This document shows, in pieces, positions 1 to 64,000 of a DNA stretch of 64,000 nt. The position numbers and the translations under genes were made by a program. Within the stretch, counting starts at the first letter, position 1. Each line of letters opens with the position of its first letter. A model generated the notes under the pieces. It was given only the letters and a program-made list of their open reading frames with translations. It was not told where the DNA came from and did no database searches. The stretch is from Altererythrobacter sp. KTW20L (GTDB taxonomy: Bacteria; Pseudomonadota; Alphaproteobacteria; Sphingomonadales; Sphingomonadaceae), in the NCBI RefSeq assembly GCF_023501975.1, contig NZ_JAMFLH010000002.1, positions 186,001 through 250,000 of the forward strand, in the 5' to 3' direction.

Positions 1-100
1 CGCTTGTCGCGGACCAGACCAGCTTACCGAGGAAGCGCGGGGACGGGCCGGAGGCCCGCAAGGCCGACCGGCCGTCGCGCGTCGCCGCGCGGTAGCCTAA

Positions 101-116
101 GGGGCCGGATGGCCCC
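101..116 (-). terminator. Possible terminator hairpin after rsfS
   Basis: A perfect 6-bp GGGGCC/GGCCCC stem with a four-base loop lies 23 bases past the rsfS stop on the minus strand. There is no following U-tract, so termination here is only a possibility. Apart from this hairpin I see nothing recognisable between the left edge and rsfS. Confidence 0.3.
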
Positions 117-139
117 GCCGGCGCTTGAGGCAAGACAAG

Positions 140-580
140 TCAGGCCATTCCGACCTTTTCGTCGCCGAAGCCCCACATCCTCTCAAGGTTGTAGAAGCTG
201 CGCACTTCGGGGCGGAACAGGTGGACCACCACGTCGCCGGTGTCGATCAACACCCAGTCGGCTGCGGGCAGGCCTTCCACGCGCGGCGGGGCATAGCCGT
301 TCTGCTTGACCTTCTCGGCCAGCTTGCTCGCCATGGCAGCGACCTGCCGGGTGGATCGGCCCGAGGCGATGATCATGTGATCCGCGATCGAGCTCTTGCC
401 TTCCAGCGGGATGGAAACGAGGTCCTGCGCCTGATCTTCATCGAGCTGTTCGAGAATCAGGGCGTGGAGCGAGCCGGGTTCGGCGGTGATGCTGTGGTCT
501 GGATTGCTGGTCATGGAAATGATGGTTGCGGTGCCGGAAACTGCCGGGTGGGCTTGCGCCATGTGCGGGCTATCGGTCAT
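140..580 (-). CDS. rsfS: Ribosome silencing factor RsfS (iojap family)
   Basis: RsfS binds ribosomal protein L14 on the free 50S subunit and blocks joining with 30S when nutrients are short. The iojap domain fills about residues 38-140 and shows the family hallmarks: DLVSIPLEGKSSIADHMIIA, an ADWVLIDTGDVVVHLF stretch and a closing RSFYNLERMW. The 146-residue frame has about 35 extra N-terminal residues compared with the family. An internal ATG at 514 would give a more usual 124-residue protein, and neither start has a clear ribosome binding site close by. It lies 76 bases downstream of nadD on the same strand, a pairing that is very common in bacteria. Confidence 0.93.
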   Translation of the reverse strand: MTDSPHMAQAHPAVSGTATIISMTSNPDHSITAEPGSLHALILEQLDEDQAQDLVSIPLEGKSSIADHMIIASGRSTRQVAAMASKLAEKVKQNGYAPPRVEGLPAADWVLIDTGDVVVHLFRPEVRSFYNLERMWGFGDEKVGMA

Positions 581-656
581 CGCGACGTGTCATGCTCCTG
601 TGTCGAATGAATGGAGAATACCGACCCATAGCAGACATGCGACAGGCCGGAGCGCC

Positions 657-1343
657 TCATGCGTCCCGGTCCGGTGCTTGACTGCGAAGTAGGGAATGCG
701 TGACTTCGTCCCGAAGAACCGGCCCAAGTGCCGGACCATGTGCAAGGCCGGAAAACCGGCTCGCCCAGTGCGGATCCGCCTGCCTTATGGCCGTGGCCGA
801 GCGCGGATCGGGATCGAAACGCAATTCTATCAGCGCCGGTGCGCTCCATTCGCCCCGGTTGGACAATCGGGCTGCGGACAACCGGTAACGCCGCAGCCAA
901 GCCATCGCGGGGCTCGCGATAGCGGCGTCATCATAGCCGGGGCGGGCAATGACCGCAATCGGCAATTCGCGGGCGATCTGCCGCCAGTTCTTCCAGCGGT
1001 GGAACTGGGCCAGGTTGTCGGCCCCCATCAGCCACACGAACCGACGTTTGGGATAGCGCCGCTTCAGCGCGCGCAGGGTATCCACGGTATAGCGGGTGGC
1101 GAGCTCCTGCTCGATCGCTGTCACCCTGATCGGCGCCCGCCGCGCCTGCCTTTGCGCCGAGCGGAAGCGCGCAGCGAGTAGGGCCATGTTGCTCTGCGGT
1201 TTCAACGGGTTGCCGGGCGAAACCAGCCACCAGGCCTCGTCCAGCCCGAGCGCGTCGATGGCGAACAGCGTCACCCGCCGGTGACCGCGATGGGCAGGGT
1301 TGAAGCTGCCGCCCAGCAGCCCGGTGATCGGGCCTCGCTTCAC
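657..1343 (-). CDS. nadD: Nicotinate-nucleotide adenylyltransferase
   Basis: NadD joins nicotinate mononucleotide to ATP to make deamido-NAD in the cytoplasm, a late step of NAD synthesis. The nucleotidyltransferase signature GGSFNPAHRGH is at residues 11-21, giving the HxGH catalytic motif. The C-terminal RSATAIR is the variant of the ISSTxxR motif. The length of 228 residues is normal. The start is GTG at 1343 and its first four bases overlap the stop of the upstream aldo-keto reductase (GTGA), so translation is probably coupled. It is followed by rsfS. Confidence 0.95.
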   Translation of the reverse strand: MKRGPITGLLGGSFNPAHRGHRRVTLFAIDALGLDEAWWLVSPGNPLKPQSNMALLAARFRSAQRQARRAPIRVTAIEQELATRYTVDTLRALKRRYPKRRFVWLMGADNLAQFHRWKNWRQIARELPIAVIARPGYDDAAIASPAMAWLRRYRLSAARLSNRGEWSAPALIELRFDPDPRSATAIRQADPHWASRFSGLAHGPALGPVLRDEVTHSLLRSQAPDRDA

Positions 1344-2392
1344 CTGTTCGGACGGCGCGGCGTTACGCGGAAGCCGTGCCGCACGTCCTGCGCCTTGATC
1401 GCCCAGGCGGGGTATTCATCGTCGAGCTTGCCCACGGCGTCCAGCGCGGCGAGCTCTTCATGGGTCAGTTCGATATCGCTCGCGGCGAGGTTCTGCGCCA
1501 GCTGTTCGGGCCGCTTGGCCCCCATGATCACGCTGGCGGTGACCGGCTGGTGAAGCAGCCAGGCGAGCGCAATGGCCGCCACCCCCACGCCGCGCGCCTC
1601 TGCCATCGGCCGCATCGCCGCCACGGCCTCTGCCGCCATGCGCTTGTCGGCGCGGGGGAAATCGAGCTTTGCCCGCCGCCCCTCGCCCGACACCGCGCCA
1701 TCTTCGCCAAAATCGTACTTGCCCGACAGCAGGCCGCCCACCAGCGGGCTCCACACCATCAGGCCGAGGCCTTCGCTGAGCATCATGGGCACGATTTCGC
1801 GCTCCAGCTCGCGGCCCGAGACGGCGTAGAACGCCTGGTTGGAGACGAACCTGTCCCAGCCGCGCAATTCGGCAATGCCCAGCCCCTTGGCGATCTGCCA
1901 CGCCGCCCAGTTCGATACCCCGACATAGCGCGCCCTCCCGCTGCGCACGATGTCCTCCAGCGCGCGCAGGCCCTCCTCCATCGGGGTGTTGGGATCCCAG
2001 CCGTGGATCTGGTAGAGATCGACATGGTCGAGCCCCAGCCGCGTCAGGCTGGCGTCGATCTGGTGGAGCAGGTGGACGCGGCCATAGCCGCCATCGTTCG
2101 GCCCCTCGCCCATCGGCCCCATGCCCTTGGTGGCGATCACCACCTGGTCGCGGGCAATACCGAGGTCGCGCAGCGCCTGGCCGGTGAACTGTTCGCTCTG
2201 CCCCATGGAATAGACATTGGCCGTGTCGATGAAGTTGACGCCGGCATCCAGCGCCTGTTTCATCAGCGCGGTCGAGCCTGCCTGGTCGAGATCATGCTGG
2301 AAGAAGGCGCTGGGTGCCGTGCCGAAGGTCATGGCCCCCAGGCACAGCTCCGATACGACCAGCCCCGATTGGCCAAGGCGGTTGTAACGCAT
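1340..2392 (-). CDS. Aldo/keto reductase
   Basis: This 350-residue protein is a TIM-barrel NADPH-dependent oxidoreductase of the AKR superfamily. The catalytic tetrad is visible: D56 and Y61 (in IDTANVYSMGQSEQ), K89 (VIATKGMG) and H130 (LYQIHGWD). The cofactor-binding C-terminal part runs through WSPLVGGLLSGKY and the final third. The substrate cannot be told from sequence. The frame stays open far upstream, but ATG at 2392, giving MRYNRLGQSGLVVSELCLG, matches the start of the family. It lies 14 bases below proA and overlaps nadD by 4 bases, so it is probably part of a proA-AKR-nadD-rsfS transcript. Confidence 0.92.
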   Translation of the reverse strand: MRYNRLGQSGLVVSELCLGAMTFGTAPSAFFQHDLDQAGSTALMKQALDAGVNFIDTANVYSMGQSEQFTGQALRDLGIARDQVVIATKGMGPMGEGPNDGGYGRVHLLHQIDASLTRLGLDHVDLYQIHGWDPNTPMEEGLRALEDIVRSGRARYVGVSNWAAWQIAKGLGIAELRGWDRFVSNQAFYAVSGRELEREIVPMMLSEGLGLMVWSPLVGGLLSGKYDFGEDGAVSGEGRRAKLDFPRADKRMAAEAVAAMRPMAEARGVGVAAIALAWLLHQPVTASVIMGAKRPEQLAQNLAASDIELTHEELAALDAVGKLDDEYPAWAIKAQDVRHGFRVTPRRPNR

Positions 2393-2406
2393 CGCCAATT
2401 CTCCCC

Positions 2407-3681
2407 TTAGGGCCGCGCCTGCCCGCTGCCGTGCACCTGCCACTTGTAGGTCGTCAGCCCCTCCAGCGCCACGGGTCCGCGCGCATGGAGCCGCCCGGTG
2501 GCAATGCCGATTTCCGCGCCCAACCCGAATTCGCCGCCATCGGCAAACTGGGTGGAGGCATTGTGCATCACGATGGCCGAATCGACCTCGGCCAGGAAGC
2601 GGTCTGCCACGGCAGCATCGCCGGTGATGATCGCTTCTGTGTGGCCGCTGGAATGGCGCGCGATGTGGTCCATCGCCGCTTCCACCCCGTCCACCACGGC
2701 AACCGAGGCCACGGCGTCGAGATATTCGGTGTCCCAGTCTTCCGCCGAGGCCGCCTTGATGCGCGGATCGAGCGCCTGTGCGCGGGCATCGCCGCGCAAT
2801 TCGCACCCGGCATCGAGCAATGCGCCCACGACCTCGACCGAGCCGGGGAAGGCAGCGTCGAGCAGCAGGGTTTCCAGCGCCCCGCAAATGCCCGTGCGGC
2901 GCATCTTGGCATTGACTGCCAGCTCCTTTGCCATCGCGGGTTCGGCGGCGGCATGGACATAGGTGTGGCAGATACCATCAAGGTGGGCGAGCACCGGCAC
3001 GCGGGCATCATTCTGCACCCGTTCGACCAGGCTCTTGCCCCCGCGCGGCACGATCATGTCAATGAGGCCCGCCGCAGCCAGCATGGCACCCACGGCTGCG
3101 CGGTCCTGCGTGGGGACAAGCTGGATCGCTTCGGCCGGAACGCCTGCGCTCGCCAGCCCTTCGGACATGGCAGCAGCAATGGCCCGGTTGGAATGGACCG
3201 CTTCGCTTCCGCCGCGCAGCAGCGCCGCATTGCCCGACATCAGGCACAGCGCGGCGGCGTCTGCCGTTACATTGGGGCGGCTTTCATAGATGATCCCGAT
3301 GAGGCCGATGGGAATGCGGCGGCGCACCAGGTCCATGCCCGCCAGCGCCGTGCTGCGGTCGATCACCTGGCCGACGGGATCGGGCAGGCGGGCGACATTC
3401 TCGATCGCCCCGGCAATGCCTTCCAGCCGCTTGGCATCCAGCCGCAGCCGGTCGAGCATGGCACCCGACAGGCCGCGCGCCTCGCCTGCCGCGATATCCT
3501 GCGCATTGGCTGCGAGGATCGGCCCGGCATGGGCGCGAAGGGTCGCGGCGGCTGCCATCAGGGCAGCGGCCTTGGCCTCGGTCGGCATCTGCGCCAGCAC
3601 CCGCTGCGCGCGCCGCCCCGCCCGCGCCAGCCCTTCGACCAGCGTGGTTACATCGTCCTGCAAAAGCTCTGCCTGTTCCAT
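2407..3681 (-). CDS. proA: Gamma-glutamyl phosphate reductase
   Basis: ProA reduces L-glutamyl 5-phosphate to glutamate semialdehyde with NADPH, the second step of proline synthesis. The aldehyde-dehydrogenase fold is clear, with IYESRPNVTADAAALCL in the cofactor region and the catalytic cysteine in RRTGICGALETLL. The length of about 424 residues is typical. I chose the ATG at 3681 (MEQAELLQDD); an in-frame GTG at 3699 would add six residues, and neither has a strong Shine-Dalgarno sequence. No proB is adjacent. The gene heads a minus-strand run and is divergent from the LytM peptidase gene across a 260-base control region. Confidence 0.95.
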   Translation of the reverse strand: MEQAELLQDDVTTLVEGLARAGRRAQRVLAQMPTEAKAAALMAAAATLRAHAGPILAANAQDIAAGEARGLSGAMLDRLRLDAKRLEGIAGAIENVARLPDPVGQVIDRSTALAGMDLVRRRIPIGLIGIIYESRPNVTADAAALCLMSGNAALLRGGSEAVHSNRAIAAAMSEGLASAGVPAEAIQLVPTQDRAAVGAMLAAAGLIDMIVPRGGKSLVERVQNDARVPVLAHLDGICHTYVHAAAEPAMAKELAVNAKMRRTGICGALETLLLDAAFPGSVEVVGALLDAGCELRGDARAQALDPRIKAASAEDWDTEYLDAVASVAVVDGVEAAMDHIARHSSGHTEAIITGDAAVADRFLAEVDSAIVMHNASTQFADGGEFGLGAEIGIATGRLHARGPVALEGLTTYKWQVHGSGQARP

Positions 3682-3721
3682 GGTGCGGGCGGATAACACC
3701 CGGCTGGCCGCTTGTCAGGAG

Positions 3722-3884
3722 GAATCACGCGAATCGGCGTGGTGCTGGCTAAGTAACCGAATCTGTCGCGTTTATCCAAATCGCGTTTCGTTCCGCGCCG
3801 TCGAAAATATATTTCCACCGTGAGGATCGACTCGTCGCATTGTGCCTTCGATTCGCCCCAAAGGTTAACACCAGCCATCGACTC
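3722..3884. promoter_or_regulatory. Cluster of six GANTC (CcrM-type) sites in a divergent control region
   Basis: GANTC occurs at 3722-3726, 3731-3735, 3759-3763, 3829-3833, 3850-3854 and 3880-3884, which is six sites in 163 bases. Random sequence gives about one per 256. The cluster fills the gap between proA (minus) and the peptidase-bactofilin pair (plus). In Alphaproteobacteria GANTC is methylated by CcrM and read by GcrA at cell-cycle promoters, so regulation of that kind is a reasonable inference. The sequence alone does not prove it. Confidence 0.5.
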
Positions 3885-3945
3885 GCTGCGTGTTGCCGCT
3901 AACCAGACCTCCGACGGGGACTGAAGCAACACTTAAGGGGTCGTC

Positions 3946-5127
3946 TTGGACAAGCATACCGCCGGCGGTTTTTGGGACCGTCTGCGGGCCTGGTTTCCCG
4001 AGCGTGAGTTCTTCATGCGCTCGCACGGACAGGTCCGTTTTCTTACCGTAACCACACGCATGCAGATGACTGCCGCCGGGCTTGCCGCCGTAGCGCTGCT
4101 CGGCTGGGGTGGCTCGATGGGCGCGATGGCGATCAGCCAGTACCGTGCCAGTTCCGAACGCGCTTCGCTGCTGACCCGCGAAGCCCAGGTCGCCAAGGCG
4201 GAAGACCGACTGGAAGTCTATCGCGACGATCTTTCCGCCACCACCGAGGACCTCGCCAAGCGGCAGGACTATCTCGACGAAATCCTCAACATGCTGCCCG
4301 AAGACCTGCTGGCCGCCAGTGAAAGCGATGCCCCGGTTTCCGATTCCGCGGAAGAGGCCGCCGAACTTATCGGCCTGATCGAAGGCGCCATTCCCGAAGC
4401 AGCGGGCCTTGCCCGCCTCGAAGCGCGCCAGCTCGCCTTCGTCGAACGCCTCACCCGCTATGCCGACAGCCGCGCCAGCCGTACCGAACAGGCGATCCGT
4501 TCGCTGGGCCTCGATCCGCGCAGCGTGATGGTCCGTGACGAGGATGCCATGGGTGGTCCGCTGGAAATGCTGGCATCGGATGCCAAAGGCTCGCTCGACC
4601 CCCGGTTCGAACGGCTGGCCCTTAGCCTTGCCCGCATGGGTGATTTGGAACGCGGGCTGAGTGGTATTCCGCAGGTCATGCCGGCCGACATGCGCAACAT
4701 TTCCTCGGGCTTCGGCATTCGCCGCGATCCGTTCACCGGCCGCGCCGCGATGCACTCCGGGCTCGATTTCCGCGGGCCGATGGGCGCGCCGATCCACTCT
4801 GCCGCCGATGGCCGCGTGACATTCGTTGGCAACAAGGCTGGCTATGGCCGCACGGTGGAAGTCACCCACAGCGACGGGATGATGACCCGTTATGCCCACA
4901 TGTCGCGCTTCGATGCGCGCGTCGGGCAGGAAGTCACCGCCGGCACGGTGATCGGCCGGATCGGCAGTTCGGGCCGTTCGACCGGCCCGCACCTCCATTT
5001 CGAAGTCCATATCAATGGCCGCCCGGTCAACCCGCGGCCTTTCCTGGAGTCCGCCCCCGATGTTCTCGAAGAAGTCCGCGCGGGCCACACCGCGCACAGC
5101 GCCGAGAGCCACAACCATGGCCGCTAG
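3946..5127 (+). CDS. Membrane-anchored M23 (LytM) peptidase paired with bactofilin
   Basis: A 393-residue protein with a cytoplasmic N-terminus, one membrane segment at about residues 42-64, a charged coiled-coil-like stretch from about 65 to 125, and a C-terminal LytM domain from about 257 to 370. The zinc ligands are present: H270 and D274 (MHSGLDF) and H349/H351 (HLHFEVH). It should cut peptidoglycan cross-bridges in the periplasm. The start is TTG at 3946, giving MDKHTAGGFWDRL. The 3' end overlaps the bactofilin gene by 11 bases. Bactofilin-M23 pairs (LmdC/BacA type) shape the cell wall locally, and that role is inferred here from context. Confidence 0.9.
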   Translation: MDKHTAGGFWDRLRAWFPEREFFMRSHGQVRFLTVTTRMQMTAAGLAAVALLGWGGSMGAMAISQYRASSERASLLTREAQVAKAEDRLEVYRDDLSATTEDLAKRQDYLDEILNMLPEDLLAASESDAPVSDSAEEAAELIGLIEGAIPEAAGLARLEARQLAFVERLTRYADSRASRTEQAIRSLGLDPRSVMVRDEDAMGGPLEMLASDAKGSLDPRFERLALSLARMGDLERGLSGIPQVMPADMRNISSGFGIRRDPFTGRAAMHSGLDFRGPMGAPIHSAADGRVTFVGNKAGYGRTVEVTHSDGMMTRYAHMSRFDARVGQEVTAGTVIGRIGSSGRSTGPHLHFEVHINGRPVNPRPFLESAPDVLEEVRAGHTAHSAESHNHGR

Positions 5128-5497
5128 TGGCTCGACCTTTTCGGTGATCGGCACCGATGTCACCATCCGCGGCGATGTCGAGGCTTCGGCCGACCTCCAT
5201 GTCGATGGCACGGTGCTGGGCGACCTGGCCTGCGCCAACCTGGTGCAGGGCGAGGCGAGCCGCATCGAAGGCGCCATCACCGCCGAACGCGCGCGCCTCT
5301 CGGGCCACGTCAAGGGCACGATCACCACGCGCGACCTGGTGGTGCTGAAAAGCGCCCGGATCGAAGGCGACGTGGCCTATGAAACACTGACCATCGAACA
5401 GGGTGCGGCGGTCGAAGGCCGGTTTGCGCCGCGCGGCGCAGTGCGCACTACCGGTAAAACGGAAGATGGTGAGCCCAAGCTGACCCTGGCCAGCTAA
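5117..5497 (+). CDS. Bactofilin (polymer-forming cytoskeletal protein)
   Basis: This 126-residue protein is almost entirely a right-handed beta-helix bactofilin domain (DUF583). It shows the repeating pattern of SVIGTDVTIRGDV, LHVDGTVLGDL, ARLSGHVKGTI and ARIEGDVAYETL, with short polar tails at both ends. Bactofilins self-assemble without nucleotides into membrane-associated filaments that recruit peptidoglycan enzymes. The ATG at 5117 lies inside the end of the M23 gene (11-base overlap), so the two products are probably co-translated and work together. A strong terminator follows. Confidence 0.93.
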   Translation: MAASGSTFSVIGTDVTIRGDVEASADLHVDGTVLGDLACANLVQGEASRIEGAITAERARLSGHVKGTITTRDLVVLKSARIEGDVAYETLTIEQGAAVEGRFAPRGAVRTTGKTEDGEPKLTLAS

Positions 5498-5523
5498 GCG
5501 CTCGACCGGCAACGGATACGAAA

Positions 5524-5549
5524 AGGGCGGCCTTGTGGGGCCGCCCTTT
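5524..5549. terminator. Bidirectional intrinsic terminator between bactofilin and trcR
   Basis: An AAGGGCGGCC / GGCCGCCCTT stem with a short loop is followed by a T-rich stretch on the plus strand and preceded by A-rich sequence, so it can serve the convergent bactofilin (plus) and trcR (minus) genes. Confidence 0.85.
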
Positions 5550-5573
5550 CTGTTTTCATCCAGGCGAAAAGGT

Positions 5574-6290
5574 TCAGCCCTCGCCAGCCTCGGCAGCGCG
5601 CTTGGCTTCGAGCCATGCTTCGGCTTCGGCTTCCTGTGCCGCGCGGGCGGCAGCGGCGACAGAGGCGGTGCGCTCGGCCTTCAGTTCCTCGATCAGCACT
5701 TCGCGGTCGTCGCGGCGGACGGGGGCGTTCTCGTCCACAACCGGCTCTTCCACCGGCTGGCCGGCAGCGGCCTTCTTGGCGGCGCGGGCCACGGCGGCAT
5801 CGAGTTCACGCTGCGAACACAGGCCGAGGGTAACCGGATCCTTGGCCGTTATGTTCGAGATGTTCCAGTGGCTCCGCTCGCGGATCGCCTGGATCGTGTT
5901 GCGCGTGGTGCCGATCAGCTTGCCGATCTGCGCGTCGGAAATCTCCGGGTGGTTGCGGATGATCCAGGCGATGCCATCGGGCTTGTCCTGCCGCTTGGAC
6001 ACCGGGGTATAGCGCGGGCCCTTGGTGCGGCTGACATCGACCGGGGCCTTCTGCATCTTCAGGCGGTATTCGGTATCGGCCTGGCCGCGCTCGATCTCCT
6101 CGTGCGTCAGTTCGCCCGAGTGGACCGGATCGCGCCCGGTGTACTTGGAGCTGGCGAGGTCGTCGGCCATGGCCTGGACTTCGAGAATGTGCAGGCCGCA
6201 GAATTCCGAGATCTGCTCGAAGCTCAGGGCGGTGTTGTCGACCAGCCACGAGGCGGTCGCATGGGGCATCAGGGGAGTGGGCTGGGCCAC
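5574..6290 (-). CDS. trcR: TrcR-type cell-cycle transcriptional regulator (DUF1013)
   Basis: A 238-residue alphaproteobacterial protein of the DUF1013/TrcR family. The conserved core (about residues 8-170) includes TASWLVDNTALSFEQISEFC, a helix-turn-helix-like IGKLIGTTRNTIQAIRER and the closing LGLCSQRELDAAV. The last 60 residues are low-complexity, rich in alanine, glutamate and arginine. Family members are DNA-binding regulators linked to the cell cycle; targets in this organism are unknown. The gene is alone on its transcript, bounded by a terminator on each side. Its location next to the bactofilin pair may be chance. Confidence 0.85.
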   Translation of the reverse strand: MAQPTPLMPHATASWLVDNTALSFEQISEFCGLHILEVQAMADDLASSKYTGRDPVHSGELTHEEIERGQADTEYRLKMQKAPVDVSRTKGPRYTPVSKRQDKPDGIAWIIRNHPEISDAQIGKLIGTTRNTIQAIRERSHWNISNITAKDPVTLGLCSQRELDAAVARAAKKAAAGQPVEEPVVDENAPVRRDDREVLIEELKAERTASVAAAARAAQEAEAEAWLEAKRAAEAGEG

Positions 6291-6330
6291 GTCAAATCTC
6301 CGAAATGTCGGGCGCGAAAATCGCGCCGGA

Positions 6331-6360
6331 AATAAAAGGGCCGCCCCTTGCGGAGCGGCC
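6331..6360 (-). terminator. Intrinsic terminator after the glycosyltransferase gene
   Basis: Read on the minus strand, a GGCCGCTCC / GGGGCGGCC stem with a GCAA loop (6339-6360) runs into TTTTATTT. It ends the lpxH-like/glycosyltransferase transcript before trcR. A second small palindrome, GGCGCG...CGCGCC, sits at 6311-6327, closer to trcR. Confidence 0.8.
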
Positions 6361-6432
6361 GTTACCCTTGCGGTCTAGTCGCTTGCGCCGCGATGGGCAA
6401 GCATTTGAGTCAGGGGCGGGTGGCGGGTGCGC

Positions 6433-7476
6433 TCAGGCCGGATGCGGCGAGAGCATGGCGGGCACCTCGGGCTGGCCCAGTGGCTGCAAGGCGGCAAGGA
6501 ACTGCTGCGCACTCGCCCGCCAGCCGAACGACCGGCCATGGGCGCTGCAATCGCTGCGGTCCAGCGTCAAGGCCATGGCGATCGCCCGGTCGAGGTCATC
6601 GTCCATCACGCCGGACCGGGGCGACAGCACGTCGAGCGGGCCGGCCACCGGATAGGCCGCCACCGGCGTGCCGCAGGCCAGGGCCTCGATCATCACCAGC
6701 CCGAAAGTGTCCGTGCGGCTGGGAAACACGAACACGTCCGCCCCGGCATAGCAGGCCGCCAGGTCCGCTCCGCCAAGCTGGCCAAGGAAATGCGCCTCGG
6801 GAAAGCGGGCGCGCAGGGATTCCAGCGCCGGACCATGGCCCACCACCACCTTGCTGCCGGGATGGCTGGACCCAAGGAAGGCCTCGATGTTCTTTTCCAC
6901 CGCCACCCGCCCGACATAGAGCTGGATCGGGCGCGGCAGGCCGAGGAACAGGTCGGGCGGCGGATAGTCCGGGTGGAACAGGGCCGTATCCACGCCCCGG
7001 CTCCAGTGGCGCAACTGCTCCAGCCCCTGTGCGCGCAGTTCGCACCGGATCGTCTCGGTCGCCACCATGATCGCGGCGGCGGGGCGGTGGAAGCGGCGGA
7101 TGACCGGCCAGATCCAGCTTGCCGGAAGCCCGGTGCGGCGCGCCACATAGTCAGGAAACTGGGTGTGATAGGCGGTGGTGAAGGCGCGGCCATTCCTCAG
7201 GCACCAATGGCGGGCAGACCAGCCGAGCGGGCCTTCGGTGGCAATATGGATGGCGTCAGGACGCATCCGCGCCAGCATGTCGCCAACCCGGCCCGGCCCG
7301 GCCAGCGCCAGGCGGATTTCGGGATAGGACGGGCATGGGACCGAACGAAACCGGTCGGGAGAGATGATTTCCACCTCGTGCCCTAGGCTGCGCAATTCGC
7401 CGCTCACGCTGGCCAGAGTGCGGACCACGCCGTTGACCTGCGGGGCCCAGGCATCGGTGACGAGAGCTATCTTCAT
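6433..7476 (-). CDS. Glycosyltransferase family 4 protein
   Basis: A 347-residue GT-B glycosyltransferase. The N-terminal domain opens with MKIALVTDAWAPQVNGVVRT, the classic start of GT4 mannosyltransferases of the MgtA/SqdX type. The acceptor half ends near residue 165, and the nucleotide-sugar domain contains LYVGRVAVEKNIEAFL and the DVFVFPSRTDTFGLVMIEAL signature with the E-x7-E glutamates. It probably adds a hexose to a lipid at the cytoplasmic face of the inner membrane. The donor cannot be told; GDP-mannose or UDP-glucose are likely. Its start is joined to the upstream LpxH-like gene by a one-base overlap (TGATG). Confidence 0.88.
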   Translation of the reverse strand: MKIALVTDAWAPQVNGVVRTLASVSGELRSLGHEVEIISPDRFRSVPCPSYPEIRLALAGPGRVGDMLARMRPDAIHIATEGPLGWSARHWCLRNGRAFTTAYHTQFPDYVARRTGLPASWIWPVIRRFHRPAAAIMVATETIRCELRAQGLEQLRHWSRGVDTALFHPDYPPPDLFLGLPRPIQLYVGRVAVEKNIEAFLGSSHPGSKVVVGHGPALESLRARFPEAHFLGQLGGADLAACYAGADVFVFPSRTDTFGLVMIEALACGTPVAAYPVAGPLDVLSPRSGVMDDDLDRAIAMALTLDRSDCSAHGRSFGWRASAQQFLAALQPLGQPEVPAMLSPHPA

Positions 7477-8429
7477 CAGGCTGCTTCAAGCACGACAGCG
7501 GGCACAGCCGGAACAGCCCGCGCCGCCGCTTCGGCCTGGCGCCGCGCCACTTCGGCCGGCCAGTGGAGGATTTCCATCCGCCCGTCGTCATGTTCGACCA
7601 GGGCATTGCAGCCTTCCACCCAGTCGCCGTCGTTCCAGTATTCGATCTGCCGGCCGTTGTGGGTGAACATCCGGTGTTCGGCAGTATGGATATGGCCGCA
7701 GACCACGCCATCCACCCCGCGCTCCCCTGCCGCGCGGGCGACCACTTCTTCATAGTGCGAGATGAACTCAACCGCGTTCTTGACCTTGTGCTTGGCCATC
7801 TTGGACAGCGACCAGTAGGGCAGGTCGAACCGCCGCCGCACCGCATTGACCCACAGGTTCAGGCCCATCAGCAGGTGGTAGGCCGCGTCCCCGACGAAGG
7901 CGAGCCAGCGGTGGGCCAGCATGATCGTGTCGAATTCGTCGCCATGCAGCACCATCAGGCGGCGGCCATCGGCGGTATCGTGGAAGGCCGCGCGCCGGAT
8001 CTCCACCCCGCCGAAGTTCAGCCCGGTGAACTGACGGAACATCTCGTCATGGTTGCCGGGGATATAGACGATCCGCGTCCCCCGCTTGGCGCGCTTGAGG
8101 ATCCGGCGGACGATGTCGTTGTGGCTGGCCGGCCAGTAGAACTTCTTCTTCAGCCGCCACCCGTCGATGATGTCGCCAACCAGGTACATCGTTTCGGAAT
8201 CGACAGAGTCGAGGAAGTCGATCAGCAGTCCGGCGTTGCAGCCCTTGGTGCCGAGGTGGACATCGCTGATCCACACCGTGCGGAACTTGCGCCGTTCACC
8301 TGAAACCGGCTCGGGGATCGATGGCTCCTGCCGTTCGAAATCCGCCAGCCGTGCCACGACCGGGCTATTGCCCAGATTGCCTTCGAGATAGTCCCCGAAC
8401 ATGGTGCGGGATCCCTTATTGCCTGTCAT
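7476..8429 (-). CDS. LpxH-like UDP-2,3-diacylglucosamine diphosphatase family protein
   Basis: A 317-residue calcineurin-like metallophosphoesterase of the COG2908 group. All metal-binding blocks are present: SDVHLG (55-60), GDIIDG (85-90), GNHDE (125-129), LHGDEFD and CGHIHTAEHR. Homologues hydrolyse UDP-2,3-diacylglucosamine in lipid A synthesis, but this long version with an alanine-rich tail is found widely beside glycosyltransferases and may act on another lipid head-group. A shorter start at 8402 (MFGDYLEGN) is possible. It is co-transcribed with the downstream GT4 gene, which suggests a shared lipid-glycan task. Confidence 0.82.
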   Translation of the reverse strand: MTGNKGSRTMFGDYLEGNLGNSPVVARLADFERQEPSIPEPVSGERRKFRTVWISDVHLGTKGCNAGLLIDFLDSVDSETMYLVGDIIDGWRLKKKFYWPASHNDIVRRILKRAKRGTRIVYIPGNHDEMFRQFTGLNFGGVEIRRAAFHDTADGRRLMVLHGDEFDTIMLAHRWLAFVGDAAYHLLMGLNLWVNAVRRRFDLPYWSLSKMAKHKVKNAVEFISHYEEVVARAAGERGVDGVVCGHIHTAEHRMFTHNGRQIEYWNDGDWVEGCNALVEHDDGRMEILHWPAEVARRQAEAAARAVPAVPAVVLEAA

Positions 8430-8522
8430 GGCTAAAGGCCTATGCCGAAGGTTTGTTACACCCTGCGCTCATTTGCGAGTCAGATTGGCGACAACATGAC
8501 CGACTTGTGACAGCTGGACCTG

Positions 8523-9437
8523 TCAGCCCTCCACCAGATAGGGCTGCGGGGCGATCCACGGGCTGACCATGTTGTAGGGCACGGTCACGAACACCGCTTC
8601 CACCTCGGCGATCTTGCCATCGACGATCTTGAACAGTTCGAGCAGCACGAAGCTGTGGGGGAAATGGAAGATCGACTTGTGGCGGCTGCCATCGGTCCAG
8701 GTGACATCGGTCACCTTGCCGGCATGGTCGATGAACCCGGCCGCCAGGACCACGCCCTTTTCCTCGTCCACCAGCGGGTAACGCCGGTCGCGCAGGCGGT
8801 CGTCATAGATGTACTGTCCCAGCCGGAACTGGTCGGCCGTGCCCATCTTCGCGATGGGATAGCCTTCGATATCGACATTGGTGGTCTGCAGCCCGTTCTC
8901 GATCCGGTCGCATTCGTCGGTAAAGTGGGTGAACAGCTTGCCATCGTTGAGCTGGATCGTGTCGAAATAGCCATCGGCAATGGAGATCAGACGCGCGCGC
9001 GGGGTACGCTGCTCCACCGGCACATCGGCCAGCAGCAGCGGGCGCGGGGCCTTTTCATAGCCGCTGATCTCCGGGAACGGCCCCAGTTCGTGGGCGCGGC
9101 AGACGATGGTCTCGACCTCGCAGATCCCGTCTTCGGCAAAGGCCAGCCGCAGGGCCAAGATGGCCGGATGCCCGCTTTCCTCGATCACCCCGAACCAGCT
9201 TGCCTGCCCGTCTTCCAGGTCAGCGTGCTTCAGGTCATAGTCGGGCCGGACGGCGGAAATGGTGTTCCACAAGCCATCGCCGATGCGCATCTGCACATTG
9301 TTCTCGGTGAAAATGACATCGGGCGAGAACACCAGGCCCGAAGGATCGCGGGCCGCCAGCGCGGCGAGGTAATCGTCCACTGCGCCCAGCAGGTCTGCCC
9401 GGTCCCACTGTTCAACCGGATGCGATGATAGGGTCAT
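8523..9437 (-). CDS. Tandem NTF2/SnoaL-fold protein of unknown function
   Basis: I do not recognise a characterised family. The 304 residues read as two NTF2-like (SnoaL) alpha+beta barrels. The first (about 5-130) has an LLGAVDDYLAALAARDPSGL opening helix. The second (about 160-295) opens with RLISIADGYFDTIQLNDGKL and contains DRLRDRRYPLVDEEKGVV and FHFPHSFVLLELFKIVDGKI. Such folds serve as small-molecule isomerases, hydratases or binding proteins. The frame stays open upstream, but ATG at 9437 is preceded by a good AGGAGAGG that lies in the last codons of the upstream oxidoreductase, so the two are translationally coupled. Confidence 0.75.
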   Translation of the reverse strand: MTLSSHPVEQWDRADLLGAVDDYLAALAARDPSGLVFSPDVIFTENNVQMRIGDGLWNTISAVRPDYDLKHADLEDGQASWFGVIEESGHPAILALRLAFAEDGICEVETIVCRAHELGPFPEISGYEKAPRPLLLADVPVEQRTPRARLISIADGYFDTIQLNDGKLFTHFTDECDRIENGLQTTNVDIEGYPIAKMGTADQFRLGQYIYDDRLRDRRYPLVDEEKGVVLAAGFIDHAGKVTDVTWTDGSRHKSIFHFPHSFVLLELFKIVDGKIAEVEAVFVTVPYNMVSPWIAPQPYLVEG

Positions 9438-9439
9438 GT

Positions 9440-10450
9440 TCAATCCTCTCCTGTCAGGTCGAGCACGATCTTTCCGACATGCTCGCCCGCTTCCATTCTT
9501 CGGTGGGCATCTGCCGCGGCGGCCAGCGCAAAGCTGCGATCCATCTGCGGTCTGAGCACACCCTCTGCCACCAGCGGCCACACGTTCTGCGCGATGTCGT
9601 CCGCCAGGGCAGTCTTGAAGGCGTCGGACCGGGGGCGCAAGGTCGAACCGGTCATCGTCTGGCGGCGGACCATCAGCTTGCCCATGTGGACCTCGGCCAC
9701 TGGACCGCCCAGCGTCGCAATGGTCACCAGTCGCCCTTCGATGGCAAGGCAATCAAGATTGCGCTGGGTATAGGTGCCCGCCACCACATCAAGGATTACG
9801 TCTGCCCCCTTGCCGCCGGTCAGCGCCTTTACCTGCTCGACGAAATCGGCGGTGCGATAGTTGATCGCATGGTTTGCACCCACATCCAGCGCAGCAGTGC
9901 ATTTATCGTCCGACCCGCAGGTGACGATCACGGTCACGCCGAACAGCCTGGCCAGCTTGGTCGCCATGGTGCCGATCCCGCTGGTCCCGCCATGGACCAG
10001 CAGCACCTCGCCATCGCGCACCATGCCGCGCTGGAACACGTTGTGCCACACGGTGAACAGCGTTTCGGGCATGGCGGCGGCCTCTGCCAGTGACAGGCCG
10101 CGCGGCACGGGCAGGCAGTGGCCCGCCACGGCGAGGCAATATTCGGCATAGCCCCCGCCGTTCACCAGAGCGCAGACCCTCTGGCCCAGCAACTCCACGT
10201 CCGCGCCATCGCCTATGGCCACGACAGTTCCGGCAATCTCCAGCCCTGGCAGGTCGCTGGCACCCGGCGGCGGTGGATAGAGCCCGGCGCGTTGCAGGCA
10301 ATCGGGGCGGTTCACGCCTGCATGGCTGACCCGCACCAGCACCTGCCCCGGCCCCGGCTGCGGCACCTCCCGCTCCACCAGCTGCAATACTTCCGGTCCG
10401 CCGGGCGCAGTGATCCCCACCGCCCGCATCCTGTTCGGCAAATCAAACAC
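9440..10450 (-). CDS. NAD(P)H-quinone oxidoreductase, MDR superfamily
   Basis: A 336-residue zinc-free medium-chain dehydrogenase/reductase of the QOR/PIG3 type. The N-terminal GroES-like catalytic domain (about 1-125) includes VSHAGVNRPDCLQRAGLYPP. The Rossmann domain follows, with VLLVHGGTSGIGTMATKLA as its nucleotide-binding loop. It should reduce quinones or similar enones with NADPH. The GTG at 10450 has GGGGA upstream; an ATG at 10429 (MRAVGITAPGG) is an alternative. It lies two bases ahead of the tandem NTF2-fold gene, so a joint role on one compound class is possible. Confidence 0.9.
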   Translation of the reverse strand: MFDLPNRMRAVGITAPGGPEVLQLVEREVPQPGPGQVLVRVSHAGVNRPDCLQRAGLYPPPPGASDLPGLEIAGTVVAIGDGADVELLGQRVCALVNGGGYAEYCLAVAGHCLPVPRGLSLAEAAAMPETLFTVWHNVFQRGMVRDGEVLLVHGGTSGIGTMATKLARLFGVTVIVTCGSDDKCTAALDVGANHAINYRTADFVEQVKALTGGKGADVILDVVAGTYTQRNLDCLAIEGRLVTIATLGGPVAEVHMGKLMVRRQTMTGSTLRPRSDAFKTALADDIAQNVWPLVAEGVLRPQMDRSFALAAAADAHRRMEAGEHVGKIVLDLTGED

Positions 10451-10543
10451 GAATTATCCCCAAGTCACATCTTGCTGTAACCCCTATTCCCTAGGGTTGC
10501 AGCCCATTGACAGCAAGCGGGCATGGGGCGATGCTGCGATGCA

Positions 10544-10747
10544 ATGGAAGACGATCTTCCCCGCAAGCGCGGTGACGCGGCAGGCCTCCTGGCAAAGGAG
10601 CCGCTCGACAGCTATTCGCAGGACGAGCTGATGGAGCGGATCGCCCAGCTCGAAGCCGAAATTGCCCGCGTGAAGGCACAACACGCCAAGGCTGCCGACC
10701 ATCGCAAGCTGGCCGACATGCTGTTCAAGCCGAAAAGTCAGAGCTGA
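10544..10747 (+). CDS. DUF1192 family small coiled-coil protein
   Basis: A 67-residue protein with the alphaproteobacterial DUF1192 pattern: an acidic/basic MEDDLPRKRGD start, DSYSQDELMERIAQLEAEIA forming a short coiled coil, and a basic C-terminus. The function is unknown. I prefer ATG 10544 to an in-frame start seven codons upstream because the family begins with MEDD. It lies just upstream of clpA on the same strand. Confidence 0.85.
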   Translation: MEDDLPRKRGDAAGLLAKEPLDSYSQDELMERIAQLEAEIARVKAQHAKAADHRKLADMLFKPKSQS

Positions 10748-10880
10748 TGGGCCGGGGCGGCCCTTCGTACCCCTCGCAATCGCGCCGCTGCGACATATAT
10801 CGTTGGTATCAAGGCGGGCGGCAGCATTCAGCCAATCGCAACTCATGTGGCGCTATCATGCGCCCGAAAGACAGGTAATC

Positions 10881-13244
10881 ATGGCAAGGTTCGCACAAAA
10901 CCTCGAAAAATCGCTCCACAACGCGCTGCAGCACGCGACTGATCGCGCGCATGAATATGCCACGCTCGAACACCTGTTGCTGGCCCTGGTGGATGACGAG
11001 GATGCGGGCGAAGTGATGACTGCCTGCGGGGTGGACCTGCCCGAACTGGGCAACGTGGTGCGCCAGTACCTCGACCAGGAATACCAGTCATTGAAAACCG
11101 ATGATGACGAGGATCCCAAGCCCACCGCCGGGTTCCAGCGGGTGATCCAGCGCGCCATCCTCCACGTGCAGAGCAGCGGCAAGGACATGGTCACCGGCGC
11201 CAATGTGCTGGTCGCGCTGTTTTCCGAGCGCGACAGCTATGCGGTCTATTTCCTCCAGCAGCAGGATATGAGCCGGCTGGATGCGGTCAGCTTCATTTCG
11301 CACGGCATCGGCAAGAACGGCCGCCAGATCGAAAACCGCCCGCCTTCGGGCAGCGAAGAGCCGGAAGTTTCCCGCGCGGCGGACGAAAAGCCGGAAAAGA
11401 ACAAGAAGGATTCCGCGCTCGACCAGTTCTGCGTCAACCTCAACCAGAAGGCGCTGGATGGCCGGATCGACCCGCTCATCGGGCGCGGGCCGGAAGTGGA
11501 CCGGACGATCCAGATCCTCTGCCGCCGGTCGAAGAACAACCCGCTCTACGTGGGCGACCCGGGCGTGGGCAAGACGGCCATTGCCGAAGGCCTTGCGCGC
11601 AAGATTGTCGAAGGCGAAGTGCCCGAAGTGCTGGAAGATGCCGTCATCTACAGCCTCGACATGGGTGCCCTTCTGGCCGGTACGCGCTATCGCGGCGATT
11701 TCGAGGAGCGGCTGAAGCAGGTCGTCAACGAACTCGAGAAAATGCCGGAAGCCGTTCTTTTCATTGATGAAATTCACACGGTGATTGGTGCCGGCGCGAC
11801 CAGCGGCGGGGCGATGGATGCCTCCAACCTGTTGAAGCCCGCGCTGTCATCGGGCGCTATCCGCTGCATCGGCTCGACCACCTACAAGGAATTCCGCAAC
11901 CACTTCGAAAAGGACCGGGCCCTCCTGCGCCGGTTCCAGAAGATCGACGTGAACGAACCCACGGTGGAAGACACGATCAAGATCCTCAAGGGCCTGCGCA
12001 CCGCCTTCGAGGAGCATCACAAGGTCAAGTATACGCCCGAGGCGATCAAGACCGCGGTGGAACTGTCGGCTCGCTACATCAACGACCGCAAGCTGCCCGA
12101 CAAGGCGATCGACGTGATCGACGAGGCAGGCGCCATGCAGATGCTCGTGCCGCCCAGCCGCCGCCGCAAGACGCTGACCGCCAAGGATATCGAAAAGGTG
12201 ATCGCCACCATGGCGCGCATCCCGCCGAAATCGGTCAGCAAGGACGACAAGGCCGCGCTGGCCAGCCTCGACAAGGACCTGAAGCGCGTCGTCTTCGGCC
12301 AGGACGAGGCCATCGGCCAGCTCGCCACAGCGATGAAGCTGAGCCGTGCGGGCCTGCGCGATCCGGACAAGCCCATCGGCTCGTTCCTGTTTTCCGGCCC
12401 CACCGGCGTAGGCAAGACCGAAGTCGCCCGCCAGCTCGCCCAGATCATGGGGATTGAGCTGAAGCGCTTCGACATGTCGGAATATATGGAACGCCACAGC
12501 GTCTCCCGCCTGATCGGCGCGCCTCCGGGCTATGTCGGCTATGACCAGGGCGGCCTGCTTACCGATGCAATCGACCAGCACCCGCATTGCGTGCTGCTGC
12601 TCGACGAGATCGAGAAAGCCCACCCCGACCTGTTCAACATCCTGCTGCAGGTGATGGATAACGGCCGCCTGACCGACCATCACGGCAAGACGGTGGACTT
12701 CCGCAACGTGGTCCTCATCATGACGACCAATGCCGGTGCATCGGACGCTGCCAAGCAGGGAATCGGCTTTGGTGCCGGGACCAAGCACGAGGCACAGGAA
12801 GAGGCGGTGAAGAAGATGTTCACGCCTGAATTCCGCAACCGCCTCGATGCCGTGGTGCCCTTTGCCTATCTCGGGACCGAGATCGTCAGCCGGGTGGTGG
12901 ACAAGTTCATCCTCCAGCTCGAACTGCAGCTGGCCGACCAGAACGTCCATATCCAGTTCGACAGCGATGCCCGCGAGTGGCTGGCCAAGCGCGGCTATGA
13001 CAAGATGATGGGTGCGCGGCCCATGGCGCGGCTGATCCAGGAAAAGGTCAAGCAGCCGCTGGCGGAAGAACTGCTGTTCGGCAAGCTGGCCCAGGGCGGC
13101 GAAGTCCATGTGAGCATGAAGGACGACAAGCTCGCCTTCGAACTCACCCCCGCCGCGCCCAAGGCCTCGCGGCCCAAGAAGCCGCGCAAGGCCGCTGCCA
13201 AGCAACCTGATGCCCCGGCCGAGGAAGATTCGACCGAAGACTGA
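10881..13244 (+). CDS. clpA: ATP-dependent Clp protease ATPase subunit ClpA
   Basis: ClpA unfolds substrates and feeds them to ClpP; with ClpS it degrades N-end-rule substrates. The 787 residues show the Clp N-domain repeats (1-150) and two AAA+ modules. The Walker A motifs are GDPGVGKT (225-232) and GPTGVGKT (506-513), followed by LFIDEIH and LLLDEIEKAHPD Walker B boxes. The C-terminal tail is lysine/alanine-rich and ends in acidic residues. ATG 10881 (MARFAQNLEKSLHNAL) matches the family; an upstream in-frame start is not needed. There is no clpS next to it, unlike in many Alphaproteobacteria. A hairpin terminator follows. Confidence 0.96.
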   Translation: MARFAQNLEKSLHNALQHATDRAHEYATLEHLLLALVDDEDAGEVMTACGVDLPELGNVVRQYLDQEYQSLKTDDDEDPKPTAGFQRVIQRAILHVQSSGKDMVTGANVLVALFSERDSYAVYFLQQQDMSRLDAVSFISHGIGKNGRQIENRPPSGSEEPEVSRAADEKPEKNKKDSALDQFCVNLNQKALDGRIDPLIGRGPEVDRTIQILCRRSKNNPLYVGDPGVGKTAIAEGLARKIVEGEVPEVLEDAVIYSLDMGALLAGTRYRGDFEERLKQVVNELEKMPEAVLFIDEIHTVIGAGATSGGAMDASNLLKPALSSGAIRCIGSTTYKEFRNHFEKDRALLRRFQKIDVNEPTVEDTIKILKGLRTAFEEHHKVKYTPEAIKTAVELSARYINDRKLPDKAIDVIDEAGAMQMLVPPSRRRKTLTAKDIEKVIATMARIPPKSVSKDDKAALASLDKDLKRVVFGQDEAIGQLATAMKLSRAGLRDPDKPIGSFLFSGPTGVGKTEVARQLAQIMGIELKRFDMSEYMERHSVSRLIGAPPGYVGYDQGGLLTDAIDQHPHCVLLLDEIEKAHPDLFNILLQVMDNGRLTDHHGKTVDFRNVVLIMTTNAGASDAAKQGIGFGAGTKHEAQEEAVKKMFTPEFRNRLDAVVPFAYLGTEIVSRVVDKFILQLELQLADQNVHIQFDSDAREWLAKRGYDKMMGARPMARLIQEKVKQPLAEELLFGKLAQGGEVHVSMKDDKLAFELTPAAPKASRPKKPRKAAAKQPDAPAEEDSTED

Positions 13245-13267
13245 GGCTCGGCTTCAGACAGGTACCA

Positions 13268-13299
13268 AAGGGCGGTGCTGGAACTCCAGCGCCGCCCTT
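13268..13299 (+). terminator. Terminator hairpin after clpA
   Basis: A long stem, GGGCGGTGCTGGA paired with TCCAGCGCCGCCC, begins 25 bases after the clpA stop. It is flanked by AAA and TT but lacks a long T-run. The next gene starts 17 bases later, so it probably separates clpA from the exonuclease. Confidence 0.65.
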
Positions 13300-13315
13300 G
13301 CCATTTAGGCAGCCT

Positions 13316-14320
13316 ATGAGCGCACCCTTCTCCTGGATCCGCCCCGATCCGCACGGCATCCGCATCCTCCCGGCAAATGCCTGGATCGATCCGGCCAGGC
13401 CGGTGGACCGGGCCCTTGTCACCCACGGCCATGCCGACCACGCTCGGGGCGGCCACGGCGAGACGATTGCCACGCCGGCCACCCTCGCCATCATGAAGTT
13501 GCGCTACGCGACTTCTGCCGGGGCCATACCGGTGGAATACGGTGAGACGGTCGCACTGGGTGGCGGCGTCAGCGCCACCTACATTCCCGCCGGCCACGTG
13601 CTCGGCAGCGCGCAGATCCTGCTGGAGCACGCGGGCGAGAGGGTAGTGATAACCGGCGATTACAAGCGCCGCGCCGATCCCACCTGTCCCCCGTTCGAAG
13701 TCACCCCCTGCGACGTGTTCATTACCGAGGCGACCTTCGGCCTGCCACTGTTCACTCATCCGCCGATCGAGGAGGAGATCGCCAAGCTGCTCGCCCGGAT
13801 GGGGGCCGAGCCGGACAGGTGCGTGCTGGTAGGCGCCTATGCGCTGGGCAAGGCGCAGCGGGTGATCGCCGAATTGCGGCAGGCAGGCCACCATGCGCCG
13901 ATCTACCTCCACGGCGCGATGGAGAAGATGTGCCACCTTTATGAGGATTTCGGGGTGGGCCTGGGCGAACTGCGGCTGGTGGCCGACACGCCGAAAGACG
14001 AAATGCGCGGGGCCATCGTGGTCTGCCCGCCGTCGGCCCTGGGCGACAGGTGGAGCCGCCGCCTGCCCGATCCGGTCACCGCCATGGCCAGTGGCTGGAT
14101 GCGCGTGCGCCAGCGCGCCCGCCAGCGCGGGGTGGAACTGCCGCTGGTCATCTCCGACCATGCCGACTGGCACGAACTGACCCGCACGGTGGAGGAAGTG
14201 AACCCGGCGGAAACCTGGATCACCCACGGCCGTGAGGAAGCCCTGCTGCGCTGGCACCAGCTCCACCAGCGCCGCGCCCGCGCCCTGGCGCTGGTCGGCT
14301 ATGAAGACGAGGATGACTGA
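13316..14320 (+). CDS. Ligase-associated DNA exonuclease (metallo-beta-lactamase fold)
   Basis: A 334-residue metallo-beta-lactamase/beta-CASP-like nuclease. The metal-binding motif THGHADH is at residues 36-42, with further ligands in AGHVLGSAQ, ITGDYKRR, SDHADWHEL and the final THGREE. This matches the family named for its fixed linkage to a cisplatin-response ATP-dependent DNA ligase, which is the next gene here, so a role in DNA repair end-processing is inferred. ATG 13316 (MSAPFSWIRPD) fits homologues. The third member of the usual trio, a DEAD-box helicase, is not in this window. Confidence 0.9.
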   Translation: MSAPFSWIRPDPHGIRILPANAWIDPARPVDRALVTHGHADHARGGHGETIATPATLAIMKLRYATSAGAIPVEYGETVALGGGVSATYIPAGHVLGSAQILLEHAGERVVITGDYKRRADPTCPPFEVTPCDVFITEATFGLPLFTHPPIEEEIAKLLARMGAEPDRCVLVGAYALGKAQRVIAELRQAGHHAPIYLHGAMEKMCHLYEDFGVGLGELRLVADTPKDEMRGAIVVCPPSALGDRWSRRLPDPVTAMASGWMRVRQRARQRGVELPLVISDHADWHELTRTVEEVNPAETWITHGREEALLRWHQLHQRRARALALVGYEDEDD

Positions 14321-14332
14321 GCGGCGCAAATT

Positions 14333-14462
14333 CCTCCCCGAAACGGGGAGGGGGACCGCCCGAAGGGGGGTGGTGGGGGCTTGCCGCACAAGGCTACCTC
14401 GCGCCGGTACGCCGACTCCCTCCACCACCTTGCAGGTAGTCCCCCTCCCCATGCTGGGGAGG
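14333..14462. repeat. Palindromic repetitive extragenic element (REP-like)
   Basis: About 130 bases between the exonuclease and ligase genes form a large imperfect inverted repeat. The left arm has CCTCCCC, GGGGAGGGGGACC and GGTGGTGGGGG. The right arm has TCCCTCCACCACC, GTCCCCCTCCCC and GGGGAGG. Each arm also folds on itself (CCTCCCC...GGGGAGG). Elements of this build are scattered between genes in sphingomonads and Caulobacter. The right end supplies the GGGGAGG that serves as ribosome binding site for the ligase gene eight bases later. Confidence 0.75.
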
Positions 14463-14469
14463 ATCTAGC

Positions 14470-16068
14470 ATGCAGCATTTCGCCGCCCTGCTCGATGCGC
14501 TGACCTATACGACCGGGCGCAATGCCAAACTGCGGCTGATCGCGGATTACCTCCTTGCCACGCCCGATCCCGATCGCGGCTGGGCCATGGCGGCCCTCAC
14601 CGGCGGGCTCGATTTTCCGGCGGTCAAGAGCTCCACCGTGCGCGCGCTGATGCACGAGCGGGTCGATCCGGTACTGTGGTCACTGAGCCGCGATTTCGTG
14701 GGGGATACGGCCGAGACCGCCAGCCTGCTGTGGCCCGCGCCCGCCACAATTGACGTCACGCCGCCGCCCAGCCTTGACGAAGTGGTGGGCCGCCTGTCCG
14801 CCATGACCCGCCAGTCCGTCATGCGCGACCTGCCGCTGCTGCTCGACCGGCTGGACGAACCGGGCCGCTATGCCCTGATCAAGCTTGCCACCGGAGCCTT
14901 GCGTGCAGGCGTATCGGCGCGGCTGGCACGCACGGCCTTTGCCCTGGCCTTTGCCGTGCCGATCGACGAGGTGGAGGAGTACTGGCACGGGCAGCAGCCG
15001 CCCTATGCCCCGCTGTTCGCCTGGGCGGCAGACGGCGCGCCGCCGCCGCGCACCGATCACCTGCCGCTGTTCCGCCCCTTCATGCTGGCCCACCCGCTGG
15101 AGGAAACCGAAGTCGATCTGGCGGACTATGTCGCCGAGTGGAAATGGGACGGCATCCGCGTGCAACTGGTCCGCGTGAACGGCGAGACGCGCGCCTATTC
15201 GCGCTCGGGCGATGATATCTCGGCCAGCTTCCCTGAAATGGTCGCGGCTCTTCCGGTCGATGCCGTGCTCGATGGCGAATTGCTGGTGCGCGGCAGCCAC
15301 CAGGGCGGCGAAAGTGGCGGCGCGGCCAGTTTCAACGCATTGCAGCAGCGGTTGGGCCGCAAGACCGTGTCGAAAGCCATGCTGGCCAATTACCCCGCCT
15401 TCGTGCGGCTCTATGACGTCATGGTGCTTGATGGCGAGGACTTGCGCCCGCTGCCCTGGACCGAACGACGCCAGCGGCTGGAATCGCTAATGGAGCACCT
15501 CCCCGCCAGCCATTTCGACCTGTCGCCGCTGGTCGAAGCGCCCGATTTCGCCGCCCTCGCCGCCATCCGCGAGGGCGCACGCGACGAGGCGATCGAGGGG
15601 CTTATGCTCAAGCGGCGCGACAGCCCCTATGTGTCGGGCCGCCGGGTCGGCCTGTGGTACAAGTGGAAGCGCGATCCGCTGCTGGTCGATTGCGTGCTGA
15701 TGTATGCCCAGCGCGGCAGCGGCAAACGCTCCAGCTTCTATTCCGACTATACCTTCGGCTGCTGGGACGGTGATCCTGACCAGGGGGCCGACCTGCTGCC
15801 GGTCGGCAAGGCCTATTCCGGCTTTACCGACGAGGAACTGGCCCTGCTCGACAAGCATGTCCGCCAGAACACCACCCAGCGCTTCGGTCCGGTGCGCGAG
15901 ACGACGCGGAGCCTGGTGTTCGAGGTGGCCTTCGATTCGGTCCACACCAGCAAGCGCCACAAGTCGGGGCTGGCCATGCGTTTCCCGCGCATCCGCCGCA
16001 TCCGCTGGGACAAGCCCGCGCACGAGGCCGACCGGATCGACGCACTGCGGGCACTGATCAAGGATTGA
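14470..16068 (+). CDS. Cisplatin-damage-response ATP-dependent DNA ligase
   Basis: A 532-residue ATP-dependent DNA ligase. An N-terminal DNA-binding domain (about 1-190) precedes the adenylation domain, where K225 in EWKWDGIRVQ is the AMP-accepting lysine. Further nucleotidyltransferase motifs are VLDGELLV, EGLMLKRRDSPY and WYKWKRDP. The OB-fold ends the protein. Members of this family act with the adjacent exonuclease in repair of DNA damage. The start ATG is seven bases after a GGAGG provided by the palindromic repeat. A NAD-dependent LigA would be the replicative ligase elsewhere in the genome. Confidence 0.93.
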   Translation: MQHFAALLDALTYTTGRNAKLRLIADYLLATPDPDRGWAMAALTGGLDFPAVKSSTVRALMHERVDPVLWSLSRDFVGDTAETASLLWPAPATIDVTPPPSLDEVVGRLSAMTRQSVMRDLPLLLDRLDEPGRYALIKLATGALRAGVSARLARTAFALAFAVPIDEVEEYWHGQQPPYAPLFAWAADGAPPPRTDHLPLFRPFMLAHPLEETEVDLADYVAEWKWDGIRVQLVRVNGETRAYSRSGDDISASFPEMVAALPVDAVLDGELLVRGSHQGGESGGAASFNALQQRLGRKTVSKAMLANYPAFVRLYDVMVLDGEDLRPLPWTERRQRLESLMEHLPASHFDLSPLVEAPDFAALAAIREGARDEAIEGLMLKRRDSPYVSGRRVGLWYKWKRDPLLVDCVLMYAQRGSGKRSSFYSDYTFGCWDGDPDQGADLLPVGKAYSGFTDEELALLDKHVRQNTTQRFGPVRETTRSLVFEVAFDSVHTSKRHKSGLAMRFPRIRRIRWDKPAHEADRIDALRALIKD

Positions 16069-16117
16069 CTTTGCGGCAGGTCAAGGTGCTGGGCGGGACC
16101 GGTGCTAGGCAGGCCTC

Positions 16118-16522
16118 ATGCAGGAAACCGCCCTAACCCCGTTCGACCGCATCGGCGGACGCACTGCCATCGCCCGGATCGTGGACCGGTTCTATGACCT
16201 GATGGACGGCGAGCCGCGCTTTGCAGCTTTGCGCGCCATGCACGGTGCTGACCTTGGCCCGATGCGCCACTCGCTCACCGGATTTCTCACCGGCTGGGCA
16301 GGCGGCCCGCGCGACTGGTTCGAGCAGAACCCCGACAAATGCATGATGAGCGCGCACGGAGGCCTGCCCATTACTCCCAAAACCGCCGCGCAATGGATCG
16401 AAGCCATGGCGGCGGCCTTTGCCGACTGCGGCCTCGCCGATCATCCGGTGGGGGTGCTGATGATGGATCGCTTCAAGATGATGGCGCGCGGTATGGCGGG
16501 CAACCACACCACCGCAGATTGA
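16118..16522 (+). CDS. Group II truncated hemoglobin
   Basis: A 134-residue 2-over-2 globin. The proximal histidine is H80 in MMSAHGGLPIT, and the GWAGGPRDWF segment before it is typical of group II (YjbI-like) truncated globins. These bind heme and oxygen, and handle nitric oxide or peroxide stress in the cytoplasm. It lies 50 bases after the ligase gene and 30 bases before the YoaK gene on the same strand. No reductase partner is nearby. Confidence 0.9.
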   Translation: MQETALTPFDRIGGRTAIARIVDRFYDLMDGEPRFAALRAMHGADLGPMRHSLTGFLTGWAGGPRDWFEQNPDKCMMSAHGGLPITPKTAAQWIEAMAAAFADCGLADHPVGVLMMDRFKMMARGMAGNHTTAD

Positions 16523-16552
16523 ATTTCCCTGCGGTGCGGCGCAGTATAGGGC

Positions 16553-17209
16553 ATGATCCAGCTTGATCGCGCCGAACGCCTGCTTGCCTATGCCATCGCG
16601 GGGGTAGCGGGGTTCGTCGATGCCTCGGGCTTCCTGGCGGCGGACCGCTTCTTCGTTTCGTTCATGTCGGGCAATACCACGCGGCTGGGGGTGGAACTGG
16701 CGCGCGATGCCGGTCCCGCGCTGGTTGCGGGCCTGCTGCTGGCGGGCTTCGTGCTGGGCGTGGCAGCGGGCGCATTGGTGGCCGAACATTTCGGTGCGCG
16801 CCGCAAGACTGCCGTGCTGGCCTTGTCGGCAATGCTGCTGCTGATTGCGGCCGGAGGGCAGGCGGCGGGCAGCACCGAACTGTTCCTTGGCGGGGCCGTG
16901 CTGGCCATGGGGGCGATCAACAATGTGTTCCGCAGGGATGGCGGAGTGGCGCTGGGCGTGACCTATATGACCGGCGCGCTGGTGCGCATGGGCGAAGGAC
17001 TGGCAGGCTGGATCGGCGGCAGCGGCAGGGGCGGCAAGGGCGCGCTGGCCAGCCTGATCCTGTGGGCCAGCCTGGCAAGTGGCGGTTTCCTCGGCGCGAT
17101 TGCCTTTCTCGGCTGGCCGGAAGCGGCGCCCTGGCTGGCCTGCCTGTGGGCGCTGGCGCTGGTACTTGTGGCAGCGGAAATCGAACGGAAGTCCGCTCAG
17201 CCCAGTTGA
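16553..17209 (+). CDS. YoaK family membrane protein (DUF1275)
   Basis: A 218-residue integral membrane protein with six likely transmembrane segments. It opens with LLAYAIAGVAGFVDASGF and has the family hallmark FVSFMSGNTTRLG, followed by TYMTGALVRMGEGLAGW. The family is widespread and its transport or signalling role is not established. It converges on the YggU gene; the two ends overlap by 13 bases. Confidence 0.88.
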   Translation: MIQLDRAERLLAYAIAGVAGFVDASGFLAADRFFVSFMSGNTTRLGVELARDAGPALVAGLLLAGFVLGVAAGALVAEHFGARRKTAVLALSAMLLLIAAGGQAAGSTELFLGGAVLAMGAINNVFRRDGGVALGVTYMTGALVRMGEGLAGWIGGSGRGGKGALASLILWASLASGGFLGAIAFLGWPEAAPWLACLWALALVLVAAEIERKSAQPS

Positions 17210-17475
17210 ACCAGCTTGTCGCGCGAAGTTGCGCCGCGCAACAAGTGGAGCCGTGAGGGCGCGCAGCCGAGTGCCGTTGCCAGAAGGGCGAGGACCGCCT
17301 CGTTCGCCGCGCCGTCCTGCGGCTTCACGCGCGTTTTCACCAGCACGCGGTTGTTCTCGATCACCACGGATTCGCTGCGCGCGCCCGGCGTTACCCGCAC
17401 CGCAAGCCGCCCTTCGCCATCGGCCAGCGCACGGATCGCTTCCGCTTCGGGCAGGTCAGCTTTCGGCCGCGCCAT
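17197..17475 (-). CDS. YggU/DUF167 family protein
   Basis: A 92-residue alpha/beta protein with the DUF167 core: LAVRVTPGARSESV, then VLVKTRVKPQDGAANEAVLA and LLRGATSRDK. The function is unknown. I chose ATG 17475 (MARPKADLPEAEA); a start six codons upstream is possible. It overlaps the end of the gamma carbonic anhydrase gene by 20 bases and is the last gene of a hemB-led minus-strand operon. Confidence 0.85.
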   Translation of the reverse strand: MARPKADLPEAEAIRALADGEGRLAVRVTPGARSESVVIENNRVLVKTRVKPQDGAANEAVLALLATALGCAPSRLHLLRGATSRDKLVQLG

Positions 17476-18049
17476 GACCGCGCAGTTCGGCAAGGTGGCG
17501 CTCTGCCAGGCGGCAATAGCGTTCCGTCTGGAAGCGGATCTTGGCGATCTGGCTTTCGTCCTGCGCCCGGAAGAATTTGGCCGGGCGGCCGACCCACACT
17601 TCGCCCGCCGGGATCACCTTGCCGGGGCTGAGAAGGGCGCCTGCCCCCAGCATCGCGCCGGGGCCGATCCGGCTGGCATCCATCGCCACCGCGCCCATGC
17701 CGACAAAGCCGCCGTCCTCCACCGTGGCTCCGTGGACGATGGCCATGTGGCCGATCACGCAATCCTCGCCGATCAGGGTGGGCAGGCCCTCTGTCGGCAC
17801 GGAGGCTTCGGGCCGCGGGCCTTCGACGTGGATTACCGTGCCATCCTGCACGTTCGACCGCGCGCCGACGACGATGCGGTGGATGTCGCCGCGCAGCACG
17901 CAGTTGTACCACACGCTCGCCTGCGGGCCGATTGTCACATCGCCAATGATCCTCGCGCCGGGGGCAATAAACGCACTGTCGTGGATTTGCGGCACCTTGC
18001 CCTCGAACGGCAGGATCGTGGCCCCGGGGAAGCGTGGATCGGCAGTCAT
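17456..18049 (-). CDS. Gamma-type carbonic anhydrase family protein
   Basis: A left-handed beta-helix (hexapeptide repeat) protein of 197 residues. It carries the gamma-class pattern SVWYNCVLRGD, VQDGTVIHVEG and VIGHMAIVHGATVEDGGFVGMGA, which provides the three histidines that hold the active-site metal. Family members are trimers; many have carbonic anhydrase activity, some do not. ATG 18049 overlaps the stop of the upstream GNAT gene by four bases; a start at 18061 would add four residues. Confidence 0.9.
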   Translation of the reverse strand: MTADPRFPGATILPFEGKVPQIHDSAFIAPGARIIGDVTIGPQASVWYNCVLRGDIHRIVVGARSNVQDGTVIHVEGPRPEASVPTEGLPTLIGEDCVIGHMAIVHGATVEDGGFVGMGAVAMDASRIGPGAMLGAGALLSPGKVIPAGEVWVGRPAKFFRAQDESQIAKIRFQTERYCRLAERHLAELRGHGAAES

Positions 18050-18618
18050 CTTGTGGCCCATTCCTCGCGGGTGATTTGGTAGACGATCGTCGGATTATCG
18101 ATCGGCGGATAATCGGGATCGTGAAACTCGAGCGCGGGCGCGCGGGTCATGCCGACCGCCTCCATCAGGCTCCAGCTGGCCACGTTTCGATTCGATGCCT
18201 GTGCCACCACGAATTCAGCACCGTGATCCTCAAAGGCCCAGCGCAGAACTGCATCAACCGCCTCGCGGGCATAGCCGCGCCGCCAGCGGTCCTCGCGCAC
18301 CAGCCAGCCGATTTCCAGATCGCCCGGATTAGGCGCATGGATGTCATCGACCCGCTTGAGCCCGCAATGGCCCACCAGTGCGCCACCATCCCGCTCGAAC
18401 ATCAGCAGGAAGCAGAACCCTTCGGCAGCAAAGGTGGCTGCAGAGCGGGCCAGCCGCTCGTCAATCTGGGCGCGGGTTATCACGCCTGCCAGATGCTCCA
18501 TCACCGTCGGGGTATTGAGCACGGTGAACACAGCGCCCGTATCCTGCATCTCGCCTGCATCAGACGCCTGCGGACAGCGCAGATCCAGCCGTGCGGTTTG
18601 CAGTACCGCTTCAGCCAT
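18046..18618 (-). CDS. GNAT family N-acetyltransferase (RimJ/RimL type)
   Basis: A 190-residue acetyltransferase. It starts like RimJ/RimL proteins (LQTARLDLRCPQASDAGEM). The acetyl-CoA-binding loop is in REDRWRRGYAREAVDAVLRW, and the SNRNVASWSLMEAVGM motif follows. The substrate is unknown; an N-terminal alpha-amine or a small amine is possible. It overlaps hemB by eight bases and the carbonic anhydrase gene by four, so it is co-expressed with both. Confidence 0.88.
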   Translation of the reverse strand: MAEAVLQTARLDLRCPQASDAGEMQDTGAVFTVLNTPTVMEHLAGVITRAQIDERLARSAATFAAEGFCFLLMFERDGGALVGHCGLKRVDDIHAPNPGDLEIGWLVREDRWRRGYAREAVDAVLRWAFEDHGAEFVVAQASNRNVASWSLMEAVGMTRAPALEFHDPDYPPIDNPTIVYQITREEWATR

Positions 18619-19618
18619 TGAGCAGCCGCGCCGCCAAAGGCGCGTGATAGGTCAGCACGCCGGAACAGCCCGCGCGCTTGAAGGCCAGCAGGGTCTCCAT
18701 CACCAGCGCATCGCGATCCCCTGCGCCGGCCGCTGCTGCCGCTTCGATCATCGCATATTCGCCGCTGACCTGGTAGGCGAAGACCGGCACATCGAACCGC
18801 GCCTTCACCTGTGCGACGATATCGAGGTAGGGCAGGCCGGGCTTGACCATCACGCTGTCGGCGCCCTCGGCAATGTCCAGCGCCACTTCGCGGCACGCTT
18901 CCAGCGCATTGGCCGGGTCCATCTGGTAGCCCTTCTTGTCGCCTTTCAGCAGGCCGCCTGAACCCACCGCATCGCGGAACGGGCCGTAGAAGGCACTGGC
19001 ATATTTGGCGGCATAGGACATGATCTGCACATCATGATGCCCGCCTGATTCCAGCGCGGCACGGATCGCGCCGATGCGGCCATCCATCATGTCGCTGGGC
19101 GCAATGATATCGGCCCCGGCGCGCGCCTGGTTCAGTGCCTGGTCCACCAGCACGGCGACCGTATCATCGTTCACCACGCGGCCCGCCTGGTCCACCAGCC
19201 CGTCCTGCCCGTGGCTGGTATAGGGATCCAGCGCCACGTCGGTCAGCACGCCGATCCCCTCGCCGCAGGCCTGCTTGATGGCGCGGATTGCCTGGCACAT
19301 CAGGTTGTCGGGATTGACCGCCTCGGCCCCGTCCTCGCTGCGGCGATCGTGCGGCGTATTGGGGAACAGCGCCACGCATGGGATACCCAGGGCCATGGCC
19401 TCCTTCGTCCGCTCGGCCACCAGGTCGACCGACCAGCGCGAGACGCCGGGCAGCGAGCCGACGGGTTCTTCCACGCCCTTGCCGCCGGTCACGAACAGCG
19501 GCCAGATCAAGTCTGCCGGGGTCAGCACGGTCTCGCGGTGGAGTGCCCGGCTCCAGCCGGCAGAGCGGCTACGGCGCAAACGGGTGGCTGGATAGCTGGC
19601 GGAATGGCTGGTGTTCAT
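18611..19618 (-). CDS. hemB: Delta-aminolevulinic acid dehydratase (porphobilinogen synthase)
   Basis: HemB condenses two 5-aminolevulinate molecules into porphobilinogen for heme and chlorophyll synthesis. The 335 residues carry both Schiff-base lysines: SYAAKYASAFYGPF and DSVMVKPGLPYLDI. The metal loop reads DVALDPYTSHGQDG, with aspartate/alanine in place of the zinc-binding cysteines, so this is the magnesium-dependent type common in Alphaproteobacteria. It heads an operon with GNAT, gamma carbonic anhydrase and YggU genes. The later heme genes hemE, hemJ and ctaA are elsewhere in this window. Confidence 0.96.
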   Translation of the reverse strand: MNTSHSASYPATRLRRSRSAGWSRALHRETVLTPADLIWPLFVTGGKGVEEPVGSLPGVSRWSVDLVAERTKEAMALGIPCVALFPNTPHDRRSEDGAEAVNPDNLMCQAIRAIKQACGEGIGVLTDVALDPYTSHGQDGLVDQAGRVVNDDTVAVLVDQALNQARAGADIIAPSDMMDGRIGAIRAALESGGHHDVQIMSYAAKYASAFYGPFRDAVGSGGLLKGDKKGYQMDPANALEACREVALDIAEGADSVMVKPGLPYLDIVAQVKARFDVPVFAYQVSGEYAMIEAAAAAGAGDRDALVMETLLAFKRAGCSGVLTYHAPLAARLLNG

Positions 19619-19666
19619 GGGCGAGCGTCCTGCCGCAAAAGCCGCTGGACTGCAATCAGCCGCGCG

Positions 19667-21367
19667 TTACGCCGGGATCCGCTGGCGGTTCTCCAGCCGG
19701 TCGATCTCGCGCGCGGGTTCGTCGACAAAGGCAGGATCGGGTGCGAGCGGAGCCAGGGCCGCACCGGGTTCCACCCGTTGCAGCAGGTCCAACTGGGCGC
19801 GGAAATCGGCCAGTTCGCGCCCTTCGAGCTGGGCGCGGGTGACAAAGCGCACGGTTGACGGGTCGATCGTCTGGCCATTGCGGTACATTTCGTAGTGCAG
19901 GTGCGGTCCGGTGCTGAGGCCGGTCGATCCGACATAGCCGATTACCTGCCCGCGCCGGACCTGCTGGCCATTGCTCACCGCGATACGGCTCATATGGGCA
20001 TAGCCCGTGCCGAGACCGCCCGCATGGCTAAGGCGCACGAAATTGCCATGCCCGCCGTTGCGCCCCGCAAAGGTCACGCGGCCATCGGTAACGGCATAGA
20101 TCGGCGTGCCCTGGGCAGCCCGGAAATCGAGGCCAGCGTGCAGTCTGCGATAACCGAGGATCGGGTGGCGGCGCATGCCATAGCGGCTGGTGATCGCGCC
20201 CGGCACCGGAGCCAGCAAGCCTTCGCGCTGCTCTCCCACGCCAGAAGCTTCGAAGTAGCGCCCTTCGCGGCCCCAGCGCATCATGCGCTTTACCGGGCGG
20301 CCATCGCGCAGGATCGCGGCGTAGAGCAGTTCGCCCTCGTCCACTTCGCCGGTTGCGGCGCGCTTGTAATCGACAATCAGGTCGAACTCGTCGCCAGCGC
20401 GGATATCGCCGTTCATTTCAGCCGAGATCACCCGCAGGAACTTCTGCGCCGATGCCGCCGGGGCACCGGCCGCCCGGGCGGAGCGGAAAAGGCTGTCGCC
20501 CACCGTGGCACGGATGCGCAGCGGAGTGGCATCGACCGCGATCGGCTTGGGATTGAGCACCAGCCGCCCGTCCTGCCGCTCCACCGCCAGTTGCAGATCG
20601 AACCGCGCACGGAAGGACAGGGCATCGACCGGTCGCGGCGCACCCGAAGCGAGGCGGCGACCCAAGGTGATATCGACCTGCGTACCGGACTGGATTTCGC
20701 TTGGCGGCATGGCACCGGCAATCAGGCGGGCGATCTCGCCTGCTTCGTCCTGGCTCACCCCGGCACGGCGCAGCATGCGCTCGAAACTGTCCCCCTGGGC
20801 CAGGGTAGCAACCATGTCGAGCCGCGGGCGTTCAGGGGCATTAGTCAGCGGGATAACCGCCTGGGTCGCGCCCATCCGGCGGCCGCTGTCGGCCCCCAGG
20901 GCCAGCGGCATGATCATCTGGCTGCGGAATTCGTCGCGCACATGGTCGTCGATCACCATGGAGGGTGCGGCCTCGACTTCGGAAAAACCGGGGAATGCCG
21001 CCAGCGCCAGCGCCGACAGGCCGACCAGCGTGCCAACCCCGCGCAGCCACCGGCGCGAACCAATGTCGCGCGCCAGATCGGGCGCAAGATCGATGCCCGA
21101 CAGCCTCAGCGAAGCATGTTCGCGCCATTCGTGATAGCGATCGGCAAAACCGCCGATGCGCGCCTGCTTGCGTGAAACAGCTGCGGAATCCGTTACGGAT
21201 TTCGGCGGCAAAGCGTGCGCCAAAGACAGCTGCGCCGACGGGAAATTCCCGCCTGCCCCCGCTTCGTGTCCCTGGTTGTCACGCTCGGTGAACAAGCTCA
21301 CCCTCCAAATGGCCGCCATGTGTCCGGACGGCCCCGTCCCGTGGGGATAATTACTGACCTTGTCCAT
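19667..21367 (-). CDS. M23 (LytM) family peptidase, membrane anchored
   Basis: A 566-residue envelope protein. An N-terminal cytoplasmic part of about 105 residues precedes a membrane segment (WLRGVGTLVGLSALALAAF). Next come a LysM-like stretch (ATLAQGDSFERMLRRAGVS) and a beta-rich region. The C-terminal LytM domain has RLHAGLDFRAAQGTPIYAV and the PHLHYEMYRNG zinc site. The domain order resembles MepM-like endopeptidases that open peptide cross-links during growth or division. It is divergent from the helicase gene and has a CtrA-like box and two GANTC sites just upstream. Confidence 0.9.
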   Translation of the reverse strand: MDKVSNYPHGTGPSGHMAAIWRVSLFTERDNQGHEAGAGGNFPSAQLSLAHALPPKSVTDSAAVSRKQARIGGFADRYHEWREHASLRLSGIDLAPDLARDIGSRRWLRGVGTLVGLSALALAAFPGFSEVEAAPSMVIDDHVRDEFRSQMIMPLALGADSGRRMGATQAVIPLTNAPERPRLDMVATLAQGDSFERMLRRAGVSQDEAGEIARLIAGAMPPSEIQSGTQVDITLGRRLASGAPRPVDALSFRARFDLQLAVERQDGRLVLNPKPIAVDATPLRIRATVGDSLFRSARAAGAPAASAQKFLRVISAEMNGDIRAGDEFDLIVDYKRAATGEVDEGELLYAAILRDGRPVKRMMRWGREGRYFEASGVGEQREGLLAPVPGAITSRYGMRRHPILGYRRLHAGLDFRAAQGTPIYAVTDGRVTFAGRNGGHGNFVRLSHAGGLGTGYAHMSRIAVSNGQQVRRGQVIGYVGSTGLSTGPHLHYEMYRNGQTIDPSTVRFVTRAQLEGRELADFRAQLDLLQRVEPGAALAPLAPDPAFVDEPAREIDRLENRQRIPA

Positions 21368-21380
21368 TGCCCTGATAAAG

Positions 21381-21395
21381 TAAATTCGGCCTTAA
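21381..21395. promoter_or_regulatory. CtrA-box-like motif with nearby GANTC sites
   Basis: TAAA-N7-TTAA lies 14 bases upstream of the M23 gene start; the CtrA consensus is TTAA-N7-TTAA, so there is one mismatch. GANTC sites follow at 21408-21412 and 21424-21428. A cell-cycle control of the peptidase, or of the divergent helicase, is suggested but not shown. Confidence 0.35.
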
Positions 21396-21506
21396 CAACG
21401 ACCAGCCGAGTCCGCCTTGCGGTGAATCGAACTTGAGGGTTTTCCCCTATGGCCGGGCGCAAGGTGATTGCACCTGCGCCAAGCCACCCTACACTTGGGG
21501 GCAGTT

Positions 21507-24161
21507 GTGAATGCGCGTGTCCCCGATCACCGCATCCGCGCCGTCCTGGGGCCGACCAATACCGGCAAGACCCACCTGGCGATTGAGCGGATGTGCGGCC
21601 ATTCCAGCGGGGCGATCGGCTTCCCGCTGCGGCTTCTGGCGCGCGAGGTGTTCGACAAGGTCCGCGCAATCAAGGGCGATGCCCAGGTTGCCCTGATTAC
21701 CGGCGAGGAACGGATCGAACCGCCCAATGCCCGCTATCTGCTGTGCACGGTGGAGGCCATGCCGCGCAGCCTGATGGCCGAGGGCGGAGATCGCGCCTTC
21801 GTGGCGCTGGACGAAGCGCAACTGTGCGCCGACCGCGAGCGCGGCCACATCTTCACCGATCGCCTGCTCCATGCCCGCGGACGAGAGGAGACCATGCTGC
21901 TGGGTTCCGCCACGCTCGAACCCATGGTGCGGGCGCTGGTGCCGGGCGTGCAGGTGGAACAGCGACCAAGGTTCTCCACGCTCAGCCATGCAGGAACGGT
22001 CAAGTTGTCGCGCCTGCCGCCCCGCAGCGCGATCGTCGCCTTCTCGATAGAGGAGGTTTACCGCGTGGCCGAGCTGCTGCGGCGGTTTCGCGGCGGCGCG
22101 GCGGTGGTGATGGGGGCGCTCAGCCCGGAAACCCGTAACCGGCAGGTGGCGCTGTTCCAGTCGGGCGAGGTCGATTACATCGTGGCGACCGATGCCATCG
22201 GCATGGGCCTCAACCTCGATGTCCACCATGTCGCCTTCGCCTCGCTGTCGAAGTTCGACGGGGTGCGCCAGCGGCGGCTGACCCCGGCGGAAATGGCCCA
22301 GATCGCCGGGCGCGCCGGGCGGCACCAGCGCGATGGCACCTTCGGTACGCTGGCGGGAGGTCGCGGCAAGGACAATGCCTTCACCGACGAGGAGGTCTAT
22401 GCCATCGAGCAGCACCGTTTTGCTCCGCTAACCCGGCTATTCTGGCGCGAGGCCGAGCCGCGCTGCACCTCTGTGGACGCGCTGATCGCCGACCTCGAGC
22501 GTCCGCCCGAGCTGCCCCAGCTGGCTGCCGCTCCCGAAGCGATCGACCTTGCCGTGCTGAAACGGCTTGCGGAGGATGAGACAGTGCGCCGTGACGCCAC
22601 TACGCCTGCCCAGGTGAAGCGCCTGTGGCAGGTGTGCCAGCTCCCCGATTTCCGCCAGCAGGGAGCAGAGATGCATTCGCGCTTCGTGGCCCGGCTGTGG
22701 AGCGACCTGCGCCAAGGCCACCTGGGCGCGGATTTCGTCGCCGCCCGGATCGGCGAGCTTGGCGAGACGCGGGGCGACATCGACACATTGCAGGGGCGGC
22801 TCGCGGCGATTCGTAGCTGGGCCTACATCTGCCAGCGGCCCGACTGGGTGCTGGCGCGTGACGAAATGGCTGCCCGCGCCCGCTCGGCAGAGGCAAAATT
22901 ATCCGATGCCTTGCACCAGAGATTAACCGAACGTTTTGTTAATCGGCGGACTGCTGTACTGATGAAAAGCATGGGGAAGGATGCCGGATTGTTGCGCGTA
23001 ACACTTGAAGACAATGGAAAAGTCACCGTCGAGGGGGAGCCGATCGGCCACCTCGAGGGGTTTCGTTTTGTGGTTGATGCCGATGCCAGCCGCGAGGATC
23101 GCAAGTTGATGCTTGCGGCGGCGGAAAAGCACCTGCCGCAATTGCTGGCGCAGAGGGCCGAGGCCCTGGTGACGAGCGAACTCGGCGCGCTAGAGATCGG
23201 CAGGCATGACGGCGTTCCCGCCATCCTGCGCGACAACCAGCGCATCGCCCGACTGGAACACACCAAGGCGGCAACCCGTTTTCGCATAGTTCTGGACAAG
23301 GATCTGGCCCCGCTCGACCCTGCGCAGCGCACGCGGCTGGCCGAGGCGCTGGATCATTGGCTCGAAGGGCAGCTCGCCCCGCTTGCCCCCCTGCGGCAGA
23401 TCGAGGAAGCCGCGGTCGATCCCGAGGCGGGCACCGAAGTGCGCGCCCTGCTGCTCACCCTGGCGGGCCGCAATGGCTCGGTCCGGCGCGAGGATGCCGG
23501 GCTGGCGACGGTCCCCAAGGAAAAGCGCCCCCTGCTGCGCCAGCTCGGCGTGCTGATCGGCACGCTCGACGTGTTCATGCCCGCCCTGCTCAAGCCTGCG
23601 CCGCGCAAGCTGCTACACGACCTGGGGCTGGATAGCCGCCCGCTCAATCCGCGGATGGAAGCGGTGATCGCGGCGGAACGGCAGATGCCGGCAGGCTATG
23701 TCCGCGCAGGCAGCCAGGCGGTGCGGATCGACATGGCCGAAAAGCTGTTCCGCGCCGCACACGACCAGCGGGCCAAGGCCGTGGCGAAAGGCAGCCCGCG
23801 CGGCTTTCCGGTCGATCCGGCCCTGCCGACATCGATGGGACTGGTGCCCGACAATTTCCGCGCCCTGATGCGCGATGCGGGCTTCCGTCCGGGCGAACAG
23901 CGGGCCTTGCCCGAGGGTGCTTTCGGACCCCCCGCGCCGCTGGTGTGGTCCTGGCGTCCTCACCGCAAGGACCAGCCCCGCTCTGAACACGGATCGCGCG
24001 AGCAGGACCGGCGTCCCCGGCACAACGGGCCCAAGGGCAAGGGCGGCAAGCCCGGGTCACACACAGGACCACAAAACCAGCCGCAAGCTGCCGAGCGCAA
24101 GCCCGAAAGCGCGCCGCCTGCCAACAATCCCTTCGCCGGACTGGCGGACCTTCTGAGGTAG
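21507..24161 (+). CDS. Suv3-like DEAD/DEAH-box helicase
   Basis: An 884-residue superfamily 2 helicase resembling mitochondrial Suv3. Walker A is GPTNTGKT (15-22), the DEAQ box is in AFVALDEAQLC, and motif VI is QIAGRAGRHQRDGTFG. The middle and C-terminal parts are alphaproteobacteria-type extensions, and the last 70 residues are proline-, lysine- and arginine-rich and probably disordered, as in RNA-binding tails. GTG 21507 is preceded by GGGGG at good spacing; a TTG at 21468 is also in frame. The S4-domain gene follows after 12 bases, which suggests an RNA or ribosome role. Confidence 0.88.
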   Translation: MNARVPDHRIRAVLGPTNTGKTHLAIERMCGHSSGAIGFPLRLLAREVFDKVRAIKGDAQVALITGEERIEPPNARYLLCTVEAMPRSLMAEGGDRAFVALDEAQLCADRERGHIFTDRLLHARGREETMLLGSATLEPMVRALVPGVQVEQRPRFSTLSHAGTVKLSRLPPRSAIVAFSIEEVYRVAELLRRFRGGAAVVMGALSPETRNRQVALFQSGEVDYIVATDAIGMGLNLDVHHVAFASLSKFDGVRQRRLTPAEMAQIAGRAGRHQRDGTFGTLAGGRGKDNAFTDEEVYAIEQHRFAPLTRLFWREAEPRCTSVDALIADLERPPELPQLAAAPEAIDLAVLKRLAEDETVRRDATTPAQVKRLWQVCQLPDFRQQGAEMHSRFVARLWSDLRQGHLGADFVAARIGELGETRGDIDTLQGRLAAIRSWAYICQRPDWVLARDEMAARARSAEAKLSDALHQRLTERFVNRRTAVLMKSMGKDAGLLRVTLEDNGKVTVEGEPIGHLEGFRFVVDADASREDRKLMLAAAEKHLPQLLAQRAEALVTSELGALEIGRHDGVPAILRDNQRIARLEHTKAATRFRIVLDKDLAPLDPAQRTRLAEALDHWLEGQLAPLAPLRQIEEAAVDPEAGTEVRALLLTLAGRNGSVRREDAGLATVPKEKRPLLRQLGVLIGTLDVFMPALLKPAPRKLLHDLGLDSRPLNPRMEAVIAAERQMPAGYVRAGSQAVRIDMAEKLFRAAHDQRAKAVAKGSPRGFPVDPALPTSMGLVPDNFRALMRDAGFRPGEQRALPEGAFGPPAPLVWSWRPHRKDQPRSEHGSREQDRRPRHNGPKGKGGKPGSHTGPQNQPQAAERKPESAPPANNPFAGLADLLR

Positions 24162-24173
24162 AACCTGACTGCG

Positions 24174-24443
24174 ATGCGGCTCGACCTCTTGCTCGTGCGC
24201 CTGCGCTTCGTGGCTTCGCGCAAGCTGGCGCAGGACTGGATCGGCGCTGGGCACATGCGCCGCAACGGCAGCCGGGTGGTAAAGGCCAACCAGCCGGTGG
24301 CTCCGGGCGACGTGCTGACCTTGCCGCTGCCAATTGGCATGGCAACGACTGTGCGGGTGATAGAAATCCTTGCTTTGCCCGAGCGGCGCGGTCCGGCAAG
24401 CGAGGCACAGACCTGTTATCGGGTGCTTGACGTCCAGACTTGA
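24174..24443 (+). CDS. S4-domain RNA-binding protein (Hsp15-like)
   Basis: An 89-residue protein with one S4 domain (MRLDLLLVRLRFVASRKLAQ, then GHMRRNGSRVVKANQPVAPGD). Hsp15 rescues stalled 50S-nascent chain complexes under heat stress. It is translated directly after the Suv3-like helicase, a pairing that is common in Alphaproteobacteria. Confidence 0.88.
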   Translation: MRLDLLLVRLRFVASRKLAQDWIGAGHMRRNGSRVVKANQPVAPGDVLTLPLPIGMATTVRVIEILALPERRGPASEAQTCYRVLDVQT

Positions 24444-24530
24444 CCGGGGCGCGGCAATCGCCATAGCAGGGCAAAACCCGGCGCCCGATGAAAGACAGGC
24501 GGCCGAACGGATCGAAGGGAACTCGCTCAC

Positions 24531-24869
24531 ATGACTTATGTCGTCACCGACGCCTGCATCAAGTGCAAGTACACCGACTGTGTCGAGGTGTGCCCGGTGG
24601 ACTGCTTCTACGAAGGCGAGAACATGCTCGTGATCAACCCTTCGGAATGCATCGACTGCGGCGTCTGCGAGCCCGAATGCCCGGCCGAAGCCATCCTGCC
24701 CGATACCGAAAGCGGCACGGAAAAGTGGCTCGAGCTGAACACCCAGTATTCCGCCCTGTGGCCCAACATCACCGAAAAGAAGGATCCGCCGGAAGATGCG
24801 GATGAATTCAAGGGCCAGGAAGGCAAGTTCGACGCCTTCTTCTCGCCTGAGCCCGGCGAAGGCGACTAA
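24531..24869 (+). CDS. fdxA: 7Fe-type ferredoxin FdxA
   Basis: A 112-residue ferredoxin carrying one [3Fe-4S] and one [4Fe-4S] cluster. The cysteines are C9, C12, C17, C21 and C25 in the first half and C40, C43, C46 and C50 in the second ([12 protein letters not shown]). The acidic C-terminal extension is the typical FdxA tail. It transfers electrons in the cytoplasm; the partner is unknown. It is 87 bases after the S4 gene and is followed by a terminator. Confidence 0.95.
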
Positions 24870-24898
24870 GCCGCTTTAAACGCTTGTAAAATTGCTGG

Positions 24899-24936
24899 AA
24901 AGCCCGGTGTACCTGCAAAAGGCACGCCGGGTTTCC
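24899..24936 (+). terminator. Probable terminator after fdxA
   Basis: AAAGCCCGG and CCGGGTTT form a stem around an imperfect GTGTACC...GGCACG inner part about 30 bases after the fdxA stop. The T-run is short. Confidence 0.55.
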
Positions 24937-24964
24937 GTGCACCTTGCCGCCCCACTGGTAATTT

Positions 24965-24986
24965 TGTTGCGAATCTGCTATATAAT
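24965..24986 (+). promoter_or_regulatory. Candidate promoter for carD
   Basis: A perfect TATAAT is at 24981-24986, preceded by the AT-rich TTGTTGCGAATCTGCTA. No good -35 hexamer is found at 17 bases. It would give a leader of about 155 bases before carD, which I cannot otherwise explain. Confidence 0.4.
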
Positions 24987-25146
24987 GAAACGCTCACCCG
25001 TATCCCTTTCGTGGAACGGGCAGATAGGAAGGCAGGTTTCCCCCTCTCAGCGTCGTCACAACCGGGATGAAGGCCGCCGGCGGGTCGCGCGGTCGATCAA
25101 TCCCTGTCGCTGAAGCAGAGACCTGTCGGCAGTGAAAGGACAATAC

Positions 25147-25683
25147 ATGGCATCTGTTGCCCCCGCCTTCGACGTAGGCGATTATGTTGTTTATCCCAAG
25201 CACGGTGTCGGTCGCGTGATCGAGTTGCAGAGCGAGGAAATCGCCGGAATGCAGCTCGAACTCTACGTGCTCCGGTTCGAGAAGGAACGCATGACCTTGC
25301 GCGTTCCGGTCAACAAGGTCGAAGCCATCGGCATGCGCAAGCTGTCGAGCGACAAGACCCTGAAGGAAGCGATGGAAACCCTCAAGGGCAAGCCCAAGGT
25401 CAAGCGCACCATGTGGAGCCGCCGGGCGCAGGAATACGAAGCGAAGATCAATTCGGGCGACCTGGTGTCAATCGCCGAAGTGACGCGCGACCTGTTCCGC
25501 CCGGAAGACCAGCCCGAGCAGTCTTATTCCGAACGCCAGATCTTCGAGGCTGCCTCCAGCCGCCTCGCCCGCGAACTGGCGGCGATGGAAAAGACCGATG
25601 AACCCGCCGCGTTGCAGAAGATCCTCAACGTGCTGAAGGAGCATGCTCCCCAGTACTACGAGACCGCTGCCGAAGACGCCTGA
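25147..25683 (+). CDS. carD: CarD family transcriptional regulator
   Basis: A 178-residue RNA polymerase-binding regulator. The N-terminal Tudor-like RNAP-interaction domain (about 8-65) has FDVGDYVVYPKHGVGRVIE and VLRFEKERMTLRVP. The C-terminal helical domain contains MWSRRAQEYEAKINSGDL and ends in an acidic tail. CarD stabilises open promoter complexes, notably at rRNA genes. ATG 25147 is preferred over an in-frame start five codons upstream (MKGQY). The gene is monocistronic, with a long leader upstream and a strong terminator behind. Confidence 0.93.
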   Translation: MASVAPAFDVGDYVVYPKHGVGRVIELQSEEIAGMQLELYVLRFEKERMTLRVPVNKVEAIGMRKLSSDKTLKEAMETLKGKPKVKRTMWSRRAQEYEAKINSGDLVSIAEVTRDLFRPEDQPEQSYSERQIFEAASSRLARELAAMEKTDEPAALQKILNVLKEHAPQYYETAAEDA

Positions 25684-25713
25684 AGCGGGCCCAAAGGGCA
25701 CCAGAAGGTCTAG

Positions 25714-25747
25714 AAGGGGCCGCTCCGCATGCCGGGGCGGCCCTTTT
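25714..25747 (+). terminator. Intrinsic terminator after carD
   Basis: AAGGGGCCGCTCCG pairs with CGGGGCGGCCCTTTT, giving a GC-rich stem followed by a short T-run, 30 bases after the carD stop. Confidence 0.85.
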
Positions 25748-25845
25748 CGCATGTCGACCAGCGACCTGTCAGGATCGACCGGTGCGTTTGCCTGGTCGGC
25801 CCCGCTCGTGTATCAGTGACTTAACACACAGATACAGGAGTCGTC

Positions 25846-26691
25846 ATGAACGGCAAGATCAACGGCAGGGGTTTCGAGAAGATGTTCCGCGCAGTCGGCC
25901 CCTTCGTGGCCATGGCCGCGATGAGCGGGGTGATGGCAGCCCAGCGCAAGAACGGCAAATTCCAGTTCGACTGGGATGGCCCCGATTGCGGCGCCGGCAA
26001 GGGATTCGGTGCCAAGGGCAGCGTTCCGCTGGATGACCTCGACATGGGCGGCGAGACGCCGACCGGGCTGGTCCTTGCCGGAGCCGACCGGGTGACGATA
26101 ACCGAAGGCGAAGACTTCGCCATCGCCATCCAGGGTGATGACGAGGCGAAGGAGGACTTGCGCTTCTGCCTGAAGGACGGTGCGCTCCATGTGGCCAGCA
26201 ACAACAGCAGCCATGGCGGCGAAGGCGTGGCGACGATCACCGTGACCATGCCTGCCCCGCACAAGGTCACCCTTGCCGGATCGGGCGAAATCACAGTCGA
26301 ATGCCTGCCCGACGATGCCGAAGTGGTGATCGCCGGGTCCGGCCGCGTGGTGGCGCGCGATATCGCGGTTGACCGGCTCGACGTGTCGATCGCCGGCAGC
26401 GGACGGTTCAAGGCGAGCGGCAAGGTCGCACGGCTCGATCTCAATGTCGCGGGCAGTGGATCGGCGAAGATGGGTGCGGTCATGGTCGACAAGGCCCGCG
26501 TCACCATCGCCGGGTCGGGCAACGCGGTGTTCGCCAGCGATGGCGAGGTGAAGGCGCGGCTGATGGGTTCGGGCACGGTCACTGTGCGCGGCGGGGCGCG
26601 GTGCAAGGTGCAAGGCATGGGCACCGGCTCGCTGGTCTGCGAACGGCGCGACAGCGGGATCGACGACACGGGCGGGGACAGCGGCGACTGA
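25846..26691 (+). CDS. GIN domain protein (DUF2807), first copy
   Basis: A 281-residue protein whose residues 60-270 form a DUF2807 'GIN' beta-solenoid with repeated turns: VTLAGSGEITVE, VVIAGSGRVVAR, VSIAGSGRFKAS, LNVAGSGSAKMG and VTIAGSGNAVFA. The N-terminus has one hydrophobic stretch (GPFVAMAAMSGVMAA) without a clear cleavage site. The domain is usually extracytoplasmic and of unknown role. It leads a three-gene plus-strand cluster with a small lipoprotein and a second GIN protein. Confidence 0.85.
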   Translation: MNGKINGRGFEKMFRAVGPFVAMAAMSGVMAAQRKNGKFQFDWDGPDCGAGKGFGAKGSVPLDDLDMGGETPTGLVLAGADRVTITEGEDFAIAIQGDDEAKEDLRFCLKDGALHVASNNSSHGGEGVATITVTMPAPHKVTLAGSGEITVECLPDDAEVVIAGSGRVVARDIAVDRLDVSIAGSGRFKASGKVARLDLNVAGSGSAKMGAVMVDKARVTIAGSGNAVFASDGEVKARLMGSGTVTVRGGARCKVQGMGTGSLVCERRDSGIDDTGGDSGD

Positions 26692-26763
26692 GCATGGTGC
26701 GTCGTTGCGCCGCGCTTTCCGGCGGTCCATGTTCGCCATTCCATCAACGGCAAGGACTGGCCG

Positions 26764-27093
26764 ATGAAACTGCCCGCGCTGCTGCTGTGCTCGGCCTTGC
26801 CGCTGTTTCTCGGCGGCTGCCTCAGTACGGCAGCCGATATCGTAACCGCGCCGGTGCGCGTGGCGGGCAAGGCGGTGGACCTTGCCACGACCAGCCAGTC
26901 CGAAGCGGACGAGAATCGCGGTCGCGAAATTCGCCGCCGCGAGGAACGGCTGGGCCGCCTGCAGCGCGAATACGAAGACAAGGCCGAGCTCTGCGACCGG
27001 GGGAATGACCGCGCCTGCCGCGAGGCGGTGGCCCTGCGGCGCGAAATGGATGCACTGATTCCGACCATTCCGATGGAGCCGGACAACGATTGA
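26764..27093 (+). CDS. Small predicted lipoprotein
   Basis: A 109-residue protein with a lipoprotein signal peptide: a short basic start, a hydrophobic core and a lipobox ending LGGC, with C19 as the acylation site. The mature part is a charged helix (about 45-80, many arginine and glutamate residues) with a C-x6-C pair (CDRGNDRAC) that could form a disulfide. I recognise no named family. It lies between two GIN-domain genes and is probably co-expressed with them. Confidence 0.72.
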   Translation: MKLPALLLCSALPLFLGGCLSTAADIVTAPVRVAGKAVDLATTSQSEADENRGREIRRREERLGRLQREYEDKAELCDRGNDRACREAVALRREMDALIPTIPMEPDND

Positions 27094-27106
27094 GGGGCCG
27101 GGGGGC

Positions 27107-27898
27107 ATGGCACAGAAACCGACACGATTCAGCACGCGCGAACTGGGCTTCTCCGCAGCCATGGGTGTGGTTGCGGCGGGCGGCATCGCCCTCGTCGTCT
27201 ATGACGACGATTTCCAGGGCGACCGACGGATTGTGCAGGCGGATGCTTCGGCCGATGCCGAGCTGGTGTACCAGCTCGAATCGTTCAACCAGGTCGCCTC
27301 GGTCGGGCCACAGGATGTGAAGATCACATTGGGTGACAGCTTCTCGGTACGTGCCGAGGGGCCGGGCGATGCCCTCGACGGGCTCGAAGTGGTGGTCGAA
27401 CAGGGCAGTTTGATGATCCGCCCGCGGGACGAGGGCTTGTCATTCAGCAGGCCGCAGTTCGCGGATGTCACCCTCCACATCACCATGCCAATGGTCGATC
27501 GCGTGTCGCTGTCCGGATCGGGCGACATGAGCGTGGACCGCGTGGAAGGCACGCTGTTCACCGCCTCTGTCGAAGGCTCGGGCGAAATCGAGGTCGGCGA
27601 GCTGGCGGTCGGGCAGGCCGAACTGGTGCTGGCGGGCTCCGGCGACATGAAGTTGGGCGGCAGAGTGCAGGACCTGCGGCTGGAGATAAACGGATCGGGC
27701 GAGCTGGACGCCTCGGGACTTGAAACAACCAGCGCCACAATCACCATCAACGGATCGGGCGAAGCGGCGCTCGATGTCGCCAGCCAAGCGCAAGTCACTA
27801 TCAACGGCAGCGGCGATGTCGAGATTACCGGGCCTGCGGTCTGTACGGTGACGATAAACGGCAGCGGCGATGTGAGCTGCGAGGGCAGCGCCAGCTAG
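27107..27898 (+). CDS. GIN domain protein (DUF2807), second copy
   Basis: A 263-residue protein with an uncleaved-looking membrane anchor at residues 13-32 (LGFSAAMGVVAAGGIALVVY) and a DUF2807 beta-solenoid from about 60 to the end. Its turns repeat SGSGDMSV, EGSGEIEV, AGSGDMKL and INGSGEL/INGSGDV. It differs enough from the first copy to be an old duplication. The stop shares the four bases CTAG with the stop of the convergent tsaC gene. Function unknown; a surface or periplasmic scaffold is one idea. Confidence 0.85.
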   Translation: MAQKPTRFSTRELGFSAAMGVVAAGGIALVVYDDDFQGDRRIVQADASADAELVYQLESFNQVASVGPQDVKITLGDSFSVRAEGPGDALDGLEVVVEQGSLMIRPRDEGLSFSRPQFADVTLHITMPMVDRVSLSGSGDMSVDRVEGTLFTASVEGSGEIEVGELAVGQAELVLAGSGDMKLGGRVQDLRLEINGSGELDASGLETTSATITINGSGEAALDVASQAQVTINGSGDVEITGPAVCTVTINGSGDVSCEGSAS

Positions 27899-28824
27899 GC
27901 CGCAGCGCGTTTCAGCCGGTCGTTGATTGCAGCGCCAATGCCATCAGGCGGGATCGGGGCCACGGCAATGCGCGGAAGGTCCGATGCGGCGGCTTCATGC
28001 AGGCAGGCATAGAGCCGCGCCGCCGCCTGCGACAGGTCGCCGCTGGCCGACAGGGTGCAAGCCCCCTCCACCGGCCCGAAACCGATCAGGAACTCGTCCG
28101 CTTCGGCCTTGTCTACATCGAGCCGCAGCGGCTTGCCGGGCGAATAGTGGCGCAGCATCTGGCCGGGCGCTTCGATGCCTGCACCGGCATCCACTGGCGC
28201 GCATCCCAGCAGCTCCGCAATCTGTGCTGCCGTCACCGGTCCTTTGCGCAGCAGGCTCCAGGCACCCCTTTCGCGCAGGGCCACGATGGTCGATTCGAGG
28301 CCCGCCTCGCAGGCTCCGCCATCGAGGATTGCCGCCAGGCCTTCGTCCAGCGTGGCGGCGACGTGAGCGGGCGTGGTGGGGCTGATATGCATCGAACGGT
28401 TGGCAGACGGTGCGGCCAGCGGCAGGTCCAGCGCCTCCAGCACCGCCCGCGCAACCGGGTGGGCGGGCATGCGCAGGGCCACCGTCGGCAGGCCCGCCGT
28501 TACGGCCGGAGCGATCCCTGCATCGTCGCGGAGCGGAAGAACGAGAGTGAGCGGTCCCGGCCAGAACCTGCCTGCCAGCATCGCCGCACGGTCATCGAAC
28601 AGGGCCAGCCGCCGCGCCATGGCCTCGCCCGAAACGTGCACGATCAGCGGATTGAACCCCGGCCTGCCTTTCGCGCGGTAGATTGCCGCCACGGATCCTT
28701 CGCGATCGGCACGGGAGGCCAGGCCATAGACCGTCTCGGTCGGCAGGGCGACCAGCGCACCTTCGCGCAGCAGGTGCACGGCGCGGGCAATGCCCTTGGA
28801 GTCTGCAGGCAGGATTGCTGTCAT
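27895..28824 (-). CDS. tsaC: L-threonylcarbamoyladenylate synthase (Sua5 type)
   Basis: This enzyme makes threonylcarbamoyl-AMP from threonine, bicarbonate and ATP for the t6A37 modification of ANN-decoding tRNAs. The YrdC domain (about 1-200) has LPTETVYGLA, GRPGFNPLIVHV, PGPLTLVLP and LPLAAPSANRS. The extra C-terminal domain marks the longer Sua5 form (309 residues). ATG 28824 (MTAILPADS) is chosen over an ATG 12 codons upstream. It is convergent with the second GIN gene and divergent from the DUF815 gene. Confidence 0.92.
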   Translation of the reverse strand: MTAILPADSKGIARAVHLLREGALVALPTETVYGLASRADREGSVAAIYRAKGRPGFNPLIVHVSGEAMARRLALFDDRAAMLAGRFWPGPLTLVLPLRDDAGIAPAVTAGLPTVALRMPAHPVARAVLEALDLPLAAPSANRSMHISPTTPAHVAATLDEGLAAILDGGACEAGLESTIVALRERGAWSLLRKGPVTAAQIAELLGCAPVDAGAGIEAPGQMLRHYSPGKPLRLDVDKAEADEFLIGFGPVEGACTLSASGDLSQAAARLYACLHEAAASDLPRIAVAPIPPDGIGAAINDRLKRAAA

Positions 28825-28913
28825 GACGCTTGCGCTAATACCCGCCCGCCGCCAAGCCAAGCCTATTGCGCAAGCGCCTTGACGCGGGGCGGCGATGAAG
28901 GCGAGGCAAGGGC

Positions 28914-29738
28914 ATGGACAACAGTGAACCCCTGATGCGCCGCCTGGCCGATGCGCTGGACCGGCTGGCCCCTCCTCCTCCTGCTCCTGCCGACTGGCTG
29001 GCGGCCCCCGCCTATGTCTGGACCGGCACGGCCCGCGCCGTTGCCGCGATCGAAGCCCCGCCGCTCGCCCTGCTGCGCGGGATCGACCAGCAAAAAGAGG
29101 CGGTGGTCGCCAATGTTGCCCGCCTCGCCCACGGCCATGCGGCGCACGACATGCTGCTGTGGGGTGCGCGCGGCATGGGCAAGTCCGCCCTGCTGCGCGC
29201 TGCGGTGAAGGATGCCCAGGCGGCTGGCGGAGCTATCGCGCTGGTGCAGGTGGCGAGCGATGCCGTCTCCAGCCTGCCCGCGCTGTTCACCCAATTGGCC
29301 CAGACGCAGCGCAACATGCTGGTGTTCCTCGATGACCTGGGCTTTGCCGAAGGCGACGGCGAAGGCCCGCGCACCCTGCGGTCATGGCTCGATGGCGGGG
29401 TTGAGGCCAGGCCACCCAATGTGCGGCTCGCCGTAACTTCAAATCGCCGCGCCATTGTGGTGCGCCACGGGGCCGAACAGGACGATCCTATCAACCCGCG
29501 CGACGTGGTGGACGACCGATTGGCCCTGGCCGACCGTTTCGGCATGTCACTTGGCTTCCACGCCTGTTCGCAGGACGATTACCTCGCCATCCTGCGCGGC
29601 TATGCGGCGGAATATGGACTGCCGCTGGACGAGCACGAGGCGCTGGAATGGTCCAAGCGGCGCGGCGCGCGGTCGGGCCGCGTCGCCTGGCACTACATTA
29701 CCGAACTGGCCGGACGCGCCGGGCGCACCCTCGCCTAG
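28914..29738 (+). CDS. DUF815 family AAA-type ATPase
   Basis: A 274-residue P-loop ATPase of the DUF815 family. Walker A is GARGMGKSALLRA at about residues 84-96; the Walker B-like NMLVFLDDLGF follows, and the PPNVRLAVTSNRR sensor-like segment and a C-terminal helical domain complete the fold. The family's substrate is not known. It stands alone on the plus strand, ending 11 bases before the convergent sorbosone-dehydrogenase-like gene. Confidence 0.87.
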   Translation: MDNSEPLMRRLADALDRLAPPPPAPADWLAAPAYVWTGTARAVAAIEAPPLALLRGIDQQKEAVVANVARLAHGHAAHDMLLWGARGMGKSALLRAAVKDAQAAGGAIALVQVASDAVSSLPALFTQLAQTQRNMLVFLDDLGFAEGDGEGPRTLRSWLDGGVEARPPNVRLAVTSNRRAIVVRHGAEQDDPINPRDVVDDRLALADRFGMSLGFHACSQDDYLAILRGYAAEYGLPLDEHEALEWSKRRGARSGRVAWHYITELAGRAGRTLA

Positions 29739-29749
29739 AGCCGGTCGCC

Positions 29750-31213
29750 TTACAGACTGTCGGGCATGATATCGGCGGGCGGCTCCTCGAAGGCTCGCGC
29801 CGGATCACCGATCAGCTCGCGCCGGGGAGGCAGCGGCTCGCCGCGGTTGCGTAGCGGGGCAGCCGTGCCATTGGCGGAAGGGTTGGTCACGCGCCAGATG
29901 ATGTTGGCGGTGTCGTCGCTCACCAGCAAAGCGCCGGTGCGATCGAACGCCACCCATGTCGGGCGGCCTCGCGTCTCGCCCTCGCCCGCCAGGAAACTCT
30001 CCAGCACGGTAACCGGCTTGCCCAGCGGATTGCCCCGCTCGTCAAAGGCAACATAGACCACGTCATAGCCGCCCATCGGCTGCCTGTTCCACGACCCGTG
30101 ACGCGCGATGAAGGCGCCCTGCCCGAAAGTCGGGCCCAAGCGCGATCCCTCGCGGCTGAAGGTCAGGCCCAAGGCCGCGACATGGGCACCCAGGGCATAT
30201 TCGGGCACCCGTGTATACTGGGTGAAGAACCGCGGCATGGGATGCTCGACCCGCTCGTCAAAAATGTCGCCCCAATAGACCCACGGCCAGCCATATTGCG
30301 AACCGAGCGGCACATTGGTGAGGTAATCTGGCACGAGGTCCGACCCCAGCTGGTCGCGTTCGTTCACCGTGGTCCACAGCTCGCCGCTCCACGGGTTCCA
30401 GGCGAGCCCGTTGGGGTTGCGCAGGCCGGCGGAATAGAGGCGCGAAGTGCCGGTGGCGAGGTCCAGCTCGTGGATCGCGGCGCGGCCCTGTTCGATATCC
30501 ATCCCGCCTTCGCCGATGTTCGAGGCGGAGCCGACAGCGACATAGAGCAGCGTGCCTTCAGGATTGAGCAGGATATTGCGCATCCAGTGGTTGCCCGCCG
30601 CCGGCAGGTCCATCAGCTTCTCGCCCGCGCCTGTCACCCTATTGGCGCCCTCGGCATAGTCGAAGCGCAGCACCTCGTCGTGGTTGGCGACGTAGAGATT
30701 GCCATCATGCCAGGCGATGCCCGAGGGCGAATCGAGATTGTCGAGCAGCACGTGCCGTTCCTCGGCCACGCCATCGCCATCGCCATCGCGCAGCAGCACC
30801 AGCTGGTTGGGCGAAGGCACGTCGGCCCCGGCCCGGCTGAACAGGATGCCGGCCACGAAATTGGTCAGCCAGCCACCAGCGATCGGCCGTTCGGGCGCAT
30901 TGGTCAGGGTGACCAGCACGTCGCCGCCCGGCATGGTGTAGATCACACGCGGGTGTTCCAGTCCTTCAGCGAAGCGGTTGACCACCAGGCCTTCTGCCGC
31001 TTCAGGCACACCGTCCTCGCCCCAGCCGATGGGCTTGGCGACGCCGACCGTGGGAATCAGCTGCGGATCGGGTTCCGCCAGCACGGGATCGGTCCCGCTC
31101 GTCTCCTCCAGCGAATAAAGCGCCGGAACAGGCCGCGACAGCCACCACAGGACACCGCCCGCCACCACCAGGAGGACGAGCAGGACAATGAGCACTTTCT
31201 TGAATATCCGCAT
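29750..31213 (-). CDS. Sorbosone dehydrogenase-like (PQQ-type) beta-propeller, membrane anchored
   Basis: A 487-residue protein with an N-terminal membrane anchor (residues 5-27, VLIVLLVLLVVAGGVLWWLS) and a six-bladed beta-propeller of the glucose/sorbosone dehydrogenase family. Visible blades include GLEHPRVIYTMPGGDVLVT, DSPSGIAWHDGNLYVAN and SAGLRNPNGLAWNPWSGELW. Known relatives oxidise sugars with PQQ in the periplasm; whether this one binds PQQ or has activity is unknown. The true start is ATG 31213, since the longer frame overlaps msrC divergently. Confidence 0.85.
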   Translation of the reverse strand: MRIFKKVLIVLLVLLVVAGGVLWWLSRPVPALYSLEETSGTDPVLAEPDPQLIPTVGVAKPIGWGEDGVPEAAEGLVVNRFAEGLEHPRVIYTMPGGDVLVTLTNAPERPIAGGWLTNFVAGILFSRAGADVPSPNQLVLLRDGDGDGVAEERHVLLDNLDSPSGIAWHDGNLYVANHDEVLRFDYAEGANRVTGAGEKLMDLPAAGNHWMRNILLNPEGTLLYVAVGSASNIGEGGMDIEQGRAAIHELDLATGTSRLYSAGLRNPNGLAWNPWSGELWTTVNERDQLGSDLVPDYLTNVPLGSQYGWPWVYWGDIFDERVEHPMPRFFTQYTRVPEYALGAHVAALGLTFSREGSRLGPTFGQGAFIARHGSWNRQPMGGYDVVYVAFDERGNPLGKPVTVLESFLAGEGETRGRPTWVAFDRTGALLVSDDTANIIWRVTNPSANGTAAPLRNRGEPLPPRRELIGDPARAFEEPPADIMPDSL

Positions 31214-31288
31214 GCCGAACAGATAGGCCGCGCGGCGTCTGCTCGCAACGATTGCTTTGGGCCACGCCGCAGGTCTAGGGCCTGTGCC

Positions 31289-31771
31289 ATGCACGATTTC
31301 CGCCCCACCCCCGGTGCCGCCAAGCCGGAACTCTATGCCGACCTGTTATTGGCAGCCGATGCCCTGACAGCGGGCGAACCCGATGGCGTGGCCAATATGG
31401 CCAACGTGGCCGCGCTGATGTGGGACATGCTGCCGCAGGTGAACTGGACCGGGTTCTATCGCCTGATTGGAGGTGAACTCGTCCTTGGGCCATTCGCCGG
31501 GCGGCCAGCCTGCATCCGGATCGCGCTGGGCCAGGGGGTTTGTGGTGCGGCAGCAGCCAGCGGTCAAACCCAACTGGTGGCCGATGTCCACGCCTTCCCC
31601 GGCCACATTGCCTGCGATGCCGCCTCGCGCTCGGAACTGGTCGTGCCGGTCATGCGCGATGGAGCAGTGATCGCGGTGATCGACCTCGACAGCCCTGACC
31701 TTGCCCGGTTCGATGCTGAGGATGCGGCCGGGATCGAGGCGCTGGCGGCGCTGGTCGCTTCCCGCATCTGA
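31289..31771 (+). CDS. msrC: Free methionine-(R)-sulfoxide reductase (GAF domain)
   Basis: A 160-residue single-GAF-domain enzyme that reduces free Met-R-sulfoxide using thioredoxin. The three conserved cysteines are seen in RPACIRIALGQGVCG and GHIACDAASRSELV, and the NWTGFYRL and DLDSP segments match the fRMsr family. ATG 31289 is chosen; the frame is open far upstream as an antisense of the propeller gene, which is not real coding. Confidence 0.9.
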   Translation: MHDFRPTPGAAKPELYADLLLAADALTAGEPDGVANMANVAALMWDMLPQVNWTGFYRLIGGELVLGPFAGRPACIRIALGQGVCGAAAASGQTQLVADVHAFPGHIACDAASRSELVVPVMRDGAVIAVIDLDSPDLARFDAEDAAGIEALAALVASRI

Positions 31772-31897
31772 GCCCAAACCTTTGGCCCGAAACGGGACAG
31801 GCGCGGCAACCCTCTTGGGAATCGCGCGGGCGGGCGTAGTAAACAAACGGTAAATCCGAGCGCCGCGGGCGCCGATTCCTGTCTGAGGGGCCGTTTC

Positions 31898-32821
31898 ATG
31901 TCCAAGCGTCTTGCCATCCTTGCCGCCACTACCGCGCTGGTCGCCGTGGCCCTGCCTGCCGCGGCGCAGGACAATTACGAATCCATCGCCCAGACCGCAA
32001 TGCGCGGCGGGCAAGCCTGGGCGGACGAAGCCCAGGCCGGTGTTTCGTGGGGCGATACCGCCAATGCCGTGATCGAACAAAACTCCTACGGACCCGATGT
32101 TACCTACGAGTACGAAAGCCGCGAGGTGGTGCAGGACACCTATGAGCCCACCGATTGGGAAGATGCGGACGAATGGGATCGCGATGCCCGACCCGACGGA
32201 TACCACACCGCCCGCCGCGCCATCCACCGCGAGCGGGGTCCGCACCGGATGGACCGCAACCCAACGCCGCGTCTTGCCTATAGTGCAGCTGAGCGGGACG
32301 AATGGCTGGACCAGTGCCGCGCGCTCCATGCGCCGCAGCAGGCAACGGTCTATTACGAGGAAGAGGAAGACCGCGACGGTGGCCTGATCGGCGGCCTGAT
32401 CGGCGGGATTTTCGGCGGCTTTGCAGGCAATCGCATTGCCGATGGCGACCGCCTGCTCGGCACCATCGTGGGCGCGGGAGTTGGCGGCCTGGCAGGGGCC
32501 GTGATCGGCTCGGCCATCGACCGGGCGGATGATCGTGATGACCGGCGTTTGGTCTATGTCGAGGACGACTACGGCTTCGACTATTGCGCGGCCTACCTGC
32601 AGAACTACGAGCGCGGCCACGGCACCCCGTCGCAGGTTACCTATGCCCCGGTGATGATGGTCCCGGTGGCCCATGGTGCCCAGCCGATGGAGCGCCGCAC
32701 CAGCTACCGCGTGATCGAGGAAGAGGTCGAGGTTGACGCCCGTCACCCGCGTCCGGCCCCGCGCCAGATCCGCCGCGCCATGCCTCCGCGCGAACAGGGA
32801 AAGACCTTGAGCGCCAATTAA
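31898..32821 (+). CDS. Exported glycine-zipper protein of unknown function
   Basis: A 307-residue envelope protein. A clear signal peptide ends near residue 23 (ALPAAAQD). A long acidic/aromatic middle follows, then two glycine-zipper helices (GGLIGGLIGGIFGGFAGNRI and GAGVGGLAGAVIGSAIDR, about 162-210) and a tyrosine- and arginine-rich tail. Glycine-zipper (Rick_17kDa/2TM) helices insert in membranes or pack as oligomers. No named family is certain. It has its own promoter region and is convergent with parB. Confidence 0.7.
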   Translation: MSKRLAILAATTALVAVALPAAAQDNYESIAQTAMRGGQAWADEAQAGVSWGDTANAVIEQNSYGPDVTYEYESREVVQDTYEPTDWEDADEWDRDARPDGYHTARRAIHRERGPHRMDRNPTPRLAYSAAERDEWLDQCRALHAPQQATVYYEEEEDRDGGLIGGLIGGIFGGFAGNRIADGDRLLGTIVGAGVGGLAGAVIGSAIDRADDRDDRRLVYVEDDYGFDYCAAYLQNYERGHGTPSQVTYAPVMMVPVAHGAQPMERRTSYRVIEEEVEVDARHPRPAPRQIRRAMPPREQGKTLSAN

Positions 32822-32860
32822 GCATTTGAATTTGAACGATTATGTCGGGACCTGGCCCAG

Positions 32861-33838
32861 CTAGATCCCGCTGCCGGTCAGTCGGCCACAGATCAGGTCA
32901 AGCTGGTCCAGCGTGCGATAACGGATCGTGACCGAGCCTGAGCGGGGATCGGCATCGGTCGCGATCTTGACCGGCAGGCCGAGAAACTCCTCAAGGTGGC
33001 TCTCCACCGCAGAGATATCCGCATCATGCATTGGGTCGCGCGGCTCGCGGGCCGTACGGCGGCGCTGGGTGGCGCCATCCTGCGACCGGGCGAGCTTCTC
33101 GACCTCGCGCACCGACAGCTTGCGCAGGATCGCCTGGGCCGCCAACTCCTCGGCATTGTCTCGGCCAATCAGCGCACGGGCATGGCCCATATCGAGCCGC
33201 CCTTCCTCCAGATGATCGAGCACCGCGCTTGGCAGGGTTAGCAGGCGCTGCAGGTTCGCCACGTGACTGCGCGATTTCTCCACCAGCCGGGCGATTTCGG
33301 CCTGGGTCATGTCTTCCAGTTCGGCCAGCCGGTGATAGGCGCGCGCCTCTTCCACCGGGTTCAGGTCCTCGCGCTGAATATTCTCGATCAGCGCCAGGGC
33401 CATCACGTCCCGATCCGCCAGATCGCGAATTAATGCTGGAATTTCATGGAGTTGTGCCTTCTGAGCCGCACGCCAACGGCGTTCGCCCGCGACCAGCTGG
33501 TAACGGCCGCCCGGTAGCGGGCGGACGATGACGGGCTGGATGACCCCGCGCGTCGAGATGGAGGCAGCCAGTTCATCGAGCGCGGCCTCGTCGAAATGAC
33601 GGCGGGGCTGATCTGGATGGGCCTCGATCGACGAAACCGGGAGATTGGCCAGGCCATCGGCGCGGGCCACTGGTTCTGCCGGCGATCCCTCGGTGGTCAC
33701 GCTGGACGCTGTCGGCATTGCCAGCGGCTCTTCCCGCCGGCTTTCACCCATCAGGGCGCCCAGGCCCCTGCCCAAAGCCCGACGCGGCGCTGCGCGGGTG
33801 GTTGCCGCTGTCTCGGACTTGTCGTCAGGCGGCGTCAT
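32861..33838 (-). CDS. parB: Chromosome partitioning protein ParB
   Basis: ParB loads at parS, binds CTP and slides along the DNA to form the partition complex. The 325 residues include an N-terminal RALGRGLGALMGE motif that contacts ParA, the CTP-binding GERRWRA loop (118-124), and a helix-turn-helix in DMTQAEIARLVEKSRSHVAN. The C-terminal dimerisation domain ends in GRLTGSGI. The start overlaps the parA stop by four bases. Three parS sites lie 0.8-3.3 kb upstream, and the predicted origin is 8 kb away. Confidence 0.96.
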   Translation of the reverse strand: MTPPDDKSETAATTRAAPRRALGRGLGALMGESRREEPLAMPTASSVTTEGSPAEPVARADGLANLPVSSIEAHPDQPRRHFDEAALDELAASISTRGVIQPVIVRPLPGGRYQLVAGERRWRAAQKAQLHEIPALIRDLADRDVMALALIENIQREDLNPVEEARAYHRLAELEDMTQAEIARLVEKSRSHVANLQRLLTLPSAVLDHLEEGRLDMGHARALIGRDNAEELAAQAILRKLSVREVEKLARSQDGATQRRRTAREPRDPMHDADISAVESHLEEFLGLPVKIATDADPRSGSVTIRYRTLDQLDLICGRLTGSGI

Positions 33839-34611
33839 GCAGCAATCCTCTGTTTGGGCAGGCGACCGATCAGTTCGCGGGCAAGCGCCATATAGGCGCG
33901 GCTGCCGGGACAGGCGTGGTCATAGATCAGCGCGGGCAAGCCATGGCTTGGTGCTTCAGACAGCCGCACATTGCGCGGAATCACCGCCTCGAACACCAGA
34001 TTGCCCAGGCACTCGCGCACGTCGTCGCTTACCTGGTCTGTAAGGCGGTTGCGCCGGTCGAACATGGTGAGCACGATCCCGACGATGCCGAGATCAGGGT
34101 TCAACCGCTGCTGGACCTGCTCCACCGTTTTCAGCAACTGACTGAGCCCTTCCAGCGCAAAAAATTCGCATTGCAACGGCACCAGCAAGGTGTCTGCCGC
34201 GCACAGGGCGTTCAGCGTCAGCAGTCCGAGCGAAGGTGGGCAGTCGATGAAACAAATGTCATGGCCCTTGTGGTCGGCCAAGGCCTGTTGCAGCCGGTGG
34301 GTGCGGTTCTCGACTCCGACCAGTTCCACTTCTGCTCCGCTCAGATCCACCGTTGCAGGCAATAGGTCCAGACCCGGAATGCGCGAGGTTACGATGCAAT
34401 CATCCAGCGCAACTTGGTCGACCAGCACGTCGTAACTCGACATATCGCGCTGGTCGGCACCAAGGCCAACGCCAGTGGAAGCGTTGCCCTGGGGATCGAG
34501 ATCGATAAGCAGCGTTCGCCACCCGGTTGCCGCCATCGCCGTGGCGATGTTGATTGCTGTGGTGGTCTTGCCCACTCCGCCCTTCTGGTTGGCAATGGCG
34601 ATAACGATCAT
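33835..34611 (-). CDS. parA: Chromosome partitioning ATPase ParA
   Basis: A 258-residue deviant Walker A ATPase (KGGVGKTT at 10-17), with LLIDLDPQGNASTGVG and DICFIDCPPSLGLLT. ATP-bound ParA coats the nucleoid and pulls ParB-parS complexes towards the pole. It lacks the N-terminal DNA-binding extension of plasmid ParA proteins, as expected for the chromosomal type. It overlaps rsmG and parB by four bases each, within an mnmG-rsmG-parA-parB operon. Confidence 0.96.
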   Translation of the reverse strand: MIVIAIANQKGGVGKTTTAINIATAMAATGWRTLLIDLDPQGNASTGVGLGADQRDMSSYDVLVDQVALDDCIVTSRIPGLDLLPATVDLSGAEVELVGVENRTHRLQQALADHKGHDICFIDCPPSLGLLTLNALCAADTLLVPLQCEFFALEGLSQLLKTVEQVQQRLNPDLGIVGIVLTMFDRRNRLTDQVSDDVRECLGNLVFEAVIPRNVRLSEAPSHGLPALIYDHACPGSRAYMALARELIGRLPKQRIAA

Positions 34612-35255
34612 CGGATTGGCGGCCTCCCCTGCCCGGTTACGATCCCTGCCTGGCCGTCGGTCCGCGATTGTTCCACGTGGAACATTTGGCGGATCGATTC
34701 GGGCTGCTCCGACAGTTCTTGCGCTGCCGAACGCCCTTTGGGCAACAACCAGACGGTGTCCTGTGTGGAAAACCGGGCGGATAAGCTGAGGAGCTTTTCA
34801 AGCGGAGCAAAGGCGCGGGCGCAAATGACGGCCATCGGAGCCGATTCGACCGACTCCAAACGTGTTCCGTGAACGTGGCAATTCTGCAGGTCGAACTGGC
34901 GGGCTACGCCTTCCAGCCAGGCGACGCGCTTCTTGCGCGATTCGACGAGATGGAAAGTCAGCTCAGGTCGGGCGATGGCCAGGACCAGTCCGGGCATCCC
35001 TGCTCCGCTCCCCAAGTCCATCCAGGGCGACGGTGTTTCACGTGGAACATGCAGTAATAGCTGGAGGCTGTCGGCAATGTGACGCTGCCAGACCTGGTCG
35101 AGGCTCGCGGTGGAGATCAGGTTCTGTTGTCGGTTCTCTGCTGCGAGTAGGCCGATGAACGTGGCAAGACGGTCCATTGCCGCTTCGTCGGAAAGCGTGG
35201 CGCAGAAGGCGCGTGCCTCGGCTTCGCTGGCAATGAATGGAAGACATTCGCTCAT
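34608..35255 (-). CDS. rsmG: 16S rRNA (guanine-N7)-methyltransferase RsmG (GidB)
   Basis: RsmG methylates G527 of 16S rRNA with SAM. The 215 residues carry the SAM site [20 protein letters not shown] and the [18 protein letters not shown] region. Two parS sites are inside the coding sequence: one encodes the HVPRE segment (35034-35049) and one encodes the MFHVEQ segment near the C-terminus (34669-34684). The gene therefore carries centromere function as well as coding. It overlaps mnmG and parA by four bases each. Confidence 0.95.
34669..34684. other. parS: parS site 1 (inside rsmG)
   Basis: A perfect 16-bp palindrome, TGTTCCACGTGGAACA, matches the near-universal chromosomal parS (TGTTNCACGTGNAACA). 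It lies within the rsmG coding sequence near its 3' end. Confidence 0.93.
35034..35049. other. parS: parS site 2 (inside rsmG)
   Basis: TGTTTCACGTGGAACA matches the parS consensus; one inner position breaks the palindrome. It lies in the first third of rsmG, where it encodes the HVPRE stretch. Confidence 0.9.
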
Positions 35256-37114
35256 GCTGCCGCATTCTCCATTGCCTGACGCCGCGCAAAGACCAGAAGG
35301 GCTGCTAGGGCTGCAGGTGTGATCCCCCGGACCCGACCGGCAGCCGCCAGGTCAACAGGGCGGGCTTTGGACAGTCGCTCGATCATTTCGTTGGATAGAC
35401 CCGGCACTTGGGAAAAGGGGAAGTCCCGCCCCAACTTCACTCCTTCGCTGGCTCGCAGATCGCGCAGTTCACCCTCTTGCCGTTCGAGATAGGGGGCATA
35501 GGCCACGTCCTCCGCCAGTTCGGCCGCAAGGTCGCTGGTGACATCGAGGGATTCGGGCAAGAGCGGGGCCAGCCCATCGAGCGAGATATCCGGAAATCGC
35601 AGCCATTCCCTCAAGGACATGCGGCCAACGTCGTCGCGCGTCGAAAGGCCGGTCGTGCGGAGTTCACCCGCACTGGCCTTCCTATCCAGCGCCCGGTTCC
35701 ACTCTGCCAGTTCCGCTTCCCGGTGCGTGAACCACTCGCGGCGATCAGGGCCAACACAATTGGCTGCGATGGCCAAAGGAGTGAGCCGGGTGGCCGCATT
35801 GTTGGCTCTCAGGCGCAGGCGATATTCGGCGCGCGCCGTGAGCATGCGATAAGGTTCACTCACGCCGTGCAGCGTGAGGTCATCGATCATCACCGCCATG
35901 TAGGAATTGGCGCGATCAAGCGGCGCGGGTTCGATCCCCGTGATCGCTGCAGCGGCGTGCATCCCGGCCATGAGGCCCTGGGCAGCAGCCTCCTCATAGC
36001 CCGTGGTCCCGTTGATCTGCCCGGCGCAATAGAGCCCCGGAATCGTCCGCAGTTGCAGATCGGGGCCGAGTGCGCGAGGGTCGATGTGATCGTATTCCAC
36101 CGCATAGCCCGGCACCGCCATATGCACCGCTTCCAACCCCTCCATGCTGCGCAGCATGGCGAGCTGCACGTCCGTGGGCAGCGAGGTGGAAATGCCGTTG
36201 GGATACACAAGCGCCGTATCCAGCCCCTCCGGCTCCAGGAATACCTGATGCCCGTCACGATCGGCAAAGCGGTGAATCTTGTCTTCGATCGAAGGGCAAT
36301 AGCGCGGCCCGGCCGCGCCGATGGCCCCGCTGAACAGGGGCGAACGGTGGAGGTTGTCGGCGATGATCGCGTGAGTGACCGCGTTGGTCCGGGTGATTGC
36401 GCAGAAGACCTGCGGGTTAACGCGCCCCGGCGTGAGCGGCGACATGGTCCATTGGTCGGCATCGCTGGGCTGTTCAGCCAGCCGCGCCCAATCGATGGTC
36501 CGCCCTTCGAGCCGCGGCGGGGTTCCGGTTTTCAGCCGCGCCATCGGCAAGTCAGCCTCGCGCAATTGCCTCGCCAGTGCCTGCGCAGAAGCTTCGCCAA
36601 TCCGCCCTCCGGTGAGCCGTTCCTCGCCGCGGAACAGTGTGCCGCCGAGGAAAGTGCCAGTACACAGGATCACCGCCTTGCAGACAAGCCGCGTGCCATC
36701 GGCGAGGTCCAATCCCGTGACCCGCCCTCTTTCAAGGACCAGCGCCGCAGCCTCTCCCTGGATCACCGTGAGACCTGCCTGCCCGGTGATCATCCGCTGG
36801 ATCGCGGTAGAGAACAGCTTGCGGTCGGCCTGAACGCGCGGACCCTGGACAGCGCTGCCCTTGGATCGGTTGAGCATACGATAATGGATGGCAGCGGCAT
36901 CGGCGGCGCGACCGATCAGCCCGTCAAAGGCATCGACCTCGCGCACGAGATGCCCTTTGCCCAGCCCGCCGATCGCCGGATTGCAGCTCATCGCGCCAAT
37001 CTTTGTCGCGTCGAAACTGACCAGCGCTGTCCGGGCACCCATGCGCGCAGCAACAGCCGCCGCCTCGCAACCTGCGTGGCCTCCCCCGATCACGATGATA
37101 TCGAACGCGCTCAT
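35252..37114 (-). CDS. mnmG: tRNA uridine-5-carboxymethylaminomethyl modification enzyme MnmG (GidA)
   Basis: MnmG binds FAD and works with MnmE to place carboxymethylaminomethyl groups on U34 of tRNAs. The 620 residues start with the dinucleotide-binding motif [20 protein letters not shown] and include the conserved [20 protein letters not shown] and [16 protein letters not shown]. The C-terminal helical domain binds MnmE. ATG 37114 is chosen over an in-frame ATG 18 codons upstream, which would overlap parS site 3. The rsmG start overlaps its stop by four bases. Confidence 0.96.
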
Positions 37115-37167
37115 ATGCCGCCGATAGTGCCAGCACGAAGCAAGGTCAAAGGCCGCGTTTCCGCCCA

Positions 37168-37183
37168 TGTTCCACGTGGAACA
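37168..37183. other. parS: parS site 3 (mnmE-mnmG gap)
   Basis: A second perfect TGTTCCACGTGGAACA lies in the 69-base gap between mnmE and mnmG, directly touching the mnmE stop codon. Confidence 0.93.
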
Positions 37184-38458
37184 TTACTTGCCGATACAGA
37201 AGCGGCCAAACAGCGAGTCCAGCAGGTCTTCAGTCGCCGTGCGGCCCAGCAGCATGTCGAACGCGATCCTGGCCTGGCGCAAGTGCTCGGCAAGGATGAG
37301 GGGGTCATCCACTGGCCCCACCTGCCCCAGGGCATCGGCCGCCTGGACCAGCAGGTCACGCTGGCGGCGGTTGAAGGCCACGTCTCCCGGTCCCGGCAGG
37401 TGGCTGCGCGCATGATCGACCAAGGCCTGTTTCAGCCGGTCCATGTTCATGCCGGTAACTGCCGAGATGATGTAATCGGGATCCGTCTTGGCGGCCCGAT
37501 CATCACGGTCGCATTGCGCTTCGATTTCCCAGGCACCGGGAGGCCCGTCCCCTTCCGGCCCGAGCCACAGGACCAGGTCGGCCCGCGCAATCTCGCCGTG
37601 GGCCCGATCGATGCCGATAGTCTCGATGGCATCGTCGCTACCCTCGCGCAGTCCCGCCATGTCAACGAACGAGAACGGCACGCCACCAATCGCGACCGGT
37701 CGCACCAGCACATCGCGGGTAGTGCCCGCCGTTGCTGCTGTTATGGCCGCCTCGTCTTCCAATAACGCGTTGAAAAGTGTGGACTTACCGGCATTCGGCG
37801 GACCAGCAAGGGCAACCCGGAAGCCTTCGCGCAAGGGTTCGGCTGAAGGCGCGGCCAGTGCGGCCCGCAGGTCATCGGCCAGCATAGCCAAATCGAGCGG
37901 AAAAGCGGTGGGCAGGCCCCCGACATCGTCCTCGTCATCGAAATCGAGCACGGCCTCGACCTGGGCTGACAGGATCAAGAGGCGTTCGCGCCAGCCCTCG
38001 ACCTTGGACGAGATCTGCCCACCCGCACCGGACATGGCCGCACGCCGCTGCAGCTCGGTTTCAGCAGACAGCAGGTCAGCCAGTCCTTCGGCTTCGGCGA
38101 GATCGATCCGGCCATTGGCAAAGGCGCGACGAGTAAATTCGCCCGGCCTGGCCCGGCGCAGGCCGGGTAGTGCCGCCAGTGCGGCCTCGACGGCGGCAAT
38201 CACCGCCCGCCCACCGTGGAGATGGAATTCCGCCAGGTCCTCGCCTGTTACCGATCCCGGGGCGGGAAACCACACGACCAGCCCGTCATCCAGCCGCTCG
38301 CCACTTTTATCGACCAGCCAGGCTCGGGTCGCGCGACGCGGTTCGGGCAGCTTTCCGGCAAGGGCCTGAAGCGCAGCACCGGCTTGCGGGCCCGTCACCC
38401 GGATGACAGCAATACCCGCCGGCGGCGCTCCGCTCGACAGGGCGAATATCGTATCCAT
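37184..38458 (-). CDS. mnmE: tRNA modification GTPase MnmE (TrmE)
   Basis: A 424-residue GTPase. The N-terminal tetrahydrofolate-binding domain (1-115) has the GEFTRRAFANGRIDLAEAEG motif. The G domain starts with GPPNAGKS (219-226) and has the G3 motif DMAGLRE. The closing CIGK gives the conserved C-terminal cysteine. The usual G4 motif NKxD is not recognisable in the shortened stretch after DLVLWLGPEG. It acts with MnmG on U34 of tRNA. It is 13 bases after the DUF6489 gene. Confidence 0.95.
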   Translation of the reverse strand: MDTIFALSSGAPPAGIAVIRVTGPQAGAALQALAGKLPEPRRATRAWLVDKSGERLDDGLVVWFPAPGSVTGEDLAEFHLHGGRAVIAAVEAALAALPGLRRARPGEFTRRAFANGRIDLAEAEGLADLLSAETELQRRAAMSGAGGQISSKVEGWRERLLILSAQVEAVLDFDDEDDVGGLPTAFPLDLAMLADDLRAALAAPSAEPLREGFRVALAGPPNAGKSTLFNALLEDEAAITAATAGTTRDVLVRPVAIGGVPFSFVDMAGLREGSDDAIETIGIDRAHGEIARADLVLWLGPEGDGPPGAWEIEAQCDRDDRAAKTDPDYIISAVTGMNMDRLKQALVDHARSHLPGPGDVAFNRRQRDLLVQAADALGQVGPVDDPLILAEHLRQARIAFDMLLGRTATEDLLDSLFGRFCIGK

Positions 38459-38471
38459 CGTGAAAAAGGGC

Positions 38472-38765
38472 TCAGTCCTCGTCGGACGGCTTGCGCGACT
38501 TGCCCGAAGCAGAACCGCCAGAAGCAGAACCGCTTGCAGCAGTGCGTGTTGCCCCCTCCACGAAGGACTGGAAGATCTTCAGCCCCATCTGGCCCATCGG
38601 GGCGAGCTGCTGGGCATATTCCTGCAACTGGTCGGTGTTGGTCACACCCTTCATCGCCTTGGCAATGGTATCGACATAGACCTCGTTCGCCTTGTCCACA
38701 TCGGGCAGGCCCATGAACCGCCGCGCTTCCTCGGGCGAACAATCGATTTCTATGCTGACTTTCAT
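38472..38765 (-). CDS. DUF6489 family small protein
   Basis: A 97-residue acidic protein. The conserved first part is MKVSIEIDCSPEEARRFMGL, then an amphipathic QLAPMGQMGLKIFQSFVEGA helix; the tail is rich in serine, glycine and alanine. It resembles DUF6489, a family of unknown function seen near mnmE in sphingomonads. It sits between rho and mnmE. Confidence 0.75.
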   Translation of the reverse strand: MKVSIEIDCSPEEARRFMGLPDVDKANEVYVDTIAKAMKGVTNTDQLQEYAQQLAPMGQMGLKIFQSFVEGATRTAASGSASGGSASGKSRKPSDED

Positions 38766-38861
38766 GGCCTTGCCTTCCAGAAACCCCGTCCCGGTGTCCT
38801 ATATGCGCAAGACGGTGGACATTTTCCAGTCCTGCACGCGGTGCGTCTGCCCAAGGATTCG

Positions 38862-38884
38862 AAAAAGGGGGCCGCAGCCCCCTT
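38862..38884 (-). terminator. Intrinsic terminator after rho
   Basis: On the minus strand an AAGGGGGC / GCCCCCTT stem with a four-base loop begins five bases after the rho stop and runs into TTTTT. Confidence 0.85.
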
Positions 38885-38888
38885 CCCC

Positions 38889-40145
38889 TTACTGGTTCAT
38901 CGTGGCGAAGAAGTCCTCGTTGGACTTGGAATCCTTCATCTTGTCGAGGAGGAATTCCATCGCGTCGATCGTGCCCATCTGCATCAGGATGCGGCGCAGG
39001 ACCCACATCTTGGAAAGCTGGTCCTTGCCCACCAGCAGTTCTTCCTTGCGGGTGCCGGACTTGCCGACATCGAGCGCCGGGAAGATACGCTTGTCGGCCA
39101 CCTTGCGGTCGAGGACAATTTCGCTGTTGCCGGTGCCCTTGAACTCTTCGAAAATGACCTCGTCCATACGGCTGCCGGTATCGATCAGCGCCGTGGCGAT
39201 GATCGACAGCGAGCCGCCTTCCTCGATATTGCGGGCCGCGCCGAAGAAGCGCTTGGGACGCTGCAGGGCATTGGCATCGACACCGCCGGTCAGCACCTTG
39301 CCGGAGCTTGGCACCACGGTGTTGTAAGCGCGGCCGAGGCGGGTGATGGAATCTAGCAGGATCACCACGTCGCGCTTGTGTTCGACCAGCCGCTTGGCTT
39401 TTTCGATAACCATTTCAGCAACTTGCACGTGGCGCGAGGCAGGCTCGTCGAAGGTTGAGGAGATCACCTCGCCCTTCACGCTGCGCTGCATGTCGGTCAC
39501 TTCCTCGGGCCGTTCATCGACCAGGAGGACGATCAGGAACACCTCGGGATGGTTGTCGGTAATGGCTTTTGCCATGTTCTGCAGCAGCACGGTCTTGCCG
39601 GTACGCGGCGGGGCGACGATCAGGGCGCGCTGGCCCTTGCCCTGCGGACTGATCAGATCGATCACGCGGGCGGACTTGTCCTTCACCGTGGGATCGACCG
39701 TGTCGAGGATCAGGCGCTCGTCCGGATAGAGCGGCGTCAGGTTGTCGAAATTGGTGCGGTGGCGCACGGCATCGGGATCGTCGTAATTGACCTTCAGGAG
39801 CTTGGTTAGCGCGAAATAGCGTTCGCCATCCTTGGGTGCGCGGATCTCGCCTTCGACCGTGTCACCGGTGCGCAGGCCCATCTTGCGGACCTGGTTGGGC
39901 GAGACGTAGATGTCATCCGGGCCGGCGAGGTAGTTCGCTTCCGGGCTGCGCAGGAAGCCGAAGCCATCCGACAGCACTTCGATCGTGCCGATGCCGAGGA
40001 TTTCCTCGCCGTCTTCGGCCACTTCCTTGAGGATCGCGAACATGAGGTCCTGGCGGCGCATGGTGCTGGCGCCTTCGACATCGTATTCCTCGGCCATGGA
40101 GACCAGCTCCGCGGGCGTCCTCTGCTTGAGTTCTTTGAGATGCAT
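38889..40145 (-). CDS. rho: Transcription termination factor Rho
   Basis: A 418-residue hexameric RNA helicase. The N-terminal Rho-N and cold-shock RNA-binding domains (1-125) include [20 protein letters not shown]. The ATPase core has Walker [27 protein letters not shown] and the Q-loop/R-loop region. It terminates untranslated transcripts. The 5' region of about 165 bases up to hemJ holds no other recognised feature; Rho often controls its own leader. A strong terminator follows. Confidence 0.97.
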
Positions 40146-40312
40146 GTGAAAAATTCCGTATTCAGACGTTCGGGAAGCCGGCAGGCCTAAGGGGCTGGGA
40201 GACAGCGGACCCTGTCGCTCGAGATGGCGACATCAGCCGGAACGGATTGGCGGATATGCCTTTCGGCCGCCAGCGTCAATTCGCTTTGCGGTGATCCGCG
40301 CGCGGCGACGGC

Positions 40313-40756
40313 TCAGAAGGGTTTGATGACCACCAGCACCACGATCAGCGCCGCGGCAATGCCCGGCACCTCGTTGAACAGCCTGAGCTGCTTGCCGGTC
40401 AGGCTGCGTTCGCCGCGCGCCAGTTTCTTGTGATAGCCCGCAAGATAGCCATGATAGGCCGACAGACCGAGGACAGCCAAGAACTTGGCGTGCATCCAGC
40501 CCTGGGTGAAGGCGCCCGTCGTATAGGCCAGTACCAGTCCCAGCACCCAGACCACGATCAGCGACGGGTTGAGGATGATCTTGAGCAGCTTGCGCTCGCG
40601 ATCGGTCCACACGGCGTTCTCGGGCGAATCCGGCGCTGCTTCTTGGTGATAGACGAAATAGCGCGGCAGCATGAACAGCCCGGCCATCCAGAAGATCACA
40701 AAGATGATATGGCCCGCCTTGAGCCAGGCGTAGATCATGAACAGCACTTCCTGCAT
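40313..40756 (-). CDS. hemJ: Protoporphyrinogen IX oxidase HemJ
   Basis: A 147-residue four-helix membrane protein of the HemJ (UPF0093) family. It oxidises protoporphyrinogen IX to protoporphyrin IX. The heme-ligating histidine region WLKAGHIIFVIFWMAGLFML is at the N-terminus, with PRYFVYHQEA and GWMHAKFLAVLGLSAYHGYL behind. It lies nine bases after hemE, an arrangement that is conserved next to alphaproteobacterial origins. Confidence 0.93.
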   Translation of the reverse strand: MQEVLFMIYAWLKAGHIIFVIFWMAGLFMLPRYFVYHQEAAPDSPENAVWTDRERKLLKIILNPSLIVVWVLGLVLAYTTGAFTQGWMHAKFLAVLGLSAYHGYLAGYHKKLARGERSLTGKQLRLFNEVPGIAAALIVVLVVIKPF

Positions 40757-40765
40757 CGCGGCAAG

Positions 40766-41788
40766 CTAGTCATTACCGCGCACAATTTCCAGCAGGCGTT
40801 CGACATGGGCAATCGGCGTGGTCTTGTCGATCCCGTGGCCGAGGTTGAACACGTGCGGCCGACCGGCGAAAGCGCTGAGCACATCGCGCGCCGCATCCTC
40901 CAGCTCCACCCCGCCCGAAATCAGCAGCAGCGGATCGAGATTGCCCTGCACTGGCATGCCCTGCGGCAGCTCGCGGTGGACCCAGCGCGGATCCTGCGTT
41001 TCGTCGACGCCCACGGCATCGACGCCGGTCTCATGGGCATAGGCAGGCAGCTTGGCCCCGGCACCCTTGGGGAAGCCGATGATCGGCACATCGGGATGGC
41101 GGCTGCGAATGGCATCGACGATGGTCCGCGTCGGCTCGACCACCCAGTGCTGGAACTGGCGGGGCGAGAGGCTGCCGGACCAGCTATCGAACAATTGCAC
41201 GGCTTCTGCCCCGGCATCGATCTGGCCCGACAGGTAGATGATGGAACTGTCCACGATAGCCTGGATGATCTCGCCAAAGGCCTGCGGGTCGCGATAGGCC
41301 ATCGCGCGGGCGAGGTGATGGTCCTTCGAGCCTTCACCAGCCACCATATAGGTCGCCACGGTCCACGGACTACCGATGAAGCCCAGCATGGTCACGCCAT
41401 CGGGCAGGGCGGCACGGGTGAGGCGCACGGTGTCCCACACCGGCTGGAAGTGGTGCGGCGCAGGCATGAGCGAGGCGAGCGTCGCATCGACCAGCCGCGG
41501 CGACAGGTGCGGACCCTCGCTTGCCAGGAACTGCAAGTCCTGCCCCAGGGCATGGGGGACGATCAGGATATCGGAAAACAGGATCGCGCCATCGAACCCG
41601 AAGCGCCGGATCGGCTGCAGGGTGATCTCGCTGGCTGCCTCGCTGTCATAAACCAGGTTGAGGAATCCGCCCTTCTCGGCCCGCAAGGCGCGGTACTCGG
41701 GCAGGTAGCGACCTGCCTGGCGCATCAACCACACGGGGCGCTTTTCGGTCACTGACCCACGCAAATTATCGAGCAAAATTCCGGGCAT
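40766..41788 (-). CDS. hemE: Uroporphyrinogen decarboxylase
   Basis: HemE removes four carboxyl groups from uroporphyrinogen III to give coproporphyrinogen III. The 340-residue TIM barrel has the N-terminal PVWLMRQAGRYLPEYR motif and catalytic aspartate in FGFDGAILFSDILIVPHALG; FIGSPWTVATYM and the closing FNLGHGI are also present. The start ATG is at 41788. Its upstream region is the predicted replication origin, as in Caulobacter and Rickettsia. Confidence 0.97.
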   Translation of the reverse strand: MPGILLDNLRGSVTEKRPVWLMRQAGRYLPEYRALRAEKGGFLNLVYDSEAASEITLQPIRRFGFDGAILFSDILIVPHALGQDLQFLASEGPHLSPRLVDATLASLMPAPHHFQPVWDTVRLTRAALPDGVTMLGFIGSPWTVATYMVAGEGSKDHHLARAMAYRDPQAFGEIIQAIVDSSIIYLSGQIDAGAEAVQLFDSWSGSLSPRQFQHWVVEPTRTIVDAIRSRHPDVPIIGFPKGAGAKLPAYAHETGVDAVGVDETQDPRWVHRELPQGMPVQGNLDPLLLISGGVELEDAARDVLSAFAGRPHVFNLGHGIDKTTPIAHVERLLEIVRGND

Positions 41789-42089
41789 CGGGGAGTCCAG
41801 ACTAAATATAATAGAGTCTTATAAGAGGTTTATGCTGTTAGTAGGCCCTGTGGAAAGCGGGGACAGCGCGCCCTTGCCCGATTTGTCCCGCTTTGGCCAG
41901 ATGCTGCCCGCGATGCGACTCACTGGCTTCTCGTGGTCAAGCCGGAGTTCTCCCCGCTATCCCCGGCCTGTTGAAAAGCCTGGCTGCCTGTCCACAAGGC
42001 ATCTCGCCAAATGACCGGTAGCGGGGGTGAAATGTCATCCCGTGCTTGTCCGCCATTCCCTCCCGTGGTTTATGCTGCCACTTGTCCAC
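41789..42089. other. oriC: Predicted chromosomal replication origin (oriC) between hemE and ppsR
   Basis: The 301-base gap separates divergent gene blocks (minus to the left, plus to the right). An AT-rich patch lies at 41800-41840 in otherwise GC-rich DNA and contains TATAAT (41807-41812). DnaA-box-like 9-mers: 41849-41857 (minus, one mismatch to TTWTNCACA), 41969-41977 (minus, one mismatch), 41988-41996 (plus, two) and 42082-42090 (plus, one). GANTC sites are at 41793-41797, 41814-41818 and 41917-41921. The hemE / RP001-homologue setting is the known Caulobacter-Rickettsia origin location. The 60-codon open frame at 41832-42014 is not convincing. Confidence 0.8.
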
Positions 42090-42935
42090 ATGGCCCGGCT
42101 GCACCTCCACCTCCTGTCGGATTCAACCGGCGAAACGCTCGAGATGATCGCCAAGGCGGCTCTCGCGCAGTTCGACGATGCCGATGTCACGCGCCATTTC
42201 TGGCCGATGGTCCGCTCGCGCCAGCATCTTGACCGCATCATGGACGAGTTCAAGGCCAATCCCGGCCTGGTGCTGTTTACTCTCGCCAATCCCGAAACCC
42301 GCGCCCGGCTGGAGGAGCGCTGCCGCCTGCTCGGCCTGCCGCATATTGCCGCGCTCGATGCCGTCACCCATGCGCTGGAGGACCGGCTGGGACAGGAAGC
42401 CCATGCCCGCCCGGGCGCGCGCCACGTGATGGACCAGGCCTATTTCGACCGGGTCGATGCCATCCAGTTCACTATCGCCCACGATGACGGGATCGGCTGG
42501 GAGAACTGGGAAGCGGCCGATATCCTGCTGGCGGGCGTGTCACGCAGTTCCAAGACGCCAACCAGCATCTACCTTGCCAACCGCGGCTTCAAGGTGGCGA
42601 ACATCCCGCTGGTGGTGGAAAGCCCGCCGCCTTCCTCGCTGTTCGAACTGCGTGGGCCGATGGTCGTGGGCCTCACCACTGCTCCGCGCCGCCTGATCGA
42701 GATCCGCCGCAACCGCCTGCTGTCATTGAACGAACGGACCGAGACGGCCTATGTCTCGGAAGAGCGGGTTGAAGCCGAAGTCGCCTTTGCCCGCCGCATG
42801 TTCGCCGACAACGGCTGGCCGGTGATCGATGTCACCCGGCGCTCGATCGAAGAGACTGCCGCTGCGGTGATCAAGCTTTACCAGGAGCGGCAGGCGCGGA
42901 CCAATCCCGAGGTGGTGGGACCGAAGCCGATATGA
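42090..42935 (+). CDS. ppsR: Pyruvate, phosphate dikinase / PEP synthase regulatory protein (DUF299, RP001 homologue)
   Basis: A 281-residue bifunctional serine/threonine kinase and pyrophosphorylase that switches PEP synthase or pyruvate, phosphate dikinase off and on. The family start is [15 protein letters not shown] and the P-loop is GVSRSSKT (149-156). I chose ATG 42090, which fits homologues; in-frame starts at 42072 and 42027 would extend it into the origin region. The gene is the equivalent of RP001, the first gene right of the origin in Rickettsia and Caulobacter. It overlaps maf by four bases. Confidence 0.9.
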
Positions 42936-43510
42936 TTGTTCTGGCTTCCAAGAGTGCCTCGCGGCAGGCAATGCTGACGGCTGCGGGTGTGGCATTCGAG
43001 GCGCGCCCCGTAGCGCTGGACGAGCGCGCGGTTGAAGCCGCGCTGGGCGATGCCCCGCCCGCCCAGGTGGCTCTCGCCCTTGCCCGGGCCAAGGCGCTGG
43101 CCGTGGACGAGGCTGCTGCGCTTGTGCTGGGCAGCGATTCGCTGGTGGTCTGTGACGGCCGCCGGTTCGACAAGCCCGCCAGCCGCGAAGATGCCGCTAC
43201 TCACCTGCGCTTCTTCTCGGGCAAGGAGATGGAATTGCACTCGGCAGCGGCACTTGCGCGAAGCGGCGCTGTCGTGTGGGACCATGCGGCCGTCGTACGC
43301 CTGCATGTCCGCGACCTGAGCGATGACTTCATCGCAAGCTATCTCGCTGCGGAATGGCCCGAAGTCGGCTATTGCGTGGGCGTGTTCCGGATCGAGGCTA
43401 TGGGTGTGCAACTGTTCGACAGCATAGAGGGCGACCACTTCACCGTCCTCGGCATGCCCCTGCTGCCGGTGCTCGGTGCGTTGCGTGACATGGCGGAGCT
43501 GCCTGCATGA
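42932..43510 (+). CDS. maf: Maf-type nucleoside triphosphate pyrophosphatase
   Basis: A 192-residue house-cleaning enzyme that hydrolyses non-canonical or modified nucleotides. It has the [16 protein letters not shown] start, the [17 protein letters not shown] block with the catalytic aspartate, and [19 protein letters not shown]. The exact substrate class (dTTP/UTP or modified) is not resolved. It overlaps ppsR and aroE by four bases each, in the origin-proximal ppsR-maf-aroE-coaE run. Confidence 0.92.
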
Positions 43511-44376
43511 CCCTGCCCTATGCCGAAGTGATCGGCGACCCCATCGTGCAATCCAAGAGCCCGGCGATCCACAATTACTGGCTCGGCACGCTGGGCATCG
43601 CGGCGGATTATCGCGCGGCCCACGTTACGGCTGAGGGGCTGGAAAGCTATCTCGCCAAACGGCGCGAGGATCCGCTGTGGCGCGGGTGCAATGTCACCAT
43701 GCCGCACAAGCAGGCGGTGATGCCCTTCCTCGACCGGCTGGAAATCGGCGCGGAAATGGTCGGCGCGGTCAATACCATTACCCGGCGCGAACGGTCGGGC
43801 GAGGTGCGGTTGATCGGCACCAACACCGACATGGCGGGTTTCATGGAGCCGCTGCTGCCCATGCTCGAAACGCCGCACTATTTCCGCATGGCCCGCGTGC
43901 TGGGCACAGGCGGCGCGGCGCGGGCCATCGTGGCGGCGCTGGCCGAACAGGGGGTGATGGTGGTGCTGGCGGGCCGCGATCCGGCCAAGGCCCGCGCCAT
44001 CCTCGACGAGATTGACCCCGAGGGCGAACATCACGTGGCGGACCTGTCGCATTTTGCCGACCCCACCGATTTTGCATTCGATGACCGCGAAGGCTGTTTC
44101 GACCTGGTGGTGAACGCCAGCCCGCTGGGCATGGCGGGCCAGCCGCCGCTGCTGTTCGACCTAACCCATGCCCCGCCCGGTTCGATCTTTTATGACATCG
44201 TCACCTATCCCGCCGACACACCCCTGTTGCAGGCGGCACGCGGTGCCGGTTTTCGCACGATCGACGGGTTGTCGATGCTGATCGGGCAGGCGGCCGTGGC
44301 CTTCGAGAAGTTCTTCGGTTCGCCGCCGCCACGCGATGACGGGGACGCCGGTCTGCGGGCGCTGCTGGCAAAATGA
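43507..44376 (+). CDS. aroE: Shikimate dehydrogenase
   Basis: AroE reduces 3-dehydroshikimate to shikimate with NADPH in aromatic amino acid synthesis. The 289 residues show [20 protein letters not shown], the catalytic lysine in [21 protein letters not shown], the nucleotide loop [15 protein letters not shown], and NASPLGM. It overlaps maf and coaE by four bases each. Confidence 0.95.
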
Positions 44377-44963
44377 AGCGCCCGCTCATCATCGGCCTCA
44401 CCGGCTCGATCGGCATGGGCAAGAGCACTTCGGCGCGCATGTTTGCCGACCTGGGTGTGCCGGTGTTCGATGCCGATGCCGAGGTTCACCGCCTGCAGGG
44501 GCCGGACGGCGCGCTGGTCGAAGCCATCGAGGCGGCCTTTCCCGGCACGACCGGGCCGGACGGCGTGCGGCGCGACAGGCTGGGCGCACAGGTGTTCGGC
44601 GATCCGGCGGCTCTCGCCAGGCTCGAAGCCCTGGTCCATCCGGCGGTCCAGGCCGCCCGCGCGCAGTTCCTGGCCGAGCACCGGGAAGCCCCGCTGATCG
44701 TGTTCGATATCCCCCTGCTGTTCGAGAAGGATCTCGTGCACGAGGTGGACCGCGTGGTGGTTGTCTCCGCTCCGGCCGCTGTCCAGCGCGAGCGGGTGAT
44801 GGCGCGGGCGGGCATGACCGAGGAGAAATTCGCTGCCATCCGCGCCGCCCAGATGCCCGATGGAGAAAAGCGCGCCCGCGCCCACTTCGTGATCGACAGT
44901 AGCGGACCACTGGAACAGACCGCAAAAACCGTGGCGAAGCTGGTGGCAAGCCTCAAAGCCTAG
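44373..44963 (+). CDS. coaE: Dephospho-CoA kinase
   Basis: CoaE phosphorylates dephospho-CoA at the 3'-hydroxyl in the last step of CoA synthesis. The 196 residues start with the P-loop GLTGSIGMGKSTSARMFADL, followed by VFDADAEVHRL and VFDIPLLFEKDL. It is the third partner of the overlapping maf-aroE-coaE run; dnaQ follows after 35 bases. Confidence 0.95.
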   Translation: MKRPLIIGLTGSIGMGKSTSARMFADLGVPVFDADAEVHRLQGPDGALVEAIEAAFPGTTGPDGVRRDRLGAQVFGDPAALARLEALVHPAVQAARAQFLAEHREAPLIVFDIPLLFEKDLVHEVDRVVVVSAPAAVQRERVMARAGMTEEKFAAIRAAQMPDGEKRARAHFVIDSSGPLEQTAKTVAKLVASLKA

Positions 44964-44998
44964 TTGCCAGCGCCCGCCCTGAGTCCGATAGTCCGATC

Positions 44999-45685
44999 AT
45001 GCGCGAAATAGTCTTCGATACCGAAACCACCGGCCTCGATCCCCTGTCGGGCGACCGGCTGGTGGAAATCGGCTGTGTGGAAATGGTCAACCGCTGCCCC
45101 ACGGGTCGCAATTTCCACGCCTGGTGCAACCCGCAGCGCGACATGCCGATGGAGGCAGAGCGCGTCCATGGCCTGAGTTCCGCCTTCCTGGCCGACAAGC
45201 CGCTGTTCGGCGCCATTGCCGCAGACCTGCTGGCTTTCCTCGGCGACAGTCCGCTGGTGGCACACAACGCGCAGTTCGATTTCGGCTTCCTCAATGCCGA
45301 GCTGGCGGCTTGTGCACATGAACCGATCAGCCTCGACCGGATGGTCGACACCCTGGCCATAGCCCGCCGCCGTCATCCGGGAGCCAAGCATTCCCTCGAT
45401 GCGCTGTGTACCCGCTATGGCGTGGACCGCAGCCACCGGGTGAAGCACGGCGCGCTGCTCGATGCCGAGCTTCTGGCCCAGGTCTATGTCGAATTGACCG
45501 GCGGGCGCCAGATCGGGCTGGAGCTGGCAGGCGAAGTGACTGTCACCACGGTCGAAATCACCACGTTCCGCCCGCGTACAGGCGGCGTGCTGCGCCCCGC
45601 CCGGCCCCACGCCGCCACGGCAGAGGAACTGGCCCGCCACGCGGAATTTCTTGAAACACTGAAAGCCCCTTTATGGCTTAATTAG
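44999..45685 (+). CDS. dnaQ: DNA polymerase III epsilon subunit (3'-5' exonuclease)
   Basis: The 228-residue proofreading subunit. Exo I is VFDTETTGL (residues 5-13), Exo II is VAHNAQFDFGFLN and the third motif is KHGALLDAELLAQVY with the catalytic histidine and aspartate. The C-terminal tail should bind the polymerase alpha subunit. Its location four genes right of the origin matches Caulobacter gene order. Confidence 0.95.
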   Translation: MREIVFDTETTGLDPLSGDRLVEIGCVEMVNRCPTGRNFHAWCNPQRDMPMEAERVHGLSSAFLADKPLFGAIAADLLAFLGDSPLVAHNAQFDFGFLNAELAACAHEPISLDRMVDTLAIARRRHPGAKHSLDALCTRYGVDRSHRVKHGALLDAELLAQVYVELTGGRQIGLELAGEVTVTTVEITTFRPRTGGVLRPARPHAATAEELARHAEFLETLKAPLWLN

Positions 45686-45740
45686 GTCCCAATCGGTTCC
45701 TATATAGAGTTTCGAGGATCATCGAAGGAGAGACCAAGCT

Positions 45741-46316
45741 ATGGATATCCGCGTTTCCGGCCACCAGATCGACACCGGCGCTGCCCTGCAGGAGCACGCT
45801 TCCGACCGTCTCGGATCGATTGTGGACAAGCATTTCAGTCGGGCGCTGTCATCTGCGGTTACTTTCGGCAAGGCACCGGGCCACGCGTTCGACTGCGATA
45901 TCGTGCTGCACGTCAACCAGGGCCTGATCCTCAAGAGCCACGGCGAGGCGCACGATGTGCACGTGGCGTTCGACCAGGCAGCAGACAAGATCGAGAAGCA
46001 GCTGCGCCGCTATCGCCGCCGGCTGAAGGACCGCCACGAACAGGCCGCCCATGCCCAGCGCGAGGAAGATGCCGCCTATACCGTCTTCGCCTATGTCGAA
46101 CCCGAAGCCGAAGAGGACGAGGACCAGGGCGCCGATGCCCCGCCGGTAATCGCCGAGACGCGGGTCGATATCCCCGAAGTCAGCGTGTCGGACGCGGTCA
46201 TGCTGCTCGACTTGCGGCACACCAACGCGCTGTTCTTCAAAAATGCTGGCACCGGGCGGCATAATATGGTGTACCGCCGCCGCGATGGATCGATCGGCTG
46301 GGTCGAACCGTCCTGA
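45741..46316 (+). CDS. hpf: Long-form ribosome hibernation-promoting factor
   Basis: A 191-residue long HPF. The N-terminal domain (1-100) binds the 30S decoding region (DIRVSGHQIDTGAALQEHAS), an acidic linker follows, and the C-terminal domain (about 133-190, VSDAVMLLDLRHTNALFF) joins two 30S subunits into 100S dimers. A strong GAAGGAGAG precedes the ATG. The hpf-ptsN order is that of many rpoN loci, but rpoN itself is not here. Confidence 0.93.
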   Translation: MDIRVSGHQIDTGAALQEHASDRLGSIVDKHFSRALSSAVTFGKAPGHAFDCDIVLHVNQGLILKSHGEAHDVHVAFDQAADKIEKQLRRYRRRLKDRHEQAAHAQREEDAAYTVFAYVEPEAEEDEDQGADAPPVIAETRVDIPEVSVSDAVMLLDLRHTNALFFKNAGTGRHNMVYRRRDGSIGWVEPS

Positions 46317-46446
46317 TCGCGGCGGGCTGCCTATTGGCCCGCCAGTCCAGATCGCTGTTTTTCTTGGCGATTCTTGAACCTTTACAAAGCCTTCGTGGCC
46401 CATTCGGCTGACGCGGCTTGTTCCGGCTTACCCAGAGACTGACACC

Positions 46447-46908
46447 ATGGATGCACACTTCGCCATAAAGCCCGAATCGGTGGCAATCGTCGACGCCGAT
46501 GGCAAGCAGGCGATTCTGGCTGCATTGAGCAAGCTGTTCGCGTCAAGCTGGGAGCTGGATGCCGGTCAGGTGCTCGAACTGCTGGAGGAGCGCGAGGCGC
46601 TCGGCAGCACCGGGTTCGGGCGCGGGGTGGCGATCCCCCATGCCCGCATCGCGGGAATCCAGCGTCCCGTCACCGCGCTGCTGCGCCTGCGGCATCCGGC
46701 CGATTTCAACGCGGCAGACGGCCTGCCAGTGGACCTGGTGTTCGGCCTCCTATCACCCGAGAACAGCGGGGCGAGCCATCTCCATGCGCTGGCCGCAATA
46801 TCGCGCATCATGCGCGACGAGGACATGCGCGATGCCTTGGCCGATGCGCCCGATGTCGAAGCGATCTATGGCTTGCTGACCAATGTCACGGACCGCGACG
46901 TCGCCTGA
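46447..46908 (+). CDS. ptsN: PTS IIA-like nitrogen-regulatory protein PtsN
   Basis: A 153-residue EIIA-Ntr protein. The phosphorylated histidine is H65 in GVAIPHARI, and LPVDLVFGLLSPE is the conserved core strand. It takes phosphate from the nitrogen PTS chain (PtsP, NPr) and controls metabolism by protein contact. No membrane sugar permease is adjacent. Its end overlaps the thioesterase gene by 26 bases. Confidence 0.92.
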   Translation: MDAHFAIKPESVAIVDADGKQAILAALSKLFASSWELDAGQVLELLEEREALGSTGFGRGVAIPHARIAGIQRPVTALLRLRHPADFNAADGLPVDLVFGLLSPENSGASHLHALAAISRIMRDEDMRDALADAPDVEAIYGLLTNVTDRDVA

Positions 46909-47365
46909 TTCTGGCCTCCTCGCGTCGAGCACGCATTTTCGCGCGCTCGAGGCACTCTATGCCAGCGCGCCGGTCAACGCGCTGTTCGACTCGCGCCTGC
47001 ATATTGCCGAAGCCGAGCATTCGACCATCGTGTTCAGTGTGGACGAGACCATGCATCACGCGGCCAGGGCGGCGCACGGCACGATCTATTTCAAGATGCT
47101 CGACGATGCGGCCTTCTATGCGGCCAATTCGCTGGTTCCGGACCGTTTCCTGCTGACCACGGCCTTCAACCTCCATTTCACCAAGCCCGTCCGTTCGGGC
47201 GAGGTCACGGCGCATGGCCGCTGGATCAGCGGGCGGCGGCGGGTGTTCGTGGCCGAGGCGAACCTGATCGACAGCGAGGGCGAGGAAATCGGGCGCGGGA
47301 CCGGAACCTTCATGCGCTCGTCGATCGAACTGGCGGGCCTGCCCGGTTATCGGGCACCGGAATGA
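46883..47365 (+). CDS. PaaI-like hotdog-fold thioesterase
   Basis: A 160-residue hotdog-fold protein. HAARAAHGTIYFKMLDDAAFYAAN is split across the active-site helix, and LTTAFNLHFTKPVRSGEVTAHG supplies the second conserved strand; RGTGTFMR ends the domain. It should hydrolyse acyl-CoA thioesters. The start lies inside ptsN (26-base overlap) and its end overlaps the DUF1491 gene by four bases, so the three genes form a unit. Confidence 0.87.
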   Translation: MSRTATSPDSGLLASSTHFRALEALYASAPVNALFDSRLHIAEAEHSTIVFSVDETMHHAARAAHGTIYFKMLDDAAFYAANSLVPDRFLLTTAFNLHFTKPVRSGEVTAHGRWISGRRRVFVAEANLIDSEGEEIGRGTGTFMRSSIELAGLPGYRAPE

Positions 47366-47706
47366 CCGATGCGCGCCTTCCCGCCCATGTCGAGGCAGGC
47401 GGCCTGATCCGCGCGGTCCAGGCCGAAGGCGGCTTCGGAATGGTTATTGCAAAGGGTGAACGCGACGCTGGGACTTTGCTGGTAATCTGTTGCGAAAACG
47501 GCACAAACGCGCGGTTGTACGATCGGATGCCGCAGCTTGATGGCAGCAGGAAATGGACTCTTTCGAAGTCACAAGACCCTGAAAACCCGCATGAATTCAG
47601 CGAATATTGCGACCGTCGCAAGCGGCAGGATCCGGACATCTGGATCGTCGAGCTGGATATCGCAAATGCGGAACGTTTCATCGGCAACCAGGGAACGACT
47701 GGTTGA
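47362..47706 (+). CDS. DUF1491 family protein
   Basis: A 114-residue alphaproteobacterial DUF1491 protein. The pattern is RLPAHVEAGGLIRAVQAEGG, VIAKGERDAGTLLVIC, then FSEYCDRRKRQDPDIWIVEL. The function is unknown. It follows the thioesterase gene with a four-base overlap. Confidence 0.87.
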   Translation: MTDARLPAHVEAGGLIRAVQAEGGFGMVIAKGERDAGTLLVICCENGTNARLYDRMPQLDGSRKWTLSKSQDPENPHEFSEYCDRRKRQDPDIWIVELDIANAERFIGNQGTTG

Positions 47707-47915
47707 CAGGCGGCCGGCCATCGCTATGTGCCGCCCCGACTTCCCCAGCGTAGCCAATGCGGGCCGGCAATACAGCCGGTGACTTTGGTGCGCAGACGGG
47801 GGGCAAACCGGCAGGTTCCTTATTTCGGGATCGCAGGTCTTGTTTAAGGCACCGGCAAGGTGCGCAGCAAGGCCGGCCTGCGACGGGTTACCCACCGCCC
47901 TGAGTTTCCTCAGTA

Positions 47916-48563
47916 ATGATTCGCAAGACCCTCCGAGCCGGGGCGTTCGCTTCGGCTGCCCTGATGATTGCCATTGTTTCCGGCACCGGCCTGACCGGCG
48001 CCATTGCCCAGGACCAGACCCAGGCCGACCAGCCTGCGGCCGTTCCCACCCAACCGGTGGTCGAAGCGCCCGAAATGGTCCGCTTCGTTTCCGAGCCCGT
48101 GGTGCAGGATATCTCCGCCCCCGAGGCCCAGCCCGGACCAACGGCCGAAACACTCCATGCCCTTGTCGCGACGTTTCCGGCCGGTGACGCGCTGTCGCCG
48201 GAGCTGACCTGCCTGGCGCAGGCCGTCTATTTCGAAGCCCGCGGCGAACCGCTGGGCGGCCAGCTCGCCGTTGCTCGCGTGGTCATCAACCGGACGGACT
48301 CGAACCAGTTCCCTGATGACTATTGTTCGGTCGTGACCCAGCGCAGCCAGTTTTCCTTCGTGCGCAACGGCCGCATCCCGCAGCCCAACACGTCATCCAC
48401 CGCTTGGCAGCGCGCCCGCGCCATTGCTCGCATCGCCCACCAGGACCTGTGGGCGAGCGAAGTGGACGATTCGCTGTTCTTCCACGCCACCCACGTCCGC
48501 CCGAGCTGGGCAGGCCGCAAGGCCAGCGTGGCGCGGATCGATAGCCATATATTTTATAGGTGA
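47916..48563 (+). CDS. Exported cell wall hydrolase (SleB/CwlJ family)
   Basis: A 215-residue secreted protein. The signal peptide ends near residue 32 (GAIAQDQ), a proline/glutamine-rich linker follows, and the Hydrolase_2 domain (about 98-213) shows CLAQAVYFEARGEPLGGQLA with the catalytic glutamate. It should cleave peptidoglycan glycan strands. A gap of about 209 bases separates it from DUF1491, in which I see no clear motif. It is convergent with xth. Confidence 0.88.
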   Translation: MIRKTLRAGAFASAALMIAIVSGTGLTGAIAQDQTQADQPAAVPTQPVVEAPEMVRFVSEPVVQDISAPEAQPGPTAETLHALVATFPAGDALSPELTCLAQAVYFEARGEPLGGQLAVARVVINRTDSNQFPDDYCSVVTQRSQFSFVRNGRIPQPNTSSTAWQRARAIARIAHQDLWASEVDDSLFFHATHVRPSWAGRKASVARIDSHIFYR

Positions 48564-48650
48564 TTTTGCAGGCCCATCCGGTCCTGCATCCTCGCCGCGA
48601 TTCCTTCCGCTTCGGGACAGTTCCGGCTGGCAACAGCGTTGCTTGAGCGG

Positions 48651-49424
48651 CTAGTCCTTCAGCTCGACCCACACCGGAGCGTGGTCGCTGGCCTTTTCCC
48701 GGCCACGGTGATCCTTGTCCACTCCGGCGGCGACAAGGCGGTCGGCGCAGTCGGGTGACAGCAGAAGGTGGTCGATACGGAAGCCGTGGTCGCGCTGCCA
48801 GGCACCGGCCTGGTAGTCCCAGTAGGTCCAGACCCCGCCGCGCGGGTTGAGCGTGGCGATGGCATCGGTCCAGCCGTCGGCCAGCAACCGGGCATAGGCA
48901 TCGCGCGACTGCGGCTGCATCAGCGCATCGTTCTCCATCGCCCGCACCGACCACACGTCCCGGTCTCCGGGGATGACGTTGAAATCGCCCAGCACCACCG
49001 TGGGCATCTCGCCGGCCAGGTGCTGGCGGCACCGCGTGCGCAGGCGCTCCATCCAGGCCAGCTTGTAATCGAACTTGGGGCCGGGCTGCGGATTGCCGTT
49101 GGGCAGGTACAGGTTGCACACCCGCACGCCGTTAACCTCCGCCTCCAGATAGCGTGCCTGCTCGTCGCTATCGTCGCCCGGCAGGCCGCGCTGCATTTCG
49201 ACCGGGGCCACGCCATCGGCCAGGATCGCCACCCCGTTGAAGCCCTTCTGGCCATGCCACACGGCATGATAGCCGATCTTCTCGAATTCTTCCGCCGGGA
49301 AGCCTTCGTCCTGCGTCTTGATTTCCTGCAGGCAGGCGACCGCGGGGCGGGTTTCCTCCAGCCATTCGAGCAGGCGCGGCAGGCGGGCCTTGATACCGTT
49401 GATATTGAAGCTGGCGATCTTCAC
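48651..49424 (-). CDS. xth: Exodeoxyribonuclease III
   Basis: A 257-residue AP endonuclease/3'-5' exonuclease for base excision repair. The metal and catalytic residues are seen in SFNINGIKARL, CLQEIKTQD, VLGDFNVIP and the closing KASDHAPVWVEL. The start is GTG at 49424. It lies 12 bases after erpA on the minus strand. Confidence 0.94.
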   Translation of the reverse strand: MKIASFNINGIKARLPRLLEWLEETRPAVACLQEIKTQDEGFPAEEFEKIGYHAVWHGQKGFNGVAILADGVAPVEMQRGLPGDDSDEQARYLEAEVNGVRVCNLYLPNGNPQPGPKFDYKLAWMERLRTRCRQHLAGEMPTVVLGDFNVIPGDRDVWSVRAMENDALMQPQSRDAYARLLADGWTDAIATLNPRGGVWTYWDYQAGAWQRDHGFRIDHLLLSPDCADRLVAAGVDKDHRGREKASDHAPVWVELKD

Positions 49425-49436
49425 GCGGCGTTCGGC

Positions 49437-49766
49437 CTAGATGCCGAAGCTGGAGCCGCAGCCACACCCGGCGGCGGCCTGCGGGTTCTCCACCTTGAAG
49501 GCCGCGCCGCCCAGCGATTCGACATAATCGACCGTTGCGCCCGACACGAGGTCGAGGCTGACCGGATCGACCACCAGCCTGACACCGCCGGTTTCGCTGA
49601 CCAGGTCATCGCCATCCGGCCCGTCGGCCAGGTCGAACTTGTACTGGAAGCCCGAACAGCCCCCGCCCTCTACGGCAAGCCGCAGCACGGCAGGTTTGCC
49701 CTGCTTGCCGGCGATGAGCGCCACGCGGGCGGCAGCGGACTGAGTCAGGATCAGGGGTTGGGCCAT
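49437..49766 (-). CDS. erpA: Iron-sulfur cluster insertion protein ErpA
   Basis: A 109-residue A-type Fe-S carrier. The three cluster cysteines are present: [11 protein letters not shown], and [10 protein letters not shown] at the C-terminus. It passes clusters from SUF or ISC scaffolds to enzymes. ATG 49766 (MAQPLILTQ) is chosen over a start three codons upstream. It may be co-transcribed with xth. Confidence 0.9.
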
Positions 49767-49841
49767 GGCACCCATGTAGGGCCTGGCGCCGCCGACCTCA
49801 AGTCTCGGGCCTCAAGCCTTGGGACAAATCAGGCGCCCGGT

Positions 49842-50282
49842 TCAGGCGCTGGTGATATATTCGCGCATCAGCTCGGCCTCGGCCTCGATCTGTTCGATGC
49901 GGTGCTTCACCAGGTCGCCGATGGAAACGAAGGCGAGCAAGCGCGCCCCCTCACCGGCGCCTTCGACCACCGGCAGGTGCCGGATGCGGCGGCGGGTCAT
50001 CAGGGTCATGGCCTGCAATGCGTCCTGCCGCGGATCGATGGTGATGGCAGGCGCGGTCATCACTTCGCCCACTGCCCGGTCCAGCGCAGCGCCGCCTTCC
50101 TTTGCCACGCAATAGAGCAGGTCGCGTTCGGAAAAGATGCCCGCCACCCTGTTGCCATCCATCACCGGCATGGCGCCGATGCGCTTTTCGGCCAGCAAGG
50201 CAGCGGCGTGGCGCACGCTGTCCCTGGCCGTGCAACTGATGATATCCTGCTGGCGGTCCTCGATGATCCTGGCAATCGACAT
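49842..50282 (-). CDS. CBS domain protein
   Basis: A 146-residue protein made of two CBS domains (about 8-65 and 78-135). Landmarks are RIGAMPVMDGNRVAGIFSER and RRIRHLPVVEGAGEGA. CBS pairs bind adenosine nucleotides and regulate partners; the partner is unknown. ATG 50282 is preceded by AAGGAGGA at good spacing, so the longer frame is not used. It is divergent from the small membrane protein gene. Confidence 0.9.
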   Translation of the reverse strand: MSIARIIEDRQQDIISCTARDSVRHAAALLAEKRIGAMPVMDGNRVAGIFSERDLLYCVAKEGGAALDRAVGEVMTAPAITIDPRQDALQAMTLMTRRRIRHLPVVEGAGEGARLLAFVSIGDLVKHRIEQIEAEAELMREYITSA

Positions 50283-50384
50283 GGCGCGTTCCTCCTTCTC
50301 CCGCAGGGATAATGGCACGAAATGTCGAGTCCCGCCAAATGGGCATGAACACGCACCGTTGCGCAGGCAGGCCGGAAGGCCCAT

Positions 50385-50699
50385 GTGGGGGCAATGGTCC
50401 AGAACACACCCGTTAAACGGTCCCCGCTCGACGATCCGCAGACTGCCGCCCATGCCTGGGCCCGTTATCGCCGGTTGATGCGGCTGATGTTCGGCCTGAC
50501 CACCGGCGTGGTCATCGTCGCACTGGTGATGATCTACAAGGAAGTGGGGCTGGTATCGGTCCACTTCTACATTGCCACGGCGCTGGGCATTGCTGCCGCC
50601 ATGCTGCTGATGAGCGCGCTGATGGGTCTGGTGTTCCTGTCATCCGGCACCGGGCACGACGAGTCGGTCGATAACTCGCTGGACGAACTGGAGCCCTAG
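50385..50699 (+). CDS. Small two-helix membrane protein
   Basis: A 104-residue protein (101 from ATG 50394). A basic, [19 protein letters not shown] start is followed by two membrane helices (about 37-50 and 58-88) and an acidic tail. GTG 50385 has GGAAGG six bases upstream, better than the later ATG. I do not recognise a named function. It is convergent with the 2Fe-2S ferredoxin gene, with a four-base end overlap. Confidence 0.65.
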
Positions 50700-51076
50700 G
50701 CTTTCGCCGGCTTCAGCCGGTATTCCTCGACCGGCTCTCCGCCGATCAGGTGCTGCTGGATGATCTGTTCGAGCACTTCAGGCGTGCACGAATGGTACCA
50801 CACCCCGTCAGGCCAGACGACGGCGACAGGGCCTGCCACGCAGACCTGCAGGCAATCGGCCTTGGTCCGCTGGACTCCTCCATCGGCCACAAGGCCCAGT
50901 TGCTTGAGCCGCCGCTTGAGAAACTTCCAGCTCGCCTCGCCCTGTTCACGGTTGCAGCACTGCTGCTTTTCCGAGATTCCGCACAGGAAGATATGCCGCT
51001 GGATGTGCGTCCCGCCGATCTTGTCGAGTGCGCGTTCAGCCTGGTTGAGATCGCTTGCGGAAGAGGACAGGGTCAG
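50696..51076 (-). CDS. Thioredoxin-like [2Fe-2S] ferredoxin
   Basis: A protein of about 126 residues with a thioredoxin-like fold. The cysteines are in [13 protein letters not shown], and [10 protein letters not shown] holds the later C-x3-C pair that binds the [2Fe-2S] cluster. There is no ATG, GTG or TTG in frame between the conserved part and the 51154 ATG, which lies deep in popZ. A CTG at 51076 overlaps the popZ stop as CTGA and would keep the operon's coupling pattern. The start is therefore uncertain. Confidence 0.75.
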
Positions 51077-51552
51077 CGCTTCTTGCCCGCGATGCGGGCT
51101 ATCTCCGCCTTGACCAGCCGTTCGACGATGCCGGGCAGATGGGCATCGAGCCATTGCGCCATCATCGGCCGCAGCATTTCGCGCACCAGGCCTTCGATCG
51201 ACGTTTCGCCCGAACGCACGATGCGCGGCGGAGCAGAGGGTTCGGCCAGCATCGCCAGCGCGGCGAGCGACTGGCGCATGGCATCGGCGGCCCCGGCATT
51301 GGTCAGGCCTTCGGCGGCCACGGCTTCCTCGACCTGCTGCGACATGGTGCCAAGGTCGAGCACGTCGTCATCGCCCAATTCCTCACCGTCATCGCTTTGC
51401 GCCACCGCCTCTTCATAAGATGGGCGGGTTATCAGGCCTTCGGTTTCGCGGCGGCGACGCACGGCTTCGGCGCTGTCGCGGTTGTCGCGCGCGATCACCT
51501 TCTTGATCGATTCGAGGATTTCCTCGACCGAGGGTTCGCCTTCCTGCCGCAT
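51073..51552 (-). CDS. popZ: Polar organizing protein PopZ homologue (DUF2497)
   Basis: A 159-residue protein with the PopZ plan. A short N-terminal helix [18 protein letters not shown] (about 6-22) recruits partners, a disordered acidic middle follows, and the C-terminal helices [20 protein letters not shown] and [16 protein letters not shown] form the oligomer. In Caulobacter PopZ forms the polar matrix that tethers ParB-parS. ATG 51552 has GGGGA upstream; GTG 51564 is possible. The tolC-popZ order is the same as in Caulobacter. Confidence 0.87.
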
Positions 51553-51572
51553 GAATGTCCCCACCTGGTACC

Positions 51573-53021
51573 TCAGTTGTCCGGAATGTCGCCACCCTGC
51601 GCGGGTATGTCAACGGTGCGCGTGGACCGGGCGACAGGATCGGGATCGCGCTGCCAGTCCCAGATGATGTTGCGGACCCGGTCATAGTTGACCACCGGAT
51701 CGTAGAGCACGCCTTCGCTTTCCAGCCCGAGGTCGCGCGCTTCGGCGCGGCCCATGGCGGCCAGCAGGGTGAATCCGGCAACATATTCGTTGCGTCGTGC
51801 CGTCACCAGCTGCACCCGCGCTGCCAGCAGTTCCTGTTCGGCATTGAGCACGTCGAGGACATCCCTATTGCCGATGGAATTTTCCGCCCGCACGCCTTCC
51901 AGGCTCAATTCTGCGGCATCGACGGCTGACTGGGTGCTGGCGATGATGGCATTGGCCGCGCGCCAGCTCGCCCACGCGCCGCGCACCTGCGCCAGCACAT
52001 TGCGTTCGGTGGCGATGGCCTGTTCGATCTGGGCGAGCGATTGCTGCTGCGCTTGCCGCTGCTGGGCTGCCACCCGGCCACCCTGGAACAACGGCACCGA
52101 CAGCCTGAGCCCCGCCTGGGCCGAAGTGCTGACCTGCGAGGCGGCACCAGTGCCGGGGATCGCGCCCAGCGTGCCGAGGAAGTTCTGGTATCCGCCGGTG
52201 GCAAAGGCTTCCAGCCGGGGCAGGCGACCGGCACCCGCCACGCGGATGTCATAGCCCGAAGCCTCGGCCCGTTCGCGCGCGGCGATCAGGTCGGGGTTGT
52301 TTTCAAGCGCTGCATCCTCGGCCACTTCGATGCTGGCGGGCAGGCCTGGCAATGGTGGTGGCGGTTGCAGATCGCCGGGAGCCGACCCGACCAGGGCGAC
52401 GTAGTTCTCGCGGGCGATGGCGAGATTGGCCTCGGCCGACTGCAGGTCGCTACGGGCAAGGGCCAGCCGGCTGGCGGACTGCGCCACATCGGTGCGGGTG
52501 AGATCGCCGATTTCGAACCGGTCGCTGGTTGCCTCAAGGTTGACCGACAGCACCTCGACGTTGCCCTGCGACAAGCCGACAATCGCCTCGCCCCGGATCA
52601 CGTCCATGTAGGCGGCCACGACCTGGCTGAACAATGCGCTTTCGGTGCCCCGCAGGTCCGCGCGTCCGGCTTCGATCCGCCCTTCGGCCGCGCGGATGCC
52701 GTTACGCACGCTGCCGCCCGTATAGAGCGGCACACCGAGGTTGAGGTTGGCGGAAACCGACCGTTCGGGCGAAGTGAAGCTGGTCGAGCTCTGCTTGACG
52801 AATTCAGTGAAGCTGCCCGACACATCGGCCGATGGCAAGCCGCCCGAGCGCTGGATCACCACGCTTTCATCCGTGGCGCGCTGCTGGGCGCGGGCGGCTT
52901 CGAGCTGCGGGTTGGTCTGGTAAGCCTGGGCCAGCGCCTCGCGCAGGGTGTCTGCCGCTGCGGGTGCGGCAACAAGACACGATAGAGCCAGCAGCGAAGC
53001 TTTCAGGCCGAAACGGATCAT
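51573..53021 (-). CDS. tolC: TolC family outer membrane channel protein
   Basis: A 482-residue outer membrane factor. It has a signal peptide ending near AAADTLREAL (residue 23), then two TolC repeats, with the L-x-Q-x-ARAQQ helix, GVPLYTGGSVRNGIRAAE and SVPLFQGGRVAAQQRQAQQQ turns. It forms the exit duct for type I secretion or drug efflux. No inner-membrane pump is adjacent. It is two bases after the pcm-like gene and 20 bases before popZ. Confidence 0.93.
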   Translation of the reverse strand: MIRFGLKASLLALSCLVAAPAAADTLREALAQAYQTNPQLEAARAQQRATDESVVIQRSGGLPSADVSGSFTEFVKQSSTSFTSPERSVSANLNLGVPLYTGGSVRNGIRAAEGRIEAGRADLRGTESALFSQVVAAYMDVIRGEAIVGLSQGNVEVLSVNLEATSDRFEIGDLTRTDVAQSASRLALARSDLQSAEANLAIARENYVALVGSAPGDLQPPPPLPGLPASIEVAEDAALENNPDLIAARERAEASGYDIRVAGAGRLPRLEAFATGGYQNFLGTLGAIPGTGAASQVSTSAQAGLRLSVPLFQGGRVAAQQRQAQQQSLAQIEQAIATERNVLAQVRGAWASWRAANAIIASTQSAVDAAELSLEGVRAENSIGNRDVLDVLNAEQELLAARVQLVTARRNEYVAGFTLLAAMGRAEARDLGLESEGVLYDPVVNYDRVRNIIWDWQRDPDPVARSTRTVDIPAQGGDIPDN

Positions 53022-53023
53022 GA

Positions 53024-53644
53024 TCAGAAGCTCCAGCCTTTCGGCTTGTCGAATTCGGGGAGGCGCGGGATGCCGATTTCACCCAGTTTAAGGAAGGCGA
53101 CCTCGCTGCCGGACTTGCGTCCGCGGGCCAGACTGGTCACGCCGTCCTGGACCAGTCCGGTGACCACGCGCCCGCCATCGACCAGGCGATTGGCGAGGCC
53201 GGCGGGCAGCTGCTCGATGGCGCCATCGATCAATATGAGATCCGCCTTGGCACCCTTGCCAGCTGCGCCTTGCGCTTCTGCGGGGGACAGGATGGTCAGC
53301 CCTGCGACCAGCGGACGGACCAGTTCGGCGAGGTAGCCACTGCCGCAATCGACCACCACCACATTGTCGGTCGGCAAAGGGGCGGCTTCCTGCAGCATCA
53401 TACCATGCACCAGCGGGGAGGGGAGAAAGTGTCCATCGCCGAGCGGTACGGCGCGATCGACATAGGCCACATCGCGCATGGCTGCCGGAACAAACTGCTC
53501 ACGCGGAACGCTACGCATACGGGCAATGGTGACATCGGCAGTGACACCGCTGGTGCGCAGCTGGCTGTCGATCATCGCACGGCGGGCGGCGGTGAAGCTG
53601 TTGCCAGTTGGTGCGTCTTGCTCTGGGGATACGACGGTGGTCAC
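53024..53644 (-). CDS. Shortened protein-L-isoaspartate O-methyltransferase-like protein
   Basis: A 206-residue Pcm-related protein. The N-terminal third fits the family (MIDSQLRTSGVTADVTIARM and VPREQFVPAAMRDVAYVDRA). The SAM motif is changed to VVVDCGSGYLAELV, and only about 25 residues separate it from ADLILIDGAIEQLP, where true Pcm proteins have nearly twice that. The middle of the SAM-binding core therefore seems deleted, and activity is doubtful. Its linkage to tolC is common in Alphaproteobacteria. Confidence 0.8.
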   Translation of the reverse strand: MTTVVSPEQDAPTGNSFTAARRAMIDSQLRTSGVTADVTIARMRSVPREQFVPAAMRDVAYVDRAVPLGDGHFLPSPLVHGMMLQEAAPLPTDNVVVVDCGSGYLAELVRPLVAGLTILSPAEAQGAAGKGAKADLILIDGAIEQLPAGLANRLVDGGRVVTGLVQDGVTSLARGRKSGSEVAFLKLGEIGIPRLPEFDKPKGWSF

Positions 53645-53791
53645 GGTTCTGTTCTCTCGTCACTCTTGATGGAGCGAGCCTTAGGCGTATGAGGGCGGCA
53701 GGCCAAGGGGGCTTTGGGGGCACTTCGGGCGGCATAGCAGCAACCAGCCCCCCGGCGTGTCAGAAATTGTATCAGCAGGAGACTGGCTTCG

Positions 53792-55315
53792 ATGAACGGC
53801 GTTACCACTATCCGCGAAAAGGATATCATCGAGAGCGTGGCCGACGCGCTGCAATATATCTCCTACTACCATCCGATGGACTACATCCTCGCGCTGGGCG
53901 AGGCCTACAAGGTGGAGCAGGGCCCGGCAGCGAAAGACGCGATCGCGCAGATCCTTACCAATAGCCGCATGTGCGCCGAGGGCCACCGGCCGATCTGCCA
54001 GGACACCGGCATCGTCAACGTGTTCGTCAAATGGGGGCAGGACTGCCGCCTGGAATCGGACAAGAGCCTGCAGGACGTGGTCGATGAAGGCGTGCGCCGC
54101 GCCTACAACCTGCCGGAAAACAAGCTGCGCGCCTCGATCCTGGCCGATCCGGCCTTCACCCGCCGCAACACCCGCGACAACACCCCTTGCGTGCTGAGCG
54201 TGGACATGGTGCCGGGCAACACGGTCTCGATCGATGTCGCGGCCAAAGGCGGCGGGAGCGAGAACAAGAGCAAGTTCAAGATGATGAACCCGAGCGACAA
54301 TATTGTCGATTGGGTGCTCGAGCAGATCCCCCACATGGGGGCCGGCTGGTGTCCGCCGGGCATGCTGGGCATCGGAATCGGCGGCACGGCGGAACACTGC
54401 ATGAAGCTGGCCAAACTGTCGCTGATGGAACCGATCGACATGGCGCAATTGAAAGCGCGCGGACCGCAGAACGATATCGAGAAGCTGCGCATCGACATCT
54501 TCGACGCGGTCAACGCCACCGGCGTGGGCGCGCAGGGGCTTGGCGGGCTTTCCACCGTGCTCGACGTGAAGATACTCGACTGGCCGTGCCATGCGGCGGG
54601 CAAGCCGGTGGCGATGATCCCCAATTGCGCGGCCACGCGCCACGCCCATTTCACGCTGGACGGCTCGGGACCTGCTTTCCTACCGCAGCCCGATCTCGAC
54701 CAGTGGCCCGATGTCCAGTGGGAGCCCGATGTCGAGGCGAAGAAGGTCGATCTCGACAACCTGACCCGCGAAGAAGTGCAGAGCTGGAAGCACGGCGACC
54801 GCCTGCTGTTGAGCGGTGCCATGCTGACCGGGCGCGATGCGGCGCACAAACGCATTGCCGACATGATTGCGGCGGGCGAGGAGCTGCCGGTCGATTTCAG
54901 TGGCCGGGCAATCTACTATGTCGGCCCGGTCGATCCGGTCATGGGCGAGGTTGTCGGCCCGGCCGGCCCCACCACGGCCACCCGGATGGACAAGTTCACC
55001 GACATGATGCTCGACCGGGGTCTGCTGGCGATGATCGGCAAGGCCGAGCGCGGGCAGGGCGCGGTCGATTGCATCGCCAAGCACAAGGTGGCCTACCTGA
55101 TGGCAACCGGCGGCGCGGCCTACCTCGTCAGCCGGGCGATCCGCGAATCGCGGGTGGTCGGCTTCGAGGATCTGGGCATGGAAGCGATCTACGAGTTCAC
55201 AGTTAAGGACATGCCGGTGACCGTGGCTGTGGATTCGGATGGCAACAACGTCCACAAGCTCGCGCCGCTTCACTGGCAGCGCAAGATTGCTGAAGAGGGG
55301 CTACTGAAAGCCTGA
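53792..55315 (+). CDS. fumA: Class I fumarate hydratase (Fe-S dependent)
   Basis: A 507-residue [4Fe-4S] fumarase that interconverts fumarate and malate in the TCA cycle. The N-terminal alpha part has the cluster cysteine in RPICQDTGIVNVFVKWG, GAGWCPPGMLGIGIGG, and IPNCAATRHAHFTLDGSG. The C-terminal beta part contains TGRDAAHKRIADMI and GRAIYYVGPVDP. It sits alone, divergent from the pcm-like gene. Confidence 0.95.
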   Translation: MNGVTTIREKDIIESVADALQYISYYHPMDYILALGEAYKVEQGPAAKDAIAQILTNSRMCAEGHRPICQDTGIVNVFVKWGQDCRLESDKSLQDVVDEGVRRAYNLPENKLRASILADPAFTRRNTRDNTPCVLSVDMVPGNTVSIDVAAKGGGSENKSKFKMMNPSDNIVDWVLEQIPHMGAGWCPPGMLGIGIGGTAEHCMKLAKLSLMEPIDMAQLKARGPQNDIEKLRIDIFDAVNATGVGAQGLGGLSTVLDVKILDWPCHAAGKPVAMIPNCAATRHAHFTLDGSGPAFLPQPDLDQWPDVQWEPDVEAKKVDLDNLTREEVQSWKHGDRLLLSGAMLTGRDAAHKRIADMIAAGEELPVDFSGRAIYYVGPVDPVMGEVVGPAGPTTATRMDKFTDMMLDRGLLAMIGKAERGQGAVDCIAKHKVAYLMATGGAAYLVSRAIRESRVVGFEDLGMEAIYEFTVKDMPVTVAVDSDGNNVHKLAPLHWQRKIAEEGLLKA

Positions 55316-55414
55316 AGCGGCTTCGGCTGATCGAGCCTATTGATCGACCAAGCGGCGATCAGGGCCGACCGGCAGGCTACGCGGGGCTGGCATAGCGCTG
55401 CGAGGGCGGGCTAG

Positions 55415-56698
55415 ATGCGTAGGATGGAAGCGGAGCAGACAGATCAGGATCACGCACGCGTACCGTTCCGCACGGTACTGTTGTCGATCGTGGGGCTGTG
55501 GCTGTGCTACTTCGTCCTCACCACCCTGCGTGGCGAGCTGGTGGACCTTGGCTTCACTTTCGAGGCAACCTGGCGGCGGGCGCTATCTTCGATCGCCGGC
55601 GTGGTCATCACCGTGGGGTTGTGGCTGATCTTGCGCCTGTTCGATGGCCGTGCCATGTGGATCAAGATCGGCGCAGCCCTGCTGTTGTCGCTGCCGGTGG
55701 CCCTGCTGATCGCCCAGGCCAACCAGATGGTCTTCGCTTCGATGGAGGAGCGGGTGTTCGCCCGTTCGGCAGAACAGCGCGGCTTCACTGTCCACCGTGA
55801 CCAGTCGGGCGACTTGCTGGTCGATATCCCGGCTCGTGCCATGCCCGGAGCGCCAATCGATGCGCCAATCGATGCGTCTGTCAGTGCGGGCAACGGACCA
55901 CAGGATATTGTCACCGTCCCTGCTGCCCGGCTGCAGGGCACATACTGGCAGGAAGTGGTCGAGGTCGCCTATGGCCGCTATTTCATGATGCTGGCCTGGT
56001 GCGCGCTCTACCTTGCGCTGTTGACGGGAGAGAAGGCGCGCGCGGCTGAACGGCGCGAGGGGACCTATCGCCGCGCGGCCAAGGCGGCCGAATTGCGCTC
56101 TCTACGTTACCAGGTGAACCCCCATTTCCTGTTCAATACGCTGAATTCACTCTCAGCCCTGGTGCTGACCGGGCGGACAGAAGCGGCCGAGCGGATGATT
56201 CAGATGATCAGCACCTTCTATCGCCGCAGCCTGGCCGACGATCCCACCAGCGACGTGCCGCTGGCCGACGAGATCGCGCTGCAGAAGCTCTACCTTGATA
56301 TCGAGGGTGTGCGCTTTCCGCTGCGGCTGGTGGCGGAATACGACGTGCCGCCCGATCTGGAGGACGTGCTGGTGCCCGGGATGATCCTGCAGCCACTGGT
56401 GGAAAATTCGGTCAAGCATGCGGTTGCGCCATCGGGCGACCAGGTGAAAGTCACCATTTCGGCGGTCGAGGACTATGGCCGGCTGGTCTTGAGCGTTTCC
56501 GACAACGGCACGCCTGCAGACACCGGCGGCCCGGCGCGCGATGGCTTCGGCATCGGCCTTACCAATGTGCGCGAGCGGCTGGCGGCCCGGTTCGGCAAGG
56601 AAGCCACGGTCGTGTCCGGTCCGGTGCCCGGCGGCTATGCCACCCATCTGCGCCTGCCGATCACCCACGGCATCCACAAGCGGGAAGCCGCGCAATGA
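55415..56698 (+). CDS. LytS/YehU-type sensor histidine kinase
   Basis: A 427-residue membrane sensor kinase. Two or three N-terminal helices (about 20-40, 50-72 and 83-105) flank a periplasmic loop of about 80 residues, a further helix is near 190-205, and the His_kinase domain follows with phospho-acceptor H237 in RYQVNPHFLFNTLNSL. The N-box is LVENSVKHAV and the G-box GFGIGLTNVRERL. An alternative start is ATG 55424. Its stop overlaps the LytTR regulator gene by four bases. Confidence 0.9.
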   Translation: MRRMEAEQTDQDHARVPFRTVLLSIVGLWLCYFVLTTLRGELVDLGFTFEATWRRALSSIAGVVITVGLWLILRLFDGRAMWIKIGAALLLSLPVALLIAQANQMVFASMEERVFARSAEQRGFTVHRDQSGDLLVDIPARAMPGAPIDAPIDASVSAGNGPQDIVTVPAARLQGTYWQEVVEVAYGRYFMMLAWCALYLALLTGEKARAAERREGTYRRAAKAAELRSLRYQVNPHFLFNTLNSLSALVLTGRTEAAERMIQMISTFYRRSLADDPTSDVPLADEIALQKLYLDIEGVRFPLRLVAEYDVPPDLEDVLVPGMILQPLVENSVKHAVAPSGDQVKVTISAVEDYGRLVLSVSDNGTPADTGGPARDGFGIGLTNVRERLAARFGKEATVVSGPVPGGYATHLRLPITHGIHKREAAQ

Positions 56699-57489
56699 CC
56701 GATAGGCCAACTACCCAGCGCCCCTCCCTGCGTACCCTGATCGTCGATGACGAGCCGCTGGCGATTGAGCGCATGCAGGTGCTCTGCGCCGAGATTGACG
56801 GCTTGCAGGTGGTCGGCACGGCCAGCGACGGGCGTGCGGCGCTGCGCCTGGCGGAAAAGCTGCTGCCCGACCTGCTGCTGCTCGACATGACCATGCCGGG
56901 TACTGATGGCCTTGCCGTGGCGCGTGAACTGGCCAGTCGTCCCGCCCCGCCCGCCGTGATCTTCGTTACCGCGCACGAAAACTTCGCGGTCGAGGCGTTC
57001 GATCTGGACGCTGTGGACTATGTCCTGAAACCGGTTGCGGGCGAACGGCTGGAACGGGCCATCGGTCGCGCCCTGGCTCGCCGCGACAAGGCGGATGGCC
57101 AATTGCCGGGCAACGGGCCTTCAGGCACTGGTCCGACTTCCGAATGGCAGACCGAATTCTGGGTGCCCAACCGTTCGGAACTGCTGCGCATCGACGCCGC
57201 CGAAGTGCGCCGTATCGATGCCGAGCGCGACTATGTGCGGCTTCACGTCGGCAGCAGTTCATACCTGCTGTTGCAGACGATCGCCGGACTTGAAGCGCGG
57301 CTCGATCCCGAGCGGTTCATCCGCATCCACCGGTCCACCATCCTCAGGCGCGACATGATCCGCGGCCTGCGGCACGAAGGGCTGGGCGTGTGGTGCGTCG
57401 AGCTGGAAGCCAGGGACGGGGAGACCGACACGGAACTGCGGATCGGGCGGACCTACCTGAAGCGGGTCAAGGCCATGGCCGGGCGCTGA
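56695..57489 (+). CDS. LytTR-type response regulator
   Basis: A 264-residue regulator. The receiver domain (12-125) has the acid pair D18/D19 and phospho-acceptor D64 in LLLDMTMPGTDGL, with K in VLKPVAGERL. The LytTR DNA-binding domain (about 150-262) has RIDAAEVRRIDAERDYVRLH and RFIRIHRSTILRRD. It pairs with the kinase before it; targets are unknown. A terminator follows. Confidence 0.92.
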   Translation: MTDRPTTQRPSLRTLIVDDEPLAIERMQVLCAEIDGLQVVGTASDGRAALRLAEKLLPDLLLLDMTMPGTDGLAVARELASRPAPPAVIFVTAHENFAVEAFDLDAVDYVLKPVAGERLERAIGRALARRDKADGQLPGNGPSGTGPTSEWQTEFWVPNRSELLRIDAAEVRRIDAERDYVRLHVGSSSYLLLQTIAGLEARLDPERFIRIHRSTILRRDMIRGLRHEGLGVWCVELEARDGETDTELRIGRTYLKRVKAMAGR

Positions 57490-57548
57490 GCGCGTTTGGG
57501 GCCGTGCGCTGAGCACGACTCGAACTATTTAATTTATCACAAAAAGTT

Positions 57549-57576
57549 GAAGGGCGCCCGGGGTCGAGCGCCCTTC
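57549..57576. terminator. Terminator hairpin between the LytTR and urcA genes
   Basis: A perfect 9-bp GAAGGGCGC / GCGCCCTTC stem. On the minus strand it is followed by CAACTTTTT, making it a terminator for urcA; it may also stop the plus-strand two-component operon. Confidence 0.75.
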
Positions 57577-57632
57577 TCCAGGGTCCGGACTGCGGAGACT
57601 GGCAGCAACCGGCGCCCGATACCGGGGGACGA

Positions 57633-57941
57633 TCAGCCTGCCCGGGCTCCGTCTGCCAGGACCCGAGCAAAATGGCTCTGCAAATCACGCTTGGCGTTGC
57701 GGTAGCATTCGCGGGCATCGCGTGGCACGATGTGGGATCCCGTTTGCCGCTCGTTCATCCCGCACACCTGCTTGGCGGCGCTGTCGATGCGGCGGTTGAG
57801 TTCGTTGCGGCCTTCCTCGGTCGCCAGGTCGAGATCGCGATAGGTCACGCCGGTGGTGCGCGTATCGCGTTCCAGTGCCGCGACCGATCCGGTGGCGAGC
57901 AGCGCGGCTCCTGCCAGCGCGATTGAAATGGTCTTGAACAT
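57633..57941 (-). CDS. UrcA family protein
   Basis: A 102-residue exported protein of the UrcA family. Its signal peptide (MFKTISIALAGAALLATG) ends near residue 22; the mature part carries TYRDLDLATEEGRNELNRRI and CGMN plus a second cysteine in ARECYRNAKRD, a probable disulfide pair. ATG 57941 is preceded by AAGGAG. The role is unknown. The 282 bases upstream hold only short hairpins (for example 57976-57999). Confidence 0.8.
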   Translation of the reverse strand: MFKTISIALAGAALLATGSVAALERDTRTTGVTYRDLDLATEEGRNELNRRIDSAAKQVCGMNERQTGSHIVPRDARECYRNAKRDLQSHFARVLADGARAG

Positions 57942-58223
57942 GCCCTTCTCCTTCCTTGGTTGGACCTCCCACCCGAAGGCTCCGAAACCTCGGGGAGCCT
58001 CGCAGGTTGCGCCGCGACCGCTGGGACTGGAGCGGCCGCGGCGCAGGACCAGATCTAGGGCCGGGCTGCGGGCAAAGCGCGCCAGTCTCGACCTGCGGCA
58101 GCCAGCCATCGACCGGCGATTGCCCGGGCCGACCAACAGCCGAGCAAGGTCCACCAACGGCATTCCGGGCTTTCCCCGCTAACCGCAATTGCCCTTCTGC
58201 GAGGCAGGAGGCACAAGGCGCGC

Positions 58224-58484
58224 ATGGCCGTGGGTATCGTCTTCCTGTTGGGTATTGCCAGCTTCGCGCTGCACAGCGCCGTGCTGGCGAGCGGGCACGT
58301 AGTGGTGCGGGCATTTACCGGAAGCGGTGCGGTGTCATCGCGCCTCACCCTGGTGCTCGAATTTGCCGTGCTGGTCGTGGCCATGGCGGCAGCGCAGGCC
58401 GACAGCGCTTGGGGCTGGGCCTATGCCATCTATACGGCGTGCAACGCGGCCGCTGGCTGGGCCATCCTGACCGGGCGCATGTAG
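58224..58484 (+). CDS. Small hydrophobic membrane protein
   Basis: An 86-residue protein with two or three membrane helices (about 4-22, 42-60 and 65-82), rich in alanine. There is no named family that I recognise. An AGGAGG lies upstream of the ATG. It precedes the lipid kinase-like gene by 35 bases and may belong to its operon. Confidence 0.6.
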   Translation: MAVGIVFLLGIASFALHSAVLASGHVVVRAFTGSGAVSSRLTLVLEFAVLVVAMAAAQADSAWGWAYAIYTACNAAAGWAILTGRM

Positions 58485-58519
58485 TGGGAACCGGAAGGCC
58501 TGCAGATCGCTGTCCCGGC

Positions 58520-59374
58520 GTGGTTCGCGCATCCAAATTCTGCCTCGTGTCCAATGCGAAAAGCGGCAGCAACGATGCCGAGACGCTCGATTCGCTGATG
58601 CAGCAATTGACAGCGGACGGATCGGCCCTGGCACGCCATGTATCGTTCCCCGATGAACCGCTCCCCGTACCGGCCGAACTCGATGCCGGGGATATCGACT
58701 TCGTTGCGGTTTTCACCGGGGATGGCACTATCAAGGCTACGCTCGATGCGCTGGCGGGCTGGGGCGGCGCGGTGCTGGTCCTGCCGGGAGGGACCATGAA
58801 CCTGCTTTACCACCGCCTGCACGGCGATGCGTCGAGCGAGGAGGTGATTGCCGCCTTCCACACCGGCAAGCTGCAGCGCCTCCGTCCGCAAGTGATCCGG
58901 TGCACGGCAGGCCGGGCCTATGCGGGGTTGCTGGCCGGTCCCGGCACCGCGTGGAACCATGTGCGCGAGGCGATGCGCGAGGCCGATGTGGTGGAGTTCG
59001 CCAGTGGCACCGTGGCGGCCATGTCCGAAACCCTGGCCGCTCCCGGTGTTGCCTGCACCGTTCCACCGATGGGGCGGCCCGAAGGCTATCCGCTGCTGCT
59101 GCTCGATCCGACCGCGCACGGCATCGAGGTGACCGCCTTCCACGCCGAAGAGCCGGGCGAATATCTCGCCCAGGCTGTGGCCCTGCTGCGGCGCAATTTC
59201 CGCGAAGGCCCGCATGATTTGCTGGGATCGGTTCCGGCGGTCACCCTGACCGGGAGTGAAGGCGAGGAGTTCGGCTTGCTGCTCGATGGCGAACCGGCCG
59301 AGGCCTGCACTTCCGACCGGTTTGAACTGGTCCGATGCGAAGTCGATCTGCTAGCCTTCGAGAGCCATGCCTGA
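58520..59374 (+). CDS. Diacylglycerol kinase catalytic-domain protein
   Basis: A 284-residue lipid or sphingoid kinase-like protein. It has the CLVSNAKSGSND start, the nucleotide-binding FTGDGTIKATLDAL motif and LPGGTMNLLYHRL. The C-terminal part is a beta-rich domain ending LLAFESHA. Relatives phosphorylate diacylglycerol, ceramide or sphingosine, which is of interest in a sphingomonad, but the substrate is not known. No ATG fits; GTG 58520 is the best in-frame start. It overlaps the phosphoesterase gene by eight bases. Confidence 0.8.
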   Translation: MVRASKFCLVSNAKSGSNDAETLDSLMQQLTADGSALARHVSFPDEPLPVPAELDAGDIDFVAVFTGDGTIKATLDALAGWGGAVLVLPGGTMNLLYHRLHGDASSEEVIAAFHTGKLQRLRPQVIRCTAGRAYAGLLAGPGTAWNHVREAMREADVVEFASGTVAAMSETLAAPGVACTVPPMGRPEGYPLLLLDPTAHGIEVTAFHAEEPGEYLAQAVALLRRNFREGPHDLLGSVPAVTLTGSEGEEFGLLLDGEPAEACTSDRFELVRCEVDLLAFESHA

Positions 59375-60215
59375 TCCTGTCCTCCTGTTTCACCTCAGTG
59401 ATATCCATTTCGGGGTTGAGGACGTGGGCGCGCTCGACTGGGTGCGGCGCGAAATTGATCGCTTGCGTCCCGATGCCGTGGCGATCACCGGCGACCTCAC
59501 GATGCGCGCGCGCCACCGCGAATTCGCCGCCGCCGAAAAGTGGATCCACGGCCTGGATGTTCCGGTGACGGTGGAGCCGGGCAACCATGATCTGCCCAAC
59601 TACTACCTGCCATCGCGCTACCTGCGCCCGTTCGGCCGGTTCAATGCCTTTCGTGAAGTGGTCGAACGGCGGCTCGAATTTGCCGATATCGCGCTGGTCC
59701 CGCTCAACACCAATGTGTCGGCCCAGCCACGGCTCAACTGGTCAAAGGGCTGGGTAACCAGCCGCGCCCTGGCCGATTGCCTGGCGCAGATCGATGCCCT
59801 GCCACCGGGCACGCACGCCCTGGTCACTGCACACCATCCCCTGCGCGAAGCGGGTACCAGGGGAACGGCGCTGACCCGCGGCGGGACGAAAGCCCTGGCC
59901 GAACTGGCAAAGCGCAATGTGCTGGCGGTGTTGACGGGCCATGTGCACGATGCGTTCGACATCATGGAGCCGACGGCCAACGGCCTGGTGCGGATGATCG
60001 GCGCGGGCACCCTGTCGCACCGCCTGCGCACCACCCCTCCCAGTTTCAACGAGTTGCACTGGGATGGCCGCGAACTGACGGTGACGGTGCGCAATCTCGA
60101 GGGCCGCTCCACCCCAGAAATGATGATCCACGATGTGCCCGAGGACGCAACCCCGCCCGCAGACGGGGAGGACAGCGGGAACAAGGCGGCAGATCCTCAG
60201 TTGCGCGCTCCATGA
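59367..60215 (+). CDS. Metallophosphoesterase (CpdA-like)
   Basis: A 282-residue calcineurin-fold phosphoesterase. Metal motifs are LSDIHFG (residues 10-16), AITGDLTMRA, EPGNHDLPN, TAHHPL and LTGHVHDAF. The nearest described relatives are cAMP phosphodiesterases of the CpdA type, though substrate is unproven. The last 30 residues are acidic. It overlaps the lipid kinase gene by eight bases and the receiver gene by four. Confidence 0.88.
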   Translation: MPDPVLLFHLSDIHFGVEDVGALDWVRREIDRLRPDAVAITGDLTMRARHREFAAAEKWIHGLDVPVTVEPGNHDLPNYYLPSRYLRPFGRFNAFREVVERRLEFADIALVPLNTNVSAQPRLNWSKGWVTSRALADCLAQIDALPPGTHALVTAHHPLREAGTRGTALTRGGTKALAELAKRNVLAVLTGHVHDAFDIMEPTANGLVRMIGAGTLSHRLRTTPPSFNELHWDGRELTVTVRNLEGRSTPEMMIHDVPEDATPPADGEDSGNKAADPQLRAP

Positions 60216-60592
60216 GCGGCAAGATCCTTTTCAAGATCCTTGTGGTCGAGGACGACCTGCTGAACCGCATGTTCTATCACGAAGCGCTTGGTGCGCATGG
60301 CTATGACGTGGCCCTGGTCAGCGATGGCGCGGCGGTGCTGGCCGAAGTCGAGCGGTTTCACCCTGATCTTATCACGATGGATATCAGCCTGCCCAATATA
60401 TCCGGCCTGCGCCTGATCCGCCTGCTCAAGAAGGACCAGGCCACCCGCGACATTCCGATCCTCGCCATTACCGCTTTTGCCGGGCGCGAGGAGGAAGGTC
60501 GCGTGCGCCTGGCCGGGGCGGGCGGCTATCTTGCCAAACCGGTGTCGATGGACAAGCTGGTCAGCGCGGTCGAGGGGATGCTCTCCGGTTGA
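60212..60592 (+). CDS. Single-domain response regulator (DivK-like)
   Basis: A 126-residue stand-alone receiver. The acid pair is in VVEDD, the phospho-acceptor is D57 in ITMDISLPNISG, T87 and K109 complete the switch. It has the DivK-type length and the DISLPNISGLRLIRLLKKD helix. It has no output domain, so it should act through a partner kinase or protein. It is translated from an ATG overlapping the phosphoesterase stop. A strong bidirectional terminator follows. Confidence 0.85.
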   Translation: MSGKILFKILVVEDDLLNRMFYHEALGAHGYDVALVSDGAAVLAEVERFHPDLITMDISLPNISGLRLIRLLKKDQATRDIPILAITAFAGREEEGRVRLAGAGGYLAKPVSMDKLVSAVEGMLSG

Positions 60593-60610
60593 TCTTCAAA
60601 ATATGAAACG

Positions 60611-60642
60611 AAAAAGGGCGGCCCCGCAGGACCGCCCTTTTT
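60611..60642. terminator. Bidirectional intrinsic terminator
   Basis: A perfect 11-bp AAAAAGGGCGG / CCGCCCTTTTT stem, with A- and T-runs at its ends, separates the plus-strand receiver gene from the convergent minus-strand rpsI. Confidence 0.92.
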
Positions 60643-60668
60643 GATACCGGCGGGGCCGGAAGGTCCGC

Positions 60669-61181
60669 TTAGCGCTTCGAGAACTGGAAGCTGCGGCGTG
60701 CCTTGGCGCGGCCGTACTTCTTGCGTTCCACCACGCGGCTGTCACGGGTGAGGAAGCCGGCAGCCTTGACCGTGCCGCGCAGGGCAGGCTCGAACCTGGT
60801 CAGCGCCTGCGAGATACCGTGCTTTACCGCGCCGGCCTGGCCCGAGAGGCCGCCGCCCTTGACGGTGGCGACCACGTCGTACTGGCCCTCACGCTCGGAG
60901 ATCGAGAACGGCTGGTTGATCACCAGACGCAGCGTGGGGCGGGCGAAGTAGACTTCCTGGTCCTTGCCGTTGACGGTGACCTTGCCGGTGCCCGGCTTGA
61001 TCCACACGCGGGCCACGGCGTCCTTGCGGCGGCCGGTGGCATAGGCGCGGCCCTGGGCATCCAGGATCTGTTCGCGCAGGGGCATGGTCGGCGCAGCGGG
61101 AGCCGTGGGGGCGTCGGGCGTATCAACCGCCAGGGTGTTCAGGTCCGACAGGTCGGACACGGTGGTGTTTTCATCAGCCAT
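60669..61181 (-). CDS. rpsI: 30S ribosomal protein S9
   Basis: The 170-residue S9. The core from about residue 41 has [39 protein letters not shown] and the C-terminal SFQFSKR that reaches the P-site tRNA. About 40 acidic, alanine/proline-rich residues precede the core, making it longer than the about 130 residues of E. coli S9. The ATG at 61181 overlaps the rplM stop (TGATG), so the two are coupled. Confidence 0.96.
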
Positions 61182-61660
61182 CACGCAGCAGCCTTGTTCT
61201 TGCGGTTCATCGAGGCAACGTCGAGCACTTCGGGCTGCTGGCCCGCGTGGGGGTGATCGGTGCCGTTGTAGAGGTGCAGGTTCTTCATCTGCACCCGGCC
61301 GAGCGGGCCGCGCGGGACCATTCGTTCAACCGCTTTCTCGATCACGCGCTCGGGGAACTTGCCGCCCAGCACCTTTTCAGCGGTGACCGCCTTGATGCCG
61401 CCGGCATAGCCGGTGTGGCGATAGTAAACTTTGTCGGCCAGCTTCTTGCCGGTGAACCGCACCTTGTCGGCGTTGAGGATGATCACATGATCACCGCAAT
61501 CGACGTGGGGGGTGTAGGTCGGCTTGTGCTTGCCGCGCAGGAGGTTGGCGACGATCGTGGCGAGACGCCCGACCACCAGGCCTTCGGCATCGATAACGTG
61601 CCACTTCTTTTCGACCTCGGCCGGCTTGATCGACCGGGTCTGCTTGCTGAGCGCCTTCAT
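61181..61660 (-). CDS. rplM: 50S ribosomal protein L13
   Basis: The 159-residue L13, an early-binding 50S assembly protein. Hallmarks are [40 protein letters not shown] and [18 protein letters not shown]. It is cotranscribed with rpsI as in most bacteria. The 185-base leader before it holds no clear motif other than one GANTC. Confidence 0.97.
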
Positions 61661-61845
61661 GGCTGCAATTTCCCTATTGATGCGAAAAGTTCGCCGCCCG
61701 GACAGCCTGCGAAGATCCGGACTAGGGAATCATCGCCGCACTGCCCGTGCGAAGGGGCGGCATTTGTCGTGGAAGGGGCGGGAAGTCAAGCTTTCTCGCG
61801 GTTTTGCGGGGAGGTAAAATAATACCTTCAGTGCGTAGGGGTTAA

Positions 61846-62607
61846 TCAGGCGGTGGCCTGGTCGATGCAGAACAGCTCCCATTGCTCGCCGCTCCGCCGC
61901 TCGTCGTTGCCGATCCTGGTGGTTATCTCGCGTCGAGCCGATGACATCAGTCGGCTCGCGGGGTCGCGCAAGGCGGTAAACCGGGTCTCAATTTCGCCGG
62001 CGTCCCCCCAGGGCAGGATGACCTCTTCGCGCGCGCTGCGTTCGTCAGCGAGGGGGGCAAACAGGTCGCGCGGCAAGTGGGTAGTCAGGCGCGTGCCGCT
62101 CTGATGTAGCGCCTCGACCAGCGTGCTTGCCTCCTCGCCCGCGCCGGCCATCATGGCGCGCACATCGGCCAGCGCTCGCGACAGTTCCTCGCCCGATGCG
62201 GCCTCAGGTCCTTCGACGATGTGGCCAACCTCGTCCAGCAGCATGGGGAACACGCCGTTTTCCACCCGCTGGCGCTCGAGTGCAGCGAGGTGTTCGAGGG
62301 GAGCAGGCCAGTCCACCCGCGCGGCCACCTGCTCACCGGTGACCCGGAAGCCGGTATCGAGCCGTTCGAACTCCACGGCGAAATCGCGCGAGATTGCCAG
62401 TGTCGGCCCACCCGGCAGCTGCCGTTCGATAGATCGGCGATAGATCATCTGTCCGGGAGGGGGTGCAATCTGATCAACCATCGGGTTGGCACTTGCCAGC
62501 GCGGGGCGCGTGGCGAACAGCGGCAGCAACGCTGCGCCCAGTGCCAGGCGCAAGGCATCGCGCCGGTTGCTGCCTGGCAAGATTGATCTATTCCGGCCCA
62601 TCGCCAT
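61846..62607 (-). CDS. Tat-type exported protein of unknown function
   Basis: A 253-residue protein whose N-terminus has a twin-arginine-like signal (SNRRDALRLALGAALLPLF, cleavage near residue 38). The mature part is mixed alpha/beta with many glutamates and no family motif that I can name. ATG 62607 is preceded by GGGGG; ATG 62601 is two codons later. It overlaps the end of cutA by 20 bases and lies downstream of cutA and ctaA in one operon, so an envelope or heme-copper role is possible. Confidence 0.65.
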   Translation of the reverse strand: MAMGRNRSILPGSNRRDALRLALGAALLPLFATRPALASANPMVDQIAPPPGQMIYRRSIERQLPGGPTLAISRDFAVEFERLDTGFRVTGEQVAARVDWPAPLEHLAALERQRVENGVFPMLLDEVGHIVEGPEAASGEELSRALADVRAMMAGAGEEASTLVEALHQSGTRLTTHLPRDLFAPLADERSAREEVILPWGDAGEIETRFTALRDPASRLMSSARREITTRIGNDERRSGEQWELFCIDQATA

Positions 62608-62944
62608 CGCACCCCCAAACCGGCCCCGCAGCAAGCCCCGCCAACCAGTCGCTGGTGGCCTGCGGAGCGGCGGAAACGTCCCATAGCATGATCGCAGGGC
62701 TTTGGTAGGAATGCAATTGGGCAAGGCGGTCCGCCATGCGTTTGGCCACTTCCGAATGGGTCTTGAACAGCACGCCAACTTCGCGGCTTTCGCCCTTTTC
62801 ACCCTGCCAGCGATAGAGCGAGACCATGCCGGGAATGATGTTGGCGCAAGCAACCATCCCTTCGTCGAGCAGAGCGCCGGCTACCTTGCGTGCCTCGGCC
62901 TCGGTGGGGAAGGGGCACCAGGCGAGCATCGCCCCTTCGCTCAT
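62588..62944 (-). CDS. cutA: CutA family divalent-cation tolerance protein
   Basis: A 118-residue trimeric ferredoxin-fold protein. Landmarks are CPFPTEAEARKVAGALLDEG, CANIIPGMVSLYRWQG and TSDWLAGLA. CutA was linked to copper tolerance, but its exact role is open. It overlaps the heme A synthase stop by four bases (ATGA). Confidence 0.9.
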   Translation of the reverse strand: MSEGAMLAWCPFPTEAEARKVAGALLDEGMVACANIIPGMVSLYRWQGEKGESREVGVLFKTHSEVAKRMADRLAQLHSYQSPAIMLWDVSAAPQATSDWLAGLAAGPVWGCDGDGPE

Positions 62945-63999
62945 GCGGACCTCTGCCCCAGCCGATGCGCCCCCCATGCCGTGGCACCCACCAGCAGCGC
63001 GCCGACCAACTGGTGCGCCACCGCCAGCCACAGCGCCACGCCGGACATGACCGTGGCGATGCCAAGCAGGATCTGCACGCCGAATGCGGAGTGGATATAG
63101 ATCGAGGCCCTGCGGTCGCCATGGCGCTTCACCGCGCGGGCCATGACGATGAGGGCGGCAACTGCGGGCCAGGCCCACCAGCGGTGCAGCCAGTGGAGCA
63201 GGAAGGGGTCGTGGGTCAGCGTGTAGAGGAAGCCGCGATCCCACCCGAATTGCGGCAGGAACTGTCCGCTCATCAGGGGCCAGCTATCGGAAGCATGCCC
63301 CGCGTTAAGGCCCGCGACCCAGGCGCCCAGCAGCAATTGCACGAACAGAATGACCATGGTGACGATGGACAGGCGGGTCAGCCGGGCAGGGCGCGCGGCT
63401 GGATTGGCATGGAGCACCAGCAGGTCACGCGCGGTCCATAGCAGGCCACCGAGCGTGACCAGCGCTGTCAACAGGTGGATCGACAGCCAGAAGTGCGACA
63501 CGTCGGTCACTTCGGTCGACAGGCCCGAGCGGACCATGAACCAGCCGAAGGCGCCCTGCAGCCCGCCCAGCGCGAGCAGAGCCACGAGGCGTGGCTTGTA
63601 ACCGGTGGGGATCGCTCCCTTGACCCAGAACCAGGCGAGCGGCACGGCAAAGGCCAGGCCGATGATCCGTCCGATCAGCCGGTGGAACCACTCCCAGAAA
63701 TAGATGAACTTGTAATCTTCCAGCGTCATGCCCTGGGGCCCTGCAACCTGCTGGAATTCGCCGATCTGCTGGTAGGCTTCGAACTCGGCCAGCCATTGCT
63801 CCTCGCTCATCGGCGGCAAGGTGCCGGTAACGGGCTTCCATTCGGTGATCGACAGGCCCGATTCGGTCAGCCGGGTGATCCCGCCGACAGCCACGATCAG
63901 TGTCACGAGGGCCGCCACCACGAACAACCATCGGGCCAGCGCCAGTGGACGCCATTCTGGATGGAAGGACTGGCTGCCGGGGGAAGGAAGTGTTGCCAT
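62941..63999 (-). CDS. ctaA: Heme A synthase (COX15/CtaA)
   Basis: A 352-residue membrane protein that oxidises heme O to heme A for cytochrome aa3 oxidases. It has eight predicted helices and the alphaproteobacterial type 2 features: GGITRLTESGLSITEWKPV, the histidine-bearing YFWEWFHRLIGRIIGL, HFWLSIHLLTALV and LLHWLHRWWAW. The ATG is at 63999, one base from the window edge, so the gene is complete. cutA and the Tat-type protein follow in the same run. Confidence 0.95.
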   Translation of the reverse strand: MATLPSPGSQSFHPEWRPLALARWLFVVAALVTLIVAVGGITRLTESGLSITEWKPVTGTLPPMSEEQWLAEFEAYQQIGEFQQVAGPQGMTLEDYKFIYFWEWFHRLIGRIIGLAFAVPLAWFWVKGAIPTGYKPRLVALLALGGLQGAFGWFMVRSGLSTEVTDVSHFWLSIHLLTALVTLGGLLWTARDLLVLHANPAARPARLTRLSIVTMVILFVQLLLGAWVAGLNAGHASDSWPLMSGQFLPQFGWDRGFLYTLTHDPFLLHWLHRWWAWPAVAALIVMARAVKRHGDRRASIYIHSAFGVQILLGIATVMSGVALWLAVAHQLVGALLVGATAWGAHRLGQRSA

Positions 64000-64000
64000 T

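Follow-up and report, generated by a model that had tools for sequence, protein, structure and literature searches.

The hemE-PPSR intergenic gap as the probable chromosomal replication origin of Altererythrobacter sp. KTW20L

Our analysis of the 64,000-nucleotide stretch of DNA referred to here as the window (G000:C12:186001-250000, from a draft genome of 3.09 Mb in 35 contigs) suggests that the entire intergenic gap between hemE and the COG1806/PF03618 gene (PPSR, RP001), that is, the 301 bp at 41789..42089 (no strand assigned), is very probably the chromosomal replication origin (oriC), and that this origin is of the hemE/COG1806 type. Its location, the DnaA boxes, an AT-rich patch, the parS sites, the conservation and the sign of the strand bias are read from the sequence, and from these we infer that DnaA binds, that the DNA opens, that replication starts bidirectionally and that methylation plays a role. 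The gap is bounded by divergent starts: hemE (40766..41788, minus strand, PF01208) begins at 41788, while PPSR (42090..42935, plus strand, PF03618) has its ATG at 42090. A preliminary description had placed an origin at this boundary and had read the gene order as rho-hemJ-hemE / ppsR-maf-aroE-coaE-dnaQ; the ten neighbouring proteins indeed carry the expected Pfam families, namely ParA-type ATPase, GidB, Rho, UPF0093 (hemJ) and URO-D (hemE) on the left and Kinase-PPPase (PF03618), Maf, shikimate DH, CoaE and RNase_T exonuclease on the right, and the proposed origin is supported by the boxes, the AT-rich patch, the nearby parS sites and the conservation described below. In a search that may omit records very near the window's genome, the closest PPSR proteins found (90% and 89%) came from a MAG labelled Altererythrobacter xiamenensis and from Alteraurantiacibacter aquimixticola, respectively, which probably places the organism in the Erythrobacteraceae. 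No Rfam family was found in the window at gathering scores.

This location has already been published for sphingomonads, and the window's probable origin thus lies in the expected place and is of a known type. For Sphingopyxis granuli TFA, oriC has been predicted close to hemE, together with DnaA boxes and a DNA unwinding element (DUE), and DoriC predicts the same location in most Sphingomonadaceae; for S. alaskensis, whose origin DoriC annotates at another site, the same paper argues for relocation to hemE (PMC4741004, which refers to Brassinga et al. 2001). The window resembles S. granuli TFA, a member of another genus, in gene neighbourhood, putative DnaA boxes and putative DUE (PMC4741004). 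The likeness to the Caulobacter origin, noted in the preliminary description, agrees with the hemE/COG1806 origin location described for Caulobacter and Rickettsia (PMC1914354). Besides this site, Caulobacter crescentus Cori shares with the window an AT-rich region, G-boxes (DnaA boxes in which a T is changed to G) and parS within about 8 kb (PMC1914354, PMC4468827). The ori of Rickettsia prowazekii has the same hemE/COG1806 boundary genes but differs in its 82.6% AT (PMC1914354) and in the CtrA and IHF sites reported for it. With the probable origin of the draft genome fixed, contigs and replichores can be oriented and gene-dosage expectations set; in addition, the comparison yields a footprint, drawn from many genera, of an origin in Alphaproteobacteria that lacks full CtrA sites and carries one conserved element.

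Within the gap, the features expected of an origin stand out from chance. The AT-rich patch, a predicted and probable DNA unwinding element (41801..41840, no strand), adjoins the hemE start; it had been placed at 41800-41840, and the 40-mer with the highest AT content in the gap does start at 41801, with 30/40 A/T. Its AT content was reached in 7 of 2000 dinucleotide shuffles and, over 40 nt, at just three places, the gap included, in the 470 kb read on contigs C12 and C35. Exactly four 9-mers of the gap lie within two mismatches of TTATCCACA, whereas only one of 2000 dinucleotide shuffles has at least four; three of them carry TKTCCACA, and three such sites occurred in none of 2000 shuffles. 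The shuffle counts hence put both the boxes and the AT patch beyond chance. All four 9-mers had been listed beforehand at their actual positions, and three of them hold up as predicted DnaA boxes: CTTTCCACA (41849..41857, minus strand), which adjoins the AT patch, is conserved in position and has the family consensus CTGTGGATA on the plus strand; CTGTCCACA (41988..41996, plus strand), which is partly conserved; and TTGTCCACA (42082..42090, plus strand), which in the window runs into the PPSR start codon and whose TCCACA is strongly conserved. The remaining one, TTTTCAACA (41969..41977, minus strand), is a weak DnaA-box-like 9-mer without conservation in the alignment. The closest pair of TGTCCACA genome-wide (n = 60) is the one in the gap, 94 bp apart. 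Over the 470 kb covered on C12 and C35, three TKTCCACA occur within 302 nt nowhere but in the gap; TDTCCACA, for comparison, has 119 sites in the 3.09-Mb genome.

Several minor observations concern the same motifs. Seven TKTCCACA, four of them outside the gap, fall within about 11 kb (window 34764-45828), a segment whose boundaries were chosen after seeing the data. An exact 11-nt direct repeat, GGTTTATGCTG, is found at window 41827-41837 and 42067-42077, and its left copy is absent from the family consensus. By eye, GTTAGTAG, which adjoins the 41849 box, might be read as a DnaA-trio; since the family alignment has GTCTGTTGG as its consensus at this position, we do not claim one. A literature search for DnaA-trios in alphaproteobacterial oriC led only to work on epsilonproteobacteria.

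In the mechanism that we envisage, DnaA-ATP would bind the TCCACA boxes, two of which read toward PPSR and one toward hemE, and would assemble across the gap so as to open the AT-rich patch beside hemE; the helicase would be loaded at the opened patch and two forks would depart, after which the parS sites 5-7 kb away would lead segregation, while CcrM-methylated GANTC sites would probably mark replicated origins.

The same arrangement is retained among relatives. Of the best 80 of 568 relatives, which were fetched for comparison and whose shared ancestry makes the counts non-independent, 78 keep the divergent hemE-PPSR pair with a gap of 291-386 bp, and in the other two the contigs end before hemE. 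In the resulting 79 gaps (78 relatives and the window) the mean GC content is 54.0% vs 62.0% in the flanks, and the AT-richest 40-mer begins a median of 7 nt from the hemE start codon. When compared with the flanks, the density in these gaps is 111-fold higher for TDTCCACA, 8.7-fold higher for GANTC and 79-fold higher for GGTTTATG. TCCACA and GANTC are each present in 79/79 gaps and TDTCCACA in 74/79, its exact form being absent from the other five.

Further support comes from parS, for which we searched the whole genome with the pattern TGTTYCACGTGRAACA, allowing at most one mismatch; we take this pattern to be the parS motif, and the host ParB may use another. Three sites were found genome-wide, all of them 4.6-7.1 kb from the gap and beside parA, rsmG and mnmG (the latter by ORF only): TGTTCCACGTGGAACA at 34669..34684, TGTTTCACGTGGAACA at 35034..35049 and TGTTCCACGTGGAACA again at 37168..37183, each a pattern match with no strand assigned. 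In Caulobacter, parS lies within 8 kb of Cori, and in a survey cited by the same paper 92% of parS sites fall within the ori-proximal 15% of the chromosome (PMC4468827). As a side observation, a DnaA-like box, TTTTCCACA, is located at window 34764-34772, 80 bp from a parS site; DnaA has been reported to bind parS in Caulobacter (PMC6399470).

The strand bias of the genome itself agrees in sign with this location on contig C12, although the change at the gap is weak. GC skew is -0.0089 left of the gap and +0.0068 right of it, and the forward:reverse ratio of GGGNAGGG, a KOPS-like motif which we take to be KOPS and which may not be what the host FtsK uses, is 14:32 on the left and 10:7 on the right (Fisher p 0.047). 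A skew switch far from 41.9 kb had been named beforehand as speaking against an origin here; on this one contig of a draft (296 kb, bases 6001 to end), the cumulative GC-skew minimum is at window 52.1 kb, 10 kb from the gap, and within the limits of a draft no such distant switch appears.

Two relatives extend this comparison. In G001 (NZ_LR701479.1), where 40 stretches of 20 kb were sampled, the best fits of GC skew and KOPS place the terminus at 2.506-2.584 Mb and hence the opposite point at 0.984 Mb, compared with 1.051 Mb for the gap (from the locus range) and 0.477 Mb for dnaA. G003 is a 2.32-Mb contig of an uncultured Erythrobacter whose genome has about 2.8 Mb; its dense forward KOPS ends at 383 kb, and half a genome onward is about 1.78 Mb, compared with 1.804 Mb for the gap and 1.410 Mb for dnaA. 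The gap, unlike dnaA, is thus near the point opposite the terminus in both, though the strand-bias fits peak elsewhere. The GC skew is a weak and noisy signal: its two-break fit in G001 scores highest (0.01076) when the origin is put at 10-88 kb. With KOPS, the two-break optimum in G001 is 868-946 kb (313.8), and the gap (282.1) ranks above dnaA (248.0), while the one-step KOPS fit has its change at 0.917 or 1.261 Mb, depending on whether the data are cut at 1.2 or 1.404 Mb; the list of reverse-strand KOPS of G001 (n = 360) was left out of the fits. The one-step fit for G003 places the change at 1.667 Mb, with the gap barely better than dnaA (-4.76 vs -5.65 logL). The gap falls outside the 3-logL range in all three one-step KOPS fits of G001 and G003, trailing the best position by 3.6 to 5.8 logL; the one-step model is a poor one, since KOPS density climbs gradually toward the terminus. 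The strand data of the relatives therefore place the origin to about 100-200 kb only, and it is parS, the boxes and the conservation that narrow this down further. In a further relative, G002, dnaA is at 1.805 Mb and the gap at 2.212 Mb.

It is highly unlikely, in our estimate, that replication starts downstream of dnaA instead (G000:C35, about 59.9-60.1 kb) and that the hemE gap is merely regulatory, even though that region does contain four TCCACA within about 230 bp (L095, 62-293 nt after the dnaA match), and two TGTCCACA 148 bp apart behind the dnaA stop form the second-closest pair of the genome, accompanied by GGGTCCACA and CCGTCCACA. The GC-skew fit in G001 likewise ranks dnaA (0.00848) slightly above the gap (0.00800), but the one-step KOPS fits of the same genome put dnaA 6.8 and 23 logL below the best. 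On C35 itself, KOPS forward:reverse counts are 2:16 left and 4:16 right of dnaA (6:32 in total) and GC skew is -0.021 and -0.014, respectively; since both measures keep the same sign on either side, they argue against an origin at dnaA. This contig is moreover without parS, and within 520 nt behind dnaA only 2, 1 and 1 TCCACA are present in the three relatives examined. We have therefore rejected the dnaA-downstream cluster as origin on the constant strand bias, the lack of parS, its weakness in relatives and the KOPS fits. Its four TCCACA may perhaps serve DnaA titration or autoregulation.

Alternatively, the gap could be a divergent hemE/PPSR promoter region under the control of DnaA and GcrA/CcrM, with replication starting elsewhere in the wider region, for example close to parAB or at a distance of up to about 200 kb. 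The window's DnaA box at the PPSR start codon would fit such a role, GANTC enrichment suits promoters as well, and the KOPS change points in the two relatives are about 105-210 kb from the gap. Several boxes together with an AT patch, in constant order across many genera, represent the anatomy of an origin, though, and the 470 kb read, which take in the par region, contain no second 302-nt stretch with three TKTCCACA; a consensus scan of 41600-42300 found no sigma-70 consensus promoter either. We thus regard this alternative as extremely improbable, and an origin within the hemE-PPSR gap as the reading to be preferred.

Regarding the control of this origin, the gap contains a conserved GCGACTC with a GANTC (CcrM-type) site (41915..41921, plus strand, from the family alignment) and further GANTC sites at 41793 and 41814. 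Three GANTC were matched by 110 of 2000 dinucleotide shuffles, so that the GANTC content of one gap alone is not beyond chance. The genome encodes a GcrA match (PF07750, found also in Caulobacter and Sulfolobus among 14 control genomes) and a match to the RAMA domain typical of CcrM (PF18755, found among the controls in Caulobacter only), which suggests that the GANTC sites are probably methylated in the window's organism. Over the window as a whole there are 91 GANTC, about 2.7-fold fewer than the mean of 248 in shuffles, yet the site is enriched in the origin gaps of the 79 genomes. Unlike Caulobacter crescentus Cori, none of the 79 gaps exhibits a full CtrA site TTAA-N7-TTAA, and the CtrA pattern TTAACCAT was likewise found in 0/79, so that CtrA control via full sites was rejected. 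An exact IHF site at the origin was dropped as well, because exact matches to WATCAANNNNTTR, which we take to be the IHF consensus and which may not be that of the host, were found in 0/79 gaps, a further difference from Cori. CtrA sites have been predicted in Wolbachia and relatives (PMC1914354).

The PPSR end of the gap harbours a conserved element, TCCCGTGGTTTATGCT (42061..42076, plus strand), recognized by its conservation in the family. GTGGTTTAT is present in 76/79 gaps, and the distance from its match to the next TCCACA is 10 nt in 64 gaps, 9 nt in four and 11 nt in two; in the other six, no TCCACA follows before the end of the stretch examined. The 14-mer TCCCGTGGTTTATG occurs as a single copy in each of 31 of the 147 genomes of the order that were searched, and 30 of these 31 belong to the window's family (86 family genomes, counted from the listing). 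Among the 30 TCCCGTGGTTTATG loci fetched, 29 lie in the hemE-PPSR gap, the window's own included, the exception (L150) being from another family. The box after the element overlaps the PPSR start codon only in the window and some relatives, the start being further downstream in others. The GTGGTTTAT element may be undescribed. We tentatively propose, at somewhat less than even chance, that origins of Erythrobacteraceae and Novosphingobium-like relatives possess a composite module located at the PPSR end and made up of GTGGTTTATGC and, at near-fixed distance behind it, a DnaA box. Such a module might be where DnaA nucleates; alternatively, among the closest relatives of the window, it might act as a near-leaderless promoter of PPSR that couples PPSR transcription to initiation. 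Control would then be via DnaA and GANTC methylation, without CtrA at the origin. Read backwards, the element gives TAAACCACG, which resembles a very weak DnaA box.
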